Assembly (NCBI GenBank): GCA_020052615.1
Contig: JAGVOT010000123.1
Coordinates: forward strand, 32,174-88,046
DNA length: 55,873 bases
Source: Nitrospirota bacterium
GTDB taxonomy: Bacteria > Nitrospirota > UBA9217
Reading direction: 5' to 3'
The notes under the pieces are model-generated. The model was not told the DNA's origin. It saw nothing but the letters and a program-made list of their open reading frames with translations, and made no database searches. The position numbers were made by a program, and so were the translations under genes. Below are positions 1 to 55,873 of the stretch, piece after piece (positions within the stretch are counted from its first letter, which is position 1; each line of letters begins with the position of its first letter).

Positions 1-96
1 GCCGTCGAGCGTGCCGGGACCAAGAGCGGAAACAAGGGCTGGGACGCCGCCGTATCGGCCATCGAGATGTCCAACCTGATGAAACAGCTGTCCTAA
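1..96 (+). CDS. ribH: 6,7-dimethyl-8-ribityllumazine synthase, C-terminal end (partial)
   Basis: The first 31 codons in frame 1 end at TAA 94-96 and read as the C-terminal helix of lumazine synthase, with the family-typical pattern [15 protein letters not shown] followed by SAIEM and a leucine-rich end. The enzyme condenses 5-amino-6-ribitylaminouracil with dihydroxybutanone phosphate in riboflavin synthesis. The 5' part lies outside the window. It is followed after 38 bases by nusB, a common ribH-nusB arrangement in bacteria, which supports the identification. Confidence 0.88.
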
Positions 97-134
97 AAGG
101 AAACCCAGCCCATGATGCTCGCTGCGGTAGCAAG

Positions 135-563
135 ATGAAAAGAAGAAAGGCAAGGGAATACGCCCTTCAACTGCTGTTCCAACTGGACATCCGGAAGGAA
201 AAGCCGGGAATAACGCTCTTTAAACGGTTCTGGTCGGAGTATGATCCTGATGACGAGGTCAGGGCTTTCACCGAGGAGATCGTCAAGGGGACCTTCAAGC
301 ATCTTCGGGCCATCGATGAAAAGATCCTCGCAAGCGCCAAGAATTGGAGCCTCGACCGGATGGCATCGGTGGACCGCAACGTGCTCCGCATGGCGGCTTA
401 TGAGATCCTGTATCGGATGGATATCCCCCTGAGCGTTACGATCAACGAGGCCATCGAGCTCGCCAAGAAGTATGGGACCGATGATTCGGGCGCATTTGTC
501 AACGGTATTCTCGACAGCGTTGCCCGCCTGGCGGGCAAGGTGGAAGCAAAAGACCTTCGCTGA
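135..563 (+). CDS. nusB: transcription antitermination factor NusB
   Basis: A 142-residue protein, the normal NusB length. It starts [18 protein letters not shown], the arginine-rich first helix that contacts boxA RNA, and carries the late family signature [19 protein letters not shown]. NusB with NusE (S10) binds boxA of nascent rRNA and stabilises the antitermination complex. The gene sits directly behind ribH and upstream of purine genes. The ATG at 135 has only a weak purine-rich upstream stretch, but the conserved first helix starts there. Confidence 0.95.
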
Positions 564-580
564 CGCGAAAAGGGAATGGC

Positions 581-1069
581 TTGGTCCTGAAAGTACTCAT
601 GCACGATATCAAGAAGCTGGAGACCGAAGCAATAGCCGTCGGTTTTTTCGAAGATATCCGACCTCTGAAAGGGGTGGCCGGAGCACTGGACTGGATCCTG
701 TGCGGCGCCCTTTCCCGTCTTGTCATTCATGAGAAAATACGCGGCACCCTCGGAGAAGCCGCTCTGCTGACCACGAAGGGGAAGATACCGGCATCCAAGG
801 TGTTCATGGTCGGGCTTGGACCCCGTTCGCAGATGACCCCCGCGACGCTGCGCGAGGCGTGCCGAACAGCGGCGGCCGTCATTGCAGGTGCCGGGGTCAA
901 GTATGCGGCACTGGACTGCTTCCCGCTCCGGGCCGGGACGAGCGAGGAGTACCTTGCCGCGGTCAGACAGGGGCTTGAAGAAGGCGCCGGCGATCACGCG
1001 CTGGACATTGCATTGCTCGCCCCTGACGCGGCATCTTTCGAACGGATGTCCCGGTTCGTCCGGGCGTGA
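581..1069 (+). CDS. stand-alone leucyl aminopeptidase N-terminal (M17_N, macro-like) domain protein
   Basis: A 162-residue protein resembling only the N-terminal domain of M17 leucyl aminopeptidase: an initial beta strand, then GALSRLV, a GEAALL stretch, KIPASKVFMVGLG, and a late ALLAPDAASFERM. The metal-binding catalytic domain (NTDAEGR-type motif) is absent, and the frame ends at a normal stop just before purB. A TTG start at 581 fits an AGGGA-like site five bases upstream and keeps the first strand; an in-frame ATG at 599 would remove it. The role is unknown: it may be a binding or regulatory domain or a degraded aminopeptidase. The domain match is fairly clear, the function is not. Confidence 0.65.
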   Translation: MVLKVLMHDIKKLETEAIAVGFFEDIRPLKGVAGALDWILCGALSRLVIHEKIRGTLGEAALLTTKGKIPASKVFMVGLGPRSQMTPATLREACRTAAAVIAGAGVKYAALDCFPLRAGTSEEYLAAVRQGLEEGAGDHALDIALLAPDAASFERMSRFVRA

Positions 1070-1092
1070 TCGATCACTGACAGGAGAAGCTG

Positions 1093-2397
1093 ATGATACC
1101 TCGCTACAGCAGACCGGAAATGACCCGTTTGTGGGAACCGGAGAACCGCTACCGCGCATGGCTTCTCGTGGAGATCCTGGCATGTGAGGCCAATGCGAAA
1201 CTGGGATTGATCCCCGCGCGGGCGCTTGCGACGATCAAGAAAAAGGCCGCATTCGACGTCAAACGGATCGATGCCCTGGAAAAGATCGTGAAACACGATG
1301 TTATCGCGTTTCTTACCTCCGTCGGAGAGCATGTCGGACCGGATTCACGCTTCATCCATCTGGGGCTTACGTCGTCGGACGTCCTCGACACCTCCCTGGC
1401 GCACCTCATGCAGAACGCCGCTGACATCCTTATCGACGACATCAGGGCGCTGCGGACGGTCCTCAAGAAAAAGGCATTTGCCTACAAGGATACGGTCATG
1501 ATCGGCCGTTCCCACGGCATCCATGCCGAACCGGTGACCTTCGGGCTCAAGATGGCGCTCTGGTACGAGGAGATGGGACGGGCGCTGGACCGCATGGAGA
1601 ATGCGCGGGAAGCGGTCAGTGTAGGGAAGGTCTCGGGCGCCGTGGGTACCTTTGCCAACATCGATCCCTTCGTGGAACGGTACGTCTGCAAAAAGCTCAG
1701 CCTCGCGCCGGAACCGGTCGCGACGCAGGTGGTCCAGCGCGACCGACATGCCGAATTCCTCACCGCGCTCGCGCTCATCGCCTCGTCGATAGAGAAATTC
1801 TCCGTTGAACTTCGCCATTTGCAGCGGACCGAAGTGCTCGAAGCGGAAGAATATTTTTCCGAAGGTCAAAAAGGGTCCTCTGCCATGCCCCACAAGCGGA
1901 ATCCCATCTCGGCCGAGAACCTCTCGGGACTTGCGCGGGTGGTGAGGTCCAACTCGCTCGCTGCAATGGAGAATATCGCATTATGGCACGAACGGGATAT
2001 AAGCCATTCCTCGGTCGAGCGCATCATCATCCCCGACAGCACCATTCTTCTCGACTACATGCTCGCGCGGTTCACGAACCTTGTCGATAAACTGTTCGTC
2101 TATCCCAAGAACATGGCGAGGAACATGGGACTGTCGCGCGGTCTGTTCCATTCCGAAACGGTGATGCTCGCCCTGGTGGAAAAAGGCCTCACCCGGGAAA
2201 CAGCTTACCGCTTCGTGCAGCGGAACGCCATGGAAGTATGGAAGCATGGAGGGGACTTCTCGGCGCGTCTGATGAACGATCCCGATGTTCGAAAGCACCT
2301 GACCGAGAAGGAGATCGAACGGTGCTTCTCGCTTAGCCATACGACCAAAAAAGTGGACTATATATTCAAACGTGTCTTTACCAGGAAGGGGAGATGA
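1093..2397 (+). CDS. purB: adenylosuccinate lyase
   Basis: A 434-residue fumarase/aspartase-superfamily lyase. It has the signature loop GSSAMPHKRNP (about residues 258-268), the HLGLTSSD segment near residue 90, and GRSHGIHAEPVTFG near residue 138. It splits fumarate from SAICAR and from adenylosuccinate, acting twice in purine synthesis. A good Shine-Dalgarno sequence (AGGAG) precedes the ATG. It lies directly upstream of purF, so the pair looks like a small purine operon. Length and motifs are normal. Confidence 0.96.
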   Translation: MIPRYSRPEMTRLWEPENRYRAWLLVEILACEANAKLGLIPARALATIKKKAAFDVKRIDALEKIVKHDVIAFLTSVGEHVGPDSRFIHLGLTSSDVLDTSLAHLMQNAADILIDDIRALRTVLKKKAFAYKDTVMIGRSHGIHAEPVTFGLKMALWYEEMGRALDRMENAREAVSVGKVSGAVGTFANIDPFVERYVCKKLSLAPEPVATQVVQRDRHAEFLTALALIASSIEKFSVELRHLQRTEVLEAEEYFSEGQKGSSAMPHKRNPISAENLSGLARVVRSNSLAAMENIALWHERDISHSSVERIIIPDSTILLDYMLARFTNLVDKLFVYPKNMARNMGLSRGLFHSETVMLALVEKGLTRETAYRFVQRNAMEVWKHGGDFSARLMNDPDVRKHLTEKEIERCFSLSHTTKKVDYIFKRVFTRKGR

Positions 2398-2454
2398 TCC
2401 GCAGATCAGGAAATGACCGGACCGGTCCTCTGCTCTGTGCGATCACAGGAAACC

Positions 2455-3852
2455 ATGTTCGATAAGTTCCACGAAGAATGCGGCGTTTTCGGGATCTACG
2501 GACACCCCGATGCGGCCAACCTGACCTACCTGGGGCTCTACGCTCTGCAGCACCGGGGGCAGGAGTCCGCGGGCATCGTGTCCACGGACGGCAAGAAGCT
2601 CTACAGCGAAAAGGCCATGGGGCTCGTTGCTGATATCTTTACCGACAACCGCATCAAGAAGCTTCCCGGCCATGCGGCCATAGGCCACAACCGCTATTCA
2701 ACGACGGGCGACAGCATCAGCATCAACATTCAGCCCATTCTCGTCAATTTCGCCATGGGCAGCCTTGCCATCGCCCACAACGGCAATCTGGTCAACGCGG
2801 GCATATTGAAGGCGGAACTGGAGGCATACGGCTCCATCTTCCAGTCGACCATGGACAGCGAGGTGATCATCCATCTCATCGCCCAGTCCCGCATGTCGAA
2901 CCTCCATGAGCGGATCGTGGACGCCCTGCAGCACGTGCAGGGGTCCTACAGCCTGCTGCTCCTCGCCGAGGACGAACTGATCGGGCTGCGCGATCCCCAC
3001 GGATTCCGGCCGCTGGTCCTGGGCGAGCTTTCCGGCGCCTACGTGCTCGCCTCGGAGACCTGCGCCCTGGACCTGATCGAGGCCACTTACATCCGGGAGA
3101 TCGAACCGGGTGAGATGGTCGTGATCAACGGATCGGGCATCCATTCGACCTTCCCCTTCAAACGCGCGAACCCGTCCCACTGCATCTTCGAGTTCATCTA
3201 TTTTGCCCGTCCGGACAGCTATGTGTTCGGACAGAACGTCTACACGACCCGGAAAGAGTTCGGCAGGCAGCTCGCTAAGGAGACGGGCGTCGAGGCCGAC
3301 GTGGTGATCCCCGTGCCCGATTCCGGGGTGCCCGCAGCGCTCGGGTTCGCCGAGGAGGCCGGTATCCCCTTCGGTCTGGGATTGATCCGGAACCACTATA
3401 TCGGACGGACCTTTATCGAACCGCGCCAGACCATCAGGCACTTCGGCGTCAAGATCAAGCTGAACCCGGTGAAGGACGTGCTCAAGGGAAAGCGTGTGGT
3501 CGTGGTGGACGACTCGATCGTGAGGGGTACAACGAGCAAGAAGATCATCAAGATGATCCGGAACGCCGGAGCGTCGGAGATCCATATGCGCATCAGTTCT
3601 CCGCCCACCATGTACCCCTGCTACTACGGGATCGACACACCCAATCGGCAGGAGCTCATAGCGTCAACGCACAGCATCGAGGAGATCAGGAAGTACATCA
3701 CGGCAGACACGCTTGGATACATCAGCATGGAGGGGGTGAAGAAGGTCGTCGATAAGCCGATCAATTACTGCGTGGCGTGCTTCTGCGGCGAGTATCCCGT
3801 GCCGTTCCCGGGGGAACGGATGCTGCAGCTTGGATTGTTCGATAAGGAGTGA
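2455..3852 (+). CDS. purF: amidophosphoribosyltransferase, iron-sulfur (Bacillus) type
   Basis: Catalyses the committed step of purine synthesis, PRPP plus glutamine to phosphoribosylamine. Starting at ATG 2455 (AGGA site upstream), the protein begins MFDKFHEE and then CGVFGIYG, so Cys9 becomes the N-terminal nucleophile after removal of an eight-residue propeptide. The glutaminase motif GHNRYSTTG and the PRPP loop [14 protein letters not shown] are intact. Cysteines in HCIFEF, YPCYYG and YCVAC match the 4Fe-4S ligands of the oxygen-sensitive B. subtilis-type enzyme. An upstream in-frame ATG at 2413 would add 14 residues with no family similarity and was not chosen. Confidence 0.95.
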
Positions 3853-3915
3853 AGGGCCGGCCGAAGCTCCAGACACCCAAGAACGCTATGCGCCGAATGC
3901 CAGATCGCAAAGTGC

Positions 3916-3948
3916 ACACATCAGATCCTTGAGATGGGTGTTTTTTTT
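3916..3948 (+). terminator. probable terminator downstream of purF
   Basis: An imperfect hairpin (CATC/GATG extended by ACA/TGT with a two-base bulge) is followed directly by eight T residues at 3941-3948. It lies between purF and the convergent tRNA-Phe, where a terminator is expected. Confidence 0.5.
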
Positions 3949-3992
3949 GGGTTTGAAACCTCGCGATTTCTCTGAGCTAACTGGGGAAGGAA

Positions 3993-4068
3993 TGGTGCCG
4001 AGGCGCAGAATCGAACTGCGGACACGAGGCTTTTCAGGCCTCTGCTCTACCAACTGAGCTACCTCGGC
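3993..4068 (-). tRNA. tRNA-Phe (GAA)
   Basis: A 76-base cloverleaf on the minus strand. The acceptor stem is GCCGAGG/CCTCGGC with discriminator A and an encoded CCA. The D-arm has the usual TAGCTCAGTTGGTAGAGC form, the anticodon loop is CTGAAAA (anticodon GAA), and the T-arm contains GTTCGATTC. It is convergent with purF. Confidence 0.97.
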
Positions 4069-4096
4069 ATCGGTGCGGGCCGCTTGAACGAGCGAT

Positions 4097-4126
4097 ACAA
4101 TAACAGACAGGCAGGATGAATGTCAA
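4097..4126 (-). promoter_or_regulatory. sigma-70-type promoter for tRNA-Phe
   Basis: On the minus strand, TTGACA (4126-4121) is followed after 18 bases by TATTGT (4102-4097), about 30 bases upstream of the tRNA 5' end. The -35 is consensus; the -10 matches four of six. Confidence 0.55.
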
Positions 4127-4269
4127 GGGAATTTTGGCCGCGCAAGGACCGCGGTCTCGATCATTCCGGTGCAACGCCGTCTTATTCTCATCAAGTTTGC
4201 CCTCCTAGTGATTCCGCCCGCCGGTCTCGCCCACCGCATCAACGATCACGATCGTCCGCTAATACATTT

Positions 4270-4298
4270 TTGACACAAAATTCCAGTTGTGGTAGTCT
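4270..4298 (+). promoter_or_regulatory. sigma-70-type promoter, predicts a leaderless mRNA
   Basis: TTGACA (4270-4275), a 17-base spacer and TAGTCT (4293-4298). The expected start of transcription, six to eight bases further on, coincides with the ATG at 4305, which has no Shine-Dalgarno sequence. Confidence 0.5.
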
Positions 4299-4304
4299 TC
4301 TGCT

Positions 4305-6431
4305 ATGCAGGAAAATCCAGGCCAGCCAGAACCACTGTCCCCGGAGATACAGGAGGTCATGAGGAGCTTCGTGTCTGCGGCGCGGGCCGTGAAGCTCTAC
4401 CCTCAGAACAATCCGATCTATGCGCAGTCCGTAAAGAAGTCTTTTGAGTCCCTCGACAATTACCTCAAGAACGCCATTCGGTATTCTATCGGCGTCCAGA
4501 AAAGCTATTTTCTCTACGAAGATATCCCCATTGCGAAAGACACACAACTGAACAAGGCCATCGCGCAGGACCTGTTCGGAAAAGGTTTCCGTGAGATCAT
4601 TTTCCATGAAGGGCTTACGGAAGAGGAGCTTTTGGGCTTCTACGCGGCCCTTTCCCTTTCCCAGGAAGAGCAGGCGCTCAGGAGCGGGATGGTCTCGATC
4701 CTGTGGGAGCAGGGGTCCACGCACATCAAGATCACGGAGGCGGCCCTCGAGGACGTGATCACGACGCATCCGGACATGAGCAGGACAGGGGCGGGCGAAA
4801 AAGAGAGATCAGCGGTGCGGGTCTTACCCGAGGCAGGTCAGAAGGAGATACGCATTGCCGGAAGGACCCTCGTCCTGGGCGACCTGATCGATGACCCCGG
4901 GAGGTTTGCCGCGAACATGGTCGATATCGCGCGGGAGACCTTGGGAGACAACGAATCCATCGAGGACCGCCTGCACTCTCTGTACCAGGAGGCTGGCCAG
5001 CAGATCCAGGGCATGCCGCAGGAGCAGCAGGAGGCATTGTTCCAGGGTCTTGCCAAGTCAGTACTGGCGATGGACCCGGAACACCGGGACAAGTTCATCG
5101 CGTCAAAGCTCTATGCCGGGATGGACAGGGACCAGGTCCGCGAGCAGCGCGAACAGGAGAGCTCGGCGGAGGGGCCTTCGGGAGAACCTTTCTCCCATGC
5201 TCGTATCCCCGAGGATCTCCATGAGATCATAACGGGGCGCTTCTCGAAACAGTGGACCGTTCATCAGATCGCGGAACTGCTCAAAAAAGCCGCGTCAAAG
5301 AAGATCGAGACGCCCGGACCGGCAGTGGACCCCGCCAGGATCGAGGCTGTTCCGGTCTCCGAGGACCTGTATGGCATCGCGAAGGAATTGGCGGAATATT
5401 CACCCGAGGAAATGGAGACGCTCAAGGCGATAAGCGGTGTCGGGATGGAACCGGACATCATTGAAGCATCGGTCCGGACCCTGATCTTCCTGATCACGCT
5501 GGTGAAGCGGCCGGGGCGCCCGGCAGTGCTGGAAAAGACCGTCAGCCGCTTCTCCAGCGTCGCCCACCAGCTCGAGGACAGCCTGAACTATCTCCTCCAG
5601 AACAAGGATTACGATCTCGCGACTATCATCGTCCGGGCACTGCATCTTCCCGTGGACCCGCTTTTCAAACCCCGCCTTAACGAGGCGATCAAAAAGGCCT
5701 CATCGCGGGACATCATCAGCGCGGTTGTCACGGATATGCGCTCCAGTCAGAAGGCATCGCCTGAATACCTGTCGGCCTATGCCTATTTGCAGGTGCTCGA
5801 CCAGGAGGCGACGCCGGTCCTGCTGGACATCCTGGCCGTCGAGAAGGACCGCGCAATCAGGAAATACCTGGTTGAGATCCTCAAGGACCTGGGAAAAAAG
5901 CAGGTCTCGATGATCGCTCGCCATCTGACCGACGGCAGATGGTATGTCGTAAGGAACATCGTGAATATCCTCGGTGACAGCAAATCGGAGGAGGCGATCC
6001 CCTACCTGGAAAGGGTCGCTGACCACAAGCAGGTCCAGATCAGGCTTGAAGTGATCAAAGGGCTGATATCCATCGGCGGGAAAAAGGCAGCTGTCCTGTT
6101 GACGAGGTTCCTCAAGGACCGGGATGCCGATGTCCGGATCGCCGCGGTCCGCGCTGTCGCCATCGTGCATGGGGCCGGTCGGACAGAAGCTCAGACCCTC
6201 ACGAATTTCCTGATGGATCGGCCCGTCAAGAAAAAAGAGAACGAGCTCACTGTCGAAGTGATCAAGGCGCTCGAAAAGATCGGGGACGAGGAAACGGCTG
6301 AATTTCTCAAACGCTATACCCGCATCAAGTGGTGGAAGGCACGCAAGCCCCAGGAGGAGCTTCGTACGGTAGCCGTCGCGGCGATCGAGAATATCGGGAG
6401 GAGACTTGGCGATGTCGGCAGAAAATACTGA
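4305..6431 (+). CDS. HEAT-repeat protein with N-terminal domain shared with the adjacent HD-GYP protein
   Basis: A 708-residue, apparently cytosolic protein. Residues about 15-125 form a domain marked by AVKLYPQNNPIY, a FLYEDIPI strand and the pattern GFREIIFHEGLTEEELLGFY. The middle is charged and helical. Residues about 490-650 are HEAT-like repeats (for example TPVLLDILAVEKDRAIRKYL, then IPYLERV and VRIAAVRAVA), a scaffold for protein contacts. The stop overlaps the following HD-GYP gene by 20 bases, and that protein has the same kind of N-terminal domain, so the two probably work together. The specific function is unknown. An alternative ATG at 4357 has a closely spaced AGGAGG. Confidence 0.75.
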   Translation: MQENPGQPEPLSPEIQEVMRSFVSAARAVKLYPQNNPIYAQSVKKSFESLDNYLKNAIRYSIGVQKSYFLYEDIPIAKDTQLNKAIAQDLFGKGFREIIFHEGLTEEELLGFYAALSLSQEEQALRSGMVSILWEQGSTHIKITEAALEDVITTHPDMSRTGAGEKERSAVRVLPEAGQKEIRIAGRTLVLGDLIDDPGRFAANMVDIARETLGDNESIEDRLHSLYQEAGQQIQGMPQEQQEALFQGLAKSVLAMDPEHRDKFIASKLYAGMDRDQVREQREQESSAEGPSGEPFSHARIPEDLHEIITGRFSKQWTVHQIAELLKKAASKKIETPGPAVDPARIEAVPVSEDLYGIAKELAEYSPEEMETLKAISGVGMEPDIIEASVRTLIFLITLVKRPGRPAVLEKTVSRFSSVAHQLEDSLNYLLQNKDYDLATIIVRALHLPVDPLFKPRLNEAIKKASSRDIISAVVTDMRSSQKASPEYLSAYAYLQVLDQEATPVLLDILAVEKDRAIRKYLVEILKDLGKKQVSMIARHLTDGRWYVVRNIVNILGDSKSEEAIPYLERVADHKQVQIRLEVIKGLISIGGKKAAVLLTRFLKDRDADVRIAAVRAVAIVHGAGRTEAQTLTNFLMDRPVKKKENELTVEVIKALEKIGDEETAEFLKRYTRIKWWKARKPQEELRTVAVAAIENIGRRLGDVGRKY

Positions 6432-7845
6432 CGCCAGGGTCGAGGCGAGGCAGTCGTTCTATGTGAAGCAGCAGCTGATCGCAGCTGCGAAAACGACCTT
6501 CCAGCAGCTTGCCGGGGTCATCAAGAATGCGACCGTCTATCCCGCCGCGCACCCCTTTCTGCTGGCGTCGGCGGACCAGCTCCTTGACCGCCTCAAGGAG
6601 TTCCTTCTGTCGCGCAAGGAGGTGGCGTTCTATCTGGTCGGTGGCGAACTGTTCTTTGAGACCCACTCGGTGCCGATCGACCAGAGCCTCTCGATGCTGA
6701 TGGAACAGTTCACGGCTCGGGATGTGGGCGGCGTCATCTTCAAGCCGGGGATCACCTGCGACGAGATCGTGAGGTTCGCTTACCTGATGAACAAGGATGC
6801 CGCCTATTTCGCCGAACAGGGCGGTGTAGTCAAGGTCATCGCGAAGGAGAAGATGGTTCATATCGATCTCCACCGGGTGATCCTCGTCGACAAGAAGTTC
6901 GGCGCGGCCATCAAGGAGGCGAAGAAAAAGTCCAGCGAGATCTTCATGGATGCGGTTGATACGGTCAAGGAGATCGTCAACTCCATCCATCTGGACAAGG
7001 CGGTCAACATGAAGAAGGTCAGCGCGGTCGTCCACGGCATGGTGGATGATATCCTCGACAACCGCGACGCCCTTATGGGATTGACGACCATCAAGATGTA
7101 TGATGAGTACACCTTCGCCCACTCGGTGAACGTCGCCGTTCTGTCCATTTCGCAGGGGACCTTCCTGTCGTTCGAGAAACCCCAGATCGCTGCGCTCGGG
7201 ATCGCGGGCATGATGCATGACATCGGCAAGGTGAATATTCCGCTGGAGGTCATCAACAAACCGGACAAGCTAACGGACGAGGAATGGGAACAGGTCAAAC
7301 GCCACCCGATCGAAGGCGCGCTGATCCTCTCCGACGTGCCTGCCATGACACGGCTTGCCATGGTGGCCGCTTTTGAACACCACCAGCACGGTGATATTCG
7401 CGGATATCCCCGTATGGATGACCGGGTCCAACAGCACCCCTTCTCGCAGATCATCGCTATCGCCGATGCGTACGACGCCATCATCGCTGCGCGCGTTTAC
7501 TACAAAGTGTCGACCCCCCCGGATAAGGCGATCAGGATCATGCTGAGCAAGCGCGGCACGGTATTCAACCCGGTCCTGCTCAAGGCGTTCGTCAATATGA
7601 TCGGCATCTATCCGGTGGGGACGCTGCTCAAGCTCGATTCAGGAGAGGTCGGGATCGTAGTGCACCAGACGCGGGACCTCATGCGCCCCCGGGTGCTTCT
7701 TCTCACGAAGTTCGACGGCTCCGAGAAGGAGTCGGGAACGGAAGTGAGCCTTCTTGAGATGGAAGGCGGGCGCTATAAACGCACGATCGCAGGGAGCATC
7801 GATCCGAGCACCGCGAAGGTCGACGTAAAGAAGTATCTGGAATGA
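6412..7845 (+). CDS. HD-GYP-type phosphohydrolase with N-terminal sensory-like domain
   Basis: The N-terminal part (about residues 10-160) resembles that of the HEAT gene upstream, with ATVYPAAHPFLL, a strand GGELFFETHSVPID and a GGVIFKPG segment. The C-terminal half is an HD-GYP fold: HSVNVAVLS, the metal-binding GMMHDIGKVNIP, RHPIEGA, FEHHQH, RGYPR and IADAYDAI. The GYP segment is altered relative to the usual HHExxDGxGYP (Q instead of E, spacing kept), so c-di-GMP hydrolysis is likely but not certain. The ATG at 6412 has GGAGG nine bases upstream and was preferred to a TTG at 6406. It is co-transcribed with the HEAT gene. Confidence 0.85.
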   Translation: MSAENTDARVEARQSFYVKQQLIAAAKTTFQQLAGVIKNATVYPAAHPFLLASADQLLDRLKEFLLSRKEVAFYLVGGELFFETHSVPIDQSLSMLMEQFTARDVGGVIFKPGITCDEIVRFAYLMNKDAAYFAEQGGVVKVIAKEKMVHIDLHRVILVDKKFGAAIKEAKKKSSEIFMDAVDTVKEIVNSIHLDKAVNMKKVSAVVHGMVDDILDNRDALMGLTTIKMYDEYTFAHSVNVAVLSISQGTFLSFEKPQIAALGIAGMMHDIGKVNIPLEVINKPDKLTDEEWEQVKRHPIEGALILSDVPAMTRLAMVAAFEHHQHGDIRGYPRMDDRVQQHPFSQIIAIADAYDAIIAARVYYKVSTPPDKAIRIMLSKRGTVFNPVLLKAFVNMIGIYPVGTLLKLDSGEVGIVVHQTRDLMRPRVLLLTKFDGSEKESGTEVSLLEMEGGRYKRTIAGSIDPSTAKVDVKKYLE

Positions 7846-7913
7846 CCCTGGCGGATGTGATTCCTGAAGGTCCCGCAGGGAACGACCATTTCCCCTGATG
7901 CCCCCCCAATTTG

Positions 7914-7942
7914 TTGACAAAACCTGTTAATTCCTGTATTTT
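7914..7942 (+). promoter_or_regulatory. candidate sigma-70 promoter for the rhomboid gene
   Basis: Consensus TTGACA (7914-7919) is followed after 17 bases by TATTTT (7937-7942). It lies in the 176-base gap between the HD-GYP gene and the rhomboid gene; nothing else is evident in that gap. Confidence 0.45.
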
Positions 7943-8021
7943 TAACTGGTTGCTATCGGACATGCAGCCCCTGAGATATCCATGGGTGATGCGGGGGGAG
8001 CCGGTACATTGAGGTCTTGTT

Positions 8022-8717
8022 GTGATACCACTGAAGGATTCCAATCCCACGGAGCGGTTCCCCATCATTACCGTGGTGTTCATAACCCTCAACATCATCG
8101 TGTTCCTCTATCAGACCTCGCTTGGTGATGATGCCGTTGAGTTCTTCATTGGGGCATTTTCGCTGGTGCCCGCCAGGCTTTTTCACGCAGGAGTAGTGCT
8201 TCCGGGACCGGTACCCGCCGGGATCACGATAGTTACCTCGCAATTCCTGCACGGAGGGCTGTTCCACCTGATCGGCAACATGTTGTATCTCTGGATCTTC
8301 GGGAATAATGTTGAAGATGCAATGGGGAGGATCCGCTTTATCGTTTTTTACCTGCTGTGCGGCGCCCTGGCGTCGATGACCCATGCGCTCATGAATCCTC
8401 AATCGAACATCCCCATGATCGGTGCGTCAGGCGCCGTCTCAGGGATCCTTGGCGCGTACCTTTTGTTGTATCCGAAAGCGCGGATATTGACGCTTTTCAC
8501 GCTGGGGTTCTTCGTCCGCATGATAGAAGTTCCGGCCATGGTGGTCCTGGGATTCTGGTTCGTGTTCCAGTTCCTGAGTGCAGTCGTTGCGAAAGGCGCC
8601 GGCGGTGTTGCATGGTATGCGCACATCGGCGGTTTTCTTGCCGGGCTGGCGCTCATTATATTGTTCAAACGGAGCGATGTCCCGTTCGGGGGCAAGAGGA
8701 GATACCGCACCCTATGA
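8022..8717 (+). CDS. rhomboid-family intramembrane serine protease
   Basis: A 231-residue polytopic membrane protein. The catalytic serine is in MIGASGAVSGILGAY and the partner histidine in WYAHIGGFLAG. FLHGGLFHLIGNMLYLWIFG is the usual HxxxxHxxxN segment of the second membrane helix. Six membrane helices can be seen. Rhomboids cleave membrane-anchored substrates within the bilayer; the substrate cannot be deduced. It starts at a GTG with GAGG upstream, and its stop overlaps the next start (ATGA), so the following zinc-ribbon/receiver gene is translationally coupled. Confidence 0.9.
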   Translation: MIPLKDSNPTERFPIITVVFITLNIIVFLYQTSLGDDAVEFFIGAFSLVPARLFHAGVVLPGPVPAGITIVTSQFLHGGLFHLIGNMLYLWIFGNNVEDAMGRIRFIVFYLLCGALASMTHALMNPQSNIPMIGASGAVSGILGAYLLLYPKARILTLFTLGFFVRMIEVPAMVVLGFWFVFQFLSAVVAKGAGGVAWYAHIGGFLAGLALIILFKRSDVPFGGKRRYRTL

Positions 8718-10021
8718 TGGTAATCTGTGCATGCGGCGCGAAGCTCAAGATCAACGATGAAAAGATCACTGCTGCCGGGGTGAAGATAAAGTGCCCGAAG
8801 TGCGGCAACCCTCACTCGGTAAAGAAACCGGCGCCGGAGGCGCCTGCAGCGCAGGCGGACGGACGTGCCATGCCATGGTTCGCTTCCTCGGCGACTTCTG
8901 CCGTCAAACCGCTCGTTCTGATCGCCCATGACAGCAAGGTGGTCGCCGATATGATCGAACAGGTTGTCATTGAAGCAGGGTATGGCACCGCCCATGCACC
9001 TGATGGACTCGAGGCCCTTAAAAAAGCGACCGACCTTAAACCGCAGGTCATGATCGTGGATGTCGGCCTTACCGGCATATACGGATTCGAATTGTGCGAA
9101 CGCCTGAAAGGGGACCCCGATACCCGTGGCATCAAGATCATCCTTCTTTCTTCGGTGTACGGCCTGACAGCATACAAGCGTTCGCCGGTCACCCTGTACG
9201 GAGCCGATGATTACATCGAGAAGCATCACATCCCTGATAAACTGGTTTCGAAGATCAACAGGCTTCTTTCCGGAGAACCTATCGCGCCAATGCATCCCCC
9301 TCATGCTTCGGAACCGTTACCGGTCGGCCATGAGCAAAGCGAACCGGATCACGCCGGTCATCAGAGGACCTCTCCCCTGATCCGCAAGAAAGGCCTGATG
9401 GTCGATGCTTCGCCGACCGTTGAGGCCGTGGTGGCACCGATTGTGTTTTCAGCCCCATCCGGCGGGGCACGAGAAATAAAGCCGGCCATCCCTGAATTTC
9501 CCGACGTCATGCCGAAGGTGCCGATCACTCTCGATAAGGGACAACAACGGACGATCGCTCCCGTGTCGGCCGAAGCCGCTGCTCAACCACCCAAGTCGAT
9601 CGAAGTGAGGCCGGAGGTGTTGCCTGTGGCAGCCGCGACGAAGGCAGCACCGGCTCCGACGAAAGCGAATATCCCTGAGGCCTCGCTGCGGGATGAGTCC
9701 GTCAAGCTTGATGCGTCTTTTTTTGAGCATGAGGAATACGATGCCCCGGCCAAGGCCACGGCGAAGGCAGCGGTTGATCCTGAAGAGATCGAAAAGGCCA
9801 GGCGGTTCGCACGGCTGATCGTGTCCGATATAGCCCTGTATAATCAGGATATCGTTGCTGAGGGCCTGAAAAAAGGGACGTTCTTCGAGCTCCTGCTGGA
9901 CGATATCACCGAAGGCCGCTCATTGTATGACAATCGCGTGCCAGAAACGATCCGGGCAACGAAGGATTATTATCAGGAAGCATTCGATGATTTTATCGCT
10001 ACAAAGAAGAATCAGCGTTGA
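8714..10021 (+). CDS. zinc-ribbon (MJ0042-type) response-regulator-like protein
   Basis: About 435 residues. It begins with a short metal ribbon (CACG near the N-terminus, CPKCGN about 20 residues later), then a receiver-like domain (about residues 65-195) with a phospho-acceptor-like aspartate in [12 protein letters not shown] as the Ser/Thr switch and EKHHIP in place of the usual KP. One acidic pocket residue appears to be replaced (IAHDS). A proline/alanine-rich linker follows, then a conserved-looking helical C-terminus (about 350-435: [20 protein letters not shown]). No DNA-binding domain is seen. It is translationally coupled to the rhomboid gene. Its role is probably signalling, with unknown output. 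Confidence 0.75.
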
Positions 10022-10046
10022 CAGAGGAACAACATTAGTATATTAT
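10018..10046 (+). promoter_or_regulatory. sigma-70 promoter for tRNA-Pro
   Basis: TTGACA (10018-10023), a 17-base spacer and TATTAT (10041-10046), placing transcription start a few bases before the tRNA. The -35 overlaps the stop codon of the preceding gene. Confidence 0.7.
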
Positions 10047-10056
10047 ACGTGACTTG

Positions 10057-10134
<78 letters not shown>

Positions 10135-10215
10135 TTTTTTCATCTTTTTTGAGGGCTCAGATTTGCAGGGAATGCAGCATCGCTGGCGACATTTTCCTGG
10201 GCGTAAGAGGTATGA

Positions 10216-11184
10216 ATGAGTGAGCGGGAACGGTCGGTCGATGACGTTATGGGCCCCAAGACTTACAGCGATGAGCTTGAAGAGAAGGATGCGCAGGAGA
10301 AGCTGAACCAGAAGGACGAGCAGGATGGCGATTCCGAGGGTGGTTCTTCCCAAAAGGGCCTCGATGCCATCAAGTATTACCTCAAGGAAATCCGCAAGAC
10401 CCCACTTCTCACCTTTGAGCAGGAGCAGGAACTGGCCAAAAAGATCGCCCAGGGCGATCAGGAAGCCCGCGCCAGCATGATCGAAGCAAACCTGCGTCTC
10501 GTCGTAGCTATCGGAAAAAAATACATCAATCGGGGCCTTCCGTTTTCCGACATCATCGAAGAAGGCAACCTTGGGTTGATCCGTGCGGTCGAGAAGTTCC
10601 AGTATCAGCGGGGCTTCAAGTTCAGCACCTACGCGTCGTGGTGGATAAAACAATCCATTGAACGCGCCATTGTGAACCAGACGCGCACCATCCGGCTCCC
10701 CGTGCACATCGCCGAGATCGTGAACTCCTATATGCGTGCCACGCGTCAGCTGACGCAGAAGATGGGACGGGACCCTTCCCTTGAAGAGGTCGCGAAGAAG
10801 ATGAAGGTGACCATCGACAAGGTGCGCAGCATCTCCCAGGTGGTGCGGGAGACCTACTCACTGGACATGCTCATCGGTGACCAGGAAGAGGACACGCTCA
10901 AGGACATCCTTCAGGATACCAATGCGCTCTCACCGGCCAGCTTTTCAGAGGACATCCGCCGGAGGGAGCATATCGACGAATGGCTGAAGCAGCTCTCGGT
11001 GAGCGAGAAAAAAGTGGTCGAAATGCGGTTCGGGCTGGTCGATGGAGACCCCATGACCCTCGACAGCATCGGCAAGGAGTTCGGCATTACGCGGGAACGG
11101 GTGCGGCAGATCGAGACCCAGGCCCTGAACAAGCTGCGGGCCATCACCAAACGCAAAAAGATCGACCTGGAAGGAATGTTGTAA
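10216..11184 (+). CDS. rpoS: RpoS-like sigma-70 family sigma factor (group 1/2)
   Basis: A 322-residue sigma factor. After a charged N-terminal extension come region 1.2 ([20 protein letters not shown]), region 2 ([40 protein letters not shown]), region 3 and region 4 with [19 protein letters not shown]. It lacks the long region 1.1/non-conserved insert of a typical RpoD, and its length and N-terminal style match the RpoS-like factors of Geobacter and relatives. A housekeeping role is still possible. The ATG at 10216 has AGAGGT five bases upstream. It stands alone between tRNA genes. Confidence 0.85.
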
Positions 11185-11185
11185 A

Positions 11186-11281
11186 CGAGTGCGGAGTGCG
11201 GAATTCGAAGTGCGGAGTGAAAAGCTGGCAATCAATTGCCCATAATACTCCGCACTTGGCACTCAACACTGCGCACTTGAA
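11186..11281 (+). repeat. inverted pair of heptanucleotide tandem arrays
   Basis: Five degenerate 7-base units of the type GGAGTGC (11186-11220) are followed by about 26 unrelated bases and then five units of the type ACTCCGC (11247-11281). The right array is the reverse complement of the left in kind, so the region can fold as a long imperfect hairpin. It fills the whole gap between the sigma-factor gene and tRNA-Arg. The sequence was read directly; any function is unknown. Confidence 0.8.
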
Positions 11282-11284
11282 ATC

Positions 11285-11361
11285 GCCCCTGTAGCTCAGG
11301 TGGATAGAGCAGCGGTTTCCTAAACCGCGTGCCGGGTGTTCGAATCACCCCAGGGGCACCA
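11285..11361 (+). tRNA. tRNA-Arg (CCT)
   Basis: A 77-base cloverleaf with acceptor GCCCCTG/CAGGGGC, discriminator A and encoded CCA. The anticodon stem is GCGGT/ACCGC with loop TTCCTAA (anticodon CCT, reads AGG). The T-arm holds GTTCGAATC. Confidence 0.97.
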
Positions 11362-11395
11362 TCCTTTGCCTGAGTAATTATCCGCTGATTTTATC

Positions 11396-11424
11396 TTGAC
11401 AAAAATCCTGAAATTTCATACAAT
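11396..11424 (+). promoter_or_regulatory. sigma-70 promoter for tRNA-Val (and possibly thrS)
   Basis: TTGACA (11396-11401), a 17-base spacer and TACAAT (11419-11424), about 20 bases upstream of tRNA-Val. No separate promoter or leader was recognised between tRNA-Val and thrS, so read-through into thrS is possible. Confidence 0.7.
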
Positions 11425-11445
11425 TCACGGTCATTAACAACCGAT

Positions 11446-11520
11446 AGGCTCGTAGCTCAGGGGGAGAGCGCTACCTTGACACGGTAGAGGTCGGCGGTTC
11501 GAAACCGCCCGGGCCTACCA
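11446..11520 (+). tRNA. tRNA-Val (GAC)
   Basis: A 75-base cloverleaf with acceptor AGGCTCG/CGGGCCT (one G-T pair), discriminator A and encoded CCA. The anticodon stem is CTACC/GGTAG with loop TTGACAC (anticodon GAC). The T-arm holds GTTCGAAAC. Confidence 0.97.
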
Positions 11521-11565
11521 TTATTTTATGTCGCAAAAACAGCAGCTTGAGAGAATCCACGCCTT

Positions 11566-13509
11566 ATGAGTGAAATACGACTGAGTCTGCCTGACGGCAA
11601 CGTGAAGCGGTTGCCAGCAGGCATCACCGGTCTGGGCATAGCCGAAACGATCGGTCCTCGCCTGGCAAAGGACGCCCTCGCGATCAAGTTGGATGGACGG
11701 CTGCAGGACCTGAACCTTCCCGTTGAACAAGATGCCTCCATAGCGATCCTCACATTCGACAGCCCTGAAGGCCACGAAGTGTACTGGCACAGCACTTCCC
11801 ATCTCATGGCCCATGCCGTCAAGCAGCTCTTTCCGCAGGCGAAGCTCGCCATCGGCCCCGCGATCGAAGAAGGCTTCTACTACGATTTCGACCTCGAGCG
11901 TCCCCTGACCCCGGAGGACCTGGAACGAATAGAAAAGAAGATGGCCGAGCTGGCCAAGGCGGCAACGCCCGTAACGAGAAAAGACATTTCCAAGGCAGAT
12001 GCCCTTGCGTTCTTTCACAACAGAGGCGAGACGTACAAGGAAGAGCTGATCAATGAGCTCCCTGACGGTGAAACGATCTCGATCTACGAGCAGGCCGACT
12101 TTGCCGATCTCTGCCGGGGGCCCCATGTTCCGTCCACGGCGAAGATAAAGGCGTTCAAGCTCCTGTCCATCGCCGGCGCCTATTGGCGGGGCAGCGAGAA
12201 GAACAAGATGCTCCAGCGCATCTACGGCATCTCGTTCCCTGCGAAGGAGAAGCTCGACGAGTATATCGCCCGGCTCGAGGAGATCAAGCGGCGCGACCAC
12301 CGGAAGCTCGGTAAGGACCTCGACCTGTTCTCCCTATCCGACGAGGTGGGCGGTGGGCTTGTCCTGTGGCATCCCCGGGGCGCGCTGATCCGGAAGACCA
12401 TAGAGGATTTCTGGCGGGACGAGCACCAGAAGAACGGATACGATTTCGTGTACTCCCCGCACGTCGGACGGGGAACGCTCTGGGAAACGTCGGGCCATCT
12501 CGGTTTCTACCGGGAGAATATGTATTCGTCCATGGAATTGGAAGGGCAGGAGTTCTACGTGAAGCCCATGAACTGCCCCTTCCATATCATGATCTACAAG
12601 AACAAGCTTCGTTCGTACCGCGAACTGCCTCTGCGCTACGCGGAACTGGGCACGGTGTACCGGTTCGAGCGGTCAGGCGTCCTGCACGGTCTCCTGCGCG
12701 TTCGCGGGTTCACGCAGGATGACGCCCATATCTTCGTGGCGCCCGAGGACATGGAAACAGAGGTCATCCGGGTCCTCGAATTCGTCGTCAAGATGCTCAA
12801 GACGTTCGGGTTCGACGATTTCAAGGCCTACATCGCCACGAAGCCGGAGAAGTCCGTCGGCGAAGATGCAAAGTGGGAGCAGGCGACGCAGGCTCTCAAG
12901 GTGGCCGCGGACAAGGCCGGCCTGGCATACGAGCTGGACGAGGGCGGCGGCGCATTCTACGGCCCCAAGGTGGACATCAAGATCAAGGACGCTCTCGGGC
13001 GGCTCTGGCAGTGCTCCACGGTCCAGTTCGATTTCAACGAGCCGGAACGGTTCGATATGAACTTCATCGGCGTCGACAACCAGTCGCACCGGCCCTACAT
13101 GATCCACCGGGCGCTCCTGGGATCGATCGAGCGGTTCTTCGGCATGCTGATCGAGCACTATGCCGGCGCGTTCCCGGTCTGGCTCGCTCCGGTGCAGGCG
13201 AAGGTCCTGTCCATCTCGGATCGACAGCTCGACTACGCCCGGGGTGTGCGGGACCGGCTGCTCGCCGCGGGGATCCGGGCGGAGATCGACACCCGGTCGG
13301 AAAAGATCGGCTTCAAGATCCGCGAGGCCTCGCTCGAAAAAGTGCCCTACATTCTCGTGGTGGGGGACAAGGAGGTCGAAAAGAACGCCGTGGCCGTCCG
13401 CGAACGCGGAGGCAAGGACCTCGGTGTCATGCCGATCGATGGATTGATAGCGAGCATGTTGGAACTTATTAAGCATAAACGTACGACAACTGAATTGACA
13501 AGGGGGTGA
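11566..13509 (+). CDS. thrS: threonine--tRNA ligase
   Basis: A 647-residue class II aminoacyl-tRNA synthetase of full bacterial length: TGS domain (about 1-65), the editing/SAD domain with HSTSHLMAHAVKQLFP and a later ADLCRGPHVPST, the catalytic core with the zinc/substrate-binding MNCPFHIMIYKNK, VRGFTQDDAHIF and HRALLGSIERFFG, and a C-terminal anticodon-binding domain. It charges tRNA-Thr and edits serine. It heads the conserved thrS-infC-rpmI-rplT order. The stop codon (13507-13509) is embedded in the Shine-Dalgarno region of infC, so the two are coupled. Only 45 bases separate it from tRNA-Val, leaving no room for a T-box leader. Confidence 0.97.
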   Translation: MSEIRLSLPDGNVKRLPAGITGLGIAETIGPRLAKDALAIKLDGRLQDLNLPVEQDASIAILTFDSPEGHEVYWHSTSHLMAHAVKQLFPQAKLAIGPAIEEGFYYDFDLERPLTPEDLERIEKKMAELAKAATPVTRKDISKADALAFFHNRGETYKEELINELPDGETISIYEQADFADLCRGPHVPSTAKIKAFKLLSIAGAYWRGSEKNKMLQRIYGISFPAKEKLDEYIARLEEIKRRDHRKLGKDLDLFSLSDEVGGGLVLWHPRGALIRKTIEDFWRDEHQKNGYDFVYSPHVGRGTLWETSGHLGFYRENMYSSMELEGQEFYVKPMNCPFHIMIYKNKLRSYRELPLRYAELGTVYRFERSGVLHGLLRVRGFTQDDAHIFVAPEDMETEVIRVLEFVVKMLKTFGFDDFKAYIATKPEKSVGEDAKWEQATQALKVAADKAGLAYELDEGGGAFYGPKVDIKIKDALGRLWQCSTVQFDFNEPERFDMNFIGVDNQSHRPYMIHRALLGSIERFFGMLIEHYAGAFPVWLAPVQAKVLSISDRQLDYARGVRDRLLAAGIRAEIDTRSEKIGFKIREASLEKVPYILVVGDKEVEKNAVAVRERGGKDLGVMPIDGLIASMLELIKHKRTTTELTRG

Positions 13510-13515
13510 TTGTTT

Positions 13516-14034
13516 ATTTCTAAGATAACGACGAGGATCAATCATTTGATCCGGGCCAGGGAAGTACGCGTCATCGCGTCTGAAGGGGAACAGCTGGGGG
13601 TCATGCTCCTCCGGGATGCGCTCCAGAAGGCCGAAGAATCGGGTCTTGATCTGGTAGAGGTGGCGCCGACGGCGGTACCGCCGGTCTGCCGCATCATGGA
13701 CTTCGGGAAGTACAAGTACGAAATGAATAAGAAGGCCCATGAGTCCAAGAAGCATCAGACCGTGATCGCGGTCAAAGAGGTCAAGCTCAGGCCGCGGACG
13801 GACGACCATGATGTCCAGTTCAAGACGAACAACATCAAACGGTTCCTGGAAGGCGGCGACAAGGTGAAGGTGAGCATCATGTTCCGCGGCAGGGAAATGG
13901 CCCATCCGCAGCAGGGCAGGGCGCTTCTCGATCGCATCGTAAACGATCTGCAGGCGGTGGCGATCGTTGAACAGGCGCCGCGCATGGAAGGCAGGAACAT
14001 GTTCTTGATGCTTGCCGCGAAAGCCCAGAAGTGA
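13516..14034 (+). CDS. infC: translation initiation factor IF-3, probable AUU start
   Basis: About 172 residues with the IF3 N-domain (NHLIRAREVRVI, a GLDLVEVAPTAVPPVCRIMD stretch, DFGKYKYE) and C-domain (KEVKLRPRTDDHDVQFK, VSIMFRGREM). No ATG lies near the N-terminus. The strong AAGGGGGTGAT site at 13500-13510 sits nine bases before an in-frame ATT at 13516, the non-canonical start used by infC in many bacteria, and only three bases before an alternative TTG at 13510. Family knowledge: IF3 rejects non-canonical starts, so AUU gives autogenous repression. The choice of ATT over TTG is inference from spacing. Confidence 0.93.
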   Translation: MSKITTRINHLIRAREVRVIASEGEQLGVMLLRDALQKAEESGLDLVEVAPTAVPPVCRIMDFGKYKYEMNKKAHESKKHQTVIAVKEVKLRPRTDDHDVQFKTNNIKRFLEGGDKVKVSIMFRGREMAHPQQGRALLDRIVNDLQAVAIVEQAPRMEGRNMFLMLAAKAQK

Positions 14035-14128
14035 TCACGGGACCGCTGCGGCACGAAGATGAGCGTGAGCGGGGCCCATAACGATTGGTAGGAGACGAAT
14101 AAGGAGCGATCCTGGAAAGGGGAAAACC

Positions 14129-14332
14129 ATGGCAAAGATCAAGCTGAAAACGAACAAGAGCGCCGCCAAGAGGCTGAAAGTGACCGGTTCGGGCAAGATC
14201 ATGCGGCGGAAGGGCTGGAAGGGCCATCTGCTCACCGGCAAGAACAAGACGCGCAAGAGGCGGCTGTCCGGCTCGCTGGAAGTGAACAAGGACAATCTTA
14301 CCAACGTCAAGCGGATGCTGCCCTACGGGTAG
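14129..14332 (+). CDS. rpmI: 50S ribosomal protein L35
   Basis: A 67-residue basic protein, [20 protein letters not shown] and so on, ending with the family-typical [17 protein letters not shown] purine-rich site (GGAAAGGGG) precedes the ATG. It lies between infC and rplT, as in most bacteria. Confidence 0.97.
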
Positions 14333-14373
14333 TCAGGACGTGGCCGCAGACGATGCGGAGAGCATCAGGGAAA

Positions 14374-14420
14374 AGGCATCCTGATCTCCCGCGATCTACC
14401 CCTGTGTCTTACATACAGGG
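14374..14420 (+). promoter_or_regulatory. hairpins in the rpmI-rplT spacer, possible L20 control region
   Basis: Two small hairpins lie in the 112-base spacer: ATCAGG/CCTGAT (14374-14395) and CCCTGT/ACAGGG (14400-14420), the latter about 10 bases before the rplT Shine-Dalgarno sequence (GAGGAGGT). L20 is known to repress its own operon through leader RNA structure in several bacteria; whether these hairpins do so here is inference. Confidence 0.35.
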
Positions 14421-14444
14421 ATCTATTTATGAGGAGGTAGTACA

Positions 14445-14801
14445 ATGCCGAGAGCAAAAGGCGGCCCGAAAACACGGGCCAGAAGAAAACGGGTACTGAA
14501 CCTGGCGGAAGGGTTCTGGGGAGCAAAATCGAAGCTGTACCGCAGTGCAACAGAAGCTGTCGACCGCTCGCTGAAGTATGCATACCGGGACCGCAAGGCC
14601 CGCAAGAGGGATTTCCGCAGACTTTGGATTGCGCGTATCAACGCCGCGGCAAGGCTGAACGGCCTGTCCTACAGCAAGTTCATCGCCGGACTGGCGAAGA
14701 ACGGCGTTGCGTTGGACCGCAAGATACTTGCCGACCTGGCGATCTCCGATCCGGCCGGCTTCACCAAGCTTGCCGAGTCAGCCAAGACCGCCACAGCATA
14801 A
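14445..14801 (+). CDS. rplT: 50S ribosomal protein L20
   Basis: A 118-residue protein of standard length with the diagnostic N-terminus ([20 protein letters not shown]), [16 protein letters not shown] and the C-terminal [18 protein letters not shown]. It binds 23S rRNA early in 50S assembly. A strong GAGGAGGT site precedes the ATG, and a clear terminator follows, ending the thrS operon. Confidence 0.98.
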
Positions 14802-14823
14802 CCATCAACCAAGCCGATACGAG

Positions 14824-14852
14824 AAGGCCCTGGAACTCCAGGGCCTTTTTTT
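14824..14852 (+). terminator. intrinsic terminator after rplT
   Basis: A perfect 10-bp stem (AAGGCCCTGG/CCAGGGCCTT), loop AACT, followed by a T run to 14852. Confidence 0.95.
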
Positions 14853-14853
14853 A

Positions 14854-14882
14854 TTGACATCCGGCCTGTTTTCGGTTAAAAA
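14854..14882 (+). promoter_or_regulatory. candidate sigma-70 promoter for the amidase gene
   Basis: TTGACA (14854-14859) directly behind the rplT terminator, 17-base spacer, TAAAAA (14877-14882). This gives a leader of only a few bases before the ATG at 14896. Confidence 0.5.
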
Positions 14883-14895
14883 ACAGCAGAAAATT

Positions 14896-16734
14896 ATGGT
14901 GATACGCGGCCGTACATTGCTGGCGGCCATCGTCGCAAGCTCGATCCTGCTGCTGTTTTCCGCCGCAGCCTTTCCGTCCACGAACACCGAGGCCGGGCAT
15001 AAGCTCTTTGTCGCCCGAGAGCGCCTGGCCGACCTGAAACGCTCCCCCAAAAAGACCAAGTACCGCTCCTACTGGATGGACAGCATCCGCCTGTTCGAGC
15101 TGGTGGAGAAGAAATACCCCGTCAGCCCGGCTGCTGCCGACGCCTGTTACGAACGAGCAGGCATTTACCTGGAGCTTTATCAGTTCAACAAGCATTCACG
15201 AGACATCGATGAATCCCGCAAGACATTCCTGAAGTGCCAGGCATCCTACCCGAGGCACGATCGCGCGCCGGAAGCCCTTTACCGTGTCGTCAACATATCC
15301 AAGGACCGCAAGAAGGACAATCCTTCGGCGCTTGATACGTACAGGAAAATGGCTGAGGCATACCCGCACAGCACCTGGACAGACAAGGCGAAGGCTCGCC
15401 TCGGCATCAGGACAGCCTCGAAGACCGCAATGAGCGGCCAGAACGGAAAGAAAAAGAAAGTGCCGGAGTTCCGCAAACCGCCGGAGACCGTGATAGCGGC
15501 CCCGACGTCACCCAGGGACCTGGGCGTAGTTAATAACGTCCGGTACTGGTCCGGCGGGGCCTATACCCGCATCGTGATCGATCAGGACCGTACCCTCAAA
15601 TTCCAGGCCCATGAGCTGAAGAACCCGGATCGGCTGGTCTTTGATATCCTGAACTCCCGTGTCTCCGATTCCGTTGAAAAAGACCCGCTTCCGGTGAACG
15701 ACGGTATTTTGAAACAGGTGCGGACAAGCCAGTATGCGCCCGACACGGTGCGTGTCGTGCTCGACCTCGCCAGTCTGAAAAGCTACGCCGCCTTTCCGCT
15801 GCACGAACCGGAGCGGCTCGTGATCGATGTGACCGGGACCGGTGATCCCGATGAACCCGATGCGGCCGGACCGATGACCAGACGGTCCGATACTCCGTCG
15901 GATGCGGACAACGAGCCCAAAGAGGACGATATTCCGAAGCCCGCCCTGCCGCCCCTGGCGAAACTACCCGATGTTCCGAGGAACGGGTCCACTGGGAACG
16001 ATGGCGACAGGATCACGCTGTCCCAGCAGATGGGGCTCAAGATAGGGACCATCGCCATCGACGCGGGACACGGCGGACGGGATCCCGGCGCCATGAGCAG
16101 GGGAGGCCTCAAGGAAAAGGAGATCACCCTGGACATCGCACGGCGTCTCGCAGTCCTGGTAAAAGAGCGGCTTGGCCGCAAGGTCATCATGACGCGCGAT
16201 AAGGATGTGTATATTCCCCTTGAGGAACGGCCGTTCATCGCGAAGTCCAAGGGTGCTGATCTCTTCGTCTCGATCCATGTGAACGCGAACCGGAAACGCA
16301 AGGCACGGGGCATCGAGACCTATATCCAGGGGCTCCGTGCGTCGGACACGGATGCCATGGCGACGGCGGCCCGGGAGAACGCCATGTCAACACGGCGGCT
16401 CTCGGAGCTCAAGGACGAGCTCTCGAAAATATTGAAGGATCTTGCGACGGACGACAAGAGCGAGGAGTCCCTGCATCTTGCCCATGCGGTCCAGGGATCG
16501 CTGGTGAGCACGGTGAAACAGACCCAGAAGAAGGTCGTCGACCTTAAGGTCAAGCGGGCGTTCTTCTATGTCCTGGTCAACACGCAGATGCCGAGCATAC
16601 TCGCCGAGGTAGGCTTCATCAGCAACGCCGAGGAGGAGCGTCTTCTGAGAAAGGAATCGTACCGCCAGAGGCTGGCAGAGGCGTTGTTCCAGGGGATCAA
16701 GCGCTATGTTGAATCGCGGGACCCGGTGATATAG
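14896..16734 (+). CDS. amiC: N-acetylmuramoyl-L-alanine amidase with AMIN domain
   Basis: A 612-residue exported protein. A signal peptide (hydrophobic stretch at residues 8-25) precedes a TPR-like helical region (about 35-170), an AMIN domain (about 205-315, peptidoglycan/septum targeting) and a zinc Amidase_3 domain (about 380-605). The latter has the motifs IAIDAGHGGRDPGA, KEKEITLDIARRLA, ADLFVSIHVNAN and PSILAEVGFISN. It cleaves the peptide from muramic acid, for example during daughter-cell separation. The start at 14896 was chosen because the signal peptide begins there; longer upstream reading runs into the rplT terminator. Confidence 0.93.
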   Translation: MVIRGRTLLAAIVASSILLLFSAAAFPSTNTEAGHKLFVARERLADLKRSPKKTKYRSYWMDSIRLFELVEKKYPVSPAAADACYERAGIYLELYQFNKHSRDIDESRKTFLKCQASYPRHDRAPEALYRVVNISKDRKKDNPSALDTYRKMAEAYPHSTWTDKAKARLGIRTASKTAMSGQNGKKKKVPEFRKPPETVIAAPTSPRDLGVVNNVRYWSGGAYTRIVIDQDRTLKFQAHELKNPDRLVFDILNSRVSDSVEKDPLPVNDGILKQVRTSQYAPDTVRVVLDLASLKSYAAFPLHEPERLVIDVTGTGDPDEPDAAGPMTRRSDTPSDADNEPKEDDIPKPALPPLAKLPDVPRNGSTGNDGDRITLSQQMGLKIGTIAIDAGHGGRDPGAMSRGGLKEKEITLDIARRLAVLVKERLGRKVIMTRDKDVYIPLEERPFIAKSKGADLFVSIHVNANRKRKARGIETYIQGLRASDTDAMATAARENAMSTRRLSELKDELSKILKDLATDDKSEESLHLAHAVQGSLVSTVKQTQKKVVDLKVKRAFFYVLVNTQMPSILAEVGFISNAEEERLLRKESYRQRLAEALFQGIKRYVESRDPVI

Positions 16735-16818
16735 GGGCTGTCCCCAGTATCACAAGATCCATCCGCCTTTATCGTCCTGCCGATCGGCCTCTTCCGCGTC
16801 GAAAGTTCTGACCTTGTT

Positions 16819-17956
16819 CTATACCGACATATCCTGACTATTCTTCCCGTCAGTCCCTGTTGCCTTTCCCATCAGATAGGCCTCGATGAACTGCTCGATC
16901 TCGCCGTCCATCACAGCGTTCACATTGCCCGTTTCCATGCCGGTCCGGTGGTCCTTGACCATCTGGTAGGGCTGGAACACGTACGACCGGATCTGGCTCC
17001 CCCAGGCGATGTCCTTCTTTTCGCTCACGACCTTTCCGAGCTTCTCTTCATGCTCCTTCTTCCGGAGCTCATAGAGCCGCGAACGTAGCACCTTCATGGC
17101 CACGTTCTTGTTCTTGAGCTGGGAGCGTTCGTTCTGGCACTGGACGACGATGTTCGTGGGAAGGTGGGTGATGCGGACAGCGGAATCGGTCTTGTTCACG
17201 TGCTGCCCGCCGGCGCTGGACGCCCGGTAGGTGTCGATGCGCAGGTCCTTTTCGTCGATGTCGAGGTCGATGTCCTCTTCCACCTCGGGATAGACATAGA
17301 CCGACGCAAACGATGTATGGCGCCGTTTGTTGGCGTCAAAGGGCGATATGCGCACAAGACGATGGACCCCCGCCTCGGCCTTCATCTTGCCGTAGGCGTA
17401 GTCTCCCGACACGGTGAAGGTGACGGATTTGACGCCCGCTTCCTCTCCGGCCTGATAGTCGAGGATCTCCCTGCCGAAACCGTTCTTTTCGGCCCAGCGG
17501 AGGTACATGCGCATAAGCATCTCGGCCCAGTCCTGGGCCTCGACGCCTCCCGCGCCGGGATGGATCGAGACGATGGCGTTGACCCGGTCGTGCTCTTCCG
17601 ACAGGAGGACCGAGATCTCGGCCTTCGAGATATCGCCTGCGATCAGGACGATCTCCCGCGACAGCTCGTCATGCATGGCCTCGCCGCCGTCCTCGGACCC
17701 CAGCTCGGCCATGGCCTCGAGATCGCTCATGCGGCTGGCGAGAAGGTCCATGTCCTTCAGGGAGCGCTCGATGGCTGACTTTTCCTTGAGGACCGTGTTT
17801 GCCTTCGATTGGTTGTTCCAGAAATCAGGTGCTTCCAGCAGGCGGGTGAGCTCGGTCAGGCGTGCTTCCTTGGCAGGGGTGTCAAAGATGCCTCCGGAGG
17901 GCATCAATTCTTTGCTTGATCGTGGTCAGTTCCTGCTTCAACTCATCCATCAGCAT
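16819..17956 (-). CDS. prfB: peptide chain release factor 2 with programmed +1 frameshift
   Basis: RF2 encoded in two overlapping frames. From ATG at 17956 (AGGAG seven bases upstream) 24 codons run to an in-frame TGA (17884-17882); a +1 shift at CTT-TGA-C joins the main frame, which runs to TAG at 16819. The main part has the GGQ motif (SSAGGQHVNKTDSAVRITH) and the RF2-type anticodon-like SPFDANKRRHTSF. RF2 releases peptides at UGA and UAA. The shift makes RF2 limit its own synthesis, because abundant RF2 terminates at the UGA. An annotation from the main frame alone would truncate the N-terminus. Confidence 0.96.
17881..17897 (-). promoter_or_regulatory. prfB programmed +1 frameshift site
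   Basis: On the minus strand, a GGAGG element (17895-17891) lies three bases upstream of the slippery CTT TGA C. This is the canonical RF2 autoregulatory site, with an internal Shine-Dalgarno sequence, CUU codon and UGA followed by C. Confidence 0.97.
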
Positions 17957-17992
17957 GCGGTATCTCCTGTGAACCAATATCGAACGATGCTG

Positions 17993-18020
17993 ATTATACC
18001 ACACCATCGCGAAAAATCAA
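17993..18020 (-). promoter_or_regulatory. sigma-70 promoter for prfB
   Basis: On the minus strand, TTGATT (18020-18015), a 16-base spacer and consensus TATAAT (17998-17993), about 37 bases upstream of the ATG at 17956. Confidence 0.65.
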
Positions 18021-18142
18021 TCACCATCAGCGGGATTCCTTGCTGAACCGTTCGCAGCGACAACGTCTGTGCAGACGCACCATCTCAGATCACTCTTGCA
18101 ATTTTCAGCTTCCTGTACTATCTTCAGACAGAAGGGACTCTT

Positions 18143-19984
18143 ATGTTTTTAGCCGCCGATGTTACCTTTAACCCCCATGCCCTCCCTCCGCTCGTCACGG
18201 CCCTTGCCATCCTGCTGCTCGGCCTGATCGTTGTGCTCCGTGAAAAGGGATCCCGGGAAAGCCTCCTCTATCTCAGCTACACACTGGCCGCCTCCACCTG
18301 GATGTTCTGTGTTTCAGTTGCCTTGTTCCTGTCCCTGTCGTCGGAAGAGAAGGCGTACCAGTGGATGACCATCGCCAATGGAGGCGTCGCCATGATCCCC
18401 GCGGCGCTGTACCATTTCACCGTCGTGGTCATGCAGACGGATAACCGGAACCGGCAGTTCATCCGGTTCGCCTGGGCGGTCTCGTCTGTCTTTCTGGTTG
18501 TGACCCTGCTGACGGACGTCCTGTTCGCCGGCCTGTACCATTACTCCTGGGGCATCTTTGTGAGGTTCCGGTGGCCCTCCTTTCTGTTCATGGGATATTT
18601 TATGGCCATGTCGGTCATGACGCTCAGGGAGTACTGGGTCGTCTACAGAAGCTCGGACCGGAACACGACCAGGCATCGCCGCGCAAAGGCGTTCCTCATC
18701 GCCTTCAGCATCGGCTACCTGGGTGCGCTCGACTTCCTTCCCGCTCTCGGCGTTCCCTATTACCCGCTGAGCTCCATCCCCATGATCTGCATGCTTGTTC
18801 TCGTTTCGCGGACGATATGGCAGCACCGCCTCGTGGACATCACGCCGGCCTTCGCTGCCCGTGAGATCATCGATACCATGAACGAAGCGCTGATTGTGCT
18901 GGATCTCGAAGGGGTGGTGCGGCTGGTCAATCAGGAAACGTGCAGCCTCCTCGGATGCCGTGAAAAGGACCTCATCGGCAGGCGGCCGGTGGACGGCATG
19001 ACTACGTGCCGGCAGTTCGCCGAGCAGCTCGAGACGATCGCCGGGAAGGGCGCCGCCCGGAACGTCGAGGCCGAGTGCGGTCCGCACAACGGCGGTTACC
19101 GCACGTTCAATCTATCCGCTTCTCTCATGAAAAACCACCGGGGGGAACCCGTGGCGACCGTCTGTCTGGTGAACGATATCACTGACCGCAAGCGTGCCGA
19201 GCAGGAGCGGGAGCAGCTGATCTCGCAATTGCAGGAGGCGAACGAGAAACTGCAGATGCTCGACAAAATGAAGACGAACTTCATTTCCACGGTCTCCCAC
19301 GAACTGCGCACGCCGCTGACGACCATCAAGGCCTTTGTCGAACTGCTGCTCCTGAAGCAGGCGATGCCCCATGAACGAAGAGTGAAGTTAATGAGCACCG
19401 TGAACGTCGAGACCGACCGGCTGGCGCGTCTGATCACCGACCTGCTCGATCTCTCCCGCATCGAAGCGGGTTCGGTGAAATGGCAATTCGCCCTGGTATC
19501 GATGGAGGACATCATCCAATCCGTCATCGAGAGCATGGGGGTGCTCTTCGAGAACAAGGGGCTCCAGGTGACCGTGGAGTTCACCCCGCGTCTTCCGCCT
19601 GTATCGGGCGATCGCGACCGTCTTGTGCAGGTCGTGACCAACATCCTTTCCAATGCCGTCAAATTCACGCCGCGGGGCGGCGTGATCCATGTGGCCCTTC
19701 GTCGGGAGACGGCGCAGCTCGCTGTCGAGATCTCCGACAACGGCATCGGGATACCGGCTGAACATATTGACCTCATATTCGAGAAGTTCCACCGGTCGGA
19801 CGATGTGCTGACGGCGGCTACCGAGGGCACGGGCCTCGGTCTTGCCATAACACGCCAGATCGTCGAATACCACGGAGGCACTATCCGGGCCGTGAGCACG
19901 CAGGGGAAAGGGAGCACGTTCACTTTTTCCCTGCCGCTTGCGGGGGCGGGGGGGACAGTAAGGACCGACAGGGAGACCGCATAA
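18143..19984 (+). CDS. membrane sensor histidine kinase with PAS domain
   Basis: 613 residues. The N-terminal ~225 residues contain about seven hydrophobic helices, resembling the 7TM/histidine-kinase N-terminal domain. A PAS domain follows (about 240-350, IIDTMNEALIVLDLEGVVRLVNQ region), then a short coiled coil, the HisKA domain with phospho-acceptor His386 in SHELRTPLTTIKAF, and HATPase motifs: N box (NILSNAVKFT), G1 (ISDNGIGIP) and G2 (GTGLGLAI). No response regulator is adjacent, so it is an orphan kinase; its signal is unknown. It is divergent from prfB. AAGGGA lies upstream of the ATG. Confidence 0.93.
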   Translation: MFLAADVTFNPHALPPLVTALAILLLGLIVVLREKGSRESLLYLSYTLAASTWMFCVSVALFLSLSSEEKAYQWMTIANGGVAMIPAALYHFTVVVMQTDNRNRQFIRFAWAVSSVFLVVTLLTDVLFAGLYHYSWGIFVRFRWPSFLFMGYFMAMSVMTLREYWVVYRSSDRNTTRHRRAKAFLIAFSIGYLGALDFLPALGVPYYPLSSIPMICMLVLVSRTIWQHRLVDITPAFAAREIIDTMNEALIVLDLEGVVRLVNQETCSLLGCREKDLIGRRPVDGMTTCRQFAEQLETIAGKGAARNVEAECGPHNGGYRTFNLSASLMKNHRGEPVATVCLVNDITDRKRAEQEREQLISQLQEANEKLQMLDKMKTNFISTVSHELRTPLTTIKAFVELLLLKQAMPHERRVKLMSTVNVETDRLARLITDLLDLSRIEAGSVKWQFALVSMEDIIQSVIESMGVLFENKGLQVTVEFTPRLPPVSGDRDRLVQVVTNILSNAVKFTPRGGVIHVALRRETAQLAVEISDNGIGIPAEHIDLIFEKFHRSDDVLTAATEGTGLGLAITRQIVEYHGGTIRAVSTQGKGSTFTFSLPLAGAGGTVRTDRETA

Positions 19985-20005
19985 GTACGGATTGCGGATT
20001 TCGGT
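19984..20005 (+). repeat. short heptanucleotide tandem array
   Basis: Three degenerate 7-base units of the type ATTGCGG (19984-20004) begin at the stop codon of the kinase gene. It has the same period as the arrays at 11186, 21151, 24067 and 42212, but a different word. Confidence 0.6.
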
Positions 20006-20031
20006 TCGAGAATTGAATCGAGGAGCGAGCG

Positions 20032-20128
20032 CATTCCTCGTAGCTTGCTGCGGAGCGAGCGATTAGAATAAATAGTATTACCTTGACGATCGAAGATTCC
20101 CTGCAGCTTGCTGCAGGGAGCTTCAATC
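20032..20128 (+). repeat. two copies of a REP-like palindromic repeat
   Basis: Two ~32-base related elements share AGCTTGCTGC flanked by ATTCC on the left (20033-20065 and 20096-20127). The second folds as a near-perfect palindrome (TCCCTGCAGC/GCTGCAGGGA); the first is diverged. They lie in the gene-free stretch between the kinase and the B12 regulon. They resemble dispersed REP-type sequences; no transposase is nearby. Confidence 0.6.
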
Positions 20129-20174
20129 CCGGAGGACGGGCACAGTGATGCGGCAGATCCCGTGCGGATATGTT

Positions 20175-20204
20175 TTGACTTTTTCTACGAGGGTGTGGTA
20201 TAAA
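20175..20204 (+). promoter_or_regulatory. sigma-70 promoter for the btuFCD operon
   Basis: TTGACT (20175-20180), an 18-base spacer and TATAAA (20199-20204), about 20 bases upstream of the first cobalamin riboswitch. Confidence 0.65.
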
Positions 20205-20226
20205 ACCGGCATAATTACATACTGAA

Positions 20227-20395
20227 CACATCCAGGCGAAGGGAATCCCGTGTAAATCGGGAGCGGACCCGCCGCTGTGATCCCGGCCCTGCTGGAAGCA
20301 GGGTCAACGCCTCTGTCAGATCGTATCCACTGTCCCGAACCATCGGGATGGGAAGGACGGCAGATGAGGGAGAGCCAGAAAACCTGCCCGGATGT
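20227..20395 (+). ncRNA. cobalamin riboswitch upstream of btuFCD
   Basis: P1 is formed by ACATCC (20227-20232) and GGATGT (20390-20395). Between them lie the family landmarks: the GGGAATCCCGTG core, a GCGGACCCGCCGCTGTGA-type segment, a CCACTGTCCC...GGGATGGGAAGG arm, and the B12 box AGCCAGAAAACCTGCC. It binds cobalamin and lowers expression of the B12 uptake genes. A terminator hairpin lies about 50 bases downstream, fitting transcriptional control. Confidence 0.93.
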
Positions 20396-20446
20396 TTCTC
20401 GCACAGTCTTCGGCGTTAAGACCATGTGTGGGTTAATGTGTCCCTT

Positions 20447-20481
20447 AATCCCCAGTCTTCCCATGAAGGCCGGGGATTTTT
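20447..20481 (+). terminator. terminator of the first cobalamin riboswitch
   Basis: Stem AATCCCC/GGGGATT with an inner CTTC/GAAG helix, followed by TTTTT. It is positioned as the expression platform of the riboswitch at 20227-20395. Confidence 0.8.
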
Positions 20482-20502
20482 GTTGTTGCTGCATACGGAG
20501 GA

Positions 20503-20580
20503 ATAAGATAGCTGAAAGGGGTGCAATTCCCCTGCTGTCTCACAACTGTGCCCATGACAACACAGATAGAGACTGCCCGC
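20503..20580 (+). ncRNA. second, compact cobalamin-riboswitch-like element
   Basis: Downstream of the terminator a second copy of the cobalamin core appears: GGGGTGCAATTCCCC, then GCTGTC, then CACAACTGTG, enclosed by AGATAGC/GCTGTCT, and ending with AGAGACTGCCC, a near-match to the B12 box with one base missing. The peripheral arms of the full class are absent. It could be a compact (class-II-like) aptamer giving two-stage control, or a decayed copy. Motifs are visible; ligand binding is inference. Confidence 0.5.
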
Positions 20581-20692
20581 AAAGGGCTCATATCAGGCCT
20601 TTTTTACGAAGCAGGCACCCGCAAGGCTATTTTCAGAAGGTCTGCAATTGAGCGGGAAGCTATAATATTGTGCGGTCGATAAGAGGAGCATC

Positions 20693-21526
20693 ATGAAACG
20701 ACCACTCATCGTTATTCTTGCGATCTTCGGCCTGTCCTTCACGGTCTGCGCCGCTGAACAGGCATCAACGCCGAAACGCATCATCTCTCTCTCTCCGGCC
20801 ACGACGGAGATCCTGTTCAGCCTCGGGCTCGGCGGCCGGATCGTCGGGGTGACGAGCTTCTGCGACCGTCCTGCTGAGGCGAAGAAGAAGTCGAAGATCG
20901 GCGGGATGTCGAATCCGTCGCTCGAGGCGATCGTCCGGCTCAAGCCCGACATCGTCGTGATGACGACCGATGGGAACCCCCGGGAGGTCGATGACCGGCT
21001 CCGGGCCATGTCGCTTAAGACCTATGTCTGGACCAGCCGGACCCTTGCGGAACTGCCCCAGGGGATCCGCAAACTGGCCGGTGCGATGGGTGTACAGGAA
21101 CAAGGCGAGGAACTGGCGAAGGAAATTGAAGAAGGAATAGAAAAATACAGGAGCGAGAAGTCAGGAGCCGGAAGCCGGAAGAAGGTGGTGTATATCGTCT
21201 GGCCGGAGCCGCTGCTCGTCGCGGGGCCGGGCACAGCGATCCACGATGCTGTCGTGCTGCTGGGTTTAGACAACGTCGCCAGCCGTGCCAGCTCATCTTA
21301 TCCCCGCTATTCCATCGAAGAGCTCATCCGCTCGTCACCTGACGTGGTGATCGTCGGCAAGGGAACGGGAATGGATATCAGGACGGTGTCGCAGGGCGTT
21401 CTCAAGAAGCTTGCGACCGTACCGGCGGTCAGGAACGGGAAGGTCTGCTACGTGAGCGACCACCTGTACCGCCTGGCGCCGCGGGTCATCCAGGGAATAG
21501 AGGAGCTTGCGGCATGCGTCCGGTAA
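20693..21526 (+). CDS. btuF: vitamin B12 ABC transporter, periplasmic substrate-binding protein
   Basis: A 277-residue BtuF/FecB-type binding protein with a signal peptide (residues 1-20) and the family pattern KRIISLSPATTEILFSLG, then RIVGVTSFCDRP and EAIVRLKPDIVV. It presents cobalamin to the BtuCD permease. AGAGGAG lies upstream of the ATG, and the gene sits behind cobalamin riboswitches. Its 3' end overlaps btuC by 13 bases. Residues about 154-165 (RSEKSGAGSRKK) are encoded by an in-frame heptanucleotide array, in the linker before the second lobe. Confidence 0.93.
   Translation: MKRPLIVILAIFGLSFTVCAAEQASTPKRIISLSPATTEILFSLGLGGRIVGVTSFCDRPAEAKKKSKIGGMSNPSLEAIVRLKPDIVVMTTDGNPREVDDRLRAMSLKTYVWTSRTLAELPQGIRKLAGAMGVQEQGEELAKEIEEGIEKYRSEKSGAGSRKKVVYIVWPEPLLVAGPGTAIHDAVVLLGLDNVASRASSSYPRYSIEELIRSSPDVVIVGKGTGMDIRTVSQGVLKKLATVPAVRNGKVCYVSDHLYRLAPRVIQGIEELAACVR
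21151..21185 (+). repeat. heptanucleotide tandem array inside btuF
   Basis: Five degenerate 7-base units of the type AAGCCGG. The array totals 35 bases here; the reading frame remains open across it. It encodes a charged, Ser/Gly-rich linker. Confidence 0.7.
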
Positions 21527-22479
21527 GGATCATCCTCTTCAGTTCCGTCGTCTTGGGCATTTTGTTGCTTGCCCTGTTCGCAGGGCCGCGCATGTTCAAT
21601 CCCTTCAACCTCACGACCATGGACCGGGATATCCTCTATGCGATCCGTATGCCGCGGGTCGTTGTGGCAATGCTCATGGGCATGGCCCTGGGGGCTTCGG
21701 GCGCGATCCTGCAGGGTGTCCTGCGCAACCCCCTTGCGGATCCCTACATCCTCGGCATCTCGAGCGGTGCCTCGCTCTGCGCTGCGTTGGGGCTGCTCTC
21801 GGGTTTCTATTTCTTCGGAAGCATGAGCGTGCCGCTCACGGCATTCGTCGGCGCCGCCCTCGTGAGCGTGCTGGTCGGGGCCTTCGGGTGGAAGCGGGGA
21901 GGGTTGTGGCCCGAACGACTGCTGCTCGCCGGTATCGGCCTGAACTTCCTGTTCAGCGCGGTCCTGATGCTGCTCATGAGCGTCTCGTCCGATGAGGGGC
22001 TCCGCCGCGCAGTGCTCTGGATGTTCGGCGACCTGTCCATGGCCGATTGGTCGCTCATTCCCTCGGCCGCGGTCTTCATCGTGGTCGGAATGGGGCTGGT
22101 CCTCTCGCGTTCCAAGGCATTGAACGCGATGATCCTGGGCGACGAGTTCGCCCATAGCCTGGGTTTTGCGGTGCAGCGAGAACGTCTCGTCCTGTTCGCC
22201 GCCATGGCGCTGATGACATCGGCGTCCGTCTCGCTGGGCGGAACGATCGGATTCATCGGCCTGCTCATGCCGCACATCGTCCGGTTCCTGCTGGGAGCGG
22301 ACAGCCGTCTGCTGGTACCGGCCTCGGCCGTCGCAGGCGGCGCGTTCCTCTGCTTCGCCGACCTTGTGGGAAGATCGATCCTGCCGCCCATGGAACTGCC
22401 GTCGGGAACGGTGACTGCGGTCTTCGGGGCGCCCTATTTTCTCTATCTTCTGAGGAGGAAAGATGTCCTCAGTATCTAA
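21514..22479 (+). CDS. btuC: vitamin B12 ABC transporter, permease
   Basis: A 321-residue FecCD/BtuC-family permease with about ten membrane helices. It shows the family motifs RMPRVVVAMLMGMALGASGAI, GVLRNPLADPYILGISSGA and SLGGTIGFIGLLMPHIVRFL; the last is the cytoplasmic coupling region that meets the ATPase. It overlaps btuF upstream and btuD downstream, so the three are translated together. Confidence 0.95.
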   Translation: MRPVRIILFSSVVLGILLLALFAGPRMFNPFNLTTMDRDILYAIRMPRVVVAMLMGMALGASGAILQGVLRNPLADPYILGISSGASLCAALGLLSGFYFFGSMSVPLTAFVGAALVSVLVGAFGWKRGGLWPERLLLAGIGLNFLFSAVLMLLMSVSSDEGLRRAVLWMFGDLSMADWSLIPSAAVFIVVGMGLVLSRSKALNAMILGDEFAHSLGFAVQRERLVLFAAMALMTSASVSLGGTIGFIGLLMPHIVRFLLGADSRLLVPASAVAGGAFLCFADLVGRSILPPMELPSGTVTAVFGAPYFLYLLRRKDVLSI

Positions 22480-23239
22480 ATCTGACGGTCCCATACTCGA
22501 AATGGCGAACATCTCGTTCAACTACCCGGGAAGCGGCCCGATCGTAGCCGATCTTTCCTGCTCTGTTCATGAACGGGAGATCATCGGCCTGCTTGGCGCG
22601 AACGGCTCGGGCAAATCCACGATCCTTAAAATAGCTGCCGGCATGCTGCGGCCGTCCCAGGGAGAGGTCATTCTCTGGAACAAACCGTTGAAGGGCTACC
22701 GGAACAGGGACCGGGCAAAGCTCCTGTGCTATTTTCCGCAGCAACTCGATGTGCATGTGCCGTTCACGGTCCGGGAGATCGTGGGCATGGGCCTCTATCC
22801 CTACGAAATACCGCCTGCGATGACCGTCGATGACGCAATGGACATGGTCGGCGTAGGCGACAAGGCAGACGCGTTCGTAACGAACCTGAGCGGAGGGGAA
22901 CGGCGGCGGGTGTTCCTTGCCATGACCCTGATCCAGGGCGCCGGCATCCTGCTTCTGGACGAGCCGCTGGCGAACCTGGACATCAAGTACCAGATCGAGT
23001 TCCTGAAACTCCTTCGCCGCCTGAAGGATGCCAGGGGCCTATCGGTGGTCATGGCGCTCCATGACATCAACCTGGCGCTTCAGTTCGAAAAGGTGATGCT
23101 CATCAAGTCCGGAGAGGTCCATGGCATTGGCGCTCCGGAAACAGTATTGACCGGGCCGACGATCCGCGACGCCTTCGATGTGGATATCGAGGTGCGAAAA
23201 GCGGAACACGGCGCGTATATAACGCACGAGAAATGGTAG
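22463..23239 (+). CDS. btuD: vitamin B12 ABC transporter, ATP-binding protein
   Basis: A 258-residue ABC ATPase: Walker A GLLGANGSGKST (about residues 44-55), Q-loop FPQQ, signature LSGGERRRVFLA, Walker B GILLLDEPLANLD, and the switch histidine in ALHDINLAL. It powers import through BtuC. It starts within btuC and overlaps the DUF71 gene by seven bases. Confidence 0.94.
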   Translation: MSSVSKSDGPILEMANISFNYPGSGPIVADLSCSVHEREIIGLLGANGSGKSTILKIAAGMLRPSQGEVILWNKPLKGYRNRDRAKLLCYFPQQLDVHVPFTVREIVGMGLYPYEIPPAMTVDDAMDMVGVGDKADAFVTNLSGGERRRVFLAMTLIQGAGILLLDEPLANLDIKYQIEFLKLLRRLKDARGLSVVMALHDINLALQFEKVMLIKSGEVHGIGAPETVLTGPTIRDAFDVDIEVRKAEHGAYITHEKW

Positions 23240-23916
23240 AGGAGGCCGAATTGTATCTGGCATCATGGAGCGGCGGCAAGGACAGCTGTTTCGCCGTATA
23301 TCAGGCGACGCAACAGGGAAAGAAGGTGGCGGGCCTGCTGAACTGCGTCTCCCGGGAGAACGGGCGGGTGAGCTTCCACGGCGTTGACGCACGCCTGATC
23401 CAGGCGCAGGCGTCCCTGCTCGGGATGCCGCTCCTCCAGAAAGAGACCACGCCGGACCGGTATGCCGAGGAATTCAAGGAAGGCGTGCGCGCCCTTTCCC
23501 AAGGGGACGATATCACCGGGATGGTATTCGGTGACATCTATCTCGACGAACACCTTGCGTGGGTGGAAGGCGTCTGCCGGGACATCGGCATCAAAGCCGT
23601 CGAGCCGCTCTGGGGACAGGATACCTCGGCCCTTATCAATACATTCGTCGCCGCGGGATTCCGGTCGGTTATCATCGCGGGCAGGTCGGACTGCATCGAT
23701 CAAGAATGGATCGGCAGGACGATCGACAGCGCGTTCCTTGAATATCTGAGGAAAAGACCGGATGTCGATCCCTGTGGTGAACGGGGCGAGTATCATACGC
23801 TCGTGGTCGGAGGTCCGCTGTTCAACGGCAGCATCGAAATTACGGGCAGCGAGGTAGTCGAACGGAACGGATACCGGTTCCTCGATGTGAAGGCATATCA
23901 GGTCGTCGCATCGTAA
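23233..23916 (+). CDS. DUF71/COG2102 PP-loop ATPase, predicted B12 salvage
   Basis: A 227-residue adenine-nucleotide alpha hydrolase-type protein with the PP-loop SWSGGKDS near the N-terminus, FGDIYLDEH in the middle and the diagnostic GERGEYHTLVV near the C-terminus. The archaeal/eukaryal relatives are diphthine-ammonia ligases (Dph6). Bacteria lack diphthamide, and comparative genomics of this family has proposed a role in B12 salvage for bacterial members. Here it overlaps btuD in a riboswitch-controlled B12 operon, which agrees with that proposal. The exact reaction is unknown. Confidence 0.85.
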   Translation: MVEEAELYLASWSGGKDSCFAVYQATQQGKKVAGLLNCVSRENGRVSFHGVDARLIQAQASLLGMPLLQKETTPDRYAEEFKEGVRALSQGDDITGMVFGDIYLDEHLAWVEGVCRDIGIKAVEPLWGQDTSALINTFVAAGFRSVIIAGRSDCIDQEWIGRTIDSAFLEYLRKRPDVDPCGERGEYHTLVVGGPLFNGSIEITGSEVVERNGYRFLDVKAYQVVAS

Positions 23917-23991
23917 TGCCGGTGGAAAGGAGGTGTCGGGCGGCGAATGTTGAGCCGAAACAGGTCCACGTTTAACAGGAACATATATCCA

Positions 23992-24181
23992 GGGAATGTC
24001 GAAGCGGAAAGGGGTGGGAACCCCCTGCTGCCACGCAACTGTGATGGAAACGAAAGCCGCAGAAGACCGTGAGACGTCGGACGTAAAACGTGAGACGGCG
24101 AATGGTCTTAATGCCACTGTCCCTGACGGGATGGGAAGGCCGGCGAGTAGGATGTCCTAAGCCAGGAGACCTCACATTCCC
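23992..24181 (+). ncRNA. cobalamin riboswitch upstream of btuB
   Basis: P1 is GGGAATGT (23992-23999) with ACATTCCC (24174-24181). Inside are GGGGTGGGAACCCCC, CTGCCACGCAACTGTGATGG, GCCACTGTCCCTGACGGG, GATGGGAAGG and the B12 box AAGCCAGGAGACCT. No terminator follows; the btuB Shine-Dalgarno sequence lies about 12 bases after P1, suggesting control of translation. A variable stem (24065-24106) carries a heptanucleotide array. Confidence 0.95.
24067..24101 (+). repeat. heptanucleotide array in a peripheral stem of the riboswitch
   Basis: Five degenerate 7-base units of the type ACGTGAG occupy the loop of a stem closed by AGACC/GGTCT, between the two conserved halves of the aptamer. The aptamer core is left intact. 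Confidence 0.75.
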
Positions 24182-24205
24182 AAAACCTCGAAGGAAGGAG
24201 ATTCC

Positions 24206-26038
24206 ATGATGAAGAAGGTATTGCTGACGGCGATGGTATTATTATATGCAGGCTCGGCGGGCGCGCAGCAGGCGGATGTGAAACTTAATGAGGTCGTAGT
24301 GACGGCCACCAAAACGGAGAAGGACCTGAGGGACGTGACCCAGTCGGTCACGGTCATCACGGCCGACGAGATCAAGAAGTCGGGTGCCACAAACGCCGGG
24401 GAAGCGGTCAGGGGCGCGGTGGGCGTCATGCTCAAGGACAACGGGCCGCGGGGCGCCAATAATACTGTCAATATCCGCGGCGCCAATTACTCGCAGGTGC
24501 TGGTGCTCCTTGACGGAGCGCGGCTGAACTCGGCGCAGAACGGTGGGTTCGACCTGGCGGTGCTGCCTGTTTCGATCGATGATATCGAACGCATCGAGAT
24601 CGTTCGCGGACCGGGATCTCCCTTGTACGGCGCCGACGCGGTCGGCGGCGTCGTCAACATTATAACGAAGAAGCCGGCCGGACCGGTGACGGTCATCGGG
24701 GGGGCGGTGGGGAGCCACGGATACGATTCGCTCCAGTTGAGCAACTCGGGCCGGCAAGGGAGCGGCTACTATTCCGTTACAGGGACGCGGGAGACCTCGG
24801 ACGGATATCGACAGAACAGCGATCTCGACCAATGGATCGTCAACGGCAAGGTGGGATTCGACGTCTCGAAGTCCGGCAGTGTCGAGGTTGCGGGTAACTA
24901 TCTTTCGCGGGAGATCGGCGTCCCGGGCACGGTCCAGTTTGCCAGTCCCTTAGCACGCCAGCAGGACAGGAACCAGCTTTTCGGTGCAAATTACCGCCAA
25001 CTGTTCGGCAAGCAGGTAGACCTTCTGATCAGCGCGTCGGAGGCCAGGGAGAACCAACGTTATAAGAACCCCGATCCCGCATTTCCGATCGAATCGCTGC
25101 ACGAGACCAAATCGAGGCGCGGCGAAGGCAAGCTTTCGGTGCTCACAGGTCCCTGGAGCCTTGTTACGCTCGGCTACGAGCTGCGGAAGGACGAGATCGA
25201 GAGTACAACATCGGGAGAGCACTCAACCACCACCAATGCGTGGTATATCCAGGACGAGATGACCCTCGGAGATGCCCTGATCGTCGTAGTCGGCGACCGT
25301 CACGATGACCACTCGGTCTACGGCGGTCAGCACAGCCCCCGCGCGAGCGCGCGGTACCGGTTCGCCGGCGGCGGCACAATCGTGCGCGCGTCCGCCGGAA
25401 AGAGCTTCCGGGCGCCCACGTTCAACGATCTCTATTATAACGATGGCTTCTTTTCCGGGAACCCCAGCCTCCGTCCGGAAACGGCCAAAGAATATGAAGC
25501 CGGTATCGAACAGCCTCTGGGCAGCGGAAACTCAGTGAAGGTGACAGGGTTCGAACGAAAAATAAAGGACCTAATTTCCTGGTCACAGGGAACCTCGCCG
25601 GTGAACATCGACCGAGCCGACATCAAGGGGGTTGAGGCAGAGGCCGTAGCCCGTCTGACGAAGGACATGACCCTCTCGCTGAACTATACGTACATGAAGC
25701 CGCTCGACGAGACGACGGGACAACTGATCACCTACACGATCCCGAAAAAACAGGTCAAGGGATCGGTCACCGTGGCGGTCGATGCGGACGTCACCGTCAC
25801 CGCGGAAGGGCGCGCTGTGGAGAACTACGTCGACCCGGGAGCGCCGAAATGGCGATATTCGGTGTACGACGCAAAGATCGCACAGAAGATCGGGAAGAAG
25901 GGTCCGAGGTCCGGTGAGATATATTTTGCGATGACCAACATCTTCGGCAGGAAATACGACTCGCTGAAGGACCCCAGTTTCGGCGATTATCCCGGAGCTC
26001 CCAAGGAAATTCGCGGAGGGATAACCTATCCCTTCTGA
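24206..26038 (+). CDS. btuB: TonB-dependent vitamin B12 outer-membrane receptor
   Basis: A 610-residue receptor with a signal peptide ending near GSAGAQ, a TonB box in KLNEVVVTATKTEK, a plug domain with NIRGANYSQVLVLLDGARLN and RIEIVRGPGSPLYGADAVGG, and a beta barrel ending in aromatic F (ITYPF). BtuB length is about 600, so it is complete. The substrate is assigned from the upstream cobalamin riboswitch and the neighbouring btuFCD. It needs a TonB-ExbBD motor; a TonB-like gene follows. AAGGAG lies five bases before the ATG; a second ATG follows at once. Confidence 0.93.
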   Translation: MMKKVLLTAMVLLYAGSAGAQQADVKLNEVVVTATKTEKDLRDVTQSVTVITADEIKKSGATNAGEAVRGAVGVMLKDNGPRGANNTVNIRGANYSQVLVLLDGARLNSAQNGGFDLAVLPVSIDDIERIEIVRGPGSPLYGADAVGGVVNIITKKPAGPVTVIGGAVGSHGYDSLQLSNSGRQGSGYYSVTGTRETSDGYRQNSDLDQWIVNGKVGFDVSKSGSVEVAGNYLSREIGVPGTVQFASPLARQQDRNQLFGANYRQLFGKQVDLLISASEARENQRYKNPDPAFPIESLHETKSRRGEGKLSVLTGPWSLVTLGYELRKDEIESTTSGEHSTTTNAWYIQDEMTLGDALIVVVGDRHDDHSVYGGQHSPRASARYRFAGGGTIVRASAGKSFRAPTFNDLYYNDGFFSGNPSLRPETAKEYEAGIEQPLGSGNSVKVTGFERKIKDLISWSQGTSPVNIDRADIKGVEAEAVARLTKDMTLSLNYTYMKPLDETTGQLITYTIPKKQVKGSVTVAVDADVTVTAEGRAVENYVDPGAPKWRYSVYDAKIAQKIGKKGPRSGEIYFAMTNIFGRKYDSLKDPSFGDYPGAPKEIRGGITYPF

Positions 26039-26068
26039 GGGACATCATGGCGGAGTCAGAACAGCACC

Positions 26069-26740
26069 ATGGATGAGTACCGGAAATCATTATCGAACGC
26101 ATTTTTCTTTTCGATAGCGCTCCATACGGCACTACTCGGGGGCGCCATCGCGTTCGCACACTATGGAAGCCTGCTGCGCGGCCAGGACTTCCTCGCAATC
26201 ACTGTTTCGCTCGTGAGCGACCGGGGAGCGGGGGAAACTGGCGCGGCAGCAGGCACGTTCCGGACGAGGCAGAAGCCTTCCCCGGAACAAATTCCATCGA
26301 GAATGTTGCAGGATCTGCTGCCGGAGAAGACAAGGAGACTTGACGATGTCGCCCCCCTTGCCGCCACCACGTCTGACGATGAGAACACTGCTCCGTCCGT
26401 ACCTGGCGGGACGACCGATGCAGGCGGCGCTGCAGGTTCCGCGGATCGCGATGCGGGAAACCCGACAAGCGTTTTCTCGAAGGAACAATGGCAGCAGTTG
26501 TCTATTGCGATCGAACGGGCGAAAAACTATCCGCGATTCGCCAGGGAGCGCGGCATCGAGGGGACCGTCCTCGTACGGTTCAAGGTCCTGCCGACCGGTG
26601 AGATCGAGAAGGTGAATGTCATAAAGAGCTCGGGCTCGGACATCCTGGACACGGCGTCGGTCCGCACGGTGTACCGGGCGGCGCCCATGCCCTATGTGAA
26701 TGGATGGGTAGAGGTCCCCATGAGCTATGTCTTGAAGTAG
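26069..26740 (+). CDS. tonB: TonB-family energy transducer
   Basis: 223 residues. One N-terminal membrane helix (about residues 10-32, SIALHTALLGGAIAFAHYG) and a Pro/Thr/Gly-rich periplasmic linker lead to a C-terminal TonB domain (about 140-223) with YPRFARERGIEGTVLVRF, GEIEKVNVIKSSG and LDTASVRTVYRAAPMP. It would link the ExbBD motor to BtuB. No exbB or exbD is in the window. It is 30 bases downstream of btuB and so probably under the same riboswitch. Confidence 0.88.
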   Translation: MDEYRKSLSNAFFFSIALHTALLGGAIAFAHYGSLLRGQDFLAITVSLVSDRGAGETGAAAGTFRTRQKPSPEQIPSRMLQDLLPEKTRRLDDVAPLAATTSDDENTAPSVPGGTTDAGGAAGSADRDAGNPTSVFSKEQWQQLSIAIERAKNYPRFARERGIEGTVLVRFKVLPTGEIEKVNVIKSSGSDILDTASVRTVYRAAPMPYVNGWVEVPMSYVLK

Positions 26741-26779
26741 CCGTATTGACGGCCGCCGGCCACAGGGAAGCGGAGTGAA

Positions 26780-26965
26780 ATGGACGAGAAAAAGATCAAA
26801 TGCCCCGTATGCAAGAAGGAATCAGCCTGGAAGGACAATCCTTTCAGGCCGTTCTGTTCCGAGAGATGCCGCATGATCGATCTGGGCAAGTGGGCTGCGG
26901 AGGAATACCGGATCGCCGGTGAAAAGAAGGTGCCGCTGCCCGGGGAAGGTGACGAAATTAAATAG
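26780..26965 (+). CDS. yacG: DNA gyrase inhibitor YacG, zinc-binding
   Basis: A 61-residue protein with the YacG zinc pattern CPVC followed by [25 protein letters not shown]. coli YacG binds GyrB and blocks DNA binding by gyrase; a role here is by family only. GGAAGCGGAG lies upstream of the ATG. Confidence 0.9.
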
Positions 26966-27091
26966 TACGGACAAGTAGAATTATTTATGAAAATATATTA
27001 CAATACGTCTGATAAAGCTCGTGACCTTTCGGTCTCTGTCTGGCTCACAAGCCAGTACTTTCGAACCAATCGACCAGGAGACAAATCAGTT

Positions 27092-28675
27092 ATGGATATC
27101 CGGTGCCCCAGCTGCAGCAAACTTTTCCGCGTAGCCGATGAAAAGATCTCCGGCAAAGGCATTCGCTTCAAATGCTCCAAGTGCGCCGAGGTCATCACCA
27201 TAACTAAAGATGACTTCGAAATGGACCTGCTCGCCCGCGAGGGCGAAGCAGAGGAACAGGCCCTCCAACAGCCCCAACGTGCGCCAGTCCCGCAGCCGCA
27301 GGCCGCGCCTGAGCCGTCGATCACGCCTGCACCCCCGCAACCGATACCGTCTCCCGAGCCCGAGGCAAGGGAATATCAGCCCCCGTCGCAGGAACCCGAA
27401 CAGGACCTTCCCCCGGCAGCTCTGGATGATTTCGATTTCAGCGAACCCCATGCCGCTGCAGCTGCAGCCGCTCATCCCGAAGAGGGTTTTGGCGGCCGGG
27501 ATTTCAGCTTTGGTGCGGAACCTGAAGAGGGATCCGTGCCGGAGCTCGAAATCTCGCTGGAAGCTGCGGCCGAAGCAGAGGCGGCACTGCAGTTCCCTGA
27601 TGATCTCATTTCGGAGCCGAAGCGAATGCCTGTGTTCGGAGCGCCGTCGGCGGGCGAACCGACAGCCGATGAGGAGCCCGAACAGAAGCCGGCGCAAAGG
27701 CCGACCGGACCTGGTACCATGTCATCGGGTTCTCAGCCGCCTCTGGACATGGGGGCGGAGGAGGAGACAGGCCTTGGTACCGCGCTGGCGATGCAGAAGG
27801 AGCCGACAGCTGGGCCTGGACCGGCTGCAGCAGGTCAGGGTTCGGAACTCGGCTCAGAGCCGGTAACACCGAAGGGGCCGGTAATCACGCCGGACCTCCT
27901 GGCAGAGATGATGAAACGGAGCACGTCCGGCAAGTCCGCGGCGAAGGCAAAGCCAACCGCTCCTGCCGAAGGGGATATTGATCTGGGGGCGGCGCTCTCG
28001 ATACCGAAGGCCACGGAAACAGCAGGCAGGGAAGAGGACGAAACCGGGCCCAAGACTGCCGCTGCAACGCGCGCTTTAAAAGAGCCGTTATTGGGCAAGC
28101 GCGCACTCGTCATCGCGGCGGTCGCGCTGGTACTGGTCGCAGTGCTCGCAGGCCTTTACTACCTGGGCTTTTTGTGGGGAAAGAACGAGCAGGAGGCCCT
28201 GCAGAAGCAGCAACCGATTTCCCAGTCGAAGTCCCAGCCGGCTCGACAGGAGATCACACCGGAGGGCCTCTCGATCGTGGACCCGGTCGCCTTTGTCGAT
28301 CCGGAACGCGGCGATCTTGTCATCACCGGAATGATCCAGAACACTACCGACCAGCCAAAGCCCGGCTGGTATCTGGTGACCGAGGTGCGCGACTCGAAGG
28401 AGACGGTGCTGGCAACAGTGCAGATGGTGAACGGCATTCAGATCTATTCGAAGGCGGAGCAAGAGACCTTTGTCAAACGCGGCGGGAAGATCGATGGGCT
28501 TCAGAGAAAGATGGCCTCGCCCGGAGAGGGGACAATTCCCCCGAAGGGAAGTGTCTCCTTCGAGGTCCGGGTCATGAACCCCCCTGCAGGCAGTGCGCGG
28601 TTCCTCCCGATGCTTCAATCCGTTGACCCTTCGACGCTGATCGAAAACATGAAGGCAGCGCAGGGACATCCCTAG
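27092..28675 (+). CDS. MJ0042-type zinc-finger membrane protein with DUF3426-like C-terminus
   Basis: 527 residues. It starts with a zinc ribbon (MDIRCPSCSKLFRVADEKI, then KCSKC), continues with about 300 residues of Pro/Ala/Glu-rich low-complexity sequence, one membrane helix (about residues 332-353, ALVIAAVALVLVAVLAGLYY) and a C-terminal domain (about 385-520) of the DUF3426 kind, with VITGMIQNTTDQPKPG and TVQMVNGIQIY. The ribbon would be cytosolic and the C-domain periplasmic. An upstream in-frame ATG at 26987 adds unrelated residues; the ribbon begins at 27092 and AGGAG lies upstream. Function unknown. Confidence 0.8.
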   Translation: MDIRCPSCSKLFRVADEKISGKGIRFKCSKCAEVITITKDDFEMDLLAREGEAEEQALQQPQRAPVPQPQAAPEPSITPAPPQPIPSPEPEAREYQPPSQEPEQDLPPAALDDFDFSEPHAAAAAAAHPEEGFGGRDFSFGAEPEEGSVPELEISLEAAAEAEAALQFPDDLISEPKRMPVFGAPSAGEPTADEEPEQKPAQRPTGPGTMSSGSQPPLDMGAEEETGLGTALAMQKEPTAGPGPAAAGQGSELGSEPVTPKGPVITPDLLAEMMKRSTSGKSAAKAKPTAPAEGDIDLGAALSIPKATETAGREEDETGPKTAAATRALKEPLLGKRALVIAAVALVLVAVLAGLYYLGFLWGKNEQEALQKQQPISQSKSQPARQEITPEGLSIVDPVAFVDPERGDLVITGMIQNTTDQPKPGWYLVTEVRDSKETVLATVQMVNGIQIYSKAEQETFVKRGGKIDGLQRKMASPGEGTIPPKGSVSFEVRVMNPPAGSARFLPMLQSVDPSTLIENMKAAQGHP

Positions 28676-28811
28676 AGGGCATATTTGGACCGACTGGTGG
28701 CCAGGGAACAGGACCGCAGCTGTCGGGGGAACGATCGCATCTGGTTTCAAGCCTATTGGGGTCGGGTCGCATGACGACCCCAAGATTTTGTGTATCGACG
28801 GCAATTTGCTC

Positions 28812-28839
28812 TTGACAAAAACCGTGATTGTGCTATAAA
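28812..28839 (+). promoter_or_regulatory. sigma-70 promoter for metK
   Basis: TTGACA (28812-28817), a 16-base spacer and TATAAA (28834-28839), about 55 bases upstream of the metK start. A GGGGTCG/CGACCCC hairpin at about 28759-28781 lies just before it and may end the upstream transcript. No SAM-type riboswitch was recognised. Confidence 0.7.
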
Positions 28840-28894
28840 TGCAGGGCTTTTTCCTTAATCACACGGGTTTCACAGGCCGGGAGGAGACCACCAG

Positions 28895-30052
<1,158 letters not shown>

Positions 30053-30092
30053 GTCAGCGACGCAGGTCCGGCACGCTAGAACGTTAATAACG

Positions 30093-30114
30093 GGGCAGCC
30101 CTGTGTGGCTGCCC
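30093..30114 (+). terminator. hairpin after metK, possible terminator
   Basis: A perfect stem GGGCAGCC/GGCTGCCC with a 6-base loop, about 40 bases after the metK stop. No T run follows, so it may act in RNA stability or as a factor-dependent terminator. Confidence 0.4.
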
Positions 30115-30221
30115 TCAACATTCATGTGACTTATTTGACCGCGAAGGGCCGGATTAAAATGAGAAGCCACTGACAAGGCAGCCGCATTGCGCGCAGACGC
30201 AGGACTGTAGTTCAAACATCA

Positions 30222-30312
30222 AACCCACCCGTCGAGGGGCGCTGCAGCAGTCACCGCAAGGTGGGTCTGTCAGGCTCGATGGGGTGGTACAACATGCAGC
30301 AACGGCGCCCAT
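30222..30312 (+). ncRNA. S-adenosylhomocysteine (SAH) riboswitch
   Basis: The conserved SAH-riboswitch blocks are all present in order: CGAGGGGCGCTGCAGC, then GTCAGGCTCG, then CAACGGCGCCC. The class is best known from beta- and gammaproteobacteria and raises ahcY expression when SAH accumulates. A small hairpin (CATTCA/TGAATG, about 30310-30330) lies between the aptamer and the ahcY start and may occlude the ribosome site in the off state; that last point is inference. Confidence 0.94.
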
Positions 30313-30339
30313 TCATTTAACTCGTGAATGGAGAGCGTT

Positions 30340-31746
30340 ATGACAAAAGACTACGTAGTTGCAGACATCAACCTGGCCTCGTGGGGCCGCAAAGAAATCG
30401 CCATCGCCGAAACTGAAATGCCCGGCCTGTTGGCGATCCGTGACGAGTTCGCCAAGAGCCAGCCGCTGAAAGGCGCGCGCATCACCGGTTCGCTGCACAT
30501 GACCATCCAGACCGCCGTGCTGATCGAGACGCTGAAGGCCCTCGGTGCGGAAGTCCGCTGGGCTTCATGCAACATCTTCTCTACCCAGGACCACGCTGCT
30601 GCCGCCATCGCCGCGGGTGGAACGCCGGTGTTCGCCGTCAAGGGCGAATCGCTGACTGAATACTGGGACTACACGCACCGCATCTTCGAATGGCCGGACG
30701 GCAGCTACTCGAACATGATCCTCGACGACGGCGGCGACGCAACACTGCTGCTGCACCTCGGAAGCAAGGCCGAGAAGAACATCTCGGTGCTCGACAACCC
30801 GGACAGCGAGGAAGCCACGGTGCTGTTTGCCAGCATCAAGGCCAAGCTCAAGCAGGATCCGAAGTGGTACTCGACGCGCCTGGCGAAGATCAAGGGCGTG
30901 ACCGAGGAGACCACCACGGGCGTGCATCGCCTCTATCAGATGCACGAGAAGGGCGAACTCAAGTTTCCCGCGATCAACGTCAACGACTCGGTTACCAAGT
31001 CCAAGTTCGACAACCTCTACGGCTGCCGCGAATCGCTGGTGGACGGCATCAAGCGCGCCACCGACGTAATGATTGCGGGCAAGATCGCCGTGGTCTGCGG
31101 CTACGGCGACGTGGGCAAGGGCTCCGCCCAGGCGTTGCGCGCATTGTCCGCCCAGGTGTGGATCACCGAAATCGACCCGATCTGCGCGCTCCAGGCCGCG
31201 ATGGAAGGCTACCGCGTCGTGACCATGGACTACGCCTGCGACAAGGCGGACATCTTCGTCACCGCCACCGGGAACTATCACGTCATCACGCATGACCACA
31301 TGGCGAAGATGAAGGACCAGGCCATCGTCTGCAACATCGGCCACTTCGACTCGGAGATCGACGTCGCCTCGATCGAGAAATACCAGTGGGAAGAGATCAA
31401 GCCGCAGGTCGACCACATCATCTTCCCGGACAAGAAGCGCATCATCCTGCTGGCCAAGGGGCGCCTGGTGAATCTCGGCTGCGCCACCGGCCACCCGTCC
31501 TACGTAATGTCGTCGTCCTTTGCCAACCAGACCATCGCGCAGATCGAGCTGTGGACTGAAGCGAAGAAGGGCTCCAACAAGTATCCGATCGGTGTGTATA
31601 CGCTGCCCAAACACCTTGATGAAAAGGTCGCCCGCTTGCAGCTGAAGAAGCTGAACGCGCAGCTGACCACATTGACAGATAAGCAGGCCGCCTATATCAA
31701 CGTGCCCAAGGAAGGCCCGTACAAGTCGGGGCACTACCGCTACTAA
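30340..31746 (+). CDS. ahcY: adenosylhomocysteinase, long proteobacterial type
   Basis: A 468-residue SAH hydrolase carrying the ~40-residue insert of the long form. Motifs include [36 protein letters not shown], the NAD-binding [17 protein letters not shown], and the C-terminal [17 protein letters not shown] that completes the partner NAD site. It cleaves SAH to adenosine and homocysteine. GGAG lies six bases before ATG 30340; an ATG at 30328 overlaps that site and was not chosen. Together with its SAH riboswitch and its own terminator it forms a self-contained unit in front of a second ahcY, suggesting horizontal acquisition. Confidence 0.95.
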
Positions 31747-31773
31747 GCGGGCTGTTATCAGCGTAACCTTGCG

Positions 31774-31807
31774 GCGGGGGTGGAACAGTTCCATCCCCGC
31801 TTGTCTT
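31774..31807 (+). terminator. terminator between the two ahcY genes
   Basis: A 12-bp stem with one G-T pair (GCGGGGGTGGAA/TTCCATCCCCGC), loop CAG, followed by the T-rich TTGTCTT. Confidence 0.75.
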
Positions 31808-31819
31808 ATCTGTTCCTAA

Positions 31820-33085
<1,266 letters not shown>

Positions 33086-33111
33086 CTGGTTCGTGATCGT
33101 AGATCGTTCTG

Positions 33112-33163
33112 ATGCGGAATGAGGATGGCGCGCAAAGACGCTTCCCATTCCGCATTTTTTTTA
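33112..33163 (+). terminator. terminator after the second ahcY
   Basis: Stem ATGCGGAATG/CATTCCGCAT with a 24-base loop and an uninterrupted T run to 33162. Confidence 0.88.
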
Positions 33164-33186
33164 TTCACTGTTCAAACTGCGATGCC

Positions 33187-34053
33187 ATGAACAACCACCT
33201 GAAAATAGTCGCGGCCATGCTCATCTGGAGCACCTGGGGGATGATGATACGGCTGCTTTCCCTGCCTTCCGTCGTTGTCCTGTTCTATACCGCATGCATC
33301 GCAAGCATCGCCGTGCCGCTCGTGCTGAAGGCGAGAGGGGAGTTCGATCTGGGAGGGGTGTCGGCTGTGTGGCCGCTGTTTACTGCCCTCGCTGTCGCTT
33401 CGATCCTCAACAATCTGACCTATTTCTATGCCCTTGCCCAGACGACCGTATCGAATGCCGTCTTTACGCACTATACGGCGCCGGTGTTCGTTGCGCTGCT
33501 TGCTCCGTTCCTGATAACGGAGCGTCTCCAGCGGGTGACCCTGATCTCGCTTCCTCTGGCGGTTGCCGGCATGGTATTGATCGTTCTGGCAGGAGACGGT
33601 CTCCAAATGGGGGAAGAGCACAGGCGTGGCATTATCGCCGGTCTCGCGTCGGGCGTTGCGTATGCCTTCCTGATCATCGTATCCCGGAGGCTCAGCCAGC
33701 GGATGATGCATCATAAGGCTGTCGTTGTGCTGCTCTGGATCACCGTTGCCGTTACCGCGCCTGCGGCCTTCCTTGTTGAGCATCACCTGACTACCCGATC
33801 GGTCCTTCTGCTGGTTATCGGCGGGCTGGTACACTCGACAATAGCACCGCTGTTATACTTCAGTGCCTTGCGCCAGGTCATGGCGCAGCATGCCGCGATC
33901 CTCGGATATATTGAACCGCTGGCGGCCGTGCCGCTTGCTTTCCTGTTCCTGTCCGAACTTCCACCAGCCACTGCCATCGGCGGTGGTTTACTTATCCTGT
34001 TGTCAGGATACCTTGTTGTTCATTCAGCGGCTGAAAACCGGGATCGCCTGTAA
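33187..34053 (+). CDS. EamA/DMT-family transporter
   Basis: A 288-residue membrane protein with about ten helices arranged as two EamA repeats. It starts MNNHLKIVAAMLIWSTWGMM and has TTVSNAVFTHYTAPVFVALLA in the first repeat and the matching VMAQHAAILGYIEPLAAVPLAF in the second. The family exports metabolites such as amino acids; the substrate cannot be deduced. Reading from an upstream in-frame ATG at 33112 would translate through the terminator, so 33187 is chosen. Confidence 0.88.
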   Translation: MNNHLKIVAAMLIWSTWGMMIRLLSLPSVVVLFYTACIASIAVPLVLKARGEFDLGGVSAVWPLFTALAVASILNNLTYFYALAQTTVSNAVFTHYTAPVFVALLAPFLITERLQRVTLISLPLAVAGMVLIVLAGDGLQMGEEHRRGIIAGLASGVAYAFLIIVSRRLSQRMMHHKAVVVLLWITVAVTAPAAFLVEHHLTTRSVLLLVIGGLVHSTIAPLLYFSALRQVMAQHAAILGYIEPLAAVPLAFLFLSELPPATAIGGGLLILLSGYLVVHSAAENRDRL

Positions 34054-34160
34054 GGTCTTCGTTCCCACCTTCCCTTGCTCTCCGTTACACCTCTTTCTCC
34101 TCACCTATGACCGTCAACGGCAGAAAAATATTTGCATTGCTCGGTTCCAGTCTTTTTTTA

Positions 34161-34169
34161 TGCTATAAT
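34161..34169 (+). promoter_or_regulatory. extended -10 promoter for the cytochrome gene
   Basis: TGCTATAAT, a TG-extended consensus -10 without a good -35, about 65 bases upstream of the cytochrome c start. Confidence 0.5.
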
Positions 34170-34232
34170 TTCGCACAAGTGCCGTATTGCTTGTAAAGTT
34201 TGCCTACATTTCGATTGAAAGGTATCTATCAA

Positions 34233-34568
34233 ATGAAAACAATTGGCATGGCATCAGTTCTGTTCGTCATAACATTTACCGCTATAGTTGCGATTAGCCT
34301 GAATGATTTGGAAGCAGCGGAAAAAACAGGTGAACAACTGTTCAAAGAGCACTGTTCTGTGTGTCACCCTGAGGGCGGTAATATCATCAATCCGAAGAAA
34401 ACACTGATGAAAAAAGACCTCGTTGCAAATAATATTAAGACTTCCGATGATGTGATCAAAACGATGAGAACACCTGGTCCAGGTATGACAGCATTCGATA
34501 AGAAGACGATATCCGACAAGGAGGCTCGAAATATCGCCGATTTCGTATTCAAAAAGTTCAATAAGTGA
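34233..34568 (+). CDS. small periplasmic c-type cytochrome
   Basis: 111 residues with a signal peptide (hydrophobic residues 5-20) and one haem site CSVCH about 20 residues into the mature part, a PGPGMTAFD methionine-ligand loop and the C-terminal helix SDKEARNIADFVFKKF. This is a cytochrome c6/c553-like monohaem protein. Base composition is visibly more AT-rich than its neighbours. It lies upstream of the hydrogenase genes, but separated by a 270-base regulatory region, so a link to H2 oxidation is only suggested. The AAAGGT site favours ATG 34233. Confidence 0.88.
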   Translation: MKTIGMASVLFVITFTAIVAISLNDLEAAEKTGEQLFKEHCSVCHPEGGNIINPKKTLMKKDLVANNIKTSDDVIKTMRTPGPGMTAFDKKTISDKEARNIADFVFKKFNK

Positions 34569-34598
34569 TGCAACAGTTTATTAAATGCATCAATGAAC

Positions 34599-34638
34599 GT
34601 AACAAAATGTTACGCTAGAAATGACGAAAAATGTCATT
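34599..34638 (+). promoter_or_regulatory. two inverted repeats upstream of the hydrogenase operon
   Basis: GTAACAAAATGTTAC (34599-34613) and AATGAC-N7-GTCATT (34620-34638) are perfect dyads in an AT-rich 270-base gap. Related half sites (AATGACTTA, AATGTCATAA) occur further on around 34674-34712. They look like operators for a dimeric regulator; the regulator is unknown. Confidence 0.5.
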
Positions 34639-34686
34639 ATCAAATAAGTTTTTACATCAATAACAGTTAATTCAATGACTTATTCA

Positions 34687-34702
34687 TGGCATACTTTGTG
34701 CT
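34687..34702 (+). promoter_or_regulatory. candidate sigma-54 promoter for the hydrogenase operon
   Basis: TGGCAT followed by TGTGCT with GG and GC exactly ten bases apart, the sigma-54 -24/-12 geometry. It lies about 137 bases upstream of the small-subunit start and downstream of the dyads, which would suit activator sites. Confidence 0.45.
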
Positions 34703-34838
34703 TATAATGTCATAATAATTACTCATACTATCAAGTACTCTCTTAACTATTCACTTCCGGATACTGGTACTACCAGCATCATCTTGTCGACTCAATACCT
34801 GCACGATATTTGAACATCCTTTTCTGTGAGGGGGAAGT

Positions 34839-35963
34839 ATGAAGAACAAAGATATCGCATCGGTCAGCAAGCATCTTGGTGTGTCACGCAGAGAGTTCCT
34901 GAAGTACTGCAGTATCGTGGCCGCAGGTATGGGACTGCCTCTCGGTACCGGCGAGCAGATAGCCGAGGCGGTCACCAAGGCGGCAAGGCGCCCACCGGTC
35001 ATCTGGCTTTCTGCACAGGAATGCACTGGTTGCAGCGAATCGCTTCTTCGAGCCACCCATCCCACCTTTGAACACCTGATCCTCGATCTGATCTCCCTTG
35101 ATTACCACGAAACATTGAGTACGCCATCGGGCCACCAGGCTGAGGCGGCGCGCGCCGCCTCGATCAAGGAGAACAAGGGCAAGTTCATCCTGGTCGTGGA
35201 CGGTGCCATTCCGGTAAAGGACAAGGGCATCTACTGCATGATTGCCGGCAGGACCGCCTTGGACATTCTCCAAGAGACCGCCAAAGACGCTTTTGCCATC
35301 ATTGCCATGGGTTCCTGTTCGTCATGGGGCGGGGTTCCGTCCGCGGATCCCAATCCCACCGGCGCGACGCCCGTGCAGAAGATCCTTACGGACGCTGGCA
35401 TCAAGACCCCGGTCGTTACGATTCCAGGCTGTCCTCCGAATCCCTACAACTTCCTTTCGACCGTTCTGTACTTCGTGACATTCAAGAAGCTGCCGGAGCT
35501 TGACGATCTCGCCAGGCCGAAGTTCGCCTACGGGCGTCTTATCCATGAGAACTGCGAGCGGCGGCCCCATTTCGATGCAGGACGGTTCGCAACGGAGTTC
35601 GGTGATGAGAATCATCGAAAAGGCTACTGCCTGTACAAGCTCGGGTGCAAAGGCCCCGAGACCCATGCGAACTGCCCGTCCATCCTCTTCGGCGATACGG
35701 GATCGGGGACCTGGCCGGTCGGAACCGGCCATCCCTGCTTCGGCTGCACCGAGAAGGGGATCGGCTTCCATAAGCCGCTCTTCAGCAAGGCCAGCCTCCA
35801 TATGGTGACCCCGCCGGATACCTATCCTCATGTCGTTGAGCATCAAGGCAAGTCGGCCTTGGCCGGCATTGCAGTGGCCGCCGCTGCGGCCGGGGCCGCC
35901 TATGCCGCGGTCAACAACGTGGCGAAGAAGCTGGGCGACGATGACGGGAAAGGCAAAAAATAA
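34839..35963 (+). CDS. hybO: [NiFe]-hydrogenase small subunit, Tat-exported
   Basis: 374 residues. A twin-arginine signal (SRREFLK, residues 16-22) is followed by the iron-sulfur domain: Cys62 and Cys65 in ECTGCSE, GSCSSWGG and PGCPPNP for the proximal cluster, and HENCERRPHFDAG, GYCLYKLGCKGPET, NCPS and HPCFGCTEKG for the distal and medial clusters. An Ala-rich hydrophobic tail (about 340-360) can anchor it in the membrane. It relays electrons from the NiFe site. It is first in an operon of the order small subunit-HybA-HybB-large subunit, like E. coli Hyd-2 type and Geobacter hyb enzymes. GAGGGGGAAG lies before the ATG. Confidence 0.95.
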   Translation: MKNKDIASVSKHLGVSRREFLKYCSIVAAGMGLPLGTGEQIAEAVTKAARRPPVIWLSAQECTGCSESLLRATHPTFEHLILDLISLDYHETLSTPSGHQAEAARAASIKENKGKFILVVDGAIPVKDKGIYCMIAGRTALDILQETAKDAFAIIAMGSCSSWGGVPSADPNPTGATPVQKILTDAGIKTPVVTIPGCPPNPYNFLSTVLYFVTFKKLPELDDLARPKFAYGRLIHENCERRPHFDAGRFATEFGDENHRKGYCLYKLGCKGPETHANCPSILFGDTGSGTWPVGTGHPCFGCTEKGIGFHKPLFSKASLHMVTPPDTYPHVVEHQGKSALAGIAVAAAAAGAAYAAVNNVAKKLGDDDGKGKK

Positions 35964-35983
35964 GGCCACGGGGGAAATTACCT

Positions 35984-36937
35984 ATGGAAATTAAGCGAAG
36001 AGATTTCCTGAAAGTAGCCACGGCCGGAGGCCTGATGGTGGCGGCGAACGCGCACCCGGCCCTCGCTCGTGAGCCGAAAGAACGCATCAAGGACGCGGTC
36101 GGCATGCTCTATGACTCAACGGTCTGCATCGGGTGCAAAGCCTGCGTTTCAGCCTGCAAGCAGTTCAATGAGACTCCGTCGAGTTTTTCATCGACCGACG
36201 AGCTGTGGGATAATCCGCTCGACAATGATTCCAAGACCTACAATATCATCAAGCTGTACAAGGACGGCACCGGGGCTGCCAAGGACCAGGAAAAGGACGG
36301 TCATGCATACATCAAACGCCAGTGCATGCACTGCGTGGATCCCGCCTGTGTGTCCGCCTGTCCGGTCTCGGCGCTGGCCAAGGACCCGGCGAACGGCATT
36401 GTGAGCTACGACAAGAAGGCATGCATCGGCTGCAGGTATTGCCAGATCGCCTGTCCGTTCAATGTCCCGAAGTTCGAGTTCGAGAAGGCGTTCCCGCAGA
36501 TCCGGAAATGCCAGCTCTGCTCGCACCGCATGGAGAAGGGGGACTTTGCCGCGTGCGCCCAATACTGTCCCACGGGAGCGACTATTTACGGCAAGGTGGA
36601 GGACCTGCTGGCGGAGGCGAAGAAACGGCTGGCATACAAGCCAGGAGAACTGAGGAAATATCCGGTCGAGCGTGTCAACGGAGGCCAGGTGACCGAACGG
36701 ATCGTGACCCCCTACGTGATGCATATCTATGGAGAAAAAGAAGGCGGCGGGACCCAGGTGCTGTATCTCTCGGGTGTGGCCTTCGAAAAGCTCGGACTGC
36801 CGGCACTGGAGGAGACCTCCGATGCCCAACGGTCAGAGACGATCCAGCATACCATATACAAGGGAATGATCGCACCGATCGTGTTCCTCGGCGGGCTGGT
36901 CTATGCAGTCCACAAGAACACGAAGGACCACAAATAA
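35984..36937 (+). CDS. hybA: hydrogenase-associated ferredoxin-like subunit HybA
   Basis: A 317-residue periplasmic four-cluster protein. The Tat signal is KRRDFLK (residues 4-10). Cysteine groups are CIGCKACVSAC, CMHCVDPACVSACP, CIGCRYCQIACPF and CQLC...CAQYCPTGA, giving four 4Fe-4S clusters. A C-terminal membrane helix (IAPIVFLGGLVYAV) anchors it. It carries electrons between the small subunit and the quinone-reactive HybB. It starts 20 bases after the small subunit. Confidence 0.95.
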   Translation: MEIKRRDFLKVATAGGLMVAANAHPALAREPKERIKDAVGMLYDSTVCIGCKACVSACKQFNETPSSFSSTDELWDNPLDNDSKTYNIIKLYKDGTGAAKDQEKDGHAYIKRQCMHCVDPACVSACPVSALAKDPANGIVSYDKKACIGCRYCQIACPFNVPKFEFEKAFPQIRKCQLCSHRMEKGDFAACAQYCPTGATIYGKVEDLLAEAKKRLAYKPGELRKYPVERVNGGQVTERIVTPYVMHIYGEKEGGGTQVLYLSGVAFEKLGLPALEETSDAQRSETIQHTIYKGMIAPIVFLGGLVYAVHKNTKDHK

Positions 36938-36955
36938 CCCCAAACGGAGAGGACT

Positions 36956-38137
36956 ATGTCTGAAGAAAGCAAACCCATAGGTGGTGAGTTCCTGACAACG
37001 CCCTTCAAGGTCCTGGCCGGTTTCACGCTGTTCGCAGGCCTCCTGGTCCTGATCCGGTACGTGATGGGCATCGGCGCAGTGTCTAATCTGAGCGACGGGT
37101 ATCCCTGGGGCATCTGGATCACCTATGATGTCGTCGCTGGAACCGCCATCGCGTGCGGCGGCTATTCCATGGCGATTCTGGTATATGTGCTGAACAAGGG
37201 CGAGTATCATCCGCTGATCCGTCCGGCGCTCCTGGCAAGCGTGTTCGGTTATACGCTGGCTGCCATATCGATCTTTATCGATATCGGCCGGTACTGGCAG
37301 GGGTACAATATGTTCTGGCCGAAATATTCCAACGTCAACTCGGTCATGCTTGAGGTCGCTGTCTGCATCGCGTTGTACGTGATGGTCCTGTGGATCGAGT
37401 TTGCACCGGTGCTCTTTGAAGGGATGCAGAAGTATAAGGGCAATCTGCCTGCGTTCCTGACCAAATGGGACGTGTCGGGACTGCAGAAGATCTGGAGCAA
37501 GTTCCTGTTCTTCTTCATTGCCCTCGGTATCCTGCTCCCAACCATGCATCAGTCCTCGCTCGGCTCCTTGATGCTGATCGCCGGGAAAAAGCTCTCGCCC
37601 CTCTGGCAGACCGGTTTCCTGCCGCTCCTGTTCCTCATTTCCGCCATTACCATGGGCTATGCGATCGTGATCTTCGAGTCGCTCTTCTCGTCCGTGGGCC
37701 TGAAGAGGCCGGCTGAGACGCCGATACTTGCGAAGCTGTCGGGCATCATGCCGTGGCTCATCGGCACCTATCTGGTGATCCGGGTGCTTGATCTGATCGT
37801 TCGAGGCGCCCTTGGCAAGGCATTCGCATTCAATGTGCAGAGCCTTATGTTCTGGATTGAGAACGCGCTGTTCGTCTATCCACTGGTGATCCTCATGTCC
37901 GCGCAGAACCGGACCAAGGCCCGTCCGCTCTTTCTGTCGGCTCTCTCGATCCTGCTCGCCGGCCTGATCTACCGCTTCAACGCGTTCCTGATCGGGTTCG
38001 ATCCGGGCAACGGGTGGACTTACTTCCCCTCATTCAGTGAGATCCTGATCACCTTCGGTATCATTGCGTTCGAGGTCATGGCATATCTGTATATCGTCAA
38101 GAAATTCCCCGTGCTGCCCAAGACTGAGCACGCATAA
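36956..38137 (+). CDS. hybB: hydrogenase membrane subunit HybB (NrfD/PsrC family)
   Basis: 393 residues, almost entirely hydrophobic, with about ten membrane helices. It has the HybB-like start (GGEFLTTPFKVLAGFTLFAG), YPWGIWITYDVVAGTAIACGG and an MHQSSLGSLMLIAG segment with the conserved histidine, and it lacks haem motifs. It passes electrons to menaquinone, so H2 oxidation is tied to the quinone pool. It lies 19 bases after hybA and 20 bases before the large subunit. Confidence 0.94.
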   Translation: MSEESKPIGGEFLTTPFKVLAGFTLFAGLLVLIRYVMGIGAVSNLSDGYPWGIWITYDVVAGTAIACGGYSMAILVYVLNKGEYHPLIRPALLASVFGYTLAAISIFIDIGRYWQGYNMFWPKYSNVNSVMLEVAVCIALYVMVLWIEFAPVLFEGMQKYKGNLPAFLTKWDVSGLQKIWSKFLFFFIALGILLPTMHQSSLGSLMLIAGKKLSPLWQTGFLPLLFLISAITMGYAIVIFESLFSSVGLKRPAETPILAKLSGIMPWLIGTYLVIRVLDLIVRGALGKAFAFNVQSLMFWIENALFVYPLVILMSAQNRTKARPLFLSALSILLAGLIYRFNAFLIGFDPGNGWTYFPSFSEILITFGIIAFEVMAYLYIVKKFPVLPKTEHA

Positions 38138-38157
38138 CATTTCGGAAGGAGAATACA

Positions 38158-39855
38158 ATGGCGCGAATTGTCATAGACCCGATCACCCGAATAGAGGGTC
38201 ACCTGCGGATTGAGTGTGAAGTGGAGAACGGAAAGGTCAGCAAGGCCTGGACGTCCGGCCAGATGTGGCGCGGCATCGAGAACATCGTAAAGGGCAGAGA
38301 CGCCCGGGAGGTCTGGCTCTTCACCCAACGGATCTGCGGGGTTTGAACGTCCGTTCACGCACTGGCCTCGGTGAGGTCGGTTGAGAACGCCCTGCAGCTC
38401 GAAATACCACTGAACGCCCAGTACATTCGGAACCTGATCATGGCAGCCCACGGCGTCCATGACCATATTGTGCATTTTTACCACCTTGCCGCTCTAGACT
38501 GGGTCGACATCGTCTCGGCCCTCAAGGCGGATCCCAAGAAGACCTCGCAGCTTGCTGAAAGCCTGTCGAACTGGGACCAGAACAGCGCCAAGCACATGAA
38601 GGATGTGCAGGACCGGCTGGGAACTTTCGTGAAGAGCGGTCAGCTCGGCATCTATGCGAACGGCTATTGGGGCCATCCAGCCATGAAACTGCCGCCCGAG
38701 GTAAACCTCCTTGCTGCTGCGCACTACCTCCAGGCGCTCCATTACCAACGCAGGATCAATATGGTGGTGTCCATCCTCGGTTCCAAAACGCCGAACATCC
38801 AGAACCTGGCGGTCGGCGGCGTCGCGAACGCGATCAATCCGGAGAACCAGTCGGCACTCAACATGGAGCGGCTCTACTACATCAAGACGCTCATCGACGA
38901 GGTCCAGGGCTTCGTGAAAAACGCCATGCTGGTCGATGTCGCCGCCGTGGCGGCAAAGTACGCCGATTGGACCGGGTACGGCAAAGGCGTGACGAACTAT
39001 CTCTCGGCCCCCGACATGCCCATGGACACGAAGGGGACGACCTTCGCGTTGCCGGGCGGTTACATCGAGAACGCGGATTTTGCCACATTCAAGCCTATCA
39101 AAAGCTTCAATGACGAATACTTCAGGAACGGCGTAAAAGAGAGCATCAAACATTCGTGGTATAAGGGTGACTGGAACAAACATCCCTTCGAAGAGACCAC
39201 GGACCCGAACCATACGGGCATGCAGTACGACGGAAAATACTCTTGGGTCAAGGCGCCGACGTTCAACGGCAAACCCGCCCAGGTCGGTCCCTTGGCCAAC
39301 GTACTCTGCATGTACGCCGCAGGTCATGCCGGTACCAAGAAGTATGTTACCGACATGCTGAATACGATAAGTGCTGTTGCTGGCGTCAAGGTCGGCCCGG
39401 CAGCACTGCACTCGACCATCGGCCGTATTGGCGCGCGTGCTGTACGCTGCGCGGTGTTGCTGGATGAGTGCACTAACCAGTGGAACGCCCTGGTTGCGAA
39501 CATCGGCAAGGGTGATGTAAAGACCTTCAACGCGCCCAAGTTCCCCAGCGGCGAGATCCGCGGCGTGGGTTTCCACGAAGCGCCGCGCGGCATCCTGTCG
39601 CACTGGGCGGTCATTGACGGCGGCAAGATCAAGAACTATCAGTGCGTCGTGCCGTCCACCTGGAATGCTGCGCCGCGAAACGGCAGCGACCAGCCCGGCC
39701 CCTATGAAGCATCGCTCGTAGGAACGCCGCTGGCCGATCCGGAAAAGCCGCTGGAGGTTCTTCGGACCGTGCATTCCTTCGACCCCTGCCTGGCATGCGC
39801 CATTCATATGGTGGATGCGAAAGGGAAAGATATCATCACCGTAAAGGCCCTCTAG
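38158..39855 (+). CDS. hybC: [NiFe(Se)]-hydrogenase large subunit with predicted selenocysteine in the L1 motif
   Basis: 565 residues if UGA 38344-38346 is read as selenocysteine (Sec63). The first 62 codons have the family start (ARIVIDPITRIEGHLRIE) and lead into RICGV; the UGA follows at the second cysteine of RxCGxC, then TSVHALASVRSVENAL continues the family in the same frame. The C-terminal L2 motif DPCLACAIH keeps Cys544 and Cys547, and a short tail after the histidine would be removed by the protease. L1 and L2 ligate the NiFe site. AAGGAG lies before the ATG. Because of the UGA, automated annotation would split it into 38158-38346 and a truncated gene from 38371. A base error or a true nonsense mutation is the alternative. 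Confidence 0.88.
38344..38381 (+). promoter_or_regulatory. UGA selenocysteine codon and candidate bacterial SECIS hairpin
   Basis: UGA at 38344-38346. A 9-bp stem pairs 38361-38369 with 38373-38381 (two G-U pairs, otherwise Watson-Crick), closing a GGU loop at 38370-38372. The loop starts 23 bases after UGA and contains G in its first two positions, within the published general limits for bacterial SECIS elements (loop 16-37 bases from UGA, G among the first two loop bases). SelB recognition is inference. Confidence 0.7.
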
Positions 39856-39882
39856 AAGAGGCCCGTACACAGATCGCATAAG

Positions 39883-39922
39883 GCCCTCTTGCCCCACTGT
39901 CCGGAGGCGGAGGGCTTTTTTA
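39883..39922 (+). terminator. terminator between the large subunit and its protease gene
   Basis: Stem GCCCTC/GAGGGC with a GC-rich loop of about 21 bases, followed by six T residues (39916-39921), 28 bases after the large-subunit stop. It may reduce transcription of the maturation genes relative to the structural genes. Confidence 0.65.
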
Positions 39923-39939
39923 TTGTCCAGGAGACATGC

Positions 39940-40437
39940 ATGCAGGAACCAACGATCTCAGTAATAGGGCTCGGCAATATTCTCATGACCGATGAAGGGG
40001 TCGGCGTGCATGTAGTGAATGAGTTCGAGAAACGATATACGGTCCCCGAGCATGTGGAGATCATCGATGGCGGCGCCGCGGGGCTTGATCTCATTCCTTT
40101 CATCGAAGGCAGGGAAAAGGTCCTGATGGTCGATGCTGTCAATTTCGATCAGCAACCGGGATACATCGACACCATCGAGAACGACGCCATTCCCGTGCGG
40201 CTTACCCAGAAGGCCTCCATGCACCACCTCGGGCTCATGGATGTGCTGTGCATTGTCCGCATGTCGGGAAACGTACCAAAAGACCTCTGTATCATCGGTA
40301 TTCAGCCAAAGAGCCTGGAACTCGGTCTTGACATGACCCCGGAGATATGGGATAAAAAAGACATCCTTATCGACCGGATCGTGTCAAAGCTTCGGGAGTG
40401 GAACATACCATGTGCCTTGCGGTCCCCTCAAAAGTAA
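39940..40437 (+). CDS. hybD: hydrogenase maturation protease (HybD family)
   Basis: 165 residues from ATG 39940 (AGGAG seven bases upstream). It has the nickel-sensing acidic residue in GLGNILMTDEGVGVHVV, the aspartate in VDAVNF and the histidine in MHHLGLMDVL. It removes the C-terminal tail of the large subunit after nickel insertion. It ends inside the hypC-hypA gene (28-base overlap). An in-frame start at 39889 would lie within the terminator and was rejected. Confidence 0.93.
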   Translation: MQEPTISVIGLGNILMTDEGVGVHVVNEFEKRYTVPEHVEIIDGGAAGLDLIPFIEGREKVLMVDAVNFDQQPGYIDTIENDAIPVRLTQKASMHHLGLMDVLCIVRMSGNVPKDLCIIGIQPKSLELGLDMTPEIWDKKDILIDRIVSKLREWNIPCALRSPQK

Positions 40438-40949
40438 TTTCCATCTATAACGATATCGCGACGATCGACGTGTACGGTGCACGGAAGGAAGTGAACATCA
40501 TGCTGCTTCCCGAAACGCCGCAGCTCGGCGATTTTGTCCTGGTCCACGCAGGTTTTGCGATCCAGTCCATCAAGGCCGAGGCATTCAAGACAGGTGAGAT
40601 CATGCATGAATCATCCATAGCTCACAGTATCATCGAGATCATCGACGAGCAGTGCGCCGAACAGGGCTGCACAACGGTCGACGCGCTGACCGTACGACTC
40701 GGCAAAGCCACAGGGGTCATGCCGGAATCGCTCCAGTTCGCCTTTGACGCTCTCAAAGAACCGACGAAGGCGAAGAACGCAAAACTTACGATCGAGATCG
40801 TACCGGTAGGGGGTACCTGCAGGACCTGCAATAAGGAAATAGAGGAGAAAGAAGTCCCCTATATATTTGCCTGCCCTCATTGCGGTTCGATCGATTTTGA
40901 GATCACCCGGGGCAGGGAGATGGAGATCTCCGACATGGAGATGCACTAA
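40410..40949 (+). CDS. hypC-hypA: HypC-HypA fusion, hydrogenase maturation
   Basis: One frame encodes both factors. Residues 1-~64 are HypC: MCLAVPSKV with the essential Cys2 (so the start must be ATG 40410), then a small beta barrel with LLPETPQLGDFVLVHAGFAI. From about residue 65 the sequence is HypA: MHESSIAHSIIEIIDEQ with the nickel-binding MHE start and a zinc site CRTCNKE...CPHCGS. HypC carries the Fe(CN)2CO unit with HypD; HypA delivers nickel with HypB. The HypA part is preceded by an AGGTGAG just before its ATG (40602), so a free HypA could also be made. Confidence 0.93.
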   Translation: MCLAVPSKVISIYNDIATIDVYGARKEVNIMLLPETPQLGDFVLVHAGFAIQSIKAEAFKTGEIMHESSIAHSIIEIIDEQCAEQGCTTVDALTVRLGKATGVMPESLQFAFDALKEPTKAKNAKLTIEIVPVGGTCRTCNKEIEEKEVPYIFACPHCGSIDFEITRGREMEISDMEMH

Positions 40950-41033
40950 AATCCGTCAGGCGTGAGGGATTAGGCCTCAGTCGGCAACAAACAGATGCCT
41001 TCCACTGCCGCAGCGTAAAGAACAGGAGCTTTC

Positions 41034-41681
41034 GTGAAAGTTAATGTGGTATCGAGGATACTGGAAGCGAACGACAGAATGGCCGAGGAGAACAGAAAAC
41101 GGTTCAAAGAAGCTGGCGTATTTGTCGTTAACCTCATGGGCGCACCGGGAGCTGGAAAGACGACGCTCCTCGAAGAAACCATCAAGAGGCTCAAACCGCA
41201 TTTGCGCCTGGGTGTTATCGAAGGTGACATCGTCGGCACGGACGACGCGGAACGGATCGGCAGCCTCAATATCCCCGTGGTCCAGATCAATACCGGCGGG
41301 GCGTGCCACCTTGATGCGAACATGATCAACGCGGTCCTCGGTGAACTGCCGCTCGAACAGTTGGACATGGTCATCATCGAGAACGTCGGCAACCTTGTCT
41401 GTCCGGCGGAATTCAAGGTCGGCGAGGACGTCAAGCTAATGGTGCTTTCCGTCGCTGAGGGCCATGACAAACCGCTCAAATACCCCCTGATGTTCCAGCA
41501 ATCATCGGGGCTTGTGCTGAACAAGATCGATCTGCTCCCGTACACGAAGGTTGACATCAATAAGATGAGGAACGATTCCCTTGCGTTGAACCCGAAGCTC
41601 AAGGTCTTCGAGGTGTCATGCTCTTCAGGTGCGGGGATCGATGCGTGGGCTCAATGGCTGAACGGGCTCAGATCGCAGTAA
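41034..41681 (+). CDS. hypB: hydrogenase nickel-insertion GTPase HypB
   Basis: 215 residues with the P-loop MGAPGAGKTTLLEET, metal-site GEDV/GGACHLDANM regions, VIIENVGNLVCPAEF and the guanine-specificity NKIDLLPY. It has no N-terminal histidine-rich nickel store. It uses GTP to drive nickel transfer from HypA. It starts at a GTG with AGGAG six bases upstream and overlaps hypF. Confidence 0.96.
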   Translation: MKVNVVSRILEANDRMAEENRKRFKEAGVFVVNLMGAPGAGKTTLLEETIKRLKPHLRLGVIEGDIVGTDDAERIGSLNIPVVQINTGGACHLDANMINAVLGELPLEQLDMVIIENVGNLVCPAEFKVGEDVKLMVLSVAEGHDKPLKYPLMFQQSSGLVLNKIDLLPYTKVDINKMRNDSLALNPKLKVFEVSCSSGAGIDAWAQWLNGLRSQ

Positions 41682-44026
41682 AAGGCACTGTTCAGGGTGT
41701 CGGTTTTCGACCCTATGTCTACACCCTTGCGGCCAGCCTCGGATTGACAGGCACCGTTTCCAACGATGCCGATGGCGTTCATATCGATATCGAAGGCGAG
41801 TCGGTAGCTGACTTTATACGAAGGCTACCTGTCGAAGCGCCGCCGCTGTCCCGCATAATCAATATCTCCGTCACTCCACTGCCCCTTCAGGGATACACCG
41901 GATTCACGATACAAGAGAGCCGTGCCCGCACCGGAAGTGATTCCATGACGTTCGTATCTTCCGACGTATCAGTATGCCCCGATTGCCTTCGGGAACTGAA
42001 CGATCCGGCCGACCGTCGCTACCGCTATCCGTTCATCAACTGCACGAACTGCGGCCCCCGCTATACCATTACCCGGGCTGTGCCCTATGACCGGCCCAAT
42101 ACGACCATGGCGGACTTTCCCCTGTGCGCTGCATGTTCACTTGAGTACCATGATCCCCGTGACAGACGGTTTCATGCCCAGCCCATTGCCTGTCCGAAAT
42201 GCGGACCAAGCGTCGAGTTCAAAGTTCAAAGTTCACGGTTCCACGTGTCTTCACCTGACCCGATCCTTGGCGCTGGTGAGGTACTGCGGCATGGCGGCAT
42301 CGTGGCCATCAAGGGTCTGGGCGGATTTCACATTGCCTGCGATGCCATGAACCACCAGGCAGTTGCGATGTTGCGGGAACGGAAACGGAGGAGCAATAAA
42401 CCGTTCGCGGTCATGGCAGCTTCGGTCGAGGTGCTGCGGGGATTCTGCGAAGTGACCCGGGACGAACAGGCGTTGCTGGAGTCTCCAAAACGGCCGATCG
42501 TTCTGATCAAGAAGAAACACCCGGATGCAGTCCTTGATCCTCTTTCTCATGGTGTGGCGCCGAACAATCAATATATCGGGTGCATGCTGCCGTATACGCC
42601 GCTCCATTCCCTCTTGTTCTCAGATCGAGAGTATGACCAGCAAAACACAAAGGGAAGAACAGTTTCTGTGCTGGTCATGACAAGCGGCAACCTGTCAGAA
42701 GAGCCGCTCGTGCATAGAAATGACGAGGCGATAGAGAAGCTGTCAGGCATCGTGGATGCGGTCCTGCTCCATAACAGGGATATCTTCATGCGTGTTGACG
42801 ACTCGGTGGTCCGCGTGCGGAGTGGGGGGTATTCTGACCAGACTCCGGCGCTTCCCTGTTCGATCTCGTTTTTCCGCCGGGCGCGCGGGTACGCGCCTGA
42901 AGCGATCGCGCTTCAAGGTTCCGGGCCGGAGGTCCTCGGCTGCGGGGCCGATCTCAAGAGCACCTTTACCCTCACCAAGGGTTCGTTCGCTATTCCCAGT
43001 CAGCATATCGGGGATATGGAAAACTACGAAACACTGAAGTTCTATGAAGAATGTTTTTCTAATTTGAAACAGGTGTACCGCGTCGAGCCTGTTGCGATCG
43101 TCCACGACCTGCATCCCGGTTATTTCTCGACGCGCTGGGCGCTGGAGGAGGGTAAAAAAAGGAAACTTCCGATCTTCGCGATCCAGCATCACTATGCCCA
43201 TATCGGATCGGTAATGGCAGAGCATGGCTTAACGGATACGGTCATCGGTGTAGCGTTCGATGGAACGGGTTACGGCACTGACGGCAAGTTGTGGGGAGGA
43301 GAGTTCCTTCTAGCCGGCGTTGAAGGCTTTGAACGAATTGGTCAATGCAAGTACATCGCGCTTCCCGGCGGGGAAACCTCGATCAAAGAACCCTGGAGGA
43401 CGGCGGTCAGCTATGTCGTTGATGCTGAGGGTGCACATGCCGCCGACCGGTTTGCAGCCGTAGGATTTACTGAGAAATATGGATCACATGCTATCGAACA
43501 GGTCATGACGCTTGCGCGATCTGCCGTTCTTTCTCCCCGCTCATCGGGTGCAGGAAGATTGTTCGATGCTGTGTCCGCGCTGCTCGGCATCTGCGACCGT
43601 AACACGTTCGAAGGTGAAGCGGCAATGGCGCTGGAGTCTTTGACAGTAGATGGCATTGCGGAGGAGTATCCGATTGTTATTACGGAGGAAAATGGGTATA
43701 CTGTTCTCGATTTTGGGAATACCATAAAGGCTTTGATCGCTGACCTGTTGAATAATGAGTCAAGATCCATTATTGCGACGCGGTTCCACAACACGGTCGC
43801 TTCAGGCATCACGATGATGGTCCAATCCCTCCACAAACGGACAGGCATCATCGACGTTGCCTTGAGCGGCGGAACCTTTCAGAATCTCTATCTGCTCAAA
43901 AGAACAACAGCTCTGCTCATGTCTGATGGTATGCGTGTCCATGCCAATGTTCAGATGCCTTCGAACGACGCATGCATTTCGCTGGGACAGGCGTATATCA
44001 TCAGAGAAAGACTAAAGAGGGCCTGA
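41654..44026 (+). CDS. hypF: carbamoyltransferase HypF
   Basis: About 790 residues in full HypF order: acylphosphatase domain (VKGTVQGVGFRPYVYTLA), two zinc fingers (CPDC...CTNCGP and CAAC...CPKCGP), a YrdC-like domain (GGIVAIKGLGGFHIACDA) and a Kae1-like domain (FAIQHHYAHIGSVMAEHG, GVAFDGTGYGTDGKLWGGE, ALSGGTFQN). It converts carbamoyl phosphate to the cyanide ligands attached through HypE. A heptanucleotide array adds VQSSRFHVSS after the second finger. ATG 41654 starts closest to the acylphosphatase domain; an in-frame ATG at 41618 is possible. Confidence 0.96.
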   Translation: MAERAQIAVKGTVQGVGFRPYVYTLAASLGLTGTVSNDADGVHIDIEGESVADFIRRLPVEAPPLSRIINISVTPLPLQGYTGFTIQESRARTGSDSMTFVSSDVSVCPDCLRELNDPADRRYRYPFINCTNCGPRYTITRAVPYDRPNTTMADFPLCAACSLEYHDPRDRRFHAQPIACPKCGPSVEFKVQSSRFHVSSPDPILGAGEVLRHGGIVAIKGLGGFHIACDAMNHQAVAMLRERKRRSNKPFAVMAASVEVLRGFCEVTRDEQALLESPKRPIVLIKKKHPDAVLDPLSHGVAPNNQYIGCMLPYTPLHSLLFSDREYDQQNTKGRTVSVLVMTSGNLSEEPLVHRNDEAIEKLSGIVDAVLLHNRDIFMRVDDSVVRVRSGGYSDQTPALPCSISFFRRARGYAPEAIALQGSGPEVLGCGADLKSTFTLTKGSFAIPSQHIGDMENYETLKFYEECFSNLKQVYRVEPVAIVHDLHPGYFSTRWALEEGKKRKLPIFAIQHHYAHIGSVMAEHGLTDTVIGVAFDGTGYGTDGKLWGGEFLLAGVEGFERIGQCKYIALPGGETSIKEPWRTAVSYVVDAEGAHAADRFAAVGFTEKYGSHAIEQVMTLARSAVLSPRSSGAGRLFDAVSALLGICDRNTFEGEAAMALESLTVDGIAEEYPIVITEENGYTVLDFGNTIKALIADLLNNESRSIIATRFHNTVASGITMMVQSLHKRTGIIDVALSGGTFQNLYLLKRTTALLMSDGMRVHANVQMPSNDACISLGQAYIIRERLKRA
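42212..42253 (+). repeat. heptanucleotide tandem array inside hypF
   Basis: Six 7-base units, of which two are identical (TCAAAGT, 42219-42225 and 42226-42232) and the others diverged. The reading frame stays open. It falls in the linker between the zinc fingers and the YrdC-like domain. Confidence 0.7.
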
Positions 44027-44030
44027 ATGC

Positions 44031-45089
44031 ATGAAGCAGATGCTCGATGAACTCAAGCAGTTGACGGCAAAGATCAAAAAACCTCTCCAGCTCATGGAGG
44101 TCTGCGGGACCCATACGGTCGAGATCTTCCGGCACGGGATCCGTTCCGTCATTCCGAATACGATCTCGCTATTGAGCGGACCGGGTTGTCCGGTCTGCGT
44201 GACGTCCATCCGGGACGTCGATGCCGCGATCTCGATCGCAAAGCAGCCGAACATGGTGCTGGTGACCTTCGGGGACATGATGCGGGTGCCGGGAGGGAAC
44301 CAGTCGCTCATGGAAGCTCGTTCCGAAGGAGCCGATGTACGGGTGATGTACTCGCCCATGGACGCCCTGAAGCTCGCACAAGACGATGGCTCGAAGCAGG
44401 TCGTTTTCTTTGCCACGGGATTTGAGACGACTTCTCCGCTGATCGCCGGAACGGTCTTTGCCGCGTTCCAGAAGCAGGTGAAGAACTTCACCATCCTGTC
44501 ATCGCACAAGACGGTACCACTCGCACTCAAGGCGCTTCTCGACGCCCCCGACGTCCGTGTGGACGGTTTCATTCTTCCCGGACATGTGAGCACGATCATC
44601 GGCCTTGCTCCCTATGATTTCGTCGCGAAGGAGTACCACAAACCGGCGGTCGTGACAGGCTTCGAGGCAGGCGAGATCATTGAAGGGATACTGATGATCG
44701 TCCGTCAGATCGCCAAAGGCGAGGCCATAGTGGAGAACGCCTATCCTCGCGTGGTCAGGCCGGAGGGAAATCCCCGTGCCGTCCAGATCCTGAACGATAT
44801 ATTCGAACCAGCTGACGCGTATTGGCGCGGCATCGGTGTCCTGCCGGGCACCGGCCTGAAGCTGCGTGCGAAGTACCGGACGTTCGATGCTGAGGCGCGC
44901 TTCCGCCCGGAGGCCACGGGAATTGCCGAGCCTGAGCTATGCTCGTGCGGTGATATCCTGCGGGGGGTCAAGGTGCCGACGGAATGTCCGCTCTTCGGCA
45001 CCGGCTGTACGCCCGACAGTCCTGTTGGACCCTGCATGGTCAGCACGGAAGGCAGCTGTTCGGCCTATTACAAATACGGACACCGGTAA
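44031..45089 (+). CDS. hypD: hydrogenase expression/formation protein HypD
   Basis: 352 residues. It has the family cysteine motifs MEVCGTHT, GPGCPVCVT and the C-terminal SCGDILRGVKVPTECPLFGTGCTP around the 4Fe-4S cluster, and HKTVPLALKAL and GFILPGHVSTIIG between. With HypC it assembles the Fe(CN)2CO unit. It starts four bases after the hypF stop. Confidence 0.97.
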   Translation: MKQMLDELKQLTAKIKKPLQLMEVCGTHTVEIFRHGIRSVIPNTISLLSGPGCPVCVTSIRDVDAAISIAKQPNMVLVTFGDMMRVPGGNQSLMEARSEGADVRVMYSPMDALKLAQDDGSKQVVFFATGFETTSPLIAGTVFAAFQKQVKNFTILSSHKTVPLALKALLDAPDVRVDGFILPGHVSTIIGLAPYDFVAKEYHKPAVVTGFEAGEIIEGILMIVRQIAKGEAIVENAYPRVVRPEGNPRAVQILNDIFEPADAYWRGIGVLPGTGLKLRAKYRTFDAEARFRPEATGIAEPELCSCGDILRGVKVPTECPLFGTGCTPDSPVGPCMVSTEGSCSAYYKYGHR

Positions 45090-45097
45090 GGATAACA

Positions 45098-46102
45098 ATG
45101 GCGGCAGCGGATAACATACTCCTCGGTCACGGCAGCGGCGGAAAACTGATGCATGCGCTCATCGAGGAGCACTTCAACCCGGCCTTCGGGAACGCGGGCG
45201 CAGGCGATTCCGCCGTCATTCATGTTCCTACAAAGAAACTGGCATATACGACCGATTCCTATGTTGTGTCGCCATTGTTCTTTCCCGGAGGCAATATCGG
45301 AGACCTCGCGGTATGCGGCACCGTGAACGACCTGTCCGTTGCCGGGGCCGTGCCGTTATACCTGACCGCCGGTTTCATCATCGAAGAAGGATTCCCGCTT
45401 GCAGACCTCAAAAAGATCATCACCAGCATGGCGGCGGCCGCGAAACAGGCAGGCGTCACGATCGTGGCAGGAGATACCAAGGTCGTGAACAAGGGAAAGG
45501 CGGACGGCGTCTTCATCAATACCTCGGGTATCGGTTCGCTCGAGGACGGCATCTCCATTTCGCCTGCCAATATCCGGGAAGGGCACGCGGTCATTGTCAG
45601 CGGCGAACTGGGGAATCACGGCGTTGCGATCCTTGCCGAACGGAACGGCCTGACCTTCGAACCGGCCATCATGAGCGATACGAGGCCGCTCAATGGCCTG
45701 GTGAAGGCCATGTATGAGGTCAGCGATAAGATACATTTCATGCGAGATCCTACGCGGGGCGGCCTTGCCACCACGCTGAAGGAGGCCGCCCTGGAGTCAG
45801 GGCTCTGTATCAGGATACGGGAACAGACCCTGCCTGTTCCGCCGCCGGTGAAAGGGGCATGCAGCCTTCTGGGGCTCGATCCGCTCTATGTGGCGAACGA
45901 AGGCATCCTGGTAGCCGTTGTCGATCCCGCCGTAGCAGAGGCGATCGTATCGGCGATGCGTACGCACGAATATGGCAGGAGCGCAGCGCTGATCGGTACG
46001 ATCGATAGTACGGCGCCGGGCATGGTGCTGCTTGATACCGCCGCAGGCGGGAGCCGCATTATCGACATGCTCCAGGGAGAGCAACTGCCACGGATCTGTT
46101 GA
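45098..46102 (+). CDS. hypE: hydrogenase expression/formation protein HypE
   Basis: 334 residues of the AIR-synthase fold, starting near LLGHGSGGKLMH, with YTTDSYVVSPLFFPGGNIG, AGDTKVVNKGKADGVFINT and MRDPTRGGLATTLKE. HypE normally ends PRIC, and here the last residues are PRIC, so the cysteine that carries the thiocarbamate/thiocyanate is present. It starts at ATG 45098, eight bases after hypD. It completes the set of six Hyp functions. Confidence 0.97.
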   Translation: MAAADNILLGHGSGGKLMHALIEEHFNPAFGNAGAGDSAVIHVPTKKLAYTTDSYVVSPLFFPGGNIGDLAVCGTVNDLSVAGAVPLYLTAGFIIEEGFPLADLKKIITSMAAAAKQAGVTIVAGDTKVVNKGKADGVFINTSGIGSLEDGISISPANIREGHAVIVSGELGNHGVAILAERNGLTFEPAIMSDTRPLNGLVKAMYEVSDKIHFMRDPTRGGLATTLKEAALESGLCIRIREQTLPVPPPVKGACSLLGLDPLYVANEGILVAVVDPAVAEAIVSAMRTHEYGRSAALIGTIDSTAPGMVLLDTAAGGSRIIDMLQGEQLPRIC

Positions 46103-46155
46103 TGACGTGATGACGCGAATGCTTCGTGATCATTGGGCAGGAAGGATAGAGGTTA

Positions 46156-47460
46156 ATGCAGAATATCATAAGTTTCTCCGGTATCTTCGTCTTGATGGGT
46201 ATTGCCTGGGCCCTGTCGACTGACCGGAAGGTCGTGAACTGGCGGGTGGTCATCTGGGGAACAGTGCTCCAACTCCTGTTCGCGCTTATCATTTTTCTGG
46301 TTCCCGCCGGGACCAGGATGTTCCAGGTAATCAACGACTCGGTTGTGAACGTATTGGACAGCGCCATGGCAGGCAGCAAGTTCCTCTTTGGACGGCTGGC
46401 GCTCTCTCCGGGCATGAAGAACGAGATGGGCGAGGAATCCCTCGGCTTCATCCTTGCCTTTCAGGCCCTTCCCACGGTCATATTCTTCGCGAGCCTCATG
46501 GCCGTGCTGTATTACATCGGCATCATGCCCCGGCTCATACGCATCTTCTCGAAGGTATTCACGAGGCTTATGGGCATAAGCGGAGCCGAATCCCTCTCGA
46601 CGGCGGCGAACATCTTCGTCGGCGTCGAGTCCGCAACGGTCATCCGGCCGTTCCTCGCCGGAATGACGCGATCGGAGCTCTGTACGATCCTTACCGGCGG
46701 CATGGCCACTATCGCGTCGAGCGTCATGGCGTTGTACGTGTTCATTTTGCAGCGCCAGTTCCCGGCCATCGCGGGCCACCTGGTGTCTGCTTCGCTTCTT
46801 GGCGCGCCGGCTGCGATCGTCATGTCCAAGCTGATCATGCCGGAGACCGGAAGGCCGGAGACGCTGGGACTGGATGTTCATCCGCACTACGAGAAGGAAT
46901 CCACGCTCATGGAGGCCGTCATCAATGGCGCCGATGCGGGATTCAAGCTCGTGGTCGGGATCATGACGCTTCTGCTCGCCCTCATCGGACTGGTGGCGCT
47001 GATCGACTTCCTCATGTCCGGCATCGGTACGAGGATCAACGATCTTGCCGGCATACGCGTTGACTGGTCGATCAAGGGCCTCCTGGGCTACCTTTTCTAT
47101 CCCTTGACGCTCGTCATCGGCGTGCCGTCCGAGGACGCAGGCAAGATCGCGCGGTTGATAGGGGAGAGGGCGATCCTGACCGAGGTGACCGCTTATCAGG
47201 ACCTCGCAGCCCTTCTGGCCAGCAACTCCCTCTCCGATCCTCGTTCCGCCGTGATAGCAACCTATGCCCTTTGTGGCTTTGCCCATGTGCCGTCAGTAGC
47301 CATATTTGTCGGCGGTACGGCCGCTTTGGCGCCTGATCGGACCCGCGATCTTGCCCAGATCGGCTTTCGAGCCTTTATCGCCGCCACCCTTGCCTGTCTC
47401 ATGATCGCGGCTGTAGCCGGGACGTTCTATGCCGGCGGTTCTATCTTGTTCGGAAAATAG
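46156..47460 (+). CDS. concentrative nucleoside transporter (NupC/CNT family)
   Basis: 434 residues with about ten hydrophobic segments. It has the CNT signatures FQALPTVIFFASLMAVLYYIG, GAESLSTAANIFVGVESATV, LTGGMATIASSVMALYV and a late YALCGFAHVPSVAIFVGG. The family takes up nucleosides with Na+ or H+. It follows hypE by about 50 bases; a functional link with the hydrogenase is not evident. Confidence 0.92.
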   Translation: MQNIISFSGIFVLMGIAWALSTDRKVVNWRVVIWGTVLQLLFALIIFLVPAGTRMFQVINDSVVNVLDSAMAGSKFLFGRLALSPGMKNEMGEESLGFILAFQALPTVIFFASLMAVLYYIGIMPRLIRIFSKVFTRLMGISGAESLSTAANIFVGVESATVIRPFLAGMTRSELCTILTGGMATIASSVMALYVFILQRQFPAIAGHLVSASLLGAPAAIVMSKLIMPETGRPETLGLDVHPHYEKESTLMEAVINGADAGFKLVVGIMTLLLALIGLVALIDFLMSGIGTRINDLAGIRVDWSIKGLLGYLFYPLTLVIGVPSEDAGKIARLIGERAILTEVTAYQDLAALLASNSLSDPRSAVIATYALCGFAHVPSVAIFVGGTAALAPDRTRDLAQIGFRAFIAATLACLMIAAVAGTFYAGGSILFGK

Positions 47461-47510
47461 CCGGTAGTCGACGTGATCGTGGCCCTACGATCACGGAAGG
47501 GACCAGCGAG

Positions 47511-48044
47511 ATGTCACTGCAAAAAAAATCATCATTGCTCGGGACAATCGGGGCCATTTGGGGCCTGGCAGGTGTCCTGCTCCTGCTCGCCAGTGCCGCG
47601 CTTAGGCTTGGTTCGATGGCTCTTGACGCTTTTTCCTATCACTTCTTGTGGCATCATTGGACATCACTGGCTGTGATCGTGCTCGGGATGGCTTATGTTG
47701 AGGGGTACAAAGGCTTCCAGAAGGCCTTCTCTCCGCGCACTGCTGCCCGGGCTCGCTATCTCCGTCAGAATCCTCGAATCGTTCACGTTGCCCTGGCGCC
47801 GTTCTTCTGCATGGGCTATTTTTTCGCCACGAGGCGGAGACAGATCACGTCGATCGCCCTCACATCAGGCATCATCGTGCTCATCATCCTGATTCGATTC
47901 GTGGCACAGCCCTGGCGCGGGATCATTGATGCCGGGGTCGTTGTTGGTCTGACCTGGGGCATCGTATCCCTCCTTGTGTACAGCGTACAGGCGCTGCTGC
48001 AGGACGACTATTTCTGTTCACCCGAAGTGCCGGACAAGGAGTGA
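47511..48044 (+). CDS. unrecognised membrane protein
   Basis: 177 residues with about four or five hydrophobic helices (around residues 10-30, 42-60, 85-100, 115-135 and 140-160). I do not recognise the family. Visible features are an HFLWHHW segment between the first two helices, a basic cytosolic loop (RTAARARYLRQNPR) and the conserved-looking VAQPWRGIIDAGVVVGL. The stop lies four bases before the GTG of the next gene, so the two are probably one operon. Confidence 0.6.
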   Translation: MSLQKKSSLLGTIGAIWGLAGVLLLLASAALRLGSMALDAFSYHFLWHHWTSLAVIVLGMAYVEGYKGFQKAFSPRTAARARYLRQNPRIVHVALAPFFCMGYFFATRRRQITSIALTSGIIVLIILIRFVAQPWRGIIDAGVVVGLTWGIVSLLVYSVQALLQDDYFCSPEVPDKE

Positions 48045-48047
48045 TCA

Positions 48048-49085
48048 GTGGACGAGCATGAGGCTGTTAAAACCAATGAAGTGCCCGGTCGTCTGGTCGT
48101 GTTCATGATCGGCCAGACCAGCTTGAACCTCGAGGCGACCGAAGAGGTTGAAACGAGGACCCAGAAAAGTTCTCCGAGCTATCCTGCGGTCACCCCCAAA
48201 CAAAAGATCATAAAGCTCGAGCGGCGCACCGTGGACGGGAGAGAGGTCGCTTTCCTCGTAAAATCCTATCCGCCTGACGTGGTCGTTGTGGAGGCGTCGG
48301 TGGAGATGAAAGATATCCTTGCCGATGACACGCTGGAGTTCAAACGACGGCTTCTCGGTGAATGCAGTGCCATTCTTCAGGAGTTCAGCTGTAGTCGGGA
48401 ATTCGATGAGGAATACAGCGTCTACTGCATCGCCGGATATCGAGGCGATCCCGAGGTATACCTTTCGCTCCATGGAGACCGGATCGCAGCGTACCTCAAG
48501 AACGAGGCCGGGACCCTCGACGAGGAAGAGGTGAACGCGACACTATCGACCTCGCTGAAGTACGGAAAGGACGACATCACCATCGTGGACTGGGATGGCG
48601 CGTTCATCTTTGATGCGGAGGGGGACTTCCAGAGCGATATCGAGCTCTTCGAAATAGCGAATCTGCAGTTGCTCAGGTCTCGCATTCTCAATAGCGAGTT
48701 GGATAAACGCCTCGAGAAGACGCTTTCCCGGCTTCGAAAGCCGGGGCGCCTGCCGCTCCTGAGGTCGCGCGAGGTCCGGAAGGTCCTTATGGAGGTCATC
48801 GAGATCCGCACCCAGTCGATCCTCGAATCCGAGGCGGTCGAGCATAACATCAAACTGATCGGTGACTGGTATTCCGCCAGGCTCTACTCACTGATATCGA
48901 AAAAATTCCATCTCGAGGTTTGGGCAACGGACATCAAGGATAAGCTCCAGACGATCGAGGATGTCTATACCATGGCTGCTGATAATTTCAGCATAAACTA
49001 TCGGGCTACGCTGGAGTTCATCATCCTCGCCGGCTGGTTCATCCTGCTCCTCCTCTACGTGGGTGAGTTCCTCTTGCTCAGGTAG
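48048..49085 (+). CDS. conserved membrane-anchored protein, RMD1/DUF155-like (tentative)
   Basis: 345 residues from a GTG. A soluble N-terminal region is followed by an alpha-helical stretch (about 195-320, VEHNIKLIGDWYSARLYSLI, then KDKLQTIEDVYTMAADNFS) and one C-terminal membrane helix (about 322-343, LEFIILAGWFILLLLYVGEF). This ending resembles the RMD1/DUF155 family, whose bacterial function is unknown. The assignment is from the C-terminal pattern only. Coupled to the membrane protein upstream. Confidence 0.55.
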   Translation: MDEHEAVKTNEVPGRLVVFMIGQTSLNLEATEEVETRTQKSSPSYPAVTPKQKIIKLERRTVDGREVAFLVKSYPPDVVVVEASVEMKDILADDTLEFKRRLLGECSAILQEFSCSREFDEEYSVYCIAGYRGDPEVYLSLHGDRIAAYLKNEAGTLDEEEVNATLSTSLKYGKDDITIVDWDGAFIFDAEGDFQSDIELFEIANLQLLRSRILNSELDKRLEKTLSRLRKPGRLPLLRSREVRKVLMEVIEIRTQSILESEAVEHNIKLIGDWYSARLYSLISKKFHLEVWATDIKDKLQTIEDVYTMAADNFSINYRATLEFIILAGWFILLLLYVGEFLLLR

Positions 49086-49089
49086 ACTT

Positions 49090-49109
49090 GCCAACATATG
49101 CCAACATAT
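49090..49109 (+). repeat. 10-base tandem duplication
   Basis: GCCAACATAT occurs twice in direct succession right after the stop of the preceding gene. The rest of 49110-49230 is AT-rich and shows nothing I can name. Confidence 0.7.
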
Positions 49110-49235
49110 CGCCTTTTTCTACACGCCTGATATAAATATCAACAGTATCCTTATCGCTGCAATTCCTTTGTAACCTTTTTTCTCAAATGCCTGTATATAG
49201 ATAAGTTGAGGTTTTCTGCTAATTATAAAAGCAAT

Positions 49236-49264
49236 TTGACAGGGGAAGTGCGAGGTGTTATTAA
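49236..49264 (+). promoter_or_regulatory. sigma-70 promoter for the riboswitch-CBS unit
   Basis: TTGACA (49236-49241), a 17-base spacer and TATTAA (49259-49264); the start of transcription would fall at about 49271, at the 5' edge of the riboswitch. Confidence 0.55.
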
Positions 49265-49269
49265 TTCAC

Positions 49270-49379
49270 TAACACTGACAGCAAATAGAATCCATTCCCG
49301 ATAAAGCCGACCCTTAGCTCTGAATGTTAAGGATGCGGAAAGCAACGGGTCTTGAAAAAAGACAGCCGGGCTGCCGAAG
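49270..49379 (+). ncRNA. candidate c-di-GMP-I (GEMM) type riboswitch
   Basis: The 3' half matches the GEMM-I pattern: GCGGAAAGCAACGGGTCT, a small A-rich hairpin loop, then ACAGCCGGGCTGCCGAAGG, the equivalent of the AGCnGGGnUnCCGAnGG end of the class. The 5' half has GACAGCAAAT and a helix made of ATCC/GGAT and CATTC/GAATG but is diverged and has no obvious GNRA loop. A terminator overlapping the aptamer's 3' strand supports a switch. Ligand (c-di-GMP, or cGAMP as in some Geobacter members) is not determined. Confidence 0.55.
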
Positions 49380-49410
49380 GAATCGCCTTCGGTATGCCCG
49401 GCTTTTTTTT
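49365..49410 (+). terminator. terminator overlapping the riboswitch 3' strand
   Basis: A long stem, GCCGGGC/GCCCGGC continuing to CCGAAGG/CCTTCGG, loop AATCG, followed by eight T residues (49403-49410). Its left arm is the last strand of the aptamer, so aptamer folding and terminator formation exclude each other, predicting an ON switch. Confidence 0.92.
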
Positions 49411-49469
49411 GGATCGCATGCAGCGGAATGCAGATGTGACTATGTTGAAAATGAAAGGAGGAATGCATT

Positions 49470-49943
49470 ATGTATAGCACAAGCACGGTAACGGTAAGCG
49501 ACATTCTTCGCAACAAGGGACACGGCTACCTGGGCATGCCGCCGGGGGCATCGGCCTATGCGGCACTGGAAGCCATGGCTGACCACGACGTCGGCGCGCT
49601 TCTGGTGCTCGATGAAGGGAAACTGGTGGGCGTATTCTCGGAGCGTGATTATGCGCGGAAGGTCATCTTGAAGGGGAGATCATCTCGGTCTACCACCGTG
49701 GGAGAACTGATGAGCGCCCCTCCGATCTGCGCATCGCCGGAGCTTACCTTGAAGGACTGCATGGTACTGATGAACAGCAACCATATCCGGCATCTCCCGG
49801 TCATGGAACAGGGAACGATAGTCGGGGTCGTGAGCGTCGGGGATGTGGTAGGATCGATCATCAGGAGCCAGGAAGCCACCATACATCAACTGGAGAACTA
49901 CATTGCCGGCGACGATTATCCGTCACATGTCGCTGCGCGCTGA
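49470..49943 (+). CDS. CBS-domain pair protein
   Basis: 157 residues made almost entirely of two CBS domains (about 15-75 and 80-140): ALEAMADHDVGALLVLDEGKLVGVFSERDYARK and TLKDCMVLMNSNHIRHLPVMEQGTIVGVVSVGDVV. CBS pairs bind adenine nucleotides, sometimes SAM or c-di-AMP. AAAGGAGG lies before the ATG. It is preceded by a candidate c-di-GMP-type riboswitch and terminator, so its expression probably follows a second messenger. Partner unknown. Confidence 0.9.
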   Translation: MYSTSTVTVSDILRNKGHGYLGMPPGASAYAALEAMADHDVGALLVLDEGKLVGVFSERDYARKVILKGRSSRSTTVGELMSAPPICASPELTLKDCMVLMNSNHIRHLPVMEQGTIVGVVSVGDVVGSIIRSQEATIHQLENYIAGDDYPSHVAAR

Positions 49944-50049
49944 TGGAATAGGCTCCCGGAGCCGTTTTGGAGATTAAAGAAGCGGCAGGATGAGATGGGA
50001 GGACGCCTGTCAACAGCGCCCGGAAGGGACGACCCCGACGGGCTGTCCT

Positions 50050-50676
50050 TCAGCAGAAGTTCTGCGTGATGTATATCTTATCATCCGGTGAAAGGAAGAC
50101 ACCGATGCCCTCGCCGCGCCAGTGCGGCGTGAGGATGTTCTTCCGGTGACCGGGGCTGTCCATCCAGCCCCGCACGGTCGTTTCCGCTATCTGCTCCCCG
50201 GAGTTCCAGTCATAGAACACATCCCCGTTCACCGTTGTGACCGAGTTATAACGAACGTTCAGAAAGATGTTTTCCGCGCCCATATGGACCGTTTTCCCGA
50301 TGCGCAGAGCGCAGGTATAGCCGTCCTGCCGGTACCGGTAAGAAAAATCATGGCCTTCCGGAGAATCGTGGCTGAAATAGCGGCGGGATGCCATGTCCTT
50401 GCTGTGACCCCGGGCGATCCTGGCAAGGGCGTCGTTCGCGGCAAGCGGAGAGAGGCCATGCCTAACGCGCTCGCGATTGATGAGCGCGTGGATCCTCTTC
50501 TCCAGATCAGGTGCGCGGAGAACGGGTTTTGGACGATGTTTGAGCGGCCCATCGGGGCGGCCTGTTGAATAGGGAGCGTGGCAGGAAATGCTGACAATCG
50601 AGAGGGCGGCCAGGAGCAGCCCGAACAGGACCGTGCGGGCGTGAAAGATCGAGATGCCGCTACGTGAAGATTGCAT
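50050..50676 (-). CDS. CAP/SCP-domain exported protein
   Basis: 208 residues from ATG 50676 (GAGG upstream). A signal sequence (about 12-33, VLFGLLLAALSIVSISC) is followed by a possible lipid-attachment cysteine, although the residues before it are not a perfect lipobox. The CAP domain (about 60-208) has INRERVRHGLSPLAANDALARIARGHSKDMA, FSHDSPEG, GAENIF, GWMDSPGHRKNIL and GVFLSPDDKIYITQNFC. Family members are secreted; many bacterial ones have unknown roles. It is convergent with the CBS gene. Reading from an upstream in-frame ATG (50850) adds a stretch without a signal-like pattern and was not used. Confidence 0.85.
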   Translation of the reverse strand: MQSSRSGISIFHARTVLFGLLLAALSIVSISCHAPYSTGRPDGPLKHRPKPVLRAPDLEKRIHALINRERVRHGLSPLAANDALARIARGHSKDMASRRYFSHDSPEGHDFSYRYRQDGYTCALRIGKTVHMGAENIFLNVRYNSVTTVNGDVFYDWNSGEQIAETTVRGWMDSPGHRKNILTPHWRGEGIGVFLSPDDKIYITQNFC

Positions 50677-50930
50677 AAGGAACCTCGTTTCCTTTGCCAG
50701 CCTGAAAAGCCGGGATTCCCGCCGGAACCTGTCCCACCATGATGTAAGCAAGAGACGGGAGTGACGAACAGTGAAACAGGAATTAATCGCATATGAATCT
50801 GTGGGGAGCCGAGTGCTGACCTCAAGATAGTAACCGGTTTTCACAGGCACGTCAACAGACAGGGGATCAATCTTTGCGGGATCGAACGATCGGGAACAGA
50901 ACAGGGAGAGTACAGCGAGGATAGAAATAT

Positions 50931-50962
50931 GACCACGCCGCCGACAAGCTGGCGGCGTGGTC
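50931..50962 (-). terminator. hairpin downstream of rpmB, probable terminator
   Basis: A perfect 12-bp stem (GACCACGCCGCC/GGCGGCGTGGTC) with an 8-base loop, about 18 bases after the rpmB stop on the minus strand. Only a weak T-rich stretch follows. Confidence 0.6.
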
Positions 50963-50979
50963 TCGACGGAACCTAGGAC

Positions 50980-51174
50980 CTAACTGACTTTCTTGACCTT
51001 GCCGGAACGGAGACAGCGGGTGCAGACGTGCATCCGGATGTGACCGCCGCTCGGGCTCATTGCCTTGACGCTCTGAAGGTTGGGTTTGGATATTTTCTTG
51101 GTCTTATTGTTCGAATGGCTCACCTTGTTGCCGCTGAGCGCGCCTTTACCGCAAATCTGACACTTACCTGCCAC
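50980..51174 (-). CDS. rpmB: 50S ribosomal protein L28
   Basis: 64 residues from a GTG at 51174 with AGGAGG eight bases upstream. It has the pattern [20 protein letters not shown] and a C-terminal [16 protein letters not shown]; the two CxxC pairs form the zinc site of the zinc-binding L28 form. Divergent from recG. Confidence 0.96.
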
Positions 51175-51281
51175 GGGGATGTCCTCCTGAACCTGAAAAT
51201 GATTGCTTAAAAAGCAGGCGTATGCTACCATAAGCCTGCTCAGCATGCAAGGGGTAATTTCGATAAAAAACAAAGAAATTC

Positions 51282-53729
51282 ATGAGTCCTGACGATCGCA
51301 AAACCATCCTGGAGAGGTTGAAAAAACCGCTTAGTTTCGCCTCCCGCGATGATTTTGCCCACCTGAAAAGTCTCGCCGACCTGGAGCCCTTCGTCCACGT
51401 ACAAATTGCAGAATTAAGGCGCCTGTCCGTTGACAGGGTCAAAATAGCCGAATTGGAAGACCTTTTTACGGGGTTTGACGGTCTAACGGCCGACCGGAAG
51501 CGGATTCATATCCAGCAGGCCATTGAGATCATAGACCGGCTGGGGCGGGAAGGGGAAGGAATGGCCCGTTTGCCGGATCTTATGGCGAATCCTGTAAAAA
51601 GGCCTGTAACTGAATCGTCCAATGTACGTCTTGATACCCCGGTGCAGTACTGCAAGGGTATCGGCCCCAAGAAGTCGGAGCTGATGGGGAAGTTGGGCAT
51701 TGCAACGGTCGAGGACGCTCTGTTCACCTTACCCTGGAGATACGAGGACCGGGGAAACCTGAAAAAGATCTCCAGCCTTGTTTATGGCGCATATGAGACG
51801 GTGAGCGGCGAGGTCGTCTCTGCCGAGGTCGTTCAGACCAGACGGCAGCGGGTCAAGGTCTTTGAACTGGTCATTACCGACAAGACCGGAATACTGGTGG
51901 GCTCGTGGTTCAACCAGCCGTTCATGCAAAAGACCTTCAGGGCCGGCCAGCAGGTGATCCTTTCCGGGATCATCAAGAGCAATCCTTACAAGGGCGGCAG
52001 GCCGCAGGTGGACAATCCTGACTACGAGATTATCGAGAATGATGATCCCGAAAGCCTCTTGATCCATACCGGCAGGACCGTGCCGATCTATCGGGCCACG
52101 GCAGGCCTGTCGGTACGGCTCATTCGCAGCTTCATGAAGACCATGATCGATTCCTGCGCCGGTTCCCTTCCGGAAGTTCTTCCTCCTTCTCTGATCCGCA
52201 AATACTCGCTCATGCCCTTGCGGGAAGCGGTATCCGAAGCCCATTTCCCGACGCGGGAGCAGAATATCGATGTCCTGAACCGCGGCATGAGCGCTGCTCA
52301 CCGCCGGCTCAGCTTTGAGGAGCTTTTTGTGCTCGAACTTGGCCTGTCGCTCAGGAAAAGGGGCGTTGCCACGGAGAAAAAGGGGATAAGCTTCCGGCCG
52401 CCCGTAAGGCTTGAGGCGGCGCTCAGGAAGCAGCTGCCCTTCAGGCTGACCGCCGCGCAGGAGCGTGTCATCGCGGAGATCACGGAGGACATGGCCGCAG
52501 ATCATCCCATGAACCGTCTGGTCCAGGGCGATGTGGGGTGCGGCAAGACCGTCGTGGCCCTTCTTGCGGCCTTTGTGGCAGTTGAGAACGGCTATCAGGC
52601 CTGTCTTATGGCGCCAACGGAGATCCTTGCCGAACAGCACTTCCGGAACATCGCGGCCCTTGCCGGACCTCTCGGTATTTCCGTGGTGCTCCTGACCGGA
52701 AGCCTCAGGAAGAAGGCAAAAGGCTCGGTCCTGGCCGATATCTCCTCGGGAGCGTCGCAGATAGTCATCGGGACCCATGCCCTGATCGAAGAAGGGGTCC
52801 AGTTCAACAGCCTCGGGCTGGCGATCATCGACGAACAGCACCGGTTCGGCGTCATGCAGCGCTCCACGCTCAAGTCCAAGGGGTATGAGCCGGACGTGCT
52901 GATCATGACCGCGACCCCCATCCCGCGCACCCTTGCGCTCACGGTGTACGGCGACCTCGATGTCTCGGTCATTGACGAGATGCCGCCCGGCAGGAACGAG
53001 ATCATCACCAGGCTCTATTTTGAAAGCCGCCGGCGTGAGGCATACCAACTGATGGAGGGAGAGCTCCGAAAGGGGCGGCAGGCCTATGTGGTCTATCCCC
53101 TGGTCAAGGAATCGGAGAAGAGCGATCTCAAGGCAGCGACCGAGATGGCGGTCCATATGCAGGCGGACATTTTCCGCGCCTGGAAAATAGGACTTGTGCA
53201 CGGCAGGATGAAGGGGGACGAGAAAGAAGCCGTCATGGCGGCTTTCAAGTCCGGCAGCGTCAATATCCTGGTCTCCACCACGGTCATTGAGGTCGGCGTG
53301 GACGTGCCGAACGCCTCGGTCATGGTGATCGAGCATCCGGAACGATTTGGCCTCGCCCAGCTTCACCAGCTACGGGGCAGGGTGGGGAGAGGGGCCCACC
53401 AGTCATACTGTGTCCTGATGGGCCCCCGCATGTTCACCGATGAGACCCGTGACCGCCTGAACACCTTTGTCCGGACCACTGACGGGTTCCGGATCGCCGA
53501 AGAGGACCTGCGGCTTCGGGGGCCGGGCGAATTCTTCGGCACGCGGCAGTCAGGACTGCCGGACCTCAGGGCGGCGAACATCATCCGCGATGCCGATCTC
53601 CTCGAAAAGGCGCGGACAGATGCATTCGAACTGGTCTCGCAGGACCCCGGGCTTGCCGCTTATCCCGACCTGATGGAACAGGTGCGCAGAAAATGGCAGG
53701 GCAAGCTTGGCTTGGTAACGGTAAGTTGA
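51282..53729 (+). CDS. recG: ATP-dependent DNA helicase RecG
   Basis: 815 residues, somewhat longer than the usual ~700 because of an N-terminal helical extension (about 1-115). A wedge/OB domain follows (CKGIGPKKSELMGKLGI onward, RYEDRG, then SGIIKSNPYKGGRPQVDNPDYE), then the helicase: Walker A GDVGCGKT (416-423), DEQH box (517-520), TATPIPRTLAL, and the late motif QLHQLRGRVGRG and LRLRGPGEFFGTRQSG. It remodels stalled forks and Holliday junctions. Confidence 0.96.
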   Translation: MSPDDRKTILERLKKPLSFASRDDFAHLKSLADLEPFVHVQIAELRRLSVDRVKIAELEDLFTGFDGLTADRKRIHIQQAIEIIDRLGREGEGMARLPDLMANPVKRPVTESSNVRLDTPVQYCKGIGPKKSELMGKLGIATVEDALFTLPWRYEDRGNLKKISSLVYGAYETVSGEVVSAEVVQTRRQRVKVFELVITDKTGILVGSWFNQPFMQKTFRAGQQVILSGIIKSNPYKGGRPQVDNPDYEIIENDDPESLLIHTGRTVPIYRATAGLSVRLIRSFMKTMIDSCAGSLPEVLPPSLIRKYSLMPLREAVSEAHFPTREQNIDVLNRGMSAAHRRLSFEELFVLELGLSLRKRGVATEKKGISFRPPVRLEAALRKQLPFRLTAAQERVIAEITEDMAADHPMNRLVQGDVGCGKTVVALLAAFVAVENGYQACLMAPTEILAEQHFRNIAALAGPLGISVVLLTGSLRKKAKGSVLADISSGASQIVIGTHALIEEGVQFNSLGLAIIDEQHRFGVMQRSTLKSKGYEPDVLIMTATPIPRTLALTVYGDLDVSVIDEMPPGRNEIITRLYFESRRREAYQLMEGELRKGRQAYVVYPLVKESEKSDLKAATEMAVHMQADIFRAWKIGLVHGRMKGDEKEAVMAAFKSGSVNILVSTTVIEVGVDVPNASVMVIEHPERFGLAQLHQLRGRVGRGAHQSYCVLMGPRMFTDETRDRLNTFVRTTDGFRIAEEDLRLRGPGEFFGTRQSGLPDLRAANIIRDADLLEKARTDAFELVSQDPGLAAYPDLMEQVRRKWQGKLGLVTVS

Positions 53730-53771
53730 TATTTGAGAGGTATTCTGATAGAGTAAGAATAATCAGACATC

Positions 53772-53815
53772 TTGGCAGGTGAAAACCTTGACAGGAACAG
53801 GATTGGCAGGATTTT
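53772..53815 (+). repeat. degenerate GGCAGGATT-type tandem repeat
   Basis: The stretch contains several copies of a CAGG-centred word (TTGGCAGGT, TTGACAGGA, ACAGGATT, GGCAGGATTTT) about nine bases apart. Located between recG and the next gene. Confidence 0.4.
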
Positions 53816-53844
53816 CTAAGAGTATTTATCCGTCGTTATCCCGT

Positions 53845-53865
53845 AGTCCCGCAACAGGACTTTTT
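53845..53865 (+). terminator. small terminator after recG
   Basis: Stem AGTCC/GGACT with a 7-base loop, followed by TTTTT. Confidence 0.5.
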
Positions 53866-53903
53866 AGGCTCCGGCTTGTCCGGATCAGATAGGGGCAGCA
53901 GCA

Positions 53904-54272
53904 ATGACCGTCTGGGAAAAAACGCTGATCAACCTTCAAAAAGGCCACGGCAAACTGATGTCCTTTGCCGCCAACGCTTCCGAACGCATCAAGGCTGAGA
54001 TCACCATCGTCCGGCTCAGGATGCAGATCGATGACGTGCGGAAAACGATCGGCGATCACCATCGCTCAATAGGCGGGAAGCTCCTGGAGATGAAGGATGC
54101 CGACGCGCTCCCCCCGTCCTTTGATCTTTTTTTCACGAATGCCGAGATAGCCACACACCTGGAGAAGATCGAACGGGGGCAGAAGGATCTGGAGATACTC
54201 CTCGATGAACTTCGGCATGAAACAGACGCGCTCAAGACGGTGTCGGTCCCTGATGAGGAGAGGTCTGCATGA
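53904..54272 (+). CDS. unrecognised helical (coiled-coil) protein upstream of pilD
   Basis: 122 residues, no signal peptide or membrane helix, mostly charged amphipathic helix (SERIKAEITIVRLRMQID and later LEKIERGQKDLEILLDELRH), suggesting a coiled coil. I do not recognise a family. Its stop overlaps the ATG of the prepilin peptidase gene (ATGA), so it is coupled to it and may belong to the pilus system; this is inference from position only. Confidence 0.6.
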   Translation: MTVWEKTLINLQKGHGKLMSFAANASERIKAEITIVRLRMQIDDVRKTIGDHHRSIGGKLLEMKDADALPPSFDLFFTNAEIATHLEKIERGQKDLEILLDELRHETDALKTVSVPDEERSA

Positions 54273-55096
54273 TCCTTGGCATCGTCCTTCTTTTCGGGCT
54301 CATTGTCGGCAGTTTTTTGAACGTTTGCATAGCGCGGATCCCTCACGAAACGTCAATTATCAGTCCTCCTTCCCATTGTCCGCGCTGCAAGACGCCGATA
54401 CGCTGGTACGACAATATTCCTCTGATCAGCTATGCCGTCCTCCGGGGCAGGTGCCGGACGTGCGGACAGCATATTTCCTGGCGCTACCCGTTCGTGGAAC
54501 TGATGAACGGGCTGCTCTATCTCTGGGCGATCGCGGAGTTCGGCCTTACCGGCGAGGCGTTCCTGATAATGGCGTTGTGCTCATCCCTCGTGGTCATCAC
54601 GTTCATTGACCTTGATCATCAGATCATTCCTGACGTCATCACCTTTCCCGGCATGGTGATAGGTCTTGTTGTTGCCCCATTCTTCATGTCCACCCTCGCG
54701 GTACCACTGCCATTCGGCCTGGGCAGCGTTCTTCCGCCTCTGGGGCAGTATGGTACGGCGTTCCTGAATGCTTTCATCGGCCTTCTTCTCGGCGGCGCGC
54801 CGCTTTATCTCATAGGATTGCTCTGGGAGAAGCTTCGGAAGGTCGAGGCCATGGGCGGTGGCGACGTTAAGTACATGGCCATGGTCGGAAGCTTTCTGGG
54901 GTGGAAAGCCGCCTTTCTGACCATCATGCTCGGTGCGATCTCCGGATCGATCGTAGGCGTTGCGCTCATCGCGCTCAAGAAACACCAGGCTGACAAGGTC
55001 ATCCCCTTCGGACCGTTCCTGGCATTCGGTACGCTCCTGACCCTCTTCCTGGGTTCCGAGATCATTTCGTGGTATCTTGATCTTATCAGCATATGA
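54269..55096 (+). CDS. pilD: type IV prepilin peptidase
   Basis: 275 residues with about eight membrane helices. The N-terminal zinc-binding pair (CPRCKTPIRWYDNIPLISY...GRCRTCG) and the catalytic aspartates in FIDLDHQIIPDVIT and GGGDVKYMAM are intact. It cleaves and N-methylates type IV pilins and pseudopilins at the inner membrane. It overlaps both neighbours by four bases. Confidence 0.96.
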   Translation: MILGIVLLFGLIVGSFLNVCIARIPHETSIISPPSHCPRCKTPIRWYDNIPLISYAVLRGRCRTCGQHISWRYPFVELMNGLLYLWAIAEFGLTGEAFLIMALCSSLVVITFIDLDHQIIPDVITFPGMVIGLVVAPFFMSTLAVPLPFGLGSVLPPLGQYGTAFLNAFIGLLLGGAPLYLIGLLWEKLRKVEAMGGGDVKYMAMVGSFLGWKAAFLTIMLGAISGSIVGVALIALKKHQADKVIPFGPFLAFGTLLTLFLGSEIISWYLDLISI

Positions 55097-55873
55097 TGGA
55101 GAAAGTCCTTTCCATACTGATCCCCGGGGTCCTGGTGGTGGCGGTAGGTTCGTTCGTCATCTGGGGGATGATGAGGCGCTATCGACGTGAATTGGGACTG
55201 AAGCAGGAGGAGCAGGAAAAGACCCAGAGCGTCAGCTTCATCATCGGAGCGTTCCAGGACGTTACCCGGCAGCTCAAGGAAAAGGAAAAGGAACTCGAAC
55301 GCCTCAGATCCCTTGCCGAACAGCGTGCCGAGAACGTCGAAAGCTATACGGAAAATATACTCCAGTGCGTCACGAGCGGCGTCGTTACCTTCGACGGGAA
55401 CGGTCTTTGCGCCACGATGAACCGGGCCGCCGAGGAGATCCTTGGCCTGGAGCGTGCGAAGGCCCGGGGGAGGACCTGCAGGGAGATATTTGGCGAAGGA
55501 GATATCTGCAGGCTTGTTCAGGATACGCTGCAGAAGAGAATGCCTTCACGGAGGATGGAAACCGAACATGTGCGGCAGAACGTTCGCATCTGGCTCGGAT
55601 TCAACACAGCGCTTCTCATGGACCGTCAGGGGAAAAGCCTCGGCGTCATCCTGTCCTTTTCCGATCTGACCGAAGTGAAGCAGCTGCAGGAGCAGATGGA
55701 GCTCAGGGAAAGGCTCACGGCCCTCGGGGAGATGTCGGCAGGCATAGCCCACGAGCTCAGGAATCCGATGGCGGTCATCGCAGGCTACCTGAACCTGCTG
55801 GCGAAGAAACAGGACAGCGCCGGGCAGGCGGTCATCCGGGATGTTCTTGAGGAGATCAGCGGTATGAACCGTA
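55093..55873 (+). CDS. PAS-domain sensor histidine kinase, PilS/NtrB-like (partial, runs off the window)
   Basis: An open frame from ATG 55093 (overlapping the pilD stop; second ATG at 55096) to the window end. One N-terminal membrane helix (about 8-27), a coiled-coil linker, a PAS domain (about 95-205, LQCVTSGVVTFDGNGLCATMN onward), then HisKA with phospho-acceptor His220 in GIAHELRNPMAV. The ATPase domain lies outside. The RLTALGEMSAGIAHELRNP style is that of NtrB/PilS/ZraS kinases, which normally work with sigma-54 activators. The position after pilD suggests PilS. Confidence 0.85.
   Translation, partial: MMEKVLSILIPGVLVVAVGSFVIWGMMRRYRRELGLKQEEQEKTQSVSFIIGAFQDVTRQLKEKEKELERLRSLAEQRAENVESYTENILQCVTSGVVTFDGNGLCATMNRAAEEILGLERAKARGRTCREIFGEGDICRLVQDTLQKRMPSRRMETEHVRQNVRIWLGFNTALLMDRQGKSLGVILSFSDLTEVKQLQEQMELRERLTALGEMSAGIAHELRNPMAVIAGYLNLLAKKQDSAGQAVIRDVLEEISGMNR

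Follow-up and report, generated by a model that had tools for sequence, protein, structure and literature searches.

A GEMM-I aptamer sharing a strand with a terminator before a CBS-pair gene in Nitrospirota: a probable c-di-GMP-responsive ON switch

What does the leader of a small CBS-pair gene in an uncultured Nitrospirota bacterium sense, and how would that signal reach the gene? The question arises from a window of 55,873 nucleotides (the whole stretch of DNA analysed here) in a Nitrospirota assembly of 4 Mb and 135 contigs, for which an original prediction had placed a promoter, a GEMM-like aptamer and a very strong terminator in order before the gene. The leader is assigned here, with good confidence, to the class-I c-di-GMP (GEMM-I) riboswitches and is expected to act as a transcriptional ON switch for the CBS-pair gene. 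A search of a literature collection found no paper on a c-di-GMP riboswitch in Nitrospirota, and a search on GEMM together with CBS domains returned a general review only.

The leader and the gene behind it

Promoter, aptamer and terminator were all located in the predicted order at 49236–49410 and are followed by a Shine-Dalgarno sequence and the gene, the locus as a whole occupying 49236–49943 of the plus strand:

49236–49264, plus strand: extended −10 promoter, with −35 TTGACA (49236–49241), 14 nt, TGT (49256–49258) and −10 TATTAA (49259–49264)
49297–49379, plus strand: GEMM-I (c-di-GMP-I type) aptamer, matched by RF03167 and RF01051, with covariation in relatives
49306, 49307–49308, 49337–49338, 49339 and 49374, plus strand: key aptamer positions G20, C21/C22, G45/G46, A47 and C92, by model alignment
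49336 and 49365, plus strand: interhelical C44 and G83, both kept by alignment
49307–49308 with 49337–49338, plus strand: P1b, with an inverted C21–G46 pair, enclosing P2
49312–49318 with 49326–49332, plus strand: P2, a 7-bp stem with a 7-nt loop and no GNRA
49341–49372, plus strand: P3, whose 3′ strand (49366–49372) is also part of the terminator
49364–49410, plus strand: intrinsic terminator, 49364–49380 pairing with 49386–49403, then a U run to 49410
49456–49461, plus strand: Shine-Dalgarno AGGAGG, by sequence
49470–49943, plus strand: CBS-pair gene (PF00571), 157 aa, the predicted controlled gene

The terminator consists of a 17-bp stem followed by U8 (−32.6 kcal/mol). Its left arm, as had been proposed, is the aptamer's last strand and takes in C92 and the 3′ strands of both P3 and P1; the pairing of this strand with the downstream sequence lies 6.8 standard deviations beyond shuffled downstream sequence, and the fold of the whole leader has z = −4.5. 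The output is indeed a CBS-pair protein (PF00571, E 2.7e-23, in two stretches), likely an adenine-nucleotide sensor, whose nearest solved structure is 4fry (E 1.3e-32) and whose closest named relative comes from a Nitrospiria bin from Hainich (78% identity). A plasmid collection held no DNA resembling the locus.

Class assignment and conservation in relatives

A default Rfam scan of the window gives no match at the aptamer; above thresholds it returns two cobalamin riboswitches and one SAH riboswitch (20217–20405, 23970–24187 and 30228–30317), as well as four tRNAs. The scan is silent because the aptamer is diverged and falls below both gathering scores, 35 bits for RF01051 and 59 bits for RF03167 (c-di-GMP-I-GGC), not because it is absent. 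When the region was searched alone with relaxed filters, RF03167 matched with 40.9 bits (E 2.2e-8), and against the whole genome the aptamer reaches E 5.2e-8 with RF03167 and 34.7 bits (E 7.0e-5) with RF01051, narrowly missing the curated score of the latter. Covariance scoring, the check suggested at the outset, finds the GEMM match and leaves it below both curated thresholds. A family covariance model gives the aptamer 68.4 bits, the window element being one of the 30 members of that model.

The best-scoring Rfam model is RF03167, to which the window is close at its 5′ CCGAnAAAG and 3′ AGCCGGGCUGCCGAAG. Membership in this class was ruled out by an A at position 47 and a score of 40.9 against 59: the RF03167 consensus has G47 and G21–C46, whereas the window has A47 and C21–G46 (GGC being read as nucleotides 20, 47 and 92 from the model consensus). 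With Vc2 of Vibrio cholerae and RF01051 the element shares the P1, P1b–P2 and P3 layout, G20, A47 and C92, and C44 and G83, but its P1b is inverted, its P2 lacks a GNRA loop, and A23 and A25 are changed. Despite the near miss of the RF01051 cut-off, it is filed as GEMM-I on its other features as aligned.

Helices P1, P1b–P2 and P3 have covariation support in two alignments. With 30 elements aligned by MAFFT, 92.1% of cells pair and 56 carry changes on both sides (shuffles: 14.4 ± 4.5); sliding the helix partners removes the signal. Among 96 model-aligned elements, 91.5% of cells pair, 282 are changed on both sides against 77.5 ± 8.3, none of 500 shuffles is as high on any measure, and the signal is again lost on sliding, the control that weighs most because this alignment was fitted to the structure and kin sequences can exceed shuffles. 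The clearest covarying pair is 21–46 of P1b (C–G in 52, G–C in 40, other in 3). The window reads C21–G46 and C22–G45 against the GC/GC of the RF03167 consensus. Being compensated and widespread among these relatives, the inversion marks the lineage and does not signal decay.

The source genome holds eight GEMM-I elements, and the 13 other family genomes yield 68 RF03167 matches (E ≤ 0.001); of 198 genomes sampled from the phylum, 79 match a model built from the family. In 12 of the 14 family genomes, the source genome counted in, the CBS protein or an orthologue is present, and the aptamer precedes the orthologous gene in 9 of the 11 testable ones, L021 being left out for a contig edge upstream. 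It lies directly upstream in the window and in L018, L019, L020, L022, L023, L024 and L026, and in L028 its 5′ half is followed by a run of N. Of four orthologues at which loss had been considered, L021 and L028 are explained by the contig edge and the N run; only L025 and L027 truly lack the aptamer, and L027 retains promoter and terminator. Eight relatives have a promoter of the form TTGAC(A/C)-N14-TG(T/C)-TATnnn ahead of the orthologous gene. Covariance scores, covarying helices and this conservation support the GEMM-class aptamer that had been predicted.

Related arrangements occur elsewhere. In L152 a GEMM-I element stands before another protein, which by eye looks like a CBS pair, and in L035 one lies about 540 nt upstream of the CBS gene, from which a short reading frame separates it. 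GEMM elements also precede alpha/beta-hydrolase-like genes in three genomes, the source genome among them (L007, L142 and L144). A more distant CBS orthologue (L034, upstream of 3001) has a long leader with a −35 and a strong terminator; this leader gives no GEMM or other Rfam match and is possibly another regulatory RNA. The CBS leaders of one genus (L022, L023 and L024) have CC opposite GC in P1b plus an extra A, so that P1b is either interrupted or displaced by one position, and position 20 could read as A.

Ligand, scaffold and competing readings

The ligand contacts of Vc2 are G20, A47 and C92 (PMC4744006, PMC3764141), and cGAMP-type variants are marked by one changed pocket nucleotide (PMC9481103). 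As the window carries G20, A47 and C92, c-di-GMP is the expected ligand and, judged from these positions, very probably the molecule sensed. The mark of cGAMP-type variants (GEMM-Ib) is an A at position 20, where the window element has G. Of the 96 elements, 65 have G at this position, 30 have A and one has T, while A47 is present in 95 and C92 in 94. Three elements of the source genome have A20 (L004 and a tandem pair in L005), and two of its GGDEF proteins carry serine at the Hypr position (L186 in C90 and L191 in C30); the organism may therefore have both signals, and the base at position 20 carries information. Turnover of c-di-GMP in the organism is plausible because its genome gives about 30 GGDEF and 14 HD_5 matches. 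The HD-GYP protein reported for the window is present as an HD-GYP-type domain at about 7090–7572 (PF13487, 80 bits).

GGDEF proteins with the Hypr serine in a GH(L/M)EGSR motif were also seen in relatives (L227, L236, L237, L239–L241, L244–L247 and L252). Such proteins occur in most family genomes, many of which have A20 (cGAMP-type) GEMM elements as well, and cGAMP signalling in Nitrospirota is possible. One conserved GEMM subgroup (L005, L151, L157, L159, L161, L162 and L163), tandem in places, has U19-A20, a P1b of C21–G46 and U22–G45, and C23, and stands mostly before lipoprotein-like genes.

The 5′ half of the aptamer is diverged, as had been noticed, through its inverted P1b and missing GNRA loop; by alignment, this divergence sits in the scaffold and not in the ligand pocket. 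The GNRA motif is found in 90 of the 96 relatives, and L018, the only same-genus orthologue, has likewise lost it and has A23 and A25 changed. A GNRA tetraloop in P2 is part of the description of the type-I subgroup (PMC11218506). In Vc2 the P2 loop docks into P3 (PMC3764141), and the related Cd1 aptamer shows no binding when it carries the A24-26U mutation, at nucleotides taken to be its P2 tetraloop (PMC9262584). Given the docking in Vc2 and the Cd1 mutant, the missing loop could weaken ligand binding.

These changes, shared by the window and L018, could mean that the aptamer is weakened or decaying and that the leader now attenuates mainly in a constitutive way and responds little to ligand, which would also suit the two family genomes that have lost the aptamer before the CBS gene. 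We consider this rather improbable: the pocket nucleotides are intact, as are C44, G83 and all helices, P2 remains a 7-bp stem with compensated changes, and the altered loop is common to both same-genus copies. The diverged 5′ half had also suggested the same type of ON switch tuned to another dinucleotide, for example 3′,3′-cGAMP, and the A20 elements and Hypr-serine proteins of this genome would agree with it. However, the unusual parts belong to the scaffold, the three contact nucleotides are all of c-di-GMP type, and it is other elements of the same genome that carry A20; this suggestion was dropped as very improbable. An ordinary terminator behind an unrelated leader would account for the lack of a match at curated Rfam thresholds, but such chance resemblance is refuted by the comparative data (E 2.2e-8, covariation and a conserved position before an orthologous gene) and retains hardly any probability. 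It is also conceivable, though unlikely, that the element represents a distinct Nitrospirota sub-class of GEMM-I, with an inverted P1b, a different P2 loop in this genus, changed affinity or specificity, and recurrent dinucleotide-driven ON switching of CBS-pair nucleotide sensors.

Predicted switching and its meaning

For the preferred reading, a c-di-GMP-responsive ON switch, the closest precedent is the pilM riboswitch of Geobacter metallireducens, in which aptamer and terminator are mutually exclusive and control is transcriptional ON (PMC9262584). The window has the same arrangement, its terminator left arm being the aptamer 3′ strand with C92 included, and would share the ON logic, a direction predicted here from sequence. 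The pilM riboswitch (GEMM-Ib) responds to cGAMP, whereas the window has the c-di-GMP-type G20 and a CBS-pair gene as its predicted target. Because the aptamer and the terminator cannot form together, a bound ligand should keep transcription from terminating; with the covariance scores and the conservation in relatives, this agrees with the ON direction originally proposed. The leader transcript would begin at the conserved extended −10 promoter, and c-di-GMP would bind at the junction through contacts with G20, A47 and C92. With ligand, strand 49366–49376 would stay in the aptamer, the terminator would be blocked and the CBS-pair gene transcribed; without it, the strand would pair with 49386–49403 and transcription would stop at the U run.

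In an equilibrium model, P3 pairs are near zero in the full transcript, and upper P3 stands at 0.96–0.98 in a nascent RNA ending at 49383. By secondary-structure energies, an alternative apo fold is favoured by 1.8 kcal/mol over the fold with P1b and P3 enforced (family median 3.7). Among the G20 elements of the family, an overlapping terminator accompanies 29 of the 35 that carry C21–G46 and 0 of the 12 that carry G21–C46, a contrast that may be due to shared descent.

Taken together, the element is real and conserved, and very probably an ON riboswitch of the c-di-GMP-I type standing before a CBS-pair gene. It is essentially an ordinary member of a mechanism class already known; what it adds are scaffold changes specific to the lineage and a CBS target that recurs. 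The compensated P1b inversion together with the diverged P2 makes genuine GEMM-I elements score under the usual Rfam cut-offs, and regulons in such lineages are therefore under-counted. For Nitrospirota, we infer that c-di-GMP is linked to the production of a CBS-pair protein, whose level would rise with this second messenger.
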